Of a DNA stretch of 37,636 nucleotides, positions 1 through 37,636 are shown piece after piece. The notes under the pieces are model-generated. The model was given only the letters and a program-made list of their open reading frames with translations. It had not been told where the DNA came from and searched no databases. Origin of the DNA: an uncultured Christensenella sp. (GTDB lineage Bacteria; Bacillota; Clostridia; Christensenellales; UBA1242); contig CASFFG010000010.1 in NCBI GenBank assembly GCA_949293905.1, forward strand, positions 1 to 37,636. The letters are read 5' to 3'. The stretch's first letter is position 1. Every line of letters begins with the position of its first letter. The position numbers and the translations under genes are program-made.

Positions 1-214
1 TATGATTATAACTTTAGCAAAATTTCGATATTTAGTCAATGTGATTTAAAATATTTAAATTTATTAAAAAATAATTAATTATTTATTTTTTTATAAAAAT
101 TTTTGATTTTTTACTAAAATTTTATTATTTTTTGATATTTTATATAATTTTTAATAGTTTTTTTGGTAATTTTTAATTATTTTTAATAATTTTCGATTTT
201 TTATTCTATTAAAA

Positions 215-1225
215 TTATAGACTTAAATTTGGTTTTGGAGCAAGAGTCATATCGGCAATTCCAACGCCCGAGATGTAGGCAAAGTAACCTGCGCTTCCTA
301 TCATTGCTGCGTTATCTGTACAATACTCCATTTTGGGAATGAAACATTCAATTCCATTTTCATTCGCAACACTAGTTAATTGCGCTCTAAGTCTTTTGTT
401 TGCGCTCACCCCACCCGCTAAAACAACTTTTTTATAACCTAAATTTTTAGCAGCACGAATTGTTTTCTCTACAAGTTCATCTACTGTGCTTTTACTGAAA
501 CTATAACATATGTCCTCTTTTGGAACGGGTTTACCAGTCTGCTCTAATTTATGGACATAGTTAATTATTGCCGTCTTCTTTCCGCTAAAACTGAAATTGT
601 ATCCTAGTTCGTGATTAGGCTTTGTAAATTCAATATAATTCTTCCCTTTCTCTGCAAGTGCGTCGACTTTCGGTCCACCGGGATAACCGAGTCCAAGCAC
701 GCGTGCAACTTTATCAAAACTCTCGCCCGCTGCGTCGTCTAAGGTGTTACCGATAATAGAATGATGATTAAAATCTTTCACTTCGATTATTGCAGTATGT
801 CCACCACTAACAAGCAAGCAAACAAATGGCGGATTAAGGTCTGGAAACGATAGGTAGTTGCCCGCAATATGTCCGTATATGTGGTTCACTGCAATTAGCG
901 GTATATCTAACGCATACGAAAGCGCTTTTGCGTAACTCACTCCCACAATCAGCGAGCCGATAAGTCCTGCACCGTAAGTCACAGCAATTGCGTCTATATC
1001 TTTAAAAGTGCAACCGGCTTTTTCAAGTGCGAGAGCAACGACATTATCAATAGCAGTGATATGATTTCGACTTGCAACTTCGGGCACAACTCCACCAAAA
1101 CGCGTATGGATATCTATTTGGCTTGATACTATATTTGACAGGCAAACTCTGCCGTCCACTACGACGGCACAACTCGTTTCATCACAACTACTTTCAATCG
1201 CCAATATCTTAAATCCTAATTTCAT
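215..1225 (-). CDS. tsaD: tRNA N6-adenosine threonylcarbamoyltransferase
   Basis: TsaD (Kae1/YgjD family), the catalytic partner of TsaB/TsaE that transfers the threonylcarbamoyl group to A37 of ANN-decoding tRNAs in the cytoplasm. The 336-residue length is normal. Visible marks are the N-terminal ATP-binding stretch ILAIESSCDETSCA (res 7-20), the metal-binding HIYGH pair (His115, His119), SGGHT (140-144), a glycine-rich GLGYPGGP segment, and CTDNAAMIG near the C-terminus, whose Asp completes the iron site. No ribosome site precedes the ATG. Instead a promoter ends 6 bases upstream, so the mRNA is probably leaderless (see promoter entry). No tsaB or tsaE lies beside it in the window. The family call is certain. 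Confidence 0.97.
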   Translation of the reverse strand: MKLGFKILAIESSCDETSCAVVVDGRVCLSNIVSSQIDIHTRFGGVVPEVASRNHITAIDNVVALALEKAGCTFKDIDAIAVTYGAGLIGSLIVGVSYAKALSYALDIPLIAVNHIYGHIAGNYLSFPDLNPPFVCLLVSGGHTAIIEVKDFNHHSIIGNTLDDAAGESFDKVARVLGLGYPGGPKVDALAEKGKNYIEFTKPNHELGYNFSFSGKKTAIINYVHKLEQTGKPVPKEDICYSFSKSTVDELVEKTIRAAKNLGYKKVVLAGGVSANKRLRAQLTSVANENGIECFIPKMEYCTDNAAMIGSAGYFAYISGVGIADMTLAPKPNLSL

Positions 1226-1231
1226 GTCATA

Positions 1232-1260
1232 ATTTTAACACTAATTATAAATTTTTGCAA
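1232..1260 (-). promoter_or_regulatory. tsaD promoter, likely leaderless transcript
   Basis: Minus-strand -35 TTGCAA (1255-1260), 17-base spacer, and an extended -10 TGtTAAAAT with the hexamer at 1232-1237. Only 6 bases separate the -10 from the tsaD ATG at 1225, so transcription should start at or within a base of the A of the ATG. There is no Shine-Dalgarno sequence. Confidence 0.6.
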
Positions 1261-1350
1261 GAAATAATTATAATTTTGATAATTTCTAATAGAATAGAAA
1301 AACTTGACTTAAAATTTTATTTGGATTATCCTAATAAAAAGGAGAAAATT

Positions 1351-2259
1351 ATGCCACCAAGAAGAAGTTCGAGTAGACCTCGTAGAGCGGGGAGTCATTT
1401 TACGAGTAGACCTCGTAGAGCGGGGAGTCATTTTAGCGGAAGAGTCAGTAAAAACGTCGGCAGGTCGCATTTTTCAAGCCCGGTGGTAGCGCCTATTCGT
1501 ACGCCAGTAAGAAGGTCAGCCCTTATTCGTTCGCCACGAATTTACGTCTTTAACGGTAGGAAATACACATATTCAACAGGCACTAATAATCGAATTCGTA
1601 CTATCAATATTCTTATCATAATTGCGCTTATTATGACTGCGATTTTTGTCAGTTCGCACTTTGCAAACGATAACGACCTTAAGACTATCGAGCGAGATAG
1701 GGCGCATTATCTATCAATGATTGAGATCGCGGAAAGTACGCCCAGCTTAATTCAAACGGCAACTGTCACGGGATACAACACTAACGGCGCGGGCGGGAAA
1801 TATTTTATCTATTACACGGTTTATAATGACTTTAACCATGCAATTTACGAGGGAGAATCTTACTCGGTATATACTTTAGACGAGGTGCAGAGTTTACTCC
1901 ATAAGGAAATTGAGGTCGCGTTTGAGAGTCAACTCATCACTCGCAATACGGACAGCATACCGGTAGATTACAAAGACAAAGCACTCGAAGATGACGGCGA
2001 ATACATTAAAGCGAGCGAAAATAAGCGGACATCTATGTGGTTATCTATTGTTGCAGGAGTAACCTGTGGCGCGCTAATTATCGTGAATATAATAATCAAA
2101 GTGGAAGATCGCGAGTATGTGGAAGACACGAGTTCGGGTCCAAGCAATGCAAGTGTGAGCGCACAAAATAAGCCGAAAATAAACAAGTGTGAATACTGCG
2201 GAACAATTTTAGGCGAAAATGAAACATCTTGTCCAAACTGCGGGGCGCATAAATCGTAA
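1351..2259 (+). CDS. two-TM protein with Arg-rich repeat N-terminus and C-terminal zinc ribbon
   Basis: A 302-residue protein of unknown function. I chose the ATG at 1351 because AAGGAG lies just before it; the longer open frame from 1255 has no ribosome site and reads through AT-rich spacer. The N-terminus is basic and low complexity (RRSSSRPRRAGSHF repeated) and contains an exact 33-bp tandem duplication. A membrane segment follows around res 90-108 (ILIIIALIMTAIFVSSHF), then an extracytoplasmic-looking domain of about 120 residues, a second membrane segment (WLSIVAGVTCGALIIVNIII), and a CEYCG...CPNCG zinc ribbon at the extreme C-terminus. It heads a group of zinc-ribbon proteins (to about 4.2 kb) that may share a membrane-associated role. 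The function is not recognised. Confidence 0.8.
   Translation: MPPRRSSSRPRRAGSHFTSRPRRAGSHFSGRVSKNVGRSHFSSPVVAPIRTPVRRSALIRSPRIYVFNGRKYTYSTGTNNRIRTINILIIIALIMTAIFVSSHFANDNDLKTIERDRAHYLSMIEIAESTPSLIQTATVTGYNTNGAGGKYFIYYTVYNDFNHAIYEGESYSVYTLDEVQSLLHKEIEVAFESQLITRNTDSIPVDYKDKALEDDGEYIKASENKRTSMWLSIVAGVTCGALIIVNIIIKVEDREYVEDTSSGPSNASVSAQNKPKINKCEYCGTILGENETSCPNCGAHKS
1370..1435 (+). repeat. 33-bp tandem duplication inside the zinc-ribbon protein gene
   Basis: Two identical 33-bp copies (1370-1402 and 1403-1435) that keep frame and duplicate an 11-residue SRPRRAGSHFT-type unit. Perfect identity suggests a recent slip, and copy number could vary between strains. Confidence 0.95.
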
Positions 2260-2306
2260 AATTCAGTTAAAAAAATCGCTAAAATAAATAGCGATTTTTA
2301 ATATAT

Positions 2307-2753
2307 TTACATATCTTTAAATTCGTGTCCACACTTTTCGCAAAATGATGCCATTGCGCTATTTTTAGTTTTACAATTAGGGCAAGTTTTGAGTCCTAAA
2401 CCTCCGTGCTGTTTTGCACCGCAATGCTCACAATATTCGGCATGTTTTGTGATAACTTTCCCACATTTATCGCAAAGGCGAGTGCCTGATATACCCTTAG
2501 ATTTATTACCATCTCTCACACTTTTCCAACTGGAAATCATACTGAATGAAAATAAAATTAAATACAAACCGAAGAGCGCAAGAGCGAGCGCAACAATGCC
2601 CGCTATGACCATAATCAAATATTTCGTCCAGTGGGTCATATGAAGGATCGCGTACACTCCGCCGTACACACTACCGCAAGCAAGTGCTATAAGCAAAATT
2701 GCAAACAGTACGAACGCGGTCTTTCCATAACGAGTTTCTCTATACTTAAACAT
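2307..2753 (-). CDS. two-TM protein with two C-terminal zinc ribbons
   Basis: A 148-residue protein with two hydrophobic helices (about res 12-36 and 42-72), followed by two treble-clef/zinc-ribbon units: CDKCGKVITKHAEYCEHCG and CPNCKTKNSAMASFCEKCG. It is encoded directly downstream of the SPFH/zinc-ribbon gene on the same strand with a gap of 9 bases, so the two are almost certainly co-transcribed. Zinc ribbons attached to small membrane proteins are common in Bacillota and usually uncharacterised. They may mediate protein contacts at the membrane. No enzyme motif is visible. Confidence 0.82.
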   Translation of the reverse strand: MFKYRETRYGKTAFVLFAILLIALACGSVYGGVYAILHMTHWTKYLIMVIAGIVALALALFGLYLILFSFSMISSWKSVRDGNKSKGISGTRLCDKCGKVITKHAEYCEHCGAKQHGGLGLKTCPNCKTKNSAMASFCEKCGHEFKDM

Positions 2754-2762
2754 ATTCGCCCC

Positions 2763-3884
2763 CTACTTTACCTTTTCTCCACAATCTGGGCAAAATTTTG
2801 CCTTAGCAGAAAGTGTTTTTCCACATTTAGGGCAAATTTTATCAATATTTCCTAATTTCTCACCGCAATTCACGCAGAATTTGCTACCCTTTGAAATAGG
2901 TTCTCCGCATTTTGGGCAAGAGAGCGCTTGTGACGCTCCACATTCTGGACAAAACTTAGATTTCCCTGGAATAGATGCTCCACATTTTATGCACTGGATA
3001 GTGACCTGTTTTTTAGTGTCCTTTGCCGTATTAATAGCATTAGCAAACACATTCCCCATATTCACTCCCGCGCCCAAGCCTACTCCTAAACCAGCGAGCC
3101 CGCCAGCACTTGGATTTTTAGCCGATTCTTCAATGGCATTAGCCGCCTTAAACTGAGTATATGTGCCCATTTTATCCGCCATAACGCCCATTTTAGTGCG
3201 TTCATCAAGCATCTTTTCTACATCATCTGGAAGAGATAAATTCTCGATAACAAAGTTAGATAGTTTAAGTCCAAGAGGCGCAAATTCTTCTTTCGATTTC
3301 TCTTCAACGCTCTTACCAAGTTCCTTATAGTTAGCGGCAAGGTCGAGAGCAGAAAGTTTACTCTCGCCGATAGCGTCCGTTAAAAGTTGAATAAGCGTTG
3401 ACTTATACTGTGTTACAATATCACTTACTCTATAAATTGGGTTAGTGCCGAAACACTCACGCATAAATTTAGTAGCATCTTCAACCTTAAAAGCGAAAGT
3501 GCCATATCCACGAAGGCGAATGTTACCGAAATCGACATCACGCATCATAATAGGGTTCTGTGTTCCCCACTTTAGCCCTAAAAAGCGCTTTGTATTCACG
3601 AAATAAACTTCCGCTTTGATGCGCGAATTTCCGCCAGTAGTTAAACTAAGCATTTTAGTCAAAAATGGAATATTTTCGGTTGCTAGTTTATATGTACCTG
3701 GGCCGAAAACATCAGCAATCTCCCCTTTATGCACGAACATAGCGACCTGGCTTTCGCGAACAATAAGGGTTGAACTATTCATAATCTCTTCCCTATCGGT
3801 CAACGGATAACGATAGACGATAATATCGTTACTAGCGTCCTTCCACTCGATAACGGATAATAATTGTCTTTTAAAAAATCCCAT
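2763..3884 (-). CDS. SPFH-domain protein with three C-terminal zinc ribbons (YdjI-like)
   Basis: A 373-residue protein resembling Bacillus YdjI and other 'virion core protein'-type SPFH proteins. The N-terminus MGFFKRQLLSVIEWKD and the segment STLIVRESQVAMFVHKGE followed by FGPGTYKL are typical of that family. The SPFH (band-7/prohibitin-like) core runs to about res 240. A Gly/Ala-rich linker (about 255-285) follows, then three CxxC...CxxC ribbons (CIKCG/CPECG, CPKCG/CVNCG, CPKCG/CPDCG). In B. subtilis YdjI takes part in a membrane-stress complex recruiting PspA; that PspA link is knowledge of the family, and no pspA is seen here. It starts at an ATG preceded by AAGGAG. The stop is TAG. It is followed by the two-TM zinc-ribbon gene in the same operon. 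Confidence 0.88.
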   Translation of the reverse strand: MGFFKRQLLSVIEWKDASNDIIVYRYPLTDREEIMNSSTLIVRESQVAMFVHKGEIADVFGPGTYKLATENIPFLTKMLSLTTGGNSRIKAEVYFVNTKRFLGLKWGTQNPIMMRDVDFGNIRLRGYGTFAFKVEDATKFMRECFGTNPIYRVSDIVTQYKSTLIQLLTDAIGESKLSALDLAANYKELGKSVEEKSKEEFAPLGLKLSNFVIENLSLPDDVEKMLDERTKMGVMADKMGTYTQFKAANAIEESAKNPSAGGLAGLGVGLGAGVNMGNVFANAINTAKDTKKQVTIQCIKCGASIPGKSKFCPECGASQALSCPKCGEPISKGSKFCVNCGEKLGNIDKICPKCGKTLSAKAKFCPDCGEKVK

Positions 3885-3947
3885 AAAATCTCCTTAAGTA
3901 TATTATATCAAAAATTTTATAATTAAAGCAAGTAATTTAGTGTAAAT

Positions 3948-4202
3948 TTAATCTTTAAACTTTCCACCTTTAAAAATATCTGTTAAAATTACACCGCCTA
4001 AAAATCCGCCCACCGCATCGCTAAAATTTTTCCCATTAAATTCGGGCTTTCCGTCCATTTTTAGTTCCTTAATCTCTTTCGGTTGATAATACTTATTTGC
4101 GCTCCCGCAATACGAGCATTTCTTTTCATCTGGAAGCACGCTTGCGCCACAACTAGCACATTTAAAATTTTCTTTTTCTCGCTTTAATTCTTCTTTTTCC
4201 AT
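3948..4202 (-). CDS. small zinc-ribbon protein
   Basis: An 84-residue soluble protein. A charged N-terminus (KEELKREKENFK) leads into one zinc ribbon, CASCGASVLPDEKKCSYCGS (about res 15-34). A short region and a Gly-rich hydrophobic tail (FSDAVGGFLGGVILTDIF) follow. AAGG-type bases precede the ATG. It lies upstream of the SPFH gene on the same strand with a gap of about 60 bases, so it probably belongs to the same zinc-ribbon cluster. The function is unknown. Confidence 0.75.
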   Translation of the reverse strand: MEKEELKREKENFKCASCGASVLPDEKKCSYCGSANKYYQPKEIKELKMDGKPEFNGKNFSDAVGGFLGGVILTDIFKGGKFKD

Positions 4203-4301
4203 AGTTTTCCTTATTAACTTTATGTCCCTTAATTTATCAAGTAATTTTAATATTGATTTTATACTTATAACTTATTTTATGACTTAATTAGATATTTTAA
4301 A

Positions 4302-4802
4302 TTATTCAATATTTTTTGGTTCTGTGTTTTCATATATTCTAAAAGTGTAATCCACTCCATTTTCATGCATCGTTGGTGAGGATTCTTTTAATTTAAATCC
4401 ATTGTCTTCTATATCATTTATGTATGTATCCGCGCTTGTTTCGGTTTCAATCCGCGTAACATATGCGTATTTACAGTAATCCATAAGTTGATTGTATATC
4501 TTTGCTCCGCCACAAACAAAGATATTTTCACTATCATATGTTTTGAGTACATCAAACAATTCAGGTATGCTATGCACAATAATAGTGCCTTCAAGAACTA
4601 TATCTCTTTTACTAGTCATGACGATATTAACTCTATTTGGCAAGGGCTTTTTGGGAAGAGAAAGATATGTATTTAGTCCCATTACGACCACTTTATTAGT
4701 CGTTTTTTCTTTAAAATATTTCAAGTCTTTAGGTAAATGAAATAGCAATTTATTTTTATTGCCAATCGCGTAATTCCTTGTAATCGCAACAATTAAATTC
4801 AT
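4302..4802 (-). CDS. folA: dihydrofolate reductase
   Basis: DHFR reduces dihydrofolate to tetrahydrofolate with NADPH in the cytoplasm. At 166 residues it has the expected size. Marks: MNLIVAITRNYAIGNKNKLLFHLPKDLKYFK (N-terminal strand, Met20-type loop, substrate helix), VVMGLNTYLSLP (the NADPH-binding MGxxT element), and VCGGAKIY (the second GG pair near the cofactor). I chose the inner ATG at 4802, which has GGAG seven bases upstream; the longer frame from 4838 adds 12 residues without a ribosome site. No thyA adjoins it here. The family is certain; the start is probable. Confidence 0.93.
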   Translation of the reverse strand: MNLIVAITRNYAIGNKNKLLFHLPKDLKYFKEKTTNKVVVMGLNTYLSLPKKPLPNRVNIVMTSKRDIVLEGTIIVHSIPELFDVLKTYDSENIFVCGGAKIYNQLMDYCKYAYVTRIETETSADTYINDIEDNGFKLKESSPTMHENGVDYTFRIYENTEPKNIE

Positions 4803-5087
4803 AATCTCCACACACCATATTGATTTAATTAAATTCATACTAGCATAACGAAATTATATTAACGAAATTTTTATAATGAAAATTCAAATCTGTCAACACT
4901 TTTATTATATCAAATTTTGTCGTATTATGTAAATTGATTTATTACTATTTTACTAAATACTAAAGTCGTTTTTTATTAACTGAAAAATTTGTTAACTGAA
5001 TATTCACAAAGCATATACTCTCGTTTTAAGCGAATTTGCATAGTTTACTATATTGTAATTTTATGAAGAGTTAAATATTTTTTGACG

Positions 5088-5112
5088 AAAAAACCGAGAT
5101 TGTCTCGGTCTT
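5088..5112 (-). terminator. intrinsic terminator of the TasA/CalY-like gene
   Basis: A 7-bp GC-rich hairpin (ACCGAGA 5093-5099 with TCTCGGT 5103-5109, 3-base loop) followed on the minus strand by a run of six T. It sits 18 bases after the stop of the gene at 5130. The rest of 4839-5087 is AT-rich with no feature I can support. Confidence 0.85.
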
Positions 5113-5129
5113 TAAATCACTTTTATTGG

Positions 5130-5828
5130 TTATGCGTCGAAATTCCAACGCACAGATTCGTGTAGCCTATCCATTATATAAAAGCATTTTTCTTCGTCTG
5201 GAAGATTTTCAAAATTTGGTATATCGTAGAAACTATTGTATGCTATAGCATATGCTTGGAAAGTAAAACTAATACGCTTACCTTGGAATTCATTTTTAAC
5301 AGACGAGCCATGTAATTTTAATTGATTTTTTGCGATAAGCACAATGTCCGATTGTTCAGGAACTACTGGAGTCAAATTGATAAAACAGCGTACATCTGCC
5401 GGATTAGTTTCGTCCGTATCAACATAACGATAGTGCGTCCAAGCGTCATTGCCAATATCTAAAATCTGGTTGGTATTGGAAATATCGACTATTGCTTCTG
5501 GGTCGTCAAGTTCGCTCACTTGCACAGAATAAACTGCAACCAAGTAGATATCAACATTTGATGTGTTAAAAATGGTTAGCGCACTATTTTCAAGCGACTG
5601 ACCCGGAACGACAAGACTGTTCGTCATAATGATTTCACTAGAACCGCTCTCGCCCTGCTCATTGTCCGCATACATAGAAATTTTTAAGTTACCTAGCGTA
5701 ACAAATCCCGATATTCTATTAGAACGATAACTATAATATGCATAAACACCGCCACATACTGAGACAAAAATCAGCAGTATGGCGAGAATGATAATCGTCA
5801 ATGTTTGCCCTGAAAGTTTCCTAGTCAT
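5130..5828 (-). CDS. exported TasA/CalY (camelysin)-like protein
   Basis: A 232-residue protein with an N-terminal membrane/signal segment (about res 10-31, LTIIILAILLIFVSVCGGVYAYYS). After it comes a short loop and GFVTLGNLKISMYADNE, the layout typical of TasA/CalY-type biofilm matrix proteins: signal, YYS, then a first strand of a beta-sandwich. The rest is beta-rich (SLVVPGQSLENSALTIFNTSNVDIYL is the usual 'pG..i...i.v.Nt.......lr' segment of the family). GGGG precedes the ATG, and a terminator follows. Neither the SipW-type peptidase nor a second TasA-like gene is adjacent, which is unusual. The fold assignment is inference from pattern; it could be another SipW-dependent-type surface protein. 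Confidence 0.6.
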   Translation of the reverse strand: MTRKLSGQTLTIIILAILLIFVSVCGGVYAYYSYRSNRISGFVTLGNLKISMYADNEQGESGSSEIIMTNSLVVPGQSLENSALTIFNTSNVDIYLVAVYSVQVSELDDPEAIVDISNTNQILDIGNDAWTHYRYVDTDETNPADVRCFINLTPVVPEQSDIVLIAKNQLKLHGSSVKNEFQGKRISFTFQAYAIAYNSFYDIPNFENLPDEEKCFYIMDRLHESVRWNFDA

Positions 5829-6056
5829 ATTACCCCTATATATAAAATAGTTTATTTATATGAAGAGATAAAGTCAAATCTTTTCTTCGATTTTACAAAT
5901 TTTAACAAAATATTTTCATTTTTAACAAAAAATAGCGATTTTTATTATAAATTTCGTTAATTTTATATTAAGTCTTACCAAATGCTTTTGTATTATAGTT
6001 TTTGATGGTATTATGCAAAAATAAAATTAACAAAACATTTTTAGCAGTAACTAATT

Positions 6057-6422
6057 TTAAAGCACGATTTCGCTAAGAATATAGTCGCGAAGTAACACTA
6101 TAAATTTACAACAACTAGGTCGTCTATCCGCACTCCAAAATGTTAGCAACTTTTGCTTAATTGTACCCCAAAAAAGTTTAATAACATTACGAATATCTCT
6201 CTCCACTGTGAAATCACTCTTTTCGTATTTTTTAGCGAGTTCGGGATAAACTTCTCGCGAGAAAGAGCGTATCTCACAATCATTATTAATTAGATAATCT
6301 AATATGTCCACTAAATAATAGTAAGCAATGTACTTTCGTGAAATTCCTATATCTAAAACTCGCTTTTTGACAAAATAATTTGTACTGACTATTTTTGAGC
6401 ATTGTTCGCTCTTCAATCCCAT
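6057..6422 (-). CDS. orphan Spo0A C-terminal (DNA-binding) domain protein
   Basis: A 121-residue protein without a receiver domain. It aligns along its length with the Spo0A effector domain: DIGISRKYIAYYYLVDIL matches the 'lGi..hikGyqYLrdai' helix; EVYPELAKKYEKSDFTVERD matches 'elYP.iAkkynttpsrVERa'; RNVIKLFWG matches the recognition-side helix ending in W; and RRPSCCKFIVLLRDYI matches 'gkPTNsEFIaliAD'. Spo0A normally has a phosphoacceptor domain of about 120 residues in front. Here AAGGA precedes the ATG and nothing receiver-like is in frame upstream. It probably binds 0A-box-like DNA constitutively or with another partner. Two substitutions in the last helix (SCCK for TNSE) suggest divergence. 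I am fairly sure of the family, not of the role. Confidence 0.75.
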   Translation of the reverse strand: MGLKSEQCSKIVSTNYFVKKRVLDIGISRKYIAYYYLVDILDYLINNDCEIRSFSREVYPELAKKYEKSDFTVERDIRNVIKLFWGTIKQKLLTFWSADRRPSCCKFIVLLRDYILSEIVL

Positions 6423-6468
6423 TTAATTTCCTTTTAAATACAACCTGAATTTTAGGTGTGTAATGTAC

Positions 6469-6498
6469 AATTTAGCATAATTTTTTATTAAAGTCAAT
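6469..6498 (-). promoter_or_regulatory. probable promoter of the Spo0A-like gene with flanking TGTACA palindromes
   Basis: On the minus strand TTGACT is followed after 17 bases by TAAATT, a fair sigma-A-like promoter pointing to the gene at 6422. Two TGTACA palindromes flank it (6464-6469 and, within TTTTGTACAAAA, 6505-6510), 41 bases apart or about four helical turns. They may be operator half-sites, possibly autoregulatory; this is inference. Confidence 0.35.
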
Positions 6499-6604
6499 TA
6501 ATTTTGTACAAAATATTATAAATTTTTACAAAAATTTTTATTTATTTACAAAAATCATCAATTTTATTTCATAAGCAAAAGTATTGCGTAATTAAAAAAA
6601 TTAG

Positions 6605-6610
6605 TATAAA
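6605..6610 (+). promoter_or_regulatory. possible -10 box of the GDPD gene
   Basis: TATAAA ends 8 bases before the ATG at 6619, with no clear Shine-Dalgarno. The -35 is poor (TTGCGT at a 15-base spacing). If used, it would give a nearly leaderless mRNA like those of tsaD and truA. Confidence 0.3.
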
Positions 6611-6618
6611 ATGTAAGA

Positions 6619-7567
6619 ATGAGCGATTGTAAATATAAAATAGCATTCATATTTATTATTTTATCGATAATCACAATTATATGCTTGGAATTTATTAAAA
6701 TCTTTTCTGGTTTTCATTTTTTATTAGGAATATTATGCATACAAGTTATTTTGTCTATTATCGCAGGGGCTTTGTGCTTAATTTATTTTAAAAATAGTCC
6801 TAAATACCTAATAATATTAAGTTGCGCCTGCATTCTATTTATATATCCGTGCATTCCTAAACTGAATTTTAACAATTCGTTTAAATTCGTACTTCATGCG
6901 GGGGGGGGGGAACAACGGCTATAATTATTTAAATTCTAAAGAAATTTTCACAGATTATGCAAATAAGGGAATAGAATATATCGAACTGGACTTCTTATAC
7001 ACTAGCGATAACTATATTGTTGCCTCACATAATTTTGAACATTACGACGAATTCAATTTTGATAACCGCCCTAGTTTAGAAGAATTTGAAGAGAACTTGA
7101 TATTTGGGCGGTACAGTGGAATAACTTATGATTGGCTAATTGAAGAATTGAGACTCTATCCGGACATTAAAATAGTTTTCGACACGAAAGAAAAATACCC
7201 TTTTAAACTACTGACTGATATGGTGGATATTGCAAAGGAAAAGAATTTCGATATATTCTCTCGGTTTATTGTTCAAGTTTATAGTATTGAAAATTATTAT
7301 GATGTAACCAATAATTTTGATTTTGACAGAATATGGTTCACTAATTATAAAGTCCTCTACTCTCCGCTCGAAATCATTAATTACTTTGGAGATAAAGAAG
7401 ACGTTGATGTCATAGTTTTGCATTATTTTCTTTGGTGGCAACTATCACTAACAAACTTTGATTTAAAGAAAGATATTGCCGTACACACAGTAAATGACCC
7501 GAAGTTTATAAAATATTTGAGTTATAACAATGTAGATTATATCTATGTAGATTACATCAGCGAATAA
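6619..7567 (+). pseudogene. membrane glycerophosphodiester phosphodiesterase, frameshifted at a G11 run
   Basis: Two overlapping open frames (6619-6924 and 6896-7567) join into one protein if the G run at 6900-6910 were ten rather than eleven bases. The N-terminal part has about three membrane helices (res 8-30, 33-57, 62-82). The C-terminal part is a GDPD/PLC-type barrel: joined HAGGGNNGYNYLNSKEIF gives the first catalytic His, IELDF the Glu/Asp metal pair, ASHNF the second His, and KKDIAVHTVNDPKFIKYLSY...DYIYVDY the final strand. The enzyme would cleave glycerophosphodiesters or membrane-derived substrates at the membrane. Because the only lesion is in a slippage-prone tract, I read it as an OFF state of a phase-variable gene, or recent decay or an assembly error, rather than an old pseudogene. 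Confidence 0.8.
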
Positions 7568-7627
7568 AAAAGTTTACAATGCAGTGAAGCATATTAACTT
7601 CACTTAACTCATTGTAAACTTTTATTT
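7567..7627. terminator. bidirectional terminator between GDPD and tex
   Basis: A long two-tier hairpin. Outer arms AAAAGTTTACAATG (7568-7581) and its complement (7610-7623) are perfect; inner arms AGTGAAG (7583-7589) and CTTCACT (7598-7604) are also perfect. T runs occur on both strands, so it can end both convergent genes. Confidence 0.85.
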
Positions 7628-9781
7628 TTATTCAATTCCTTTCATAGTTAACGAAATGCGCTTTTTATTTAGGTCAACAGACAGAACTTTCACTTTAACT
7701 TTATCTCCAACCTTTAAAACATCGCTTGGGTGCGAAATAAAACTATCACTAATCTGCGAGATATGAACGAGTCCGTCTTGATGCACGCCGATATCGACGA
7801 ACGCGCCGAAGTCGATAACATTTCTTACCACTCCGTCGAGCACCATATCTGGCTTCAAATCTTCCATAGAAAGTATGTCGCTCCTAAGTTCAGGTAGTGG
7901 CATATTTTCACGCACATCTCTACCCGGCTTTAAGAGTTCTGCCACAATATCGTTTAGAGTTGGTACGCCAACGCCGATTTCTTCCGCCACCTTATTCTCA
8001 CCTTTTTCGTGAATAAGTGCTGGAAGGTTAGTGAGTTCGTGTGATTTGATTTGTTCGTCAGTTAGGTTAAACAACTTCAATAATTTTTCAACTGCGCCGT
8101 AACTCTCTGGGTGAACTGCAGTGTTATCTAGTATATTTTTTCCGTCCGTAATACGCAAGAAGCCTGCACATTGCTCATACGCTTTCGGCCCCATCTTTTT
8201 TACTTTCAATAGTTCGTCGCGCGAATCAATATGTTTCACTTGCGAACGATAATCTACAATGTTTTCAGCAAGGCTACCCGAAATTCCCGAAACATAACTA
8301 AGTAGGCTCACTGACGCGGTGTTTAAGTCCACACCCACGCTATTTACGCAGTCTTCAACCGTTCCATTTAATACTTCGGTGAGTCTATTTTGTGGCATAT
8401 CGTGTTGGTACTGCCCGACACCAATAGACTTCACATCGATTTTAATTAGTTCGGCAAGTGGGTCTTGAAGTCGTCTTGCAATAGACACCGCGCTTCGAAG
8501 ATTTACATCATAATCTGGGAATTCCTTTGCTGCGAGTTTTGACGCGCTATATACTGACGCGCCCGCTTCGTTAACCATAGCGTAACTCACTTTCCTAGAG
8601 CAAGTTTTAATTAAATCGGCGACTAAAATTTCGCTTTCCTTACTAGCAGTTCCATTTCCAATCGCGATAATATCTACCTTATTTTTCACTATCATGTCGG
8701 TGAGTTTTGCTTTTGCTTCCTCTACTCTATTTTGTGGTGGAGTTGGGTGAACTACCGCGGTGTCTAGTACATCACCCTTTGTGTCAATGACTGCGATTTT
8801 ACAGCCATTGTAGTACCCTGGGTCATAACCCATAATTACATTATTTTTAAGCGGTGCTTGAAGAAGGAGTGGTTTTAAATTTAACTCGAACATCTTAATT
8901 GCTTGCTCATTCGCGCGGTCGGTCAAGGCTGAACGGCACTCGCGCTCTAGGGACGGGAACAATAGTCTATCGTAACTATCTTGAATAGTATCGAGTATGA
9001 TTTGGTCGGTATATTCGTTTTCCTTTTTATACACCTTTTCTATCTCGGTTAGAGTGAGTTTTGGATTGATCTCAATTGAAACTTTTAAACACTTTTCTTT
9101 CTCCCCGCGATTAAGTGCAAGTATACGATGAGACGGAATTTTTGCAACTTCGCCTTTGAAATCTTTATAGTTTTCGTATGTCTTCTTCTCGTCCGCCTCT
9201 TCGTCCCAAACGGCTGTAATATTTGCTTTCTTGGCGATAATTTCACGCAAGGTCTTTCTTAAATTCGCGTCGTCACTAAAACGCTCGGCGATGATATCCT
9301 TTGCGCCTGCGATCGCTTCTTCAACGGACGAAACACCTTTTTCCTCATTTATATAATTCTTTGCGACATTTTCAACTGGTTCGTTAATCTCCTGCGCTTG
9401 AATAATGTCCGCCAACGGCTCTAACCCCTTAGCGATAGCGACAGTTGCACGCGTCTTGCGTTTAGGTTTATATGGTCGGTAGATGTCTTCCACTTCGGTG
9501 AGTGTAAGTGCATCTTCGAGCGCTTTTGCGATCTCGTCCGTCCACTTTTCTTGCTCCTTGATGACCTTTTCTACCTTTTCTTTTTCCTTATTTAAATTCC
9601 TCAAATAATTGAGTCTATCCGCGAAATCACGAAGTACTTGGTCGTCGCACGCACCGTGCATCTCTTTACGATAACGGGCGATAAACGGAATTGTATTACC
9701 TTCGTCGATAAGCGTGATAATGTTTTCAGCATAGATTTCTTTTAAATTAAATTCGTATGCTAACTGCTTAGAAATTTCCAT
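7628..9781 (-). CDS. tex: Tex-family RNA-binding protein with S1 domain
   Basis: A 717-residue Tex protein, a cytoplasmic nucleic-acid-binding factor that affects transcription and toxin expression in some pathogens. Domains in order: helical N-terminal Tex region with NTIPFIARYRKE (about res 29-40); YqgF/RNase H-like domain starting at MGYDPGYYNGCKIAVIDTKG (about 315); helix-hairpin-helix repeats (about 490-560, with KKMGPKAYEQCAGFLRI); and a C-terminal S1 domain (about 645-713, GVVRNVIDFGAFVDIGVHQDGLVHISQ). Length and order match the family. AAGGAG nine bases before the ATG fixes the start. Its long 5' leader contains four degenerate repeats. Confidence 0.96.
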   Translation of the reverse strand: MEISKQLAYEFNLKEIYAENIITLIDEGNTIPFIARYRKEMHGACDDQVLRDFADRLNYLRNLNKEKEKVEKVIKEQEKWTDEIAKALEDALTLTEVEDIYRPYKPKRKTRATVAIAKGLEPLADIIQAQEINEPVENVAKNYINEEKGVSSVEEAIAGAKDIIAERFSDDANLRKTLREIIAKKANITAVWDEEADEKKTYENYKDFKGEVAKIPSHRILALNRGEKEKCLKVSIEINPKLTLTEIEKVYKKENEYTDQIILDTIQDSYDRLLFPSLERECRSALTDRANEQAIKMFELNLKPLLLQAPLKNNVIMGYDPGYYNGCKIAVIDTKGDVLDTAVVHPTPPQNRVEEAKAKLTDMIVKNKVDIIAIGNGTASKESEILVADLIKTCSRKVSYAMVNEAGASVYSASKLAAKEFPDYDVNLRSAVSIARRLQDPLAELIKIDVKSIGVGQYQHDMPQNRLTEVLNGTVEDCVNSVGVDLNTASVSLLSYVSGISGSLAENIVDYRSQVKHIDSRDELLKVKKMGPKAYEQCAGFLRITDGKNILDNTAVHPESYGAVEKLLKLFNLTDEQIKSHELTNLPALIHEKGENKVAEEIGVGVPTLNDIVAELLKPGRDVRENMPLPELRSDILSMEDLKPDMVLDGVVRNVIDFGAFVDIGVHQDGLVHISQISDSFISHPSDVLKVGDKVKVKVLSVDLNKKRISLTMKGIE

Positions 9782-9819
9782 AATGTTTGCTCCTTGAATT
9801 TTGTAAAACTACAAATTAA

Positions 9820-9921
9820 ATTATCTTGTATTTTCTTTTAATCTACAAGATATATTGTCTTGCACTTTTTAAAGCACAATGATTATCTTGCATTTTTTTA
9901 AACACAAAAATTATTACCTTG
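9820..9921 (-). repeat. four degenerate repeats in the tex 5' leader
   Basis: Four copies of CAAG(A/G)(T/C)AAT on the minus strand (plus-strand positions 9820-9828, 9854-9862, 9882-9890, 9913-9921), 34, 28 and 31 bases apart. Each sits within a wider, looser T/A-rich unit. Spacing near three helical turns suggests a multi-site protein-binding region or decayed tandem repeats. Confidence 0.55.
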
Positions 9922-9980
9922 TCCTTTTTCCAAAAGTACGAAAATAATTATACCAAAAACAATTCAAAATTCAAAGCGAT

Positions 9981-10080
9981 TTAAAAAACTACGACAAAAT
10001 TCTTAGTAAATCTCTATATGGTTTTAAAATCAAATTAATACCTTTTAAGTTTTAGTCATTTCGTCGTAGTTAAAAATTTA
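9981..10080 (-). terminator. probable nifJ terminator with long loop
   Basis: A perfect 9-bp inverted repeat (AACTACGAC 9987-9995 and GTCGTAGTT 10063-10071) encloses 67 bases that can fold further. On the minus strand the second arm runs into six T. It begins right after the nifJ stop. The long loop makes it an unusual terminator. Confidence 0.5.
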
Positions 10081-13000
10081 TTAATCTTTTTTATCTTTAC
10101 TTAGTTTTTGTTGGTTTAGGTAGGTAGTCCTTCGCTCTTTTGCGTCCGCTTCGCTAGTCTTTAATAATCTATCCTTATTTTCTGCGTTAACTTTTGATAG
10201 GATTGAAAATCTATTTTCAGTTTCGACATAATCGCGATAGTTCATGGTAGGTTCAAAACTATCTACATGCATAGGTTCGTCAGCGTTTGGATTATAGCGG
10301 AAAAGAGTGTTATATCCGCTCTTTACCGAATTGAACGAGTGTTGCTGACTATAGCGCATGTCGTAGCCGTGATTTATACATGGTGCATATGCGATTATTA
10401 CGCTCGGGCCTTTATACTGCTCTGCCTCTACCATAGCGGTCACGCATTGGTCTGGATTTGCGCCCATAGCAACAGTTGCGACATAAACATCTTTATATGT
10501 CATGAGCATACTTACTAAGTCTTTTTTCCTTCTCTCCTTGCCAGAAACATTAAATTTAGCAGTCGCTCCGCGCGGAGTTGATTTACTAGTCTGCCCGCCA
10601 GTGTTTGAGTAAACTTCTGTATCGAGAATTAAAATGTTCACATCTTCCCCACTCGCGACTACATGATCGAGTCCGCCAAAGCCAATATCATATGCCCAAC
10701 CGTCTCCGCCGATTATCCATACACTAGGACTTGTGATAAGATTTAAATTTTCATAGATGAAAGAATCATCATATCTTAACACATGTCCGCGCTTATAATC
10801 TTTAAGTGCTAAAATTAAACTCTTGTTATACTCGTGATTTTCAGTATTTTCTAAAAATTTAGTGATTAATTCATTAATTTTCTTAGAAAAATGCTTATTT
10901 TTTAGATTTTTTATGAAATTTTCGCGCTCATTTCGTCTTGCGATTGCTATCCCATAACCAAATTCAGCGTTATCTTCAAAGAGTGAATTTGCCCAACTTG
11001 GCCCAAAATTATCGTTGTCCTTTGCGTACGGGCAAATTGGATATGTTCCGCCATAAATAGACGAACAACCCGTTGCATTTGCGATTAACATTCTATCTCC
11101 AAAAAGTTGAGTCGCGAGTTTTATATATGGCGTTTCTCCACAGCCAGCGCAAGCACCGCTGAACTCAAAATACGGCTTTTTAAACTGAACGCCCTTAACT
11201 GTATTTGGCATAAATGGAGTTTTATTTGGGAGAGTCAACATGAACTCTTCGTTTGCAATTTCCTTATCTCTAATCTTCTCGCTTTCGGTCATGATAAGCG
11301 CTTTCACTGGGCAAACTTCACTACATACACCACAGCCCGTGCAGTCAAGAGTGTTCACTTGCATACGATAATTTCCGTCGCAAATATATGCTTTTTTGCT
11401 TGTGAATGTCTTTGGCACTTTTTTATTGCTATCGAATATCACTGGGCGAATCGCCGCATGCGGACACATTAGAGTACATCTTCCGCACTGGATACACTTC
11501 TCGCTTATCCAATCCGGCATTTGAGTGGCTAAAGCGCGTTTTTCAAATTTTGCAGTATCTGTCGGCATATGTCCGCTCTCGTCGAACTTGCTAACTGGAA
11601 TTTCGTCCCCGCGCTGATTAGAGGTTGGAACGATTACATCTTCATAATATTCGCTTTGCATAACTCGGCATGCTGGTGCACTATTAAAACGGAGATTTTT
11701 TGTACTCATTCGTTTTACCGCGCCTTGCGCATCTTTAATTGCACTCAAATTTGCGTCCACTATTGCTTGACCTTTTTTTGAATACGATTTCACAATCGTA
11801 CTTTCAATATTTTTTAGTGCAACATCGAACGGAAGCAGGTCACTAATTGCGAATAGTGCTGTCTGCATAACTGTATTTATCTTTCCGCCTAGATGATGTT
11901 CGCGAGCGATAGAGTTTGCGTCGATTGTATACACTTTTAAATTTTTATCTACTATATCGTGCTTCATCTTATCTGGCATTTTGCGTTCAAGTGTAGCATC
12001 ATCGTAGTGCGAGTTAATTAGGAATATACCATTCTTCTTTATGCACTCGGTCAAATCATATTTTTCAATAAACCCAACATTATTACACATACATAAATCT
12101 ACTTCGCGTGGATTAAATGGTGCGTTAATTGGAAGGAAACTGGAACGCAAATGACTTATCGTTAGACTGCCTGATTTCTTCGAGTCATAGTCAAAATATC
12201 CTTGCATGAAACTAGTCGTTTCGTCACCCAAAATTTTAATAGTATTTTTTACCGAACTTACGCTTCCGTCACTACCAAAGCCGTACACACGCATACTAAA
12301 ATCGCTGATTTTATCCACAAACTCGCTCTTGATTTCCAAGTTCGTTTGATTTACATCGTCATATATGCCAAGAGTGAAGAATTCTTTTTTCCTTCCGTTC
12401 ATGTTATCGAAAACTGCCATCGCCATATCCGGAGTAAATTCCTTACCACCAAGTCCGTATGCACCCGAATATATCTTTGCACTCACACCGTGTTTTTGAA
12501 GGGCGGAACATACCATGCTAGTTAGGGTATCCGTTCCGTTTACATCAAGGTCGCGCTCTAATATTGTGATATTTTTTACTCCACTTGGTAGTTTTTTAAT
12601 GAAATTTTCTTCGTCAAAAGGTTTTAGTAGACGAATTTTAATTATCCCAACTTTTCCCTTATACTGAGATTTAGCGAGAGTTAATACATCAGCACCCGAA
12701 CCGATAGCAACGACTACATTTTTTGCATTAGTATCGCCAAAATATTCGACCGTGTCATATGTGCGGTTTGTGATTTCGCCTTGACGAGCAAATGCATTTT
12801 TTACTTCGCTAATTACATTCTTATATCTCTCAAGAGTCCTAACGCGATTTTGCATGAACACATCTGGATTTTGGTTCGTGCCTGCTAGATACGGGTCGTG
12901 ATTATTCATTCCCCTGCGTTTAAATTCCGCAATGTCATCAAAATCTACAATCTTTTTTAAATCTTCTAATTCGCTCACATAGACGGTATTTAATTCATGA

Positions 13001-13524
13001 CTGGTTCTAAACCCGTCAAAAAAGCAAATAAATGGAGTTTTAGTTCTAAGGCTTGCGAGTTCGCACGCTATCGCCATATCGTTAACTTCTTGTACGGAAG
13101 AGCAGTTGATTATATTAAATCCCGTCTTCATGCATGCGTAGATATCACTGTAATCACAGAATATACTAAGTGCGTGAGTCGCTACCGTTCGCGCTGCCAC
13201 ATAGAAAACACAAGGAAGTCCTTCACCTGCAATTTTATACATGTTAGGGATCATCAATAGCAGACCCTGACTGGAAGTGAAAGTCGTAGTTTTAGCACCA
13301 CTAATTAAACTCCCATGCACCGCGCCCGCAACACCTGCTTCGCTTTGCATTTGCGAAATTCTAAGTTTATTACCAAAGATGTTTAGTTTCCCATCAAACG
13401 CGAATTGGTCGCAATTCTCTGCCATAGGACTGCTTGGCGTAATGGGATAAATTACCGCAACATCGTTCATCATATATGCTATATTGGACGCAACATAATT
13501 TCCGTCCACTGTCATTTTTTTCAT
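10081..13524 (-). CDS. nifJ: pyruvate:ferredoxin (flavodoxin) oxidoreductase
   Basis: Single-chain PFOR, 1147 residues, oxidises pyruvate to acetyl-CoA and CO2 and reduces ferredoxin in anaerobes. Visible: YPITPSSPMAE near the N-terminus (pyrophosphate/pyruvate domain I), the GAKTTTFTSSQGLLLMIP segment, two 4Fe-4S motifs CIQCGRCTLMCP (about res 676) and CTGCGVCSEVCP (about 730), the proximal-cluster segment CAGCGETPY (about 790), and the thiamine-diphosphate motif GDGWAYDIGFGG...NTGGQTS (about 940-980). I use the ATG at 13524 because AGGTGG precedes it; the longer frame from 13632 reads through the promoter. With pflB at the other end of the window, the cell has both main anaerobic pyruvate routes. 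Confidence 0.97.
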   Translation of the reverse strand: MKKMTVDGNYVASNIAYMMNDVAVIYPITPSSPMAENCDQFAFDGKLNIFGNKLRISQMQSEAGVAGAVHGSLISGAKTTTFTSSQGLLLMIPNMYKIAGEGLPCVFYVAARTVATHALSIFCDYSDIYACMKTGFNIINCSSVQEVNDMAIACELASLRTKTPFICFFDGFRTSHELNTVYVSELEDLKKIVDFDDIAEFKRRGMNNHDPYLAGTNQNPDVFMQNRVRTLERYKNVISEVKNAFARQGEITNRTYDTVEYFGDTNAKNVVVAIGSGADVLTLAKSQYKGKVGIIKIRLLKPFDEENFIKKLPSGVKNITILERDLDVNGTDTLTSMVCSALQKHGVSAKIYSGAYGLGGKEFTPDMAMAVFDNMNGRKKEFFTLGIYDDVNQTNLEIKSEFVDKISDFSMRVYGFGSDGSVSSVKNTIKILGDETTSFMQGYFDYDSKKSGSLTISHLRSSFLPINAPFNPREVDLCMCNNVGFIEKYDLTECIKKNGIFLINSHYDDATLERKMPDKMKHDIVDKNLKVYTIDANSIAREHHLGGKINTVMQTALFAISDLLPFDVALKNIESTIVKSYSKKGQAIVDANLSAIKDAQGAVKRMSTKNLRFNSAPACRVMQSEYYEDVIVPTSNQRGDEIPVSKFDESGHMPTDTAKFEKRALATQMPDWISEKCIQCGRCTLMCPHAAIRPVIFDSNKKVPKTFTSKKAYICDGNYRMQVNTLDCTGCGVCSEVCPVKALIMTESEKIRDKEIANEEFMLTLPNKTPFMPNTVKGVQFKKPYFEFSGACAGCGETPYIKLATQLFGDRMLIANATGCSSIYGGTYPICPYAKDNDNFGPSWANSLFEDNAEFGYGIAIARRNERENFIKNLKNKHFSKKINELITKFLENTENHEYNKSLILALKDYKRGHVLRYDDSFIYENLNLITSPSVWIIGGDGWAYDIGFGGLDHVVASGEDVNILILDTEVYSNTGGQTSKSTPRGATAKFNVSGKERRKKDLVSMLMTYKDVYVATVAMGANPDQCVTAMVEAEQYKGPSVIIAYAPCINHGYDMRYSQQHSFNSVKSGYNTLFRYNPNADEPMHVDSFEPTMNYRDYVETENRFSILSKVNAENKDRLLKTSEADAKERRTTYLNQQKLSKDKKD

Positions 13525-13543
13525 GTGTCCACCTCTTGATATG

Positions 13544-13572
13544 ATATTAGCATAACTAAATTTTTTTGACAA
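13544..13572 (-). promoter_or_regulatory. nifJ promoter
   Basis: -35 TTGTCA (13567-13572), 17-base spacer and extended -10 TGcTAATAT (hexamer 13544-13549) on the minus strand, 20 bases before the nifJ ATG. This is a strong sigma-A-type match. Confidence 0.75.
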
Positions 13573-13715
13573 ACGAATTTTTAAATTTAGAAATTTTTTA
13601 AAATAAAAAATCAATAAATAATCACATTCCACTCATTTTGTTGAAAATTTTTAAAATTTATTAAATTTTTATTGATTTTTTGTTAAATTTTGCTAATTTT
13701 TTGTTATTTTTTTTA

Positions 13716-14234
13716 TTAAATATCGGGAGTTGTATTCAAATTTTGACTTTCCAATTGTAATTGAGTTTTAATAGAATTTGGTTTTTTAAAAATATTCTTA
13801 CATCTTAAAAGCATTTCATCTAAATTTTTACTTTTTTCAAGTGAGCGGTGATGGATTTCATCACGGACATAAGAGCGTATATATTTGGGTTTGAATTTTG
13901 AAGTTGGAATAGCGAATTCAATTACTTTTTCAACATTGCCATTGTGATTTAGTTTATCATATTTCCCATATCCTATATATTGAATTAAGGTAGTAATAGG
14001 GATATCAAATTCCGCAATATAAAAGTCAATATCCTTACCTTCATTTATGAATTCTACCCTTTTACAATCATCTTTGTGTTTAAAAAAGTGAAGGTATTTA
14101 GTTCCGGACTTATATCGGTGATTGTTTACCCGACTATATTTTTCATTTGCCGAATAATCAGTTCCAATTAGTGATATGTTGTTTGATAAAATTTTATTTA
14201 ATTCATCTTGTGATAAATATCTATAAACTTTCAT
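13716..14234 (-). CDS. conserved hypothetical protein
   Basis: A 172-residue soluble protein that I do not recognise with certainty. It begins MKVYRYLSQDELNKIL, followed by a segment rich in polar residues with NHRYKSGTKYLHFFKHKDDC. Next come two strand-like stretches (FYIAEFDIPITTLIQYIGYGKYD and VIEFAIPTSKFKPKYIRSYVRDEI) and a charged tail. The 'YR.Ls..E' opening with 'kYlHFFk' resembles small Bacillota proteins of unknown function and loosely recalls ADP-ribosyltransferase-type N-termini, but I see no catalytic set and do not claim one. It has no ribosome site; a promoter ends 6 bases before the ATG. AT-rich spacers flank it on both sides. Confidence 0.7.
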   Translation of the reverse strand: MKVYRYLSQDELNKILSNNISLIGTDYSANEKYSRVNNHRYKSGTKYLHFFKHKDDCKRVEFINEGKDIDFYIAEFDIPITTLIQYIGYGKYDKLNHNGNVEKVIEFAIPTSKFKPKYIRSYVRDEIHHRSLEKSKNLDEMLLRCKNIFKKPNSIKTQLQLESQNLNTTPDI

Positions 14235-14240
14235 GCAAAT

Positions 14241-14269
14241 ATCATATCATAAATGTTGCACTTTGTAAA
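14241..14269 (-). promoter_or_regulatory. promoter giving a leaderless mRNA for the 14234 gene
   Basis: -35 TTTACA (14264-14269), 17-base spacer, extended -10 TGaTATGAT (hexamer 14241-14246), then 6 bases to the ATG at 14234 on the minus strand. Same geometry as tsaD and truA. Confidence 0.6.
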
Positions 14270-14414
14270 TAGGTATATTTCAAAATATTAAAATTTTATG
14301 ATTTATTAAATTTTTATCGATTTTTTGATGATTTCTCATTGTTTTTTGTATATTTTTTTAAAATTTTATAATTTTTTTATTTTAATTCTAAATTTTTTAT
14401 AGTGGAATTTTAAT

Positions 14415-14442
14415 TTGAAAATTTAAAAAAATATGATATTAT
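14415..14442 (+). promoter_or_regulatory. truA promoter, leaderless geometry
   Basis: -35 TTGAAA (14415-14420), 16-base spacer, extended -10 TGaTATTAT (hexamer 14437-14442), then six bases and the truA ATG at 14449. The predicted start of transcription coincides with the start codon. Confidence 0.65.
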
Positions 14443-14448
14443 ATTTTT

Positions 14449-15168
14449 ATGAGATATTTAATGATAGTTTCATATTTCGGGTTAAATTACTCGGGTTGGC
14501 AAAAGCAAGAGAAAGCAAGTTCGATTCAAGAAGAGATTGAAAACGCAATTTTTACCATAACAAAAAAGCGAGTTGAATGTGTTGCAAGCGGGCGAACGGA
14601 CGCGAAAGTAAACGCATATTTTCAGCCTGTACATTTTGACATTGATAGTAAAATCGACGAGCGAAAATTCCTTCACTCTATGAACGGAATTTTGCCCGCT
14701 GATATTCGCGCTTTATCTATTAGAGAAAGTGCTATCCACGCAAGGTTCAGCGCGAAGAAAAAGACTTATTTATATAAAATGTATGTTTTTAACATTGACC
14801 TTCCGCTCTATCGCGATGCACTACAAATTTCCCCTACGCTAGATTTTAAAGCCATGAAAAAGTTTTTAAAATTAGTTAAGGGGACACACGATTTTGCGGG
14901 TTTCAAAGCAAGCGGAAGTTCGGTTGAGACGAGCGTCAGGACGGTTTATTCTGTTAAACTAAAAAGAGAAGGATTATATTTAAATCTCTACATCACAGGA
15001 AATGGGTTTTTATATAAAATGGTTAGGAATATTGTCGGCACAATGCTAAAAATCGGTGAAGGAAAATTAAAACTTGACGACATTAAATCTACCCTATTTT
15101 CGAGTTTTAAATCAAAATACACTGCGAAACCTGAATTCTTATATCTACTTAATGTTGAGTATAAATAA
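14449..15168 (+). CDS. truA: tRNA pseudouridine(38-40) synthase
   Basis: TruA, 239 residues, isomerises U38-U40 in tRNA anticodon arms. The start MRYLMIVSYFGLNYSGWQKQ contains the family's 'Y.G..fsGwQ.Q' pattern. ASGRTDAKVNA (res 47-57) carries the catalytic Asp51; the usual GRTDaGVHA is altered to AKVNA here. LYKMVRNIVGTMLKIGEGK near the C-terminus is the RNA-binding helix. It stands alone rather than after the ECF transporter genes or before rplM as in many Bacillota, and it is preceded by a leaderless-type promoter. The downstream hairpin at 15316-15344 probably ends it. Confidence 0.95.
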   Translation: MRYLMIVSYFGLNYSGWQKQEKASSIQEEIENAIFTITKKRVECVASGRTDAKVNAYFQPVHFDIDSKIDERKFLHSMNGILPADIRALSIRESAIHARFSAKKKTYLYKMYVFNIDLPLYRDALQISPTLDFKAMKKFLKLVKGTHDFAGFKASGSSVETSVRTVYSVKLKREGLYLNLYITGNGFLYKMVRNIVGTMLKIGEGKLKLDDIKSTLFSSFKSKYTAKPEFLYLLNVEYK

Positions 15169-15310
15169 ACTCACTATAATTATGGACTTATATAAGGTAT
15201 TATTTAGCGAACTTTTTAACTAGTTGATTTTGTTAAAAATTCAATTATTCGATTTTCTATAAAATATTTTTTATAAAAGAATTTTTTCTATAAAAGCGTT
15301 TTAATTGAAT

Positions 15311-15352
15311 AAAAAACTACCAAATAACAAATATATTTGATAGTGATTTTTT
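15311..15352. terminator. bidirectional terminator between truA and the 15377 gene
   Basis: Arms 15316-15326 and 15334-15344 give an 11-bp stem; in the minus-strand RNA every position pairs, with one G-U. T runs follow on both strands. It separates convergent truA and the four-gene cassette. Confidence 0.75.
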
Positions 15353-15376
15353 AGTGAATAATTTTATTGAACAATT

Positions 15377-15736
15377 TTAAAGATGGCTGGAAAAAGTATC
15401 GGTTGTATCGCTCTTTTTTGTCTCTCCATTAATTTTAGCAACACCTAAAGGGTCATCAGTGTGACAAACAGAAGTGTAATATGGCTCTATATCTGCAATT
15501 TTTATATATTCCTCTGGCTTTAAAGATTGGGTATGATTACTATCAACATATAATCTCTCTTGAATATCGTAACTCATATCTATTCGCTCACGATTTGAAT
15601 GTTTATGCCAACGCGCATAAATTGGAGGTTTACTTTCATCTCGTTCTAAATTCTGCAGACATATATTATCAGGTATGTCGTATTTTTCCATTATCATTAT
15701 ACCTTCATAAATCCTTGTAACTTTTATTTTTACCAT
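15377..15736 (-). CDS. small hypothetical protein, paralogue of the 18487 gene
   Basis: A 119-residue protein of unknown function, last gene of a four-gene minus-strand cassette. AAGGAG precedes the ATG. It shares a layout with the 109-residue protein encoded at the other end of the cassette: an N-terminal strand pair (VKIKVTRIYEGIM), then KYDIPDNI matching EYDLPENI, an aromatic-rich middle with a short-range W-K/N-S-H pattern, and SLKPEEYIKI matching RVTPKEYVAH. The C-terminus is Asp/Ser/Thr rich. Length and absence of membrane or signal segments suggest a small cytoplasmic partner or adaptor. The paralogy is my reading by eye; the function is unknown. Confidence 0.7.
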   Translation of the reverse strand: MVKIKVTRIYEGIMIMEKYDIPDNICLQNLERDESKPPIYARWHKHSNRERIDMSYDIQERLYVDSNHTQSLKPEEYIKIADIEPYYTSVCHTDDPLGVAKINGETKKSDTTDTFSSHL

Positions 15737-15803
15737 AAACTCTCTCCTTAATTTTTTATATTTATTATTAAATTAATGTCTTTTATCGATATTGTAAAAT
15801 AAA

Positions 15804-17279
15804 TTAAACTTCGTCTGTTGAGATATTTGTCTTTTTTGATTTATCTTCTTTAATAGATTCTTCTAGTTCAATTTCTGATTCAGTATTTAGATATGGTCGC
15901 TCAATTGAAACATAGTGTTTTTCAAAATATGGTTTCAAATTTTCCTTAGTGATTTTACTACCAATCCTAACTTTGCTACTAAAAATATCAAATAATTTTT
16001 CTTTTAAATCTAAATCAATTTTAAAATAATAGTTAAGATATTGATTATTCTCTTTTATATGCTTAATGTATCTCTCACCATAATTAAAGAGTGAAAATAG
16101 TCTTGTTTTAAATGGAATGCTAAAACTCTTACTTTCCGGCATTACTCCTTTTTTTAGATCCTCAATGATAAATTCAACTTTCTCGTCTATGTACTGTTCA
16201 ACGAATTCAGGTAATTCATCTCGACAGGCTTTATAAATTTTATCTTGAATTTCAATATAGGCTTTGATTTGTTTCTCTGTAGTATAAGTATCTGGGAATT
16301 GATGATTTTTAATTTCCCTTTGACGATCGTTTAGTGCTTCCTTAAAAGATTCCGTTATTAAATATTTTATATATTCTTTTAGAGATAAATCCTCATCTTT
16401 TGAATTACGGATATAACCTTTATAGTTTCCTATTCTTTTCGCTTCTTCCTTAATTCTATCTCTAAAAAATTCATCAAGAGCCTCACCTCGTTCAAAATTA
16501 AATGAGGAATGTCTATATTGAGGCTCTTCACCAAAGCCAATAAACCCGTCAATCATAGGAAGAAGTCCGCTCGATTTCTCCGCTCCAACAAATAGATCTG
16601 GGTGCTCACTCTTTATCTCTTTTAATATGTTTACAAACTCTTGCACCTTTTTATATCCAGTGTAGATAAGGAATGTATCATTTCTATCATTCATTCCCGT
16701 CCACAATTTAAAGTAAACACGATAGCGTTTTTTCATGCATTTTTCTGTTAAAATCTCACCTAATTTTATCGCGTTCTCCGGCTTTAAATTTAGATAAAGT
16801 CGGCAATTTATATCGCGCGGTGGTAAAAATGGATAAACATGAATAAAATCGTCATAATGATCACTTATTTTTCTACCGCTTTGAGTCTGCAATGGTTGTA
16901 TTCCACTATCTTTAAACTCCTTGTCATAAGTTTCAAATATAAATTTCTCACAATCTAAAGGACTCATATTCTCTTTTTTAAAACGAGGATCTGTTTTAAT
17001 TTTCTTTATTGCTTCACTAATTTTTCCAGAAAGTTTCTCTTCATTTATCTTTGAATAATAATCGTACCATTGATCATAAATCGCCTTATAAAAAGATAAA
17101 AGTGTTTTTCTATCAATATGGGCGTCAGTTTGATTTATGTTAAGTTCAGTTATAACGGAATATGTCGATGTCTCTTGCATCATGCGCGGTAAAATCGACT
17201 TGGCAAATTTCACTATATCAACCTTACTTTTCTCATCTACATTTTTTAAGAATTCAATTTTTGCTTCGCTAATTAGCAT
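15804..17279 (-). CDS. hypothetical protein with a HopA1-like central region
   Basis: A 491-residue protein, third of four in the cassette, with AAGGAG before the ATG. No membrane segment. The middle (about res 160-275) reads RLYLNLKPENAIKLGEIL ... RVYFKLWTG ... RNDTFLIYTG ... SGLLPMIDGFIGFGEEP ... SSFNFERGEALDEFF. This order (R-x-Y-l-N, K-x-x, R-x-D...iY, then a closing 'SF...r...l' segment) resembles the HopA1 effector / phosphothreonine-lyase-like fold found in type III effectors and in lanthipeptide synthetases. The resemblance is pattern-level only. The remainder is helical and charged, with an acidic Lys/Glu-rich tail. A 68-base gap separates it from the small gene downstream. Confidence 0.7.
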   Translation of the reverse strand: MLISEAKIEFLKNVDEKSKVDIVKFAKSILPRMMQETSTYSVITELNINQTDAHIDRKTLLSFYKAIYDQWYDYYSKINEEKLSGKISEAIKKIKTDPRFKKENMSPLDCEKFIFETYDKEFKDSGIQPLQTQSGRKISDHYDDFIHVYPFLPPRDINCRLYLNLKPENAIKLGEILTEKCMKKRYRVYFKLWTGMNDRNDTFLIYTGYKKVQEFVNILKEIKSEHPDLFVGAEKSSGLLPMIDGFIGFGEEPQYRHSSFNFERGEALDEFFRDRIKEEAKRIGNYKGYIRNSKDEDLSLKEYIKYLITESFKEALNDRQREIKNHQFPDTYTTEKQIKAYIEIQDKIYKACRDELPEFVEQYIDEKVEFIIEDLKKGVMPESKSFSIPFKTRLFSLFNYGERYIKHIKENNQYLNYYFKIDLDLKEKLFDIFSSKVRIGSKITKENLKPYFEKHYVSIERPYLNTESEIELEESIKEDKSKKTNISTDEV

Positions 17280-17383
17280 TATTTCTCCTTAATTTTTAAC
17301 ATTATATATAAAAATTTATAATAAATCAACCCCTAAAACAAAATATATCTTAATTAAAATCTTTTATTTTTTTAAGAGATATA

Positions 17384-17411
17384 AAAATAACCAGTTCTTG
17401 CTGGTTATTTT
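17384..17411 (-). terminator. hairpin terminator inside the cassette
   Basis: A perfect 11-bp stem (17384-17394 with 17401-17411, 6-base loop) followed by T on the minus strand. It lies just after the stop of the 334-residue gene and may act as a partial terminator reducing expression of the two downstream genes. It can also act on the plus strand. Confidence 0.75.
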
Positions 17412-17417
17412 CATTAT

Positions 17418-18422
17418 TTAATCTTGATTGGAATCTAATTTTGTTAATTCTTCATAATTGTCAATATTCTCTTCTAACTTGGAGTCAATCTCGTTACTCT
17501 TCTCATTATTTTTACTCATATAGTCGGTTAGTGTTTTACTAAGTTCGCGAGAAGCGAGTTCTTCAAAAATCTTCTTCTCGCTCGCCTGTTCAACTAGTTT
17601 TACATGACCCAATTTTGCATATGATTTTAGATAAATTTGCCTAGCATAAAGGTATTTTAAAACTGGATTTTCCGGATCAGTTTTTAGCGCTTGTTTTAAT
17701 TCACGCATACTTATACGCATATATTTTTCAAAATAAGATTTTAAGGCTCCTCTATTCATAAATCGTAGAGTCCAATATTCCAAAATGAGACTATATGCGC
17801 GTTGTAAGTTCAGCATACGTTCGATGAGTGGTTTATTATATATCTTTTTAAATACGCCCGAATTTTGACTCCCATCAAAAGCGTTTTCCGTTAACTCGGT
17901 GTATAATTTTATGAGTCTGGTTCGCTTTAATCTGGTTCTAAGGAGTGTAATCATAGAATTGTATTCTATAATTTTATCTTCATCGTCACAATGTTCATTA
18001 GGTCTATTGTTTACAGTTTCATACCATTTATGCAATAAATCTGCGATATTTTTCTCTTCATCGGTCAGCGTTTCGCCCGTATTTGCGTAGCTTTCAAGTC
18101 TACGAAATCTAGCATAATTCAAGTCGAAATCGCTTGGAGCATTAAGGAATTTGCTAAGTTTTGCAATTTCAAAATCTCGTTTTAAACTATTTTCACCGTT
18201 TGCATCATTATATTCATCAATCCTTGTAAAATACTTTTCGGCCTTAGATAACATCTCACCCTTTTCTCTCGTCAAATAGAAACATTGTAATGCGTTTACT
18301 TGCCCAAGTTCAGCGAGTGGGCGAAGATATTTTTTCACTTCTTCGATTGGGTAATCTAGAAACCTTCTCGACCAAATTGTTATGTAATCATTATCTAATT
18401 CATTAAAATCACGATATAGCAT
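17418..18422 (-). CDS. hypothetical helical-repeat (Sel1/TPR-like) protein
   Basis: A 334-residue, almost entirely helical and highly charged protein, second in the cassette. GGAG precedes the ATG. Segments such as EVKKYLRPLAELGQVNALQCFYLTRE (about res 28-53) and LKQALKTDPENPVLKYLYARQIYLKSYAKLG (about 237-267) have the A/L/G/Y periodicity of Sel1- or TPR-type helix pairs, so a scaffold or protein-binding role is likely. The tail is Asn/Glu/Asp rich. No catalytic motif is seen. The gap to the small gene upstream is 64 bases. Confidence 0.7.
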   Translation of the reverse strand: MLYRDFNELDNDYITIWSRRFLDYPIEEVKKYLRPLAELGQVNALQCFYLTREKGEMLSKAEKYFTRIDEYNDANGENSLKRDFEIAKLSKFLNAPSDFDLNYARFRRLESYANTGETLTDEEKNIADLLHKWYETVNNRPNEHCDDEDKIIEYNSMITLLRTRLKRTRLIKLYTELTENAFDGSQNSGVFKKIYNKPLIERMLNLQRAYSLILEYWTLRFMNRGALKSYFEKYMRISMRELKQALKTDPENPVLKYLYARQIYLKSYAKLGHVKLVEQASEKKIFEELASRELSKTLTDYMSKNNEKSNEIDSKLEENIDNYEELTKLDSNQD

Positions 18423-18486
18423 ATATTTCTCCGTATGAATATTTCTGTAAGGTAAATTGTAAATATTGTTTTTTTAATATAATTTT

Positions 18487-18816
18487 TTATATATCAAAGG
18501 GATTAGGCGAATTTATATCTTTATCATATTCGGTTGGTTCTCTATAAAAATGGTGCTCTATGTTGACTTTCTTTAATTCGTCCTCTCTATTGGTTGCTTT
18601 CATATGGGCGACGTACTCTTTTGGAGTAACACGTCCAACCTTTTCATCAGTCACATAGGCTTGGAAATGGCTGTTCCAACTCATGAATCGTTTTCCCCCA
18701 TTAGCGTCCCAAATTATATTCTCGGGCAAATCATATTCTGTCTTTGTAACTACACTAAGACGCCCTCTACGCGTATTGACATAACCTTTCTCTTCATAAA
18801 TCACTGTTATTGGCAT
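18487..18816 (-). CDS. small hypothetical protein heading the four-gene cassette
   Basis: A 109-residue protein, first gene of the cassette. The start at 18816 is set by GAAGGAG upstream; the longer frame from 18867 runs through the promoter. It begins MPITVIYEEKGYVNTRRGRL (strand-like), then EYDLPENIIWDANGGKRFMSW and VTPKEYVAHM, matching corresponding parts of the 119-residue protein at the cassette's far end. No known domain is recognised. A strong promoter lies 22 bases upstream, so this gene should be the best-transcribed of the four. Confidence 0.72.
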   Translation of the reverse strand: MPITVIYEEKGYVNTRRGRLSVVTKTEYDLPENIIWDANGGKRFMSWNSHFQAYVTDEKVGRVTPKEYVAHMKATNREDELKKVNIEHHFYREPTEYDKDINSPNPFDI

Positions 18817-18838
18817 ATTTACTCCTTCAATTTTTGGC

Positions 18839-18867
18839 ATTGTAACACAAAACAGGCGATTTGTCAA
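18839..18867 (-). promoter_or_regulatory. promoter of the four-gene cassette
   Basis: -35 TTGACA (18862-18867, perfect), 17-base spacer, extended -10 TGtTACAAT (hexamer 18839-18844), pointing to the 18816 start. Divergent from the rplM promoter about 80 bases away. Confidence 0.8.
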
Positions 18868-18948
18868 TATGGAAAATTAAAATATCAAAAGCAAACAAGA
18901 AATAGGACTTAACAAATTTTAATTTAGAAAAAATTATTTCAAAAACTA

Positions 18949-18977
18949 TTGACAAATATTTTTTAATTTACTATACT
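18949..18977 (+). promoter_or_regulatory. rplM-rpsI promoter
   Basis: -35 TTGACA (18949-18954), 17-base spacer, -10 TATACT (18972-18977), as expected for a highly expressed ribosomal operon. Confidence 0.85.
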
Positions 18978-18984
18978 TTAAAAG

Positions 18985-19075
18985 TATTGCTGGTTATGAG
19001 TCTTTACTCCCACACGGTAGAGATGTCCTAACAAAAATGCCAGAACGCGAAATATGGCATTCTATACTAATTTTT
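18985..19075 (+). ncRNA. L13-type ribosomal protein leader
   Basis: The roughly 100-base leader before rplM contains a short hairpin CUUUAC...GUAGAG with a loop rich in CCCACACG, flanked by GGUUA and CUAAC arms. A second 7-bp hairpin follows (AATGCCA 19036-19042 with TGGCATT 19055-19061), then a T run before the ribosome site. Position and sequence resemble the Rfam L13 leader, by which L13 represses its own operon in Bacillota. The match is from memory of the motif, not a covariance search. Confidence 0.55.
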
Positions 19076-19087
19076 TAAGGAGAGAAT

Positions 19088-19525
19088 ATGAAAACAATTA
19101 TGGCAAAACCTGCCACAGTTGAAAAGAAATGGTATATCATTGACGGCGAAGGCAAGGCTCTCGGTAGAGTTGCTAGCGAAGCGGCTTCAATCCTTCGTGG
19201 TAAGCATAAACCTACTTTTACTCCAAATGTGGACTGTGGTGATAATGTTATTATTTTAAATAGTGATAAACTTGTTCTTACCGGTAAAAAGGAAGAGCAA
19301 AAGTACTTTAAGCGTTACTCTGGATATCAATCTGGATTACACCTTACTCAGTACAAGAAAATGATGGCTGAGCATAGTGATGTCGCTCTACTCCGTGCTA
19401 TTAAGGGAATGCTCCCTAAGAATAGCCTTGGTAGAAAGATGGCTACTCATTGTCATATATACAAAGGCGCTGAGCACAACAATCAAGCGCAAAAACCAGA
19501 AGTTTGGAACGGAGGTAAAATCTAA
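19088..19525 (+). CDS. rplM: 50S ribosomal protein L13 (uL13)
   Basis: 145 residues, normal length. [43 protein letters not shown] and [20 protein letters not shown] are diagnostic of uL13, an early-assembling 50S protein. AAGGAG precedes the ATG. The stop overlaps the start of rpsI by one base (TAATG), so the two are translationally coupled, as in most bacteria. Confidence 0.98.
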
Positions 19526-20100
19526 TGGCAGAAGTTAAAGAAAAGAAAACTAAGACCGCGAAAACTGAAAATGTAGAAACTACTGAAAAGAAAGTAACTA
19601 AACCTAAGACTACAAAGACTGCTACCAAATCGGCTGAGTCTAAGGTAGAAACAAAGGCAACAAAAACTGCTGAACCTAAAACTAAGGCTAAAACCGCTAA
19701 GGCAAAGGCTAAGGTTCAAGAATTCTTAGGAACTGGTAGACGCAAATCGTCAGTTGCGCGTGTTCGCATGACTGTTGGAACAGGAAATATCGTTGTAAAT
19801 GGCGAAGATTTAAAGAAATATTTCGAGTTGGATACTCTTATTGCTATCGTTAAGCAACCACTTGTTCTCACTGAGACTGAAAAGAATGTTGATGTCGTTG
19901 CTAATATATATGGCGGTGGAAAGTCTGGTCAAGCAGGTGCACTAAGACATGGCATCACTCGTGCGTTAGTTGAATTCCGCCCTGAACTTAGAGAGGAACT
20001 TAAAAAGGCTGGATTCTTAACTCGTGACGCTAGAAAGAAAGAGCGTAAGAAATACGGATTAAAGAAAGCGCGTCGTGCTCCACAATTCAGCAAGAGATAA
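19525..20100 (+). CDS. rpsI: 30S ribosomal protein S9 (uS9) with Lys-rich N-terminal extension
   Basis: The C-terminal 127 or so residues are a complete uS9: [52 protein letters not shown], and the C-terminal [12 protein letters not shown] tail that reaches the P-site tRNA. In front is an extension of about 63 residues made almost only of Lys, Thr, Ala, Glu, Val and Pro. It is rich in KTAK/TKTA repeats, so the protein is 191 rather than about 130 residues. The overlap with rplM fixes the upstream start, so the extension is translated. It is probably disordered and may bind rRNA or nucleic acid. Confidence 0.96.
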
Positions 20101-20103
20101 TAC

Positions 20104-20130
20104 AAAAACTGGACATTGTCCAGTTTTTTT
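20104..20130 (+). terminator. rpsI intrinsic terminator
   Basis: Stem AAAAACTGGAC (20104-20114) with its complement from 20118, 3-base loop, ending in seven T, immediately after the rpsI stop. The remaining spacer to 20390 shows only a TATAAT at 20363-20368 that may serve the next gene. Confidence 0.93.
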
Positions 20131-20390
20131 CTGCGAATATACGAAATTTATAACTTAATTCTAGTCAAATTATAGTTTAACCTTTTAAAAACTTAATATA
20201 ATCGCAATTATTTTTAATATGTCACACAGAAAAAATAAATATTAGGTGCTTATGCTACAAATTAAAGCAAAATGTAAGATAAAATTGTACTAAGAAACTT
20301 AGAACTTGACTAACAAATAAAATGATAATAAAATTAAATAATTGGTAAATCACGCAAAGCATTATAATATTTATTATTAAAGGAGTTTTT

Positions 20391-21425
20391 ATGTGTAGAT
20401 ACATTGTTACTGGTGGTACTGGACATATAGGCAATATGCTGATTCGAGAACTTGTAAAGCAAGGCAAAAATGTTCTTGCTCTCGTTTTACCAAATGATGA
20501 TTTATCTCCTTTAAATGGATTAAAGATTGAAACAATCGAAGGGGATATTGTGGATAGAGATTTCATATTTAAACTAATAAATAAAGGCGATGTAGTGTTT
20601 CATCTGGCGAGCATGATTGATATAAACAATACCCCTTATTCTGCGCTTGAAAAAGTAAATGTTCAAGGGACAAAAAATATAGTTGATGCATGTATTAACA
20701 ACGGCGCAAAACGATTAATATACACAAGTTCGGTGCATATAATCGACCCTAATCAAGGGGATATTTTAATCGAGCCCACCGATTTTAGCGAGAAGAATAT
20801 TGTCGGCAATTACGCTAAAACAAAGGCGCTTGCTACGAAATATGTCATTGAAAAAGCCAAAGCAGGCGAGCTAGACGCGGTCGTACTATATCCAAGCGGA
20901 GTTATAGGTCCTGGTGATTATAAAATTTCCGAACTAGGACAAGTAATTTTAGACTATATTAATGGTAAACTAATTGCATATGTTCGCGGTGGGTACAATT
21001 TTGTTGATGTCCGTGATGTTGTAAACGGAATAATATCCGCTAGCACTAAAGGAAAATCTGGTGAAGGATATATTTTATCGGGTGAATACCTAACAATAAA
21101 AGACATGCTACGAATATTAAACAAAAAAATTGGCAGAAAAAAACTACCATACAAAATTGCTCTTTGGTTCGTAAAAATGATGACTCCACTTGCCAGTCTA
21201 TACTACAAAATTCGCGGGAAAAAACCAGTATTTACCGCATATTCGCTCTATACTTTAAATACAAATTCAAAATTTAGCAACGAAAAAGCAAAAACCTTTC
21301 TTGACTACTCTACTCGACCTATTCAAGAAACATTATTTGACACAGTAGATTGGTTCATAGAGAACAAGCCTGAACTAATAGTTAAAAATAATTCTAAAAA
21401 ATCAAGAAAGACAAAATCTGTTTAA
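20391..21425 (+). CDS. extended SDR-family NAD(P)-dependent epimerase/reductase
   Basis: A 344-residue extended short-chain dehydrogenase/reductase. The nucleotide-binding GGTGHIG (res 8-14), an Asp-containing acidic step after strand 3 (EGDIVD), TSSVH at the active-site Ser, and YAKTK (about res 141) give the catalytic Ser/Tyr/Lys set. FVDVRDVVNGI is the usual substrate-domain segment of the dihydroflavonol-reductase/UDP-sugar-epimerase-like subgroup. The C-terminal part has a hydrophobic stretch (KIALWFVKMMTPLASLYY) and a Lys/Arg/Ser tail. AAGGAG precedes the ATG. The substrate cannot be told; the neighbours give no pathway. Confidence 0.88.
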   Translation: MCRYIVTGGTGHIGNMLIRELVKQGKNVLALVLPNDDLSPLNGLKIETIEGDIVDRDFIFKLINKGDVVFHLASMIDINNTPYSALEKVNVQGTKNIVDACINNGAKRLIYTSSVHIIDPNQGDILIEPTDFSEKNIVGNYAKTKALATKYVIEKAKAGELDAVVLYPSGVIGPGDYKISELGQVILDYINGKLIAYVRGGYNFVDVRDVVNGIISASTKGKSGEGYILSGEYLTIKDMLRILNKKIGRKKLPYKIALWFVKMMTPLASLYYKIRGKKPVFTAYSLYTLNTNSKFSNEKAKTFLDYSTRPIQETLFDTVDWFIENKPELIVKNNSKKSRKTKSV

Positions 21426-21429
21426 ATAA

Positions 21430-21458
21430 AAAATGCGCTAGAATATAGCGCACTTTTT
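21430..21458. terminator. bidirectional terminator
   Basis: TGCGCTA (21434-21440) and TAGCGCA (21446-21452), 5-base loop, with A and T runs on either side. It separates the convergent SDR and CrtC/AttH-like genes. Confidence 0.88.
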
Positions 21459-22419
21459 ATACCTTTTTTATCAATAACTTAGCGTCCAATTTCTTATTAT
21501 ACACCCCTGGTAAAAGTTCTACAAAGCACAGTCCTACTTCCTTTTTGTTACTATCATAGATACGGCATAGTTGTTCAAAATATGCGAGATTCAACTGTCC
21601 TTCTATAAGCGGAATTATAGTATAATGTCCGTCTTTTACATTTGGCAAATCAACTTCCCAGCCGCACGAAAACTTATAGCCATTAACTTCGACAGAATTT
21701 AGTGGTTTCATTGAATAATTATTTAATCTATGATAAGATTTATCCGCTTTAATGTATGTTCCGTCCGCATAGTTTTGTTGCGGAAAATTAAAGAGCATAA
21801 TTTCTTCATTGTCATAGAATCGCATCGAAAACCATTCCCAATGGGTATGTGTACTTAAAAAATTGAAATTCCCGCCTTGTTTGTCAAACCATGTATTGCC
21901 TTCTACTAAGATTTCTTTACCATCTAAATTAATTTTACCTTTAGTCGGCATATTAGTATATGAATAATAGAAAGTAGTTTGTTTCTCGCTCTCTACACCC
22001 ATAAATAATTTACCATTGTCACAATGCCAGACCGCTCCCTTACCATATTCAAGGTCTAGAGTAAAAGCAAAATTATCACCAGCGCAATTAACTAGCATAC
22101 CACTATCTGTCTTAATTACGCTAGAAGACTTTGATTCTACATGATTTTCATCTATTCTTATATTCTTTTTTTATAGCGTAAAACTTTGCGAATAATAATG
22201 CTTTTTCGTTTGAAAATCTGTAATCGCTAGCATCAAAATGAATGGTTTCAAAATGGCAAATAGCCTCATTCTCAAAAATGTATATTGGACCGAATATAAA
22301 TTCCCCGAACTATCTTTTAATATTGAAGTTAGATACCACCATTCACTGCACTTTTTATGCAGTAACCACTCTCTATCAAAACTAGTCAAATTATTAACAT
22401 TATAATCTATTTGTTTCAA
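21457..22419 (-). pseudogene. CrtC/AttH-like (lipocalin-like) hydrolase gene with an in-frame stop
   Basis: Two open stretches (22171-22419 and 21457-22098 plus the codons before it) are in the same frame, separated by one TAA at 22171-22173. Upstream is KKCSEWWYLTSILKDSSGNL followed by YSVQYTFLRM, the family's 'EWWY..G.L....G..yg.q.tffR' start. Downstream are FYYSYTNMPTKGKINLDG and GNTWFDKQGG, and WEWFSMRFYDNEEIMLFNF, the 'YYS.trm...G.l..dG', 'G.aWfDhe' and 'W.Wf...l.dg.elml' elements of the carotenoid 1,2-hydratase/AttH fold. The start is a TTG with AGGAG in front, nine bases after the preceding gene. The TAA abuts a run of A. It is either a nonsense-disrupted gene or a sequencing error. 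Confidence 0.75.
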
Positions 22420-22428
22420 ATCACGCTC

Positions 22429-23427
22429 CTAGTTTGCAGATTCTACTTGCGCTTGATATTGAGCGATTATTTCTAGTATTGCTTCGATATCGTCCGCAGA
22501 TTTGTCTTTAAATTCTTGCACACGATTATTATACTCTTCAATGGTTGATTGATACGCAGCCTCTGCTTCTGCTTTCAAGTTATTAAAATACGATTCGCTT
22601 TGCTCTTGAATGCTTTTAACAAACGAGTCATACTCTTCATTTAATCTGGTTTTTGCTTCATTGTATGCTCTTAGCGCACTATGGTATGCGTCCCTTACAA
22701 CTTGCGGAACATTTTCGTTACTGTCTAGTTCTTGTTTTATTTCATTGAGACGCGCTTCAAACTCTGCTACCTTCTCGTTATATAAATCGTTAAATTCGGT
22801 GGCTAGTTCATTACGCCTAGTGATAGCCACTTGTCTCAACTCGTCCGCGCTAGTTTTTGCGTAATTTAATAGTTCTTCTGTAGATAAATTCGCATAATCT
22901 CTTGCGTCTACCGCCCAAGCGGAAAGTGCTTCATTTATCTTATCATTTACATCATTAACCGCACGCGCTATGATGCCATTCTCTTTAAAATACTCATTGA
23001 CTACGCTCTTCGCACTATCTGCTAACTGCTGATATTTTGACACATCTTCTGCCGATATAGTTATACGGACTTCTGTCGCTTTAGTAGTAGTTGTGCCTTC
23101 AAAACTATCGTTCATTTTATCCATCTTTGCAGCTGTTTCTGCAAATTTCTTAGCAGCATCTTCAGCATTCATTCCAACAAATGATACTAGCGATAACATC
23201 TCTTCTCCATCTTCATTGTCGCTTAATGCCACTTCAGCAATAACTATATTATTTTGGTCTAGCACTAATGCAATACCAGGATTTGTCTCTAATTGCATGA
23301 TTGCGCTCGCCTTTGATTCTTCTTGTCGTAGGAAATAATATAGTAGACCGCCTACAATCGCAACTACTAGCAAAACCGCAACTATACCAATAATAATTCC
23401 CGTTGTATTCCTTGACTTTTCTTTCAT
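22429..23427 (-). CDS. membrane protein with RsgI-like periplasmic domain and coiled coil
   Basis: 332 residues. A short basic cytoplasmic start (MKEKSRN), one membrane helix (about res 10-32), then a domain resembling the RsgI anti-sigma factor middle domain: MQLETNPGIALVLDQNNIVI (compare 'v.lDvNPsiel.vn..g.Vi') followed by GMNAEDAAKKFAETAAK (compare 'gk.leea...l'). From about res 130 to the end it is a long, Glu/Ala/Lys-rich heptad-like coiled coil. The usual RsgI N-terminal sigma-binding domain is absent, so it may be a sensor or structural protein rather than an anti-sigma factor. A strong GAGGAGG precedes the ATG. A palindrome-containing promoter lies upstream, with the TetR gene next. 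The stop is TAG. Confidence 0.7.
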   Translation of the reverse strand: MKEKSRNTTGIIIGIVAVLLVVAIVGGLLYYFLRQEESKASAIMQLETNPGIALVLDQNNIVIAEVALSDNEDGEEMLSLVSFVGMNAEDAAKKFAETAAKMDKMNDSFEGTTTTKATEVRITISAEDVSKYQQLADSAKSVVNEYFKENGIIARAVNDVNDKINEALSAWAVDARDYANLSTEELLNYAKTSADELRQVAITRRNELATEFNDLYNEKVAEFEARLNEIKQELDSNENVPQVVRDAYHSALRAYNEAKTRLNEEYDSFVKSIQEQSESYFNNLKAEAEAAYQSTIEEYNNRVQEFKDKSADDIEAILEIIAQYQAQVESAN

Positions 23428-23448
23428 ATTAACCTCCTCAATAAGATA

Positions 23449-23464
23449 TGTTCAATATAGAACA
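23449..23464. promoter_or_regulatory. palindromic operator candidate overlapping a promoter
   Basis: The 16-bp palindrome TGTTCAATATAGAACA (TGTTC-N6-GAACA) contains, on the minus strand, TATATT, which lies 18 bases after TTGTGT. It would thus cover the -10 box of the RsgI-like gene. The adjacent TetR-type regulator is the natural candidate to bind it. Confidence 0.5.
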
Positions 23465-23563
23465 CACTTTATATATAACACAAATTTGATAGTAAGTTAA
23501 ATACAATAGTATTTTATATGTAAATTATCTTACATAATTTTAAAATCTGTTATAGATTTTTAC

Positions 23564-24100
23564 TTACAACAATATTTCAATATATTTCAAAAGTTCTTCT
23601 TTAGTACAAGCGATTTTGCCAAGCAGAAACGAATCACACAATGCTATAGTACCCGCGCTCGCATATTCTATATAAATTTTGCTAGGGACTTCCAGGTCAT
23701 TGCCACTTAAATGAATTGACGCATACTTTTCATAGCAACTCCTACAAATTGTGTTTAAAATATTATCATTATTATTCTTCCTAATTAATTTATAATTTAT
23801 AGAATTTTTCTCTAGAAATGCCAAATATAACTTAATCATGTTTATCATAGCATCTTTCAATGATTGCTGTAACGATATATCATTCTTCTCTATCAATTCT
23901 TCAATCATGCAATTTACACTGTACGAGAATAAATCATATTTATCTTTAAAGTGGTCATAAAATGCAGAACGGCTTAGCATCGCTTCATTACAAATTTCAA
24001 CCACACTGATATCGTCAAAAGACTTCTTTTCTAATAATCTACTAAGCGCTTCTGTTAATAACTTATTGTTCTTTTTTACTCTAAGGTCCATCTTCTCCAT
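23564..24100 (-). CDS. TetR-family transcriptional regulator
   Basis: 178 residues. The N-terminal helix-turn-helix is clear: LLTEALSRLLEKKSFDDISV ... EICNEAMLSRSAFYDHFKDK followed by YDLFSYSV, the classic TetR 'i...a...l...........Ia..agvs.gt.Y.hF..K..L' pattern (about res 12-58). The C-terminal ligand domain is short and helical and includes KLIRKNNNDNILNTICR, as in the YxiE/DhaS-like group. AGGAG and a TATAAT lie just upstream. The arms 24127-24139 and 24155-24168 flank its promoter as an imperfect inverted repeat and may be an autoregulatory site. It probably controls the downstream RsgI-like and CrtC/AttH-like genes. Confidence 0.88.
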   Translation of the reverse strand: MEKMDLRVKKNNKLLTEALSRLLEKKSFDDISVVEICNEAMLSRSAFYDHFKDKYDLFSYSVNCMIEELIEKNDISLQQSLKDAMINMIKLYLAFLEKNSINYKLIRKNNNDNILNTICRSCYEKYASIHLSGNDLEVPSKIYIEYASAGTIALCDSFLLGKIACTKEELLKYIEILL

Positions 24101-24246
24101 ATTTTTTCTCCTACTAAAATATTATAACATACAATAAAAAATTTTGTATTAAAATTTTATTTGTATGTCAAATCTACTTTAATTTATAAAATTAATACGA
24201 CATGAAAAAGTGCGCCTTGCCCCTCAATATAACAAGAAATAATACA

Positions 24247-24277
24247 AAAATTCACCAGGTCTGCTGGTGGATTTTTA
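24247..24277. terminator. isolated hairpin terminator
   Basis: CACCAG (24253-24258) and CTGGTG (24264-24269) with a 5-base loop; T run on the plus strand and also A-rich in front. It lies between the divergent TetR and HAD genes, upstream of the HAD promoter, so it ends no visible gene. It may belong to a small RNA or shield the HAD promoter from read-through. Confidence 0.6.
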
Positions 24278-24289
24278 TTTGATAATTTC

Positions 24290-24318
24290 TTGACTTCGAA
24301 ATTGTTTATTGTTATTAT
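24290..24318 (+). promoter_or_regulatory. HAD gene promoter
   Basis: TTGACT (24290-24295), 17-base spacer, TATTAT (24313-24318). Confidence 0.7.
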
Positions 24319-24350
24319 ATCTATAACTTTGTGTATCATGTGGAAAAAAT

Positions 24351-25053
24351 ATGAAATATGTTTTTTTTGATTTGAACGAAACTTTAATTGATGTTAAAAA
24401 AGCGCAAAATCTAGCTGCTGAACAATTTTTTTTACAAATATAAATTTGATAAAGTAACAGATTTAACTAGTTTTATAAAAAAGTGGGACGAATTAACCGA
24501 ATATCATTATGCATTTTATACTAAAAAATTGATTTCATATGCTGAGCAACGCAAAAGAAGAATGGAAGACCTGTTCGATTTCTACAAGGTCAAAACAAAT
24601 AAAGATGGAATAAAATTATACGATGAGTATCTGGTGTTCTTTGAGAAAAATTGGTGTTTATATCAAGATGTTATTCCTACATTAAAATTCTTAAAAGACA
24701 ATGGTTTTATCTTGGGCATAATCTCTAATGGGGATATTGACCAACAAATACAAAAATGCAAAAATACTAATATATTTAATTATTTTGATTATATAAATTC
24801 TTCAAGTCAATTTACTGTTTCAAAACCTAATCCAGAAATCTACAAAAAAGTATTTTCCATGCATAACATAGCGCTTGATGATATTCTATATATAGGGAAC
24901 AGTTATAGTAAAGATTATCTGCCATGCAAAGAATTGGGAATAAAAACTATACTTTTAGATAGAACTAATAAATGTAATGCACTTCCAAAAGAAGAAAAAA
25001 TTGAAAGTCTAAATGAATTACAACATTACATTGAAGAAAAACATTTGATTTAA
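24351..25053 (+). pseudogene. HAD-superfamily hydrolase, frameshifted at a T8 run
   Basis: The first codons from 24351 read MKYVFFDLNETLIDVKKAQN, the HAD motif I with DLNET (nucleophile Asp, the second Asp replaced by Asn). At the T run 24426-24433 the frame breaks to a TAA. With seven T instead of eight it continues as AEQFFYKYKFDKVTDL into the frame open to 25053. That part carries motif II (LGIISNGD), motif III Lys (VSKPNPEIYKKVF), and motif IV (DDILYIGNSYSKDYLPCKELG). It would be a haloacid-dehalogenase/pyrimidine-nucleotidase-like phosphatase (YjjG-type) of about 233 residues. A good promoter lies upstream, so the break looks recent. Confidence 0.8.
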
Positions 25054-25057
25054 ACTT

Positions 25058-26250
25058 TTATGTCTCTCTTGTAGGGCTGAAAAGTGGAATGAGCGGATTC
25101 TCTTTTCCACTAAATAAATCCAAAAGAATTTTTGCACCGGCAAAAGCATTTATTACGCCGTTTGCACCACAACTAATCATATAGTAAATATCTTTAAATT
25201 TAGATTCGCCTATAAGCCCTAAATTGTCGTCCGTCCAACCAAAATATCCACAAAAAGAATATTCCACTCTAATTTTATCCGCAAAATCTGGAAACATTTT
25301 ACATAAATCTTTATATAGTTTCCTATATTTCTTTTTTGCAACTTTTTCGTCTATATTTTTTCCTTTACTCGCTGTATCTTCCCCTCCAAAAATTATGCGG
25401 GCATCGGGAAGCAGGCGCATGTAATGATACGGCTCTTTATCGTCCTGAACGAGCGCATTATTTTTTATTTTTAATTCAGGTAGTGGATTTGTAATGATAG
25501 TGTACGATATATCGCACATACAAAGATTTTGCTCAATTAAATCTAGGTTATATCCAGTAGCTATAACTATTTTCTTGCAATAAATTCGCTCTTTAAAATT
25601 TGTTATTGCCACAAAACCATTTTCGGTTCGCTCAATTTTGTCTATTTTTGTATTTTCAAATAAGTTGTGTTTGTTTGGCGCGTTTTCTATTAACTGTTTA
25701 GTAAACAAATACGGATTAAATTCCGCCCCGCCGTCTTCACAATATATTCCTTTTTTAATTTTAAAGGGGAAAGGGTTGTTGCTCTCATCTATTAATTTTG
25801 CTTTAAATCCGTGCTTTAATCTAAAAGCGTATTCATCTTCGACCGCTTTTGTCTTAAAAATATTTGTGGTATAAAGTAGGGACGGACGGGGCGAAAAGTG
25901 ACAATTATTCCCGTATTTTTTATAAATTTTTCTATTTCTTTAATACTGTTTTGACCCATTTTGTAGATATCGACGATATCATCTTCGCTCATGTATTTTA
26001 GCAAGTCCTTTGCATAATCGTCCAACTGATATTCAAGTAGAACTGTTGCGCAAGTTGTGCAACACATGCCGAAGCGCGATTTATCCACTAAGATAGTGTC
26101 ATATTTCTGTGCGATGTAAAAATTTGCAATGGCACCAACTATTCCGCCACCAATGATCAATATTTCCGTAGTCTTATCACAATTCAAATATGGGAAAGGC
26201 TCTATCCTTTCTGCCCTACAAAAATATGGTTCTCCCTTTACATATTCCAT
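25058..26250 (-). pseudogene. FAD-dependent (DAO-type) oxidoreductase, frameshifted
   Basis: Two open frames form one protein of about 397 residues. The N-terminal part has the dinucleotide fold ILIIGGGIVGAIANFYIAQKY followed by ILVDKSRFG. The C-terminal part has KKIVIATGYNLDLI, YHYMRLLPDARIIFGGED, GYFGWTDDNLGLIG and YYMISCGANGVINAFAGAKI, as in the glycine oxidase/YurR-like DAO family. The frame must shift by -1 near 25892-25898: adding one C to the CCCC would read RPRPSLLYTTNIFKTKAVED into the second frame. I place the start at 26250. A run of eight G (26256-26263 on the minus strand) lies five bases before that ATG in the ribosome-site position. The alternative start is 26265. It lies downstream of the sirtuin/macrodomain pair, as FAD enzymes sometimes do. 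Confidence 0.78.
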
Positions 26251-26370
26251 TTTTACCCCCCCCATTTGTATTTTGAATAATTAATGGATAAATATAAATA
26301 AAAATGGAAAATTCTCTATATAAAAATATCTCATTTCTTTAATGATAAATTATAGAAATGAAAATTTATA

Positions 26371-27264
26371 TTAAGTTAAATCGGTTAAAATTTTTGAAGT
26401 GTCTTCATTAAAAAGAAGTGTTTTATCCCTTATCTCTTCTGGGCAGAAAGCGTAGTCTTTGTTTATACGGATTAAATGAGTGTTTTTGTCCAAATAGGTC
26501 ATCTGTTCAAATGGATATTTTATGATTGCGGGCGTATTATACCCTACGCCGATTTCAATTAATACAAGTTTTTTATCCTTAGACTTTTCTAAAAATTCAC
26601 GGTACATTTTTGCATGCTCGTACCAACCTGTGTCCTGGACAAACCTATCGCCCGCACGCAAGTTCATTTCCATATTGCGCGAACATACTGGGCATTTTGG
26701 AATTAATGATTTATCAATTTTTGTTCTCCTATTCTTTCTATCATTTAACACAAGTTCGCCGTTTACTTCTTTTAAGAAGCCTTGTGATTTTAGCATATTA
26801 AAAACTAGGTCTTGGTTATCATATGTTTTATCATGACAAGGCACCGAGCATTGAAAAAGCCCGTAGTCGCCCTGTGTATAGAATAATCTATCTTTATCGA
26901 ATCCCGCCAACTGAAACTGGTGGTCAACATTAGTTGTTATTATAAAGTAGTTTTTGTTCCCTACTAATTCTTTTAGTGATAAATACAGGTCATTTGCCTT
27001 TGACTTATATCTATTGATATACACCATGCGCGACCAAAATGCCCATTTTTCTTCTTCCGTTTTAAAAGGATAAAATCCGCCAGAGTACATGTCGGTTAGT
27101 CCGTATTTATCCTTGAAATCAGCAAAATATTTATTGAAGGTCTCTCCGCCATACTCAAATCCGCCCGCTGTAGATAGACCAGCGCCCGCACCTATTAAAA
27201 TATAGTCCGCGTCTTTTAGTAACTCTCGCGCTGATTTAATTTTCTCTTCGTAATTCTTTATCAT
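26371..27264 (-). CDS. class M sirtuin (SirTM), protein ADP-ribosyltransferase
   Basis: 297 residues. A sirtuin Rossmann core with GAGAGLSTAGG (res 25-35), TTNVDHQFQLAG (110-121, the NAD-binding Asn/Asp), and TQGDYG (130-135), where canonical sirtuins have a catalytic His-Gly. Zinc cysteines are at 139, 143, 191 and 194 (CPVC). The departures from classical deacetylases and the partner macrodomain gene match class M sirtuins, which mono-ADP-ribosylate a lipoylated GcvH-like protein in staphylococci and streptococci. The start overlaps the macrodomain gene by 29 bases, so the two are coupled. No GcvH-L or LplA2 gene is visible in the window, so the target here is open. Confidence 0.9.
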   Translation of the reverse strand: MIKNYEEKIKSARELLKDADYILIGAGAGLSTAGGFEYGGETFNKYFADFKDKYGLTDMYSGGFYPFKTEEEKWAFWSRMVYINRYKSKANDLYLSLKELVGNKNYFIITTNVDHQFQLAGFDKDRLFYTQGDYGLFQCSVPCHDKTYDNQDLVFNMLKSQGFLKEVNGELVLNDRKNRRTKIDKSLIPKCPVCSRNMEMNLRAGDRFVQDTGWYEHAKMYREFLEKSKDKKLVLIEIGVGYNTPAIIKYPFEQMTYLDKNTHLIRINKDYAFCPEEIRDKTLLFNEDTSKILTDLT

Positions 27265-27844
27265 ACAACTCCTTATCTATATCTTTAAACACATTGAATA
27301 CTACTTTTATCTCGTTCCCGTTTTCATTTAGCCAATTTCGTACACTTTTTACTGCAATTTTACATGCAAGCGCATTTGGGAAAGAATATAATCCCGTTGA
27401 AATACAACAAAAAACTAAAGTCTTTAATTTTAACTCCTTCGCTTTATTCAGTGAATTTATATAACATTTAGCCAAGGCTTCTTCATCATTCTTTTTTACC
27501 ACTCCGCAGATTTGCGGTCCAGCGACATGGAGCACATACTTGCATGGCAAATTATATCCACGCGTAACTTTTACTGGTTGTAAATTGTAATCTCTTTTAT
27601 TTTTTAACTCCCTTAATTCATCTCGCATTTGAAAACCGCTAGCGGACATGATGACATTGTCTATGCAGTCATGACAAGGGACAAAGCAACCTAAGAACTC
27701 ATCGTTACCAGCATTGACTATTGCGTCCGCTTTAAGTGTAGTAATATCACCTTGAAATAGTGCTATGTTATTTTTAAATTTAAGTTCATTTACATCAATA
27801 ATACCTTTCTCTTCTTTTTCAATAGTTAAGAGTTCATCTTGCAA
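27236..27844 (-). CDS. zinc-type macrodomain ADP-ribosyl hydrolase (start uncertain)
   Basis: Macrodomain partner of the sirtuin, expected to remove its ADP-ribose marks. GDITTLKADAIVNAGNDEFL is followed by GCFVPCHDCIDNVI with the His/Cys zinc ligands of Zn-macrodomains, then YVLHVAGP and CISTGLYSFP. The 27844 start is a TTG without a ribosome site. The same frame stays open upstream to 28012 and there encodes EDYELDRRLFRGLCNQCL ... NLQDELLTIEKEEKGI, which matches the helical N-terminal region of full-length Zn-macro proteins. The real protein therefore begins upstream, but no ATG, GTG or TTG occurs in that stretch. Either a rare start is used, or the 5' end was lost next to the restriction island. 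Confidence 0.85.
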   Translation of the reverse strand: MQDELLTIEKEEKGIIDVNELKFKNNIALFQGDITTLKADAIVNAGNDEFLGCFVPCHDCIDNVIMSASGFQMRDELRELKNKRDYNLQPVKVTRGYNLPCKYVLHVAGPQICGVVKKNDEEALAKCYINSLNKAKELKLKTLVFCCISTGLYSFPNALACKIAVKSVRNWLNENGNEIKVVFNVFKDIDKELYDKELRREN

Positions 27845-28047
27845 GTTATAAAAGTTTTTATCTATTCCTTCTAGATGTAGGCACTGGTTGCAAAGCCCGC
27901 GAAAAAGTCTTCTATCTAACTCATAATCTTCACCATAAGAAATATTTAATTTTAAATAATTTAATAAAATTTTTAATAAATTGCTTAAAATTTTGCGTTT
28001 TTGAATTAGTTGTTAGTTGATATTCTTAAAAGTATTTATTTTTTTAT

Positions 28048-28112
28048 TTAGGCCTGTGCTTGTCTGGTGGAGCGAAGCGACACCACTTGTATCAAGACAA
28101 GCACAGGCCTAA
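28048..28112. repeat. long palindrome at the left edge of the restriction-modification island
   Basis: Arms 28050-28065 and 28095-28110 are a perfect 16-bp inverted repeat (AGGCCTGTGCTTGTCT), extendable by two more pairs, with a 29-base centre that holds its own TGGTG...CACCA hairpin. It is GC-rich against its surroundings. There is no T run after either arm on the proper strand, so it is not a normal terminator. It may be a mobile-element end, an integration scar, or a structured RNA. Apart from this, the spacer 27845-28222 holds the open upstream extension of the macrodomain frame and the endonuclease promoter (TATAAT about 30 bases before the ATG). Confidence 0.85.
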
Positions 28113-28222
28113 GTGCCATAATTAAATTTTGCTAAGTTTATTTCAAAAATTCTTTCAATTTTTAATACAAAATACAATATTTTATGCTAAACTATAATTA
28201 GTTTTAAAGTAAGGAGCTATGT

Positions 28223-30217
28223 ATGAAAAAACTACATTATAGACTTTATGGAGATAACATAATTGAATGTATTAGAATCGTTAAAATGATTAAAAACAAT
28301 TCTTTTGAAAATTTTCAAGAGAAATTATCACTTATAAATCAAATGTCTTCTATTATAACACTAAAAAATAATAATTATGAATTAATTTTTGAATTAGTAC
28401 CTGGATTTGAAAAAAGTAATAAAAAAAGATGGAGGGATAACATTTTAAATAACTATAAAACTATTGGTAGCGTTTTGGATGAAACGGCCGATGCTTTTAT
28501 AACAAAGATAGATAAAGATATCGAAACTATATTGTGTGTTATAGAGTTTTGTTCTGCTCTACAAGCTGGAAATCAAGCATGGCAACGATCTGGTAGAGCA
28601 TATTCTTGTGCAAGGACAAAAATACCTTATTTTTATATTATTGACTTACCAAAATATGAATTAAATCCAGCTACAAGGGAACGTTTAGCATTAAGATTTC
28701 CTAATTGTATTGTTCCTTATAGTTATATAACATATTCTGAAATACATAATACAACAGCATATGTCTTAATAAATAAATCTCAAGAATATATTGAAACTGA
28801 CCCAGCATTTGATGGATATGATATGTCTACAATATTTAATGATAAAGAGTTTGGAAATTATTTGTTGCATCTTATTTTAGGAAAAAATACGGAGAAATTT
28901 GTTGAAAGTATTAAAATAAAAAATAGTAATTTTGTAAATTTTTTAGCTCCACTTGAAAATGTACAATCTTACACAGGAGATGAAATACACGAATTAAATC
29001 CAGAAGAGCTGGCCAATTCAATTATTACTAATAATAAAAAATTTTCATTTAAAAAGAAAATTGCCAAAAAATCAATAAGCGGAAATTTAAATGATTTGCA
29101 TAATATAGTACAAAAATATAGTCTCGGTATTTTCAGTTCTGATTTACCTTTTGGTATTATTGAAAAAAACAAAATAATACATTTTGTTGAAGACTGCTCA
29201 AAATTATATCCTTTGGATAAAAAGATTAAAAAAGAATTGCTAAAAAAAGAGTGTTTAATTGTTACAATGATTAAAGGTTTCAAACCTGGAGGAGATGACA
29301 ATCGACCAGACAGAGGTATTTTACCTTTAATCAGAATGTTGTTTGGAGAACAAGCTCCAGTTCTTACTATTCTTTATGGTCCCTTATTAAAAAATAATTA
29401 CAAATTATTAACAAATAATCCTAAGAAACTTTCTAAGAGCAATGGATTATGGCAAACTATAATCGAATTATCGAATTATCTTTTATTTGATTGTCCTATT
29501 ATTAAAGAAGATGAAAATAAGTCGGGTTTTATTGTTTTTCATAGTACTTTAACCACATTAACAAATATTAAGTATTCTTTTAAAAAATTAGACTTGTCAC
29601 CACAACATTTCAGAGAAGATGATATTGATTCATTGTTCTATTTGCTTTTCTCGTACGAGTCAGATGCTTTTTATGGTATTTGTAATCCACCTGGCGGTGA
29701 TTGGAGTGGTTTGTCACTGATTTTTAATAATACAGAGTATCGATGGCTCTCTTTACCAAGAGTAAGCAATGATAAGAGACCTGACCATGTTATTGAATTT
29801 GATATTAATGGACAAAAACCCTTCCTACTTATTATGGAATCAAAGGAAAAGGCTTGCGACCTGGAAGAAAATATTGGATATAGGTTATCAAATTATGTTA
29901 AATGGTTGCTATCATCTATTCCAAATGTAGAATATGCTGAAGATTTATGGAAAAAAAGTAATAGAAAAATTTCATTTGACAATTTTCAACCAATTACTTG
30001 TGGTTCGTTTATTTCTACATCGTCTATAAATTATTCAAATTTATTAGAAACATCTAATTGTTATATAATTTATTCATGTATACCTCAGGATAATAAGTGG
30101 AAATTAGAAATATATTACAAAAATAACAATATAGTTTCTGAGTTCATTGAAAAAACAAAATCTATTTATAAAAATAGTATATTTATATTTGACGTAAAAT
30201 TTTTTGCCATTGATTAA
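28223..30217 (+). CDS. type II restriction endonuclease, PD-(D/E)XK family
   Basis: A 664-residue endonuclease. The C-terminal third has RPDHVIEF ... LLIMESKEKA, i.e. Pro520-Asp521 then Glu539-Ser-Lys541, a textbook PD-(D/E)XK site. A helix with NIGYRLSNYVKW follows. A second conserved-looking block at res 105-127 (CVIEFCSALQAGNQAWQRSG) has an E...Q...R-x-G layout and could be another catalytic or DNA-contact element. The size is far above the DpnII-type (about 290). AAGGAG seven bases before the ATG fixes the start. It ends convergently with, and overlapping by four bases (TTAA), the methyltransferase operon. Codon use is more AT-rich, with few GCG/CGC codons, unlike nifJ or tex, consistent with transfer. 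The recognition site cannot be deduced. Confidence 0.82.
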   Translation: MKKLHYRLYGDNIIECIRIVKMIKNNSFENFQEKLSLINQMSSIITLKNNNYELIFELVPGFEKSNKKRWRDNILNNYKTIGSVLDETADAFITKIDKDIETILCVIEFCSALQAGNQAWQRSGRAYSCARTKIPYFYIIDLPKYELNPATRERLALRFPNCIVPYSYITYSEIHNTTAYVLINKSQEYIETDPAFDGYDMSTIFNDKEFGNYLLHLILGKNTEKFVESIKIKNSNFVNFLAPLENVQSYTGDEIHELNPEELANSIITNNKKFSFKKKIAKKSISGNLNDLHNIVQKYSLGIFSSDLPFGIIEKNKIIHFVEDCSKLYPLDKKIKKELLKKECLIVTMIKGFKPGGDDNRPDRGILPLIRMLFGEQAPVLTILYGPLLKNNYKLLTNNPKKLSKSNGLWQTIIELSNYLLFDCPIIKEDENKSGFIVFHSTLTTLTNIKYSFKKLDLSPQHFREDDIDSLFYLLFSYESDAFYGICNPPGGDWSGLSLIFNNTEYRWLSLPRVSNDKRPDHVIEFDINGQKPFLLIMESKEKACDLEENIGYRLSNYVKWLLSSIPNVEYAEDLWKKSNRKISFDNFQPITCGSFISTSSINYSNLLETSNCYIIYSCIPQDNKWKLEIYYKNNNIVSEFIEKTKSIYKNSIFIFDVKFFAID

Positions 30218-31020
30218 TAGTTTAAAAATAAGGATTCTATTGTATTATTTAAATTTTTATCTATTACTTTATTAAACGTTGATTTTAAGCCTTTAATAAA
30301 AATGTGTCTTTTGTATAAATCTTTTGGTACTATACATTCATATTTTCTTTGGTCAGATGAACCATCAAATGATAAGGCAAATTTAATGCCTTTTTTGTTA
30401 AGTTCCCTTAAGAAATCCCATAACTTTTCATAGTCTATTTTTCCAAAATACATATTTTTAGTATTAAAATATGGTGGGTCTAAATATACAAAATCACCAC
30501 TTGAGACTTGAGATAATATTTGAGAATAATCTCCTGTAAAAAATTTATAATTTTGGATCTGCTTTGATGCTTCAAACAATACGTTAGACAAAGTGTCAGG
30601 ATTTACACCTTTTCTGCTATAGTGTAATGAATTATTAAACTTTCCATTTTTATTATAACGAATTAATCCATTAACACAAGTTCTTGAAAGAAATAGCAAA
30701 TCTTCTCCTGTTGGTTTTTTATTATATCTATCACGTACTACAAAAAATTCTCTATAATCATTTTGCAATAAGTACCATTCTTTTCGATAATGTGATACTA
30801 AAAAGTCTGGAAAATTTTTAAGTTTATTCCAAAAATCAATCAAAGAATCATTTATATCGACACATATAGCTTTTAATGGGGATAAACGCAATAATATAGA
30901 CCCTCCACCTAAAAATGGCTCGTAATATGTATTAATAATTGGTGGAAAATATTTAATAATTTCATCAGCCAAAAGTCTTTTGCTTCCACTCCACTTTATT
31001 ACTGGTTGTTTTTTATTCAT
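30214..31020 (-). CDS. D12-class (Dam-like) adenine-N6 DNA methyltransferase
   Basis: 268 residues, alpha-class MTase. KWSGSKRLLADEII is the SAM-side start, PFLGGGS (res 36-41) motif I, and VYLDPPYF (about 178-185) the catalytic DPPY. The order motif I then motif IV with a target-recognition insert between is that of Dam, DpnM and M.EcoRV. It protects one strand or form of the site cut by the convergent endonuclease. It overlaps the upstream methyltransferase gene by eight bases, so translation is coupled. Confidence 0.93.
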   Translation of the reverse strand: MNKKQPVIKWSGSKRLLADEIIKYFPPIINTYYEPFLGGGSILLRLSPLKAICVDINDSLIDFWNKLKNFPDFLVSHYRKEWYLLQNDYREFFVVRDRYNKKPTGEDLLFLSRTCVNGLIRYNKNGKFNNSLHYSRKGVNPDTLSNVLFEASKQIQNYKFFTGDYSQILSQVSSGDFVYLDPPYFNTKNMYFGKIDYEKLWDFLRELNKKGIKFALSFDGSSDQRKYECIVPKDLYKRHIFIKGLKSTFNKVIDKNLNNTIESLFLNY

Positions 31021-31816
31021 ATTTATTTAAATCCTTATCATTTAATCTTTTATTAGCCAAGTTAATATAATCTTGATTTATTTCAAAAGAGATATAATTT
31101 CTATTGTTACGTTTTGCACTTACACATTCAGTTCCTGAACCACAAAATGGTGACAATATTAAATCATTTTCATTAGAAGATAATTGTAATAATCTATCTA
31201 TAATTCTCACTGGTTTTTGAGTGGGGTGTTTACCATATTTTAATTCCCATTTTTGCTTGTTGTTCGGAATACTCCAAACAGTTCGCATTTGTTTGTCTTT
31301 TACTTTTAAGTTATCATATTCAAAATTACCATTTTTTGAAAATTCATAATTAAAGGTGTATTTTCTCTTTTTGGGTGAACTATGCACCCAAAGAATCGTT
31401 TCATGACTTGCTGTTAATCTGCGTCCAGCCAAATTAGGAAAAGAGTTAGGTTTATACCAAATAACTTCATTTATGATTTCTAATTCCAATAATTGACACA
31501 CAAAATTTATTATTCCTATGTTATGATAAGTGCCAAATATCCACATTGACCCTGTTTCTTTTAATATTCTTTTTGCTTCAGAAAGCCAAGCTTTAGTAAA
31601 TGAAAAATATTCATCTAAAGTAAAAGCGTCCCAGTCTTGCTTTACTTTATCCCATTTTCCGCCCATTCCTGCTATTAATGAATTTCCTTCACAGTGAATT
31701 GAATTTCCAAATGATAGGTTATATGGTGGATCTGCAATAATCAAATCAACAGAATTAGAATTTAAACTTTGCATACCTTTAATACAATCTATATTATATA
31801 TTTTATTTATTTCCAT
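31013..31816 (-). CDS. beta-class DNA methyltransferase (N6-adenine or N4-cytosine)
   Basis: 267 residues. Here the catalytic motif comes first, IIADPPYNLSFG (DPPY at res 29-32), and the SAM motif last, LSPFCGSGTECVSAKRNNRN (about res 225-244), which is the beta arrangement of M.HinfI, M.MboII and DpnA. KHPTQKPVRIIDRLL before it is the usual 'HPtqKP' motif. An alpha/beta pair next to one endonuclease occurs in DpnII-like systems and in systems with asymmetric sites where each strand needs its own enzyme. It overlaps the XRE gene by 14 bases and the D12 gene by eight. Confidence 0.93.
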   Translation of the reverse strand: MEINKIYNIDCIKGMQSLNSNSVDLIIADPPYNLSFGNSIHCEGNSLIAGMGGKWDKVKQDWDAFTLDEYFSFTKAWLSEAKRILKETGSMWIFGTYHNIGIINFVCQLLELEIINEVIWYKPNSFPNLAGRRLTASHETILWVHSSPKKRKYTFNYEFSKNGNFEYDNLKVKDKQMRTVWSIPNNKQKWELKYGKHPTQKPVRIIDRLLQLSSNENDLILSPFCGSGTECVSAKRNNRNYISFEINQDYINLANKRLNDKDLNKYE

Positions 31817-32027
31817 AGTTTTCTCTCTCTAAAATTATATCAACAATATCTCCAATATTGCACTTCAAAAATTGACAAATTTTTACTAATATTTCAGTAT
31901 TTACATTTTCTCCTTTTGCCAGTTTGGTAATTGTTGATTTGCTTACTCCAGTCATTTCATGTAATTGAGTTTTATTTATTTTTTTATCTATCAATAGTTT
32001 CCATAATTTATTATAACTTAATCCCAT
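31803..32027 (-). CDS. XRE-family regulator of the restriction-modification operon
   Basis: A 74-residue Cro/CI-type helix-turn-helix protein: KLLIDKKINKTQLHEMTGVS followed by STITKLAKGENVNTEILVKICQFLKCNIGDIVDII covers all five helices. It is the first gene of the methyltransferase operon and overlaps the next by 14 bases. Its role may be like that of controller (C) proteins, timing methylase before nuclease, but the endonuclease is on the other strand and has its own promoter. AAGGAG precedes the ATG. Confidence 0.9.
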   Translation of the reverse strand: MGLSYNKLWKLLIDKKINKTQLHEMTGVSKSTITKLAKGENVNTEILVKICQFLKCNIGDIVDIILERENYGNK

Positions 32028-32045
32028 AAAAAACTCCTTATATTC

Positions 32046-32073
32046 ATTATATTTACAACATTATATCATGAAA
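32046..32073 (-). promoter_or_regulatory. methyltransferase operon promoter with direct repeats
   Basis: Two copies of CATTATAT (plus strand), 14 bases apart centre to centre, in the region just upstream of the XRE gene. On the minus strand they read ATATAATG, so each holds a potential -10. They may be binding sites for the XRE protein or alternative promoters. Confidence 0.4.
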
Positions 32074-32090
32074 GTAATTAAAACACAAGA

Positions 32091-32117
32091 AAAAGTCGCG
32101 ATTTCTCGTGATTTTTA
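32091..32117. terminator. hairpin terminator at the right edge of the island
   Basis: TCGCGA (32096-32101) and TCGTGA (32106-32111), 4-base loop, with one G-U pair and T runs on both strands. It isolates the island from tyrS. Between it and 32203 I see nothing else. Confidence 0.6.
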
Positions 32118-32202
32118 TATCGTTATGTTATTATTTCTACTTATAGCATTTTTTGCAAGTTTCAAAATTTTTAACTTTAGTCTGGTCGTGTTGAAATTAA
32201 TA

Positions 32203-32240
32203 TAAAAAGGAACTTTACTTTGTGTGTAGAGTTCCTTCTC
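32203..32240 (-). terminator. tyrS terminator
   Basis: AAGGAACT (32207-32214) and AGTTCCTT (32230-32237), with an inner 3-bp stem, followed by T on the minus strand. It lies about 95 bases after the tyrS stop. Confidence 0.75.
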
Positions 32241-32334
32241 TTTTATTCTGCTAGTTTCAAAAGAGTTTAACCATGCCCTATTTTTTTCATAAGCAATTTC
32301 GATTCATATTACGATATTTATTCTACAACAAGTT

Positions 32335-33573
32335 TTATTCTACAATGACTTTTAAGAATACCTTTTTACCCTTTTTCACAACTATATTCTTACCTTTTAT
32401 TAACTGGATTTTTATATTTTGATTGTCTAGTTTTTCGCCGTCAATAGTTATTCCACCTTGCTCAATTAGCCTTCTAATTTCGCTCTTTGAACTAAAGATA
32501 GATAGCATAGACAAAAATTCTACTACATTTAACTCTCCATTAAAATTTAGCGTTTCACTTGGCATATTCTCAGCAATTTTGTCACCTTTGCTAAACAACT
32601 TTTCAGCGGTTTCTTTCGCCTTGGTTGCTTCCAACTCCCCATGTACCAATTTTGTAACTTCAAAAGCCATTAATTTTTTAGCACGCACAATATCTTTTTT
32701 ACACATTTCTTTAATGGTATCTATTTTTAAATCCGTAAAAAATCTTAAAAGCCTTTCCACATCGGCGTCTAGGCAATTAACAAAATGTTGGAAAAATTCA
32801 AACGCAGATGTCTTTTCCCTAGACACCCATAGTGTCCCCTTTTCTGTTTTCCCCATTTTTACACCGTCCGCATTAGTTAAAAGCGGGCAGGTTAAACCCA
32901 CCATTAAAGGTCTAGGAGTTCCGTCCTTAAAATTCATCTTTCTGCTAAGTTCAGTGCCTGCTACAATATTACCCCATTGGTCAGAGCCTCCTATTTGTAA
33001 AATACAATTAAATTTATCGTTTAGATGCACAAAATCAAATGCCTGCATCAGCATGTAACCCATTTCCATGAAAGTCAATCCACCCTGCTCTAAACGATTT
33101 TTGTATAGGTCCTTTTTTAACATCTCATTAACATTAAAGTTAACGCCAACTTCACGCAAAAAATCAATGTATGTGATAGGTTTTAACCAATCTGCGTTAT
33201 CTACGATAATCGCCGGATTATCACCGTTTAGTTTAATGAATCGTTTAAGCAAATTTTTAATTTCTCTTGCGTTTTTCTCGACTTCTTCTTTCGTTAACAT
33301 TTTTCGCATATCTTTCTTTCCACTCGGGTCACCTATTAGTGCAGTTGCTCCGCCAATTAATACTATGCACTTATGCCCGCAATCTTGTAAAATTCTCGCC
33401 ATACGCAACCCAAAAAAATGCCCTATATGCAGGTCGTCGGCGGTCGGGTCAATACCAATGTAAAATGTTACAGGTTTTTCACTAAGTATTCTTTTTGTTT
33501 CTTCTAAATTGGTAGATTGAAATACAAATCCGCGTTCTTCAAGTATTTCAAATGCGTTATTTTTAAATTCCAT
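32335..33573 (-). CDS. tyrS: tyrosyl-tRNA synthetase
   Basis: 412 residues; charges tRNA-Tyr with tyrosine in the cytoplasm. Class I signature HIGH at res 49-52 (ADDLHIGHFFGLR), tyrosine-binding region with GGSDQWGNIVAGTEL, the KMSKS loop as KMGKT (about res 234), and a C-terminal S4 RNA-binding domain (about 345-405, SSKSEIRRLIEQGGITIDGE). KMGKT in place of KMSKS is characteristic of the TyrRS subgroup called TyrZ-like. AAGGAG precedes the ATG. It lies about 337 bases downstream of its predicted transcription start, with a Tyr-rich leader peptide and tandem terminators between, and no T-box. Confidence 0.97.
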   Translation of the reverse strand: MEFKNNAFEILEERGFVFQSTNLEETKRILSEKPVTFYIGIDPTADDLHIGHFFGLRMARILQDCGHKCIVLIGGATALIGDPSGKKDMRKMLTKEEVEKNAREIKNLLKRFIKLNGDNPAIIVDNADWLKPITYIDFLREVGVNFNVNEMLKKDLYKNRLEQGGLTFMEMGYMLMQAFDFVHLNDKFNCILQIGGSDQWGNIVAGTELSRKMNFKDGTPRPLMVGLTCPLLTNADGVKMGKTEKGTLWVSREKTSAFEFFQHFVNCLDADVERLLRFFTDLKIDTIKEMCKKDIVRAKKLMAFEVTKLVHGELEATKAKETAEKLFSKGDKIAENMPSETLNFNGELNVVEFLSMLSIFSSKSEIRRLIEQGGITIDGEKLDNQNIKIQLIKGKNIVVKKGKKVFLKVIVE

Positions 33574-33637
33574 AATTTACTCCTTTTCCCTTATAAGTTT
33601 TCTTTAATAAATTTTAAAATTTTTCTTTATAAATATT

Positions 33638-33712
33638 TTATAAAATTTTTCTTTGAAATAAAATTGTTTTCACGCCCAAACGGGCGTAAATTTTAATATT
33701 AAATATTTTCAT
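33638..33712 (-). CDS. second small leader ORF before tyrS
   Basis: A 24-codon ORF with a strong AAGGAG five bases before its ATG. It starts MKIFNIKIYARLGVK and is mostly basic and hydrophobic, with one Tyr. Its start resembles the first leader peptide (MKILF). Inside it is a GC-rich hairpin (ACGCCC...GGGCGT at 33672-33687). It may keep ribosomes on the leader after read-through, or be a decayed second copy of a leader. Whether it is translated is unknown. Confidence 0.5.
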   Translation of the reverse strand: MKIFNIKIYARLGVKTILFQRKIL

Positions 33713-33723
33713 AATCGCTCCTT

Positions 33724-33761
33724 AATAAAAAATCTGCCATAAGTTTATATACTCGTGGCAG
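33724..33761 (-). terminator. tyrS leader terminator 2
   Basis: In the minus-strand RNA, CUGCCA (33761-33756) pairs with UGGCAG (33739-33734). After one C/A mismatch four more pairs follow, closing a six-base loop; six U follow (33732-33727). It has the same 28-base size and 6-base loop as terminator 1 and is probably its duplicate. Its 5' arm CUGCCAC (33761-33755) can instead pair perfectly with the 3' arm of terminator 1. Confidence 0.8.
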
Positions 33762-33802
33762 AATAAAATAAAAACTGCCACACAGTATTCGCTATATGAC
33801 AG
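33762..33802 (-). terminator. tyrS leader terminator 1 (attenuator)
   Basis: An 11-bp RNA stem (33802-33792 with 33785-33775, three G-U pairs) with loop CGAAUA, followed by a U-rich tract UUUUUAUUUUAUU. Its 5' arm contains CAUAUAGCGA (33798-33789), which is perfectly complementary to the segment just after the leader peptide stop. This is segment 3-4 of the attenuator. Confidence 0.82.
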
Positions 33803-33861
33803 TTAATTTTGAAAATTTATGCGACACAAAACTACTACATATAGCGATTAAATGTAGTAGT
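33789..33861 (-). promoter_or_regulatory. antiterminator and pause-hairpin region of the tyrS attenuator
   Basis: Two mutually exclusive perfect 10-bp helices. Segment 1 ACUACUACAU (33861-33852), which is made of the Tyr codons, pairs with AUGUAGUAGU (33840-33831). Segment 2 UCGCUAUAUG (33847-33838) pairs with CAUAUAGCGA (33798-33789), the 5' arm of terminator 1. A ribosome stalled on Tyr codons masks segment 1 and frees segment 2 to block the terminator. Confidence 0.85.
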
Positions 33862-33895
33862 AATAATATGAACAGTTCGCAAATAAAATTTTCAT
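33848..33895 (-). CDS. tyrosine-rich leader peptide of tyrS
   Basis: A 15-residue ORF, MKILFANCSYYYYYI, with AGGAG five bases before the ATG and a consensus promoter 22 bases upstream. Five consecutive Tyr codons (TAT TAT TAC TAC TAC) precede Ile and TAA. It is followed by overlapping alternative hairpins, two intrinsic terminators and then tyrS, the gene that consumes tyrosine. This is the organisation of the trp, his and phe leaders of enteric bacteria. The peptide itself presumably has no function after translation. It is too short to arise in the standard gene lists, but the combination of signals makes it convincing. Confidence 0.88.
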   Translation of the reverse strand: MKILFANCSYYYYYI

Positions 33896-33916
33896 ATTTT
33901 CTCCTAATATACTTTT

Positions 33917-33944
33917 ATTATATCCTTAAACTTAAAAAAGTCAA
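33917..33944 (-). promoter_or_regulatory. tyrS leader promoter
   Basis: TTGACT (33939-33944), 16-base spacer, perfect TATAAT (33917-33922). Predicted start near 33910, 15 bases before the leader peptide ATG. It lies just past the stop of the preceding gene. Confidence 0.88.
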
Positions 33945-33951
33945 TATTTTT

Positions 33952-34347
33952 CTATTTATTTTCCCAAATCTTTATATATCCAAGTTCAAGATATAAGCAG
34001 ATTTCATCATAGGACTTTACAGCCTCACTCGGTTTTTTATAAATATAAATTTCAATATTTTTGTTATAAAGAATATTTTGAGCAATAGCAAAACTAAGTT
34101 CTGCAAAACCCGCTGACCCAATATATCCGTCTATATTATCCTTATCATAATTATACAACATATATACATCGCAATTCGCTATATTTTCATAAAATGCCTT
34201 ATGTGTCCCTTTATAAATCTTCAAAAAATTTTCTTTTTGAATAGCCTTAGGATAATCTAAAATTTCATATTGATTACTCAATTCTTTACATAGATTTTTT
34301 ATTTTTTCTTGATTACTTGCGCTACCAGAAATTACGATTTTCTTCAT
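33952..34347 (-). CDS. nucleoside 2-deoxyribosyltransferase-like protein
   Basis: 131 residues from the ATG at 34347, which has GGAG upstream; a longer frame from 34392 would overlap pflA. KKIVISGSASNQEKIKNLCK is a Rossmann-like first strand and helix. NCDVYMLYNYDKDNIDGYIG followed by SAGFAELSFAIA fits the 'aD.vvv....d..GtafElg.A' strand-helix of the nucleoside deoxyribosyltransferase/DUF4406 superfamily, with Glu in the catalytic position. It follows pflA by 14 bases, so it is co-transcribed, but a functional link is not obvious. Its stop TAG lies next to the tyrS leader promoter. A related TIR-like or hydrolase role is possible. Confidence 0.6.
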   Translation of the reverse strand: MKKIVISGSASNQEKIKNLCKELSNQYEILDYPKAIQKENFLKIYKGTHKAFYENIANCDVYMLYNYDKDNIDGYIGSAGFAELSFAIAQNILYNKNIEIYIYKKPSEAVKSYDEICLYLELGYIKIWENK

Positions 34348-34361
34348 CTTTTCTCCATAAC

Positions 34362-35075
34362 CTAGTTTAACAATTTTTCTAGATTTTTGCACTTTTCTTC
34401 GTCCATATCTTCTACTCCGTCCAGACGATAAGGAATACGCAAATCTTTATATTTATGGACACCGATAGTTTTATAAGGAAGGAGTTCGATTTTTTCAACA
34501 TTTTTTATTTTACTAGCAAATTTTTTTAATTTTAGCACACTTTCTTCGTTATCGTTAATATTTGGTACTATTACTTGGCGCAGCCACATTTTTTTATTGT
34601 TTTTAATGCAAGCAGACAAAAACGAATTGAACGCAGACATATCTAGCCCTGTAATTTTCTTATACTCGTCAGGTTCAACCGCTTTCACATCTAAAATCAC
34701 TAAATCAGTGTACTTTAAAATTTCGTCATATTCGCCAAATCCAACGCCAGCAGTATCAAGTGCCGTATTAATGCCATTTTTCTTACATAATTTTAGAGAT
34801 TCTAGCAAAAATTCAGGTTGCAAAAGAGGTTCTCCGCCCGAAAAAGTTACTCCACCGTCAACACCAAAATAACTTTTAAACCGAACGATTTTTTTTATTA
34901 AATCACTTGGAGTAATCTTTTCGCACTCTTTTTTTATATCCCATGTTTCTGGATTGTGACAATATAAACATCGCAGTTTACAGCCCTGCAAAAAGACGAC
35001 ATACCTAATTCCAGGTCCGTCCACAAGCCCCATACTTTCAATACTAGCGATATTGCCTACAATTTCATCTTTCAT
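34362..35075 (-). CDS. pflA: pyruvate formate-lyase-activating enzyme (radical SAM)
   Basis: 237 residues. The radical-SAM CxxxCxxC is CKLRCLYC (Cys32, 36, 39) followed by HNPETW. GGVTFSGGEPLLQPEFLL is the SAM-binding GGE motif, and GINTALDTAG the typical PflA segment. It generates the glycyl radical on PflB under anaerobic conditions. It is 24 bases after pflB with only a weak GGAT-type ribosome site, so it is likely made at a lower level than PflB, as expected for an activase. Confidence 0.97.
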   Translation of the reverse strand: MKDEIVGNIASIESMGLVDGPGIRYVVFLQGCKLRCLYCHNPETWDIKKECEKITPSDLIKKIVRFKSYFGVDGGVTFSGGEPLLQPEFLLESLKLCKKNGINTALDTAGVGFGEYDEILKYTDLVILDVKAVEPDEYKKITGLDMSAFNSFLSACIKNNKKMWLRQVIVPNINDNEESVLKLKKFASKIKNVEKIELLPYKTIGVHKYKDLRIPYRLDGVEDMDEEKCKNLEKLLN

Positions 35076-35099
35076 TTTTAATCCAATTTTAATTTAACT

Positions 35100-37376
35100 C
35101 TATCTTTTTTCGTGGAAGGTACGCGCAATGACTTCTTCTTGGTGTGCGCGAGATAATTTATTGAAATTAACAGCGTATCCAGAAACGCGAATAGTTAAGG
35201 TTGGATATTTATCTGGGTGGTTCATAGCATCAATTAATTTCTCTCTATCTAGGACATTAACATTAATATGCTGTGCCTTTTGAATAAAATATCCGTCCAA
35301 AATTTTAACTAGATTATCAACTCGGCTAGTCATGTCATGTCCAAGCGCATTTGGAACTATTGAGAAGGTGTTAGATACTCCGTCCTGACAGCAGTCTGCG
35401 TATGGAATTTTTGCTACACTATTTAGCGAAGATAATGCGCCCGAGTTATCTCTACCATGCATTGGGTTTGCGCCCGGAGCAAACGGTTCACCAGCCTTTC
35501 TTCCATCTGGAGTTGCACCCGTTTTCTTGCCGTACATTACATTTGAAGTGATTGTTAAAACAGACAATGTATGGTGAGCATCTCTATATAACTTATGCTT
35601 TTTCAAGGTAGTTATAAAGTGCTCTACAATCTCAACTGCTATTTTATCTACTCTATCATCATCGTTGCCGTATTTAGGGAATTCACCTTCTACTTTAAAG
35701 TCAACTGCAATCCCGTCTTCATTCCTAATTGGAGTAACTCGTGCATACTTAATAGCCGAAAGCGAATCGGTAGCAACGGATAATCCCGCAACGCCGAACG
35801 CCATTAATCTCTCAACATGGGTATCGTGTAATGCCATTTGCCCCGCCTCGTACGCGTATTTATCATGCATGTAATGAATAATATTTAGTGCGTCAACATA
35901 AGTTTTTGCAACTTTATCTAGGACAGAGAAATATGCCTTTTTAACCTTAGCATAGTTTAAAACTTCGTCTGTCATCTTGGCAACACCATCGACTACTTGA
36001 ACACCGCTCTTCTCGTCCTTTCCTTCATTTATACTATAAAGAAGTGATTTAGCAAGATTGCATCTAGCACCAAAGAATTGCATCTGCTTACCTACTTTCA
36101 TAGCAGATACACAGCATGCTATAGCATAGTCGTGTCCATAAATTGGACGCATAACATCATCGTTTTCATACTGAATACTATCAGTCAGGATTGAAATCTT
36201 AGCACAGAATTTTTTGAAATTTTTAGGAAGTTTAGTTGACCATAAAATAGTCAAATTTGGCTCTGGGCTAGGGTCTAGATTAATTAGTGAATGTAAAAAT
36301 CTAAACGAGTTTTTTGTAACAAGACTATGCTTACTATCCAACATTCCGCCTATACTTTCAGTTACCCATGTTGGGTCACCGCCAAAAATTTCATCGTATT
36401 CAGGAGTTCTAAGATGACGAACTAATCTAAGTTTAATCGTAAACTGGTCGACTAATTCTTGCACTTCCATTTCAGTTAGTTTGCCGTCTTTCATATCTCT
36501 TTCTAGGTAGATATCTAAAAATGTAGATACACGACCTAAACTCATCGCTGCACCATTGTTCTCTTTAACGGAGGCAAGATACGCAAAGTATGTCCACTGG
36601 AATGCTTCCTTTGCGTTTGTTGCTGGAAGAGAAATATCAAAACCATACCTCCCTGCCATAGATTTAATTTTTTCAAGTGCACGGATTTGTTCGCTAACTT
36701 CTTCACGCAGACGAATAACTTCTTCGCTATTTATTTCGAGCATTTCTTTACTATTTAAGTCTGCTTTTTTCTCTTCAATTAGTTTATCTATACCGTATAA
36801 TGCAACCCGCCTATAATCACCAATAATTCTACCACGACCATATGCGTCTGGAAGTCCAGTGATTAGTCCTGCCTTACGAGCGCGTCTAATATCTGGAGTA
36901 TAAGCATCGAAAACTCCATCATTGTGTGTCTTTCTTATTCCATTGTCAAAAATAGCCTGGTTCGCCGCGTCCATTTTCTTATTGTACGCTTTAAGTGCAT
37001 TCATGGCCATACGAATTCCGCCATAGGCATTAACAATTCGTTTTAATGGAGCGTCAGTTTGGAGTCCTACTACCACTTCGTTCTTTCTGTCTATATATCC
37101 TGCTGGGAAATTATCAATGCCCGATAAATGCTTTAAATCGACATCAAGAAGGTGTACTTTCATCTCTTTTTTGAGCAACTTTTCGCATTTAGACCACACT
37201 CTGTCTGTGCGCGGACTTTTCCCAACTAAGAAACTATCATCGCCCGTATATTCGGTGTAGTTTTTCTCTATGAAATCAGCGACATCTATACTTTCGCGCC
37301 ATTTTTTACCCTGGAAACCTACATAGTAATCCTCAACTATCTTATTTTTATCTAAATTATTAGTAGAATTTTTCAT
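35100..37376 (-). CDS. pflB: formate C-acetyltransferase (pyruvate formate-lyase)
   Basis: 758 residues from the ATG at 37376, which has GGGGGAAG before it; the longer frame from 37418 lies in the promoter. PFL converts pyruvate and CoA to acetyl-CoA and formate. The adjacent cysteine pair ACCVSAM (about res 419-420) and the C-terminal glycyl-radical motif RVSGYAVNF (about res 733) are intact. Other typical stretches are [40 protein letters not shown] and the N-terminal [11 protein letters not shown]. It is first in an operon with pflA. The stop is TAG. Confidence 0.98.
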
Positions 37377-37398
37377 ACTTCCCCCTTCGTGTATCGTT

Positions 37399-37428
37399 AT
37401 TATATCACAATACGACAAAATTTAACAA
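37399..37428 (-). promoter_or_regulatory. pflB promoter
   Basis: -35 TTGTTA (37423-37428), 18-base spacer, extended -10 TGaTATAAT (hexamer 37399-37404), 22 bases before the pflB ATG. Confidence 0.75.
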
Positions 37429-37494
37429 ATGTTTTAATGGTACTAAATTTAAACTATCAATTATTCCTAAAATATATAAATAGATATAATAACG

Positions 37495-37636
37495 CTAATC
37501 CATCGTATATCCCCTCTTATCTAACTCAGCAGGATATATAAAAAAGAGTGCCCTGCACTCTTTTTCGTCTCTCTCTAGTTCGACTCTATCAGTTTGTACG
37601 AGGTGTAGTATGCTCTTACTTCTACGTCTCCTTGGC
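37495..37636 (-). CDS. possible 3' end of a gene leaving the window
   Basis: The minus frame is open from the window edge for about 46 codons to a TAG at 37495-37497, ending ...FFIYPAELDKRGYTMD. The composition is richer in G and C than the spacer beside it, as for coding DNA here. Against it, a hairpin terminator sits inside this frame. It is too short to identify. Confidence 0.3.
   Translation of the reverse strand, partial: PRRRRSKSILHLVQTDRVELERDEKECRALFFIYPAELDKRGYTMD
37541..37565. terminator. bidirectional hairpin terminator
   Basis: GAGTGC (37546-37551) and GCACTC (37555-37560) with a 3-base loop, five A before and five T after. It would end a gene entering from beyond the window edge. 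Confidence 0.75.

Follow-up and report, generated by a model that had tools for sequence, protein, structure and literature searches.

The enteric pheST genes are a known case of a synthetase under ribosome-mediated attenuation. In Bacillus subtilis, the spare synthetases encoded by tyrZ and thrZ are T-box controlled and induced by uncharged tRNA. The genes tyrS2 and thrS2 considered here are likewise second TyrRS and ThrRS copies, but the T-box of tyrZ and thrZ reads tRNA directly, whereas the tyrS2 leader would have a translating ribosome as its reader.

In bacilli, His leader peptides occur at duplicated hisS genes (hisZ and hisS*; PMC2965389). As at tyrS2, a run of cognate codons precedes a duplicated synthetase gene of Bacillota in place of a T-box, but the amino acid and lineage differ, and the accessible part of the report describes neither a chained second terminator nor a second sensor ORF. 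The rimP leader of some Gammaproteobacteria contains two tandem terminators, the upstream one with a potential antiterminator (PMC2965389). This serial arrangement resembles that of tyrS2; in contrast, no leader ORF or arm-to-arm release is described for rimP in the same excerpt. Candidate attenuators of leuS and trpS in Streptomyces also place a synthetase gene under ribosome-mediated attenuation but, in the portion of the paper at hand, with one terminator and in another phylum (PMC1262725). The his operon attenuators of Firmicutes, comprising leader peptides with three to five cognate codons, a terminator and an antiterminator (PMC9413887), share these elements and the affiliation with Bacillota, but belong to biosynthesis genes, and the available text mentions no relay. 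The cysS leader uORFC-8-2 (Rhodobacterales) and the aroF leader uORFC-13-1 are upstream ORFs with cognate codons (PMC8632094); like the tyrS2 leader, they precede a synthetase or aromatic gene, but they belong to other lineages, and the sections consulted describe no relay from a first terminator (T1) to a second (T2). Finally, in the tandem attenuators mgtM and mgtP of Salmonella mgtCBR, two ORFs sense different signals independently (PMC3641672). Two small ORFs per leader, one sensing charged tRNA, are a likeness to tyrS2. As far as that article was available, however, the mgtCBR stem-loops are unlike intrinsic terminators, whereas the tyrS2 leader has two intrinsic terminators sharing a helix; the mgtCBR ORFs differ in signal, whereas both tyrS2 ORFs carry the same cognate codon.

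In the literature covered, mostly outside subscription journals and partly as excerpts, we found no Tyr-codon tyrS leader, no chained terminators and no second cognate ORF. Placing a spare synthetase under the control of a ribosome has precedents in kind; the chaining of terminators and a second cognate ORF were not found described in these sources.

The tyrS2 gene and its leader

The analyzed window is a 37,636-nucleotide stretch (contig CASFFG010000010.1) from an uncultured Christensenella sp., a gut bacterium. Its minus strand encodes tyrS2, a tyrosine--tRNA ligase of 412 aa (32335..33573) that scores 388.6 bits against TIGR00234, above the cut-off. The product contains tRNA-synt_1b and S4 domains and, seen by eye, HIGH and KMGKT stretches that we take to be the motifs of those names. 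The gene is a second tyrS copy; the other copy, on contig C2 of the same genome, is 49% identical and has no such leader in its 500 upstream bases. The leader of tyrS2 comprises 320 bases of the minus strand, 5' of the gene and 3' of ORFs that read as pflB- and pflA-like. Beside tyrS2, positions 28223-32027 contain two DNA methyltransferase genes (PF02086 and PF01555), a small HTH gene and a 664-aa ORF with no Pfam match, perhaps a restriction-modification locus adjoining tyrS2. Elsewhere in the window, an FAD-dependent oxidoreductase gene (DAO) is broken into two pieces (25058-26265), and an ORF with a Macro domain (PF01661) overlaps an ORF that reads as sirtuin-like (26371-27844).

All leader features lie on the minus strand. 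A promoter-like sequence, TTGACT-16-TATAAT, is located at 33944-33917. A preliminary description of this DNA had called it a consensus promoter; the site has 11 of 12 matches and similar boxes were seen by eye upstream of the leader ORF in relatives, but looser sites of this kind are equally common in shuffles (2 in the leader region versus a mean of 3.3). The same description had reported a five-Tyr, 15-codon ORF with AGGAG, two 10-bp helices and two terminators, all of which are present. The ORF (ORF1, 33895-33848) encodes the leader peptide MKILFANCSYYYYYI followed by a stop codon, is preceded by AGGAG and has its five Tyr codons at 33868-33854. Helix 1:2 (33831..33861) joins the Tyr codons at 33861-33852 with 33840-33831 over 10 bp. 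The antiterminator helix 2:3 (33789..33847), also of 10 bp, pairs 33847-33838 with 33798-33789. T1 (helix 3:4, 33762..33804) has a 13-bp stem including wobbles (33804-33773) followed by a U-tract, and T2 (helix 5:6, 33727..33762) a stem of 7+4 bp with one mismatch (33762-33733) followed by U6. A terminator scan of the window listed T1 but lacked T2, probably because of the T2 mismatch. Between them, UGUGGCAG (33782-33775) in arm 4 of T1 can pair with CUGCCACG (33761-33754) in arm 5 of T2, giving a putative relay helix 4:5 (33754..33782); the complementarity noted earlier, GUGGCAG with CUGCCAC, thus extends to 8 bp with one G-U. The leader region folds at -57.1 kcal/mol compared to -36.4 (sd 3.8) for 200 dinucleotide shuffles (z -5.4), none of which was equal; together with the orthologues described below, this rules out a chance origin of the fold.

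These parts suggest the following course of events. A ribosome stalled on the Tyr codons of ORF1 would cover segment 1, leaving segment 2 to pair with segment 3 and block T1. The freed segment 4 could then pair with segment 5 once this has been made, T2 would be blocked in turn, and polymerase would reach tyrS2. With ample Tyr, the ribosome would stand at the stop codon, or 1:2 would have formed, so that 3:4 forms T1 and uses up arm 4; arm 5 would remain free, and T2 would form as a fail-safe. The succession of folding steps, the operation of the relay in cells and the induction by Tyr shortage are our inferences. We consider it quite likely that the leader is a ribosome-mediated attenuator with serially chained terminators that induces a spare TyrRS gene at low charged tRNA-Tyr.

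Distribution of the leader and its second ORF

Among 34 genomes of the genus, tyrS2 occurs in eight, its own included. A scan with one genome per species yielded 26 tyrS loci, 20 of them at ≥69% identity, seven of which are contigs already among the genus matches. Together with the window these 20 make 21 tyrS2 loci; L044 is without upstream DNA, leaving 20 usable. The 20 tyrS2 records come from metagenomes, with assembly titles that name uncultured Clostridia, Clostridiales, Clostridium or Christensenella. A leader ORF was found in 19 of the 20 loci having upstream DNA, with the Tyr run YYYYY in 16 and YYYCY, YYGYY and YYWWTY in L041, L045 and L056, respectively. The remaining locus, L040, has no leader within 460 bases. 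L046 features T1 alone and was left out of T2 counts. Other rows dropped were L044 and the duplicate L004 (no upstream DNA), L080, L124 and L128 (cut at contig ends), L193 (a proS homologue with no leader in 420 bases) and same-contig duplicates under two ids. In L078 (G025:C11, minus strand), a five-Tyr leader with T1 and T2 precedes a tyrS2 relic of which only both gene ends remain; some 0.9 kb further upstream, the same strand encodes a thrS2 that has a leader too.

The layout extends to other genes. A model from ORF1 to T1 (R2) matched in 34 of 307 family genomes and 6 of 396 order genomes, and a longer model (R1) in 29 of 309. Named by reading, the matches include another tyrS clade (L085-L089, L091) and, in four genomes, trpS-like genes (L090, L097, L123, L126) whose ORF1 contains one or two Trp codons; these have one terminator, with T1 and trpS 205-624 bases apart. 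A radical-SAM-like gene (L125), for which every NCBIfam match was below cut-off, a thrS (L127) and a DAHP synthase gene (L098) matched more weakly (E 2e-5 to 1e-4). At L125 (G180:C122), a leader with Tyr, His and Phe codons, T1, T2 and a His ORF2 precedes the radical-SAM-like gene and an ORF that reads as ileS-like. At L098 (G627:C116), from another family, a leader ORF with Phe/Tyr codons (MKKNIIANAFYYFYFYGFNKS) and a terminator precede the DAHP synthase gene and an ORF that reads as prephenate-dehydrogenase-like, making it a candidate Phe/Tyr attenuator of aromatic synthesis.

Within the window genome, the complete layout of ORF1, T1, T2 and a second small ORF (ORF2) recurs at thrS (contig C3 near 8404, ORF1 LNITTTT) and proS (contig C5 near 70917, ORF1 LNIPTT). 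This thrS, here thrS2, encodes a short second ThrRS whose best NCBIfam match, PRK03991, is below cut-off on a 448-residue part; close copies were found in 5 of the 34 genomes of the genus, all of which also contain another, less similar match. For proS, the best NCBIfam match, PRK09194, is likewise below cut-off, and the 307 family genomes contain six homologues at 66-89%, one of them (G115) frame-broken. The gene itself and five of the six homologues have a leader with T1 and T2, the sixth being L193. ORF1 of these proS leaders mixes one or two Pro codons with Thr codons, a point against the proposed attenuator.

ORF2, which the preliminary description overlooked together with the second-copy status of tyrS2, is situated between T2 and the gene, with its Shine-Dalgarno sequence soon after the T2 U-tract. 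In the window it spans 33638..33712 on the minus strand, encodes MKIFNIKIYARLGVKTILFQRKIL followed by a stop codon, has AAGGAG just upstream and contains a Tyr codon at 33688-33686. Within this codon begins a hairpin, ACGCCC-GUUU-GGGCGU (33672..33687). ORF2 with its Shine-Dalgarno sequence recurs in relatives. Of the 20 tyrS2-type leaders with T2, 17 have it in the form x-Y-A-(2 to 6 residues)-G, its Tyr codon being the site of a GC hairpin; the exceptions are L056 (distant start), L082 (hairpin with no Tyr codon found in frame) and L078 (ORF2 lost). The thrS2 form is IITRKG with ACCC-GAAA-GGGU (5/5 leaders), and the proS form PP at CCNCCC...GGGUGG (4/6 by script; SP by eye in L192, none in L194). 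L125 contains His in both ORF2 and ORF1, and L056 has a second ORF2 copy with Trp, an amino acid also present in its ORF1. In all four trpS leaders, the ORF that follows T1 closes with YW and at most three further residues, without the GCCC/GGGC hairpin; that of L123 has no good start site. Across these leaders, the cognate codon of ORF2 tends to follow the gene (Tyr, Thr and Pro, with Trp in the trpS leaders).

We regard it as somewhat probable that ORF2 is a second sensor. A ribosome stalled there would also act on read-through mRNA, either by protecting it from decay, our first guess, or by gating entry to tyrS2. A tentative alternative, to which we assign about a one-in-three weight, is that ORF2 senses nothing and that the GCCC/GGGC hairpin serves at the DNA or RNA level, for instance as an antisense terminator or a 5' stabilizer, with an incidental frame. 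The consensus scan does call the hairpin a terminator of the opposite strand, the Tyr codon of L082 is off frame, and L040 retains the hairpin with no Shine-Dalgarno ORF seen. C-rich hairpin arms moreover favor Pro and Thr codons, which makes the proS and thrS2 families weaker evidence than those of Tyr and Trp. The incidental frame is at odds with the cognate codon found at the hairpin in 17/20 tyrS2-type, 5/5 thrS2 and 4/6 proS leaders (L192 being a fifth by eye), and with the Trp codons near the end of the post-T1 ORF in 4/4 trpS leaders, which have no such hairpin. On the coding strand, the hairpin has no U-tract and is not listed by the terminator scan. No partner for its arms was seen by eye in the tyrS2 Shine-Dalgarno sequence or T2. 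A dispersed repeat was considered and rejected: the exact pattern occurs at a single genomic site, where both strands show it. A wider ORF2-like pattern was not specific (35 matches in the 34 genomes versus 55 for a reversed control), and only 12 rows with leader anatomy in their surroundings were kept from it. Between ORF2 and tyrS2, a possible internal promoter (TTGAAW, ~17, TATAAT) was seen by eye in several relatives; in this interval of the window, the promoter scan lists none on that strand.

Taken as a sensor, ORF2 would complete a modular control of synthetases, including the spare TyrRS and ThrRS, in this family of uncultured Clostridia, a two-checkpoint starvation switch comprising the sensor ORF1, a two-terminator domino and a cognate ORF2 at a hairpin, re-coded for Tyr, Thr and Pro (and Trp, with one terminator). 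For this composite view, we see the chances as slightly better than even.

The helix between the two terminators

The preliminary description had proposed that release of T1 is passed on to T2. From sequence comparison, such a relay appears likely. T2 was recognized by eye, and all 34 leaders judged to bear it (20 tyrS2-type, 2 of the other tyrS clade, 5 thrS2, 6 proS and 1 radical-SAM-like) have complementary stretches of 6 bp or more in arm 4 of T1 and arm 5 of T2. For 13 representatives, the match of arm 4 with arm 5 is -13.1 kcal/mol within leaders versus -4.2 between leaders (0/20000 permutations). Shuffled versions of arm 5 matched equally well 0 to 29 times per 2000 per leader, the value of 29 coming from L056. 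The arms in the thrS-like and proS-like chains are unrelated in sequence to those of tyrS2.

A simpler reading is a single-step Tyr attenuator, in which T1 is the switch, T2 a leaky duplicated back-up and 4:5 a by-product of copying. T1 and T2 arms are indeed alike in most tyrS2, thrS2 and proS leaders and, since T2 resembles T1, part of the 4:5 complementarity comes from duplication. T1-only leaders exist as well (L046, L085, L088, L089, L091 and four trpS, by eye). In addition, arm 5 forms Watson-Crick pairs over 4:5 nearly as often with arm 6 as with arm 4: arm 4 versus arm 6 counts were 142 versus 128 of 161 for tyrS2, 16 versus 10 of 18 for other tyrS, 44 versus 46 of 55 for thrS2 and 53 versus 50 of 63 for proS, with a choice of positions that favors arm 4. 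Nonetheless, we judge this single-step reading unlikely. A strong, unopened T2 would halt transcription even in starvation; because T2 lies beyond T1, starvation could hardly induce tyrS2 unless T2 opened. At column 169 of arm 5, which is gapped in three of 19 rows, the base has a partner in arm 4 in 14 of 16 leaders but in arm 6 in 7 of 16 (nine with arm 4 only, two with arm 6 only). L056 retains CUGCCA in arm 5 even though its T2 stem has changed to a new one, and in L189 and L190, arm 5 pairs fully with arm 4 but has one mismatch with arm 6.

Two leaders of the other tyrS clade also speak against a single step and are the clearest cases of a 4:5 helix that likeness of T1 and T2 does not explain. 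In L086, AUAAAG rather than a U-tract comes after hairpin 3:4, which leaves the following hairpin, with U7, as the sole good terminator. In L087, AUUUAAAG with three U follows 3:4, and the next hairpin, with U6, is again the only good terminator. Because neither has a proper U-tract after 3:4, helix 4:5, of 10 bp in L086 and 9 bp in L087, is the only visible link from ribosome to terminator. The predicted probability of T2 in L086 and L087 was 0.00 and 0.01 with 2:3 imposed, versus 1.00 with 3:4 imposed. In L087, however, helix 2:3 is weak (7 bp), and the three U kept after 3:4 lower the odds of a relay a little.

Covariation was assessed against shuffles, whose counts are not probabilities as all compared sequences are related. 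Helices 2:3 and 4:5 together have 97.9% of cells paired in 19 leaders, and 4 of 16 pairs are double-changed compared to 1.3 in shuffles (1/500); further pair types are no better than in shuffles (10 versus 9.2, 146/500), which likewise makes the relay slightly less likely. For 4:5 alone in these 19 leaders, 98.4% of cells are paired (24/500 shuffles), and two double changes (16/500) come from L043 and L047. The covariation of 4:5 by itself is modest.

Folding predictions, with the stalled ribosome placed on the second Tyr codon, indicate when 4:5 might act. For RNA ending after arm 5 in the stalled state, the probability of 4:5 is at least 0.95 in 22/22 tyrS-type leaders, and at the same stage, with arm 3 masked, it is 1.00 in 12/12 thrS2, proS and radical-SAM leaders. 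At full T2 length, the equilibrium shifts: with 2:3 imposed, T2 reaches at least 0.67 in 14 of 22 tyrS-type leaders, a preference that favors the single-step reading, and with arm 3 masked at least 0.85 in 7 of 12 non-tyrS leaders. In the window, full-length RNA at equilibrium gives T2 0.85 versus 0.15 for 4:5. Masking of arm 4 raises T2 to 1.00 in all 22 tyrS-type leaders, which identifies 4:5 as the competitor of T2. Given the full-length preference for T2, a relay in the window must be kinetic, with 4:5 forming first and holding while polymerase crosses the U-tract. The proposed chained release thus gains from the universal occurrence of 4:5 among the examined T2-bearing leaders, from L086 and L087 and from the thrS-like and proS-like chains, and is qualified by the window equilibrium and the modest covariation of 4:5.

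The probable signal at ORF1

For the first step, attenuation of tyrS2 by a ribosome at the Tyr codons, orthologues and covariation agree strongly with the earlier proposal, and we consider this mechanism almost certain. Sequence comparison establishes the ORF, the identity of its codons and the covariation of 1:2, 2:3 and the two terminators. In the A2 alignment of 19 leaders, 89.3% of cells in 1:2, T1 and T2 are paired, and 9 of 34 pairs are changed on both sides versus 3.7 in shuffled data. With other genera added (A3, 23 leaders), double changes in 1:2 and T1 affect 13 of 22 pairs versus 2.9 (0/500 shuffles); for 1:2 on these 23 leaders, 6 of 10 pairs have changes on both sides. Helix 2:3, with 97.6% of cells paired, contains the double changes U-A/C-G and A-U/G-C. 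Even in L056, with its Tyr-Tyr-Trp-Trp-Thr-Tyr run, a 1:2 hairpin of 5+7 bp still folds, weakly above shuffles (14/200 equal). Helices 1:2, 2:3 and 3:4 are mutually exclusive and conserved, and the predicted switch is complete for the window, with T1 at 0.00 in the stalled state and 1.00 with the ribosome at the stop codon or absent. T1 remained at ≥0.90 despite the stall in 7 of 22 leaders, including L087, so kinetics matter at this step too.

That the nascent ORF1 peptide rather than its codons stalls the ribosome is very improbable. N-terminal residues of the LFAN type are kept in many leaders, but this stretch pairs as RNA: the 5' codons of ORF1 match sequence after segment 2 with a mean of -7.4 within versus -4.9 between leaders (0/20000 permutations, 23 leaders). 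Furthermore, the peptides vary between families, whereas the cognate codon follows the gene.

A T-box riboswitch (RF00230) reading tRNA-Tyr directly, despite the T-box motif GGTGGTACCGCG seen by eye before three (L057-L059) of the six more distant tyrS genes (53-57% identity, assemblies titled Bacilli, Firmicutes or Bacillota) and five matches elsewhere in the window genome, has practically no chance of controlling tyrS2, as the leader has a conserved ORF with a codon run instead and the covariance scan, at the sensitivity used, refuted it. Rfam gave no matches in the window at the gathering threshold and, at E up to 10, five sub-threshold matches in 33400-34100, none of them a T-box. The five T-box matches in the genome (E up to 0.001, one above the gathering score) are followed, by eye, by aspS, a hydrolase gene, pheS, serS and valS. 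In L033 (G000:C1), an ORF resembling a small hydrolase has a T-box match upstream of it and lies ~1.5 kb ahead of the longer thrS match, and the two ThrRS copies may therefore be under different tRNA sensors.

If the proposed mechanism is true, spare synthetases would be controlled by leader peptides in a genome where T-boxes precede other genes. One stalled ribosome would open two serial terminators through a chain of hairpins, providing a tight, low-leak switch made of RNA only. Because this layout recurs at tyrS2, thrS2 and proS with unrelated letters, the relay as well as the putative second sensor ORF can be tested directly.
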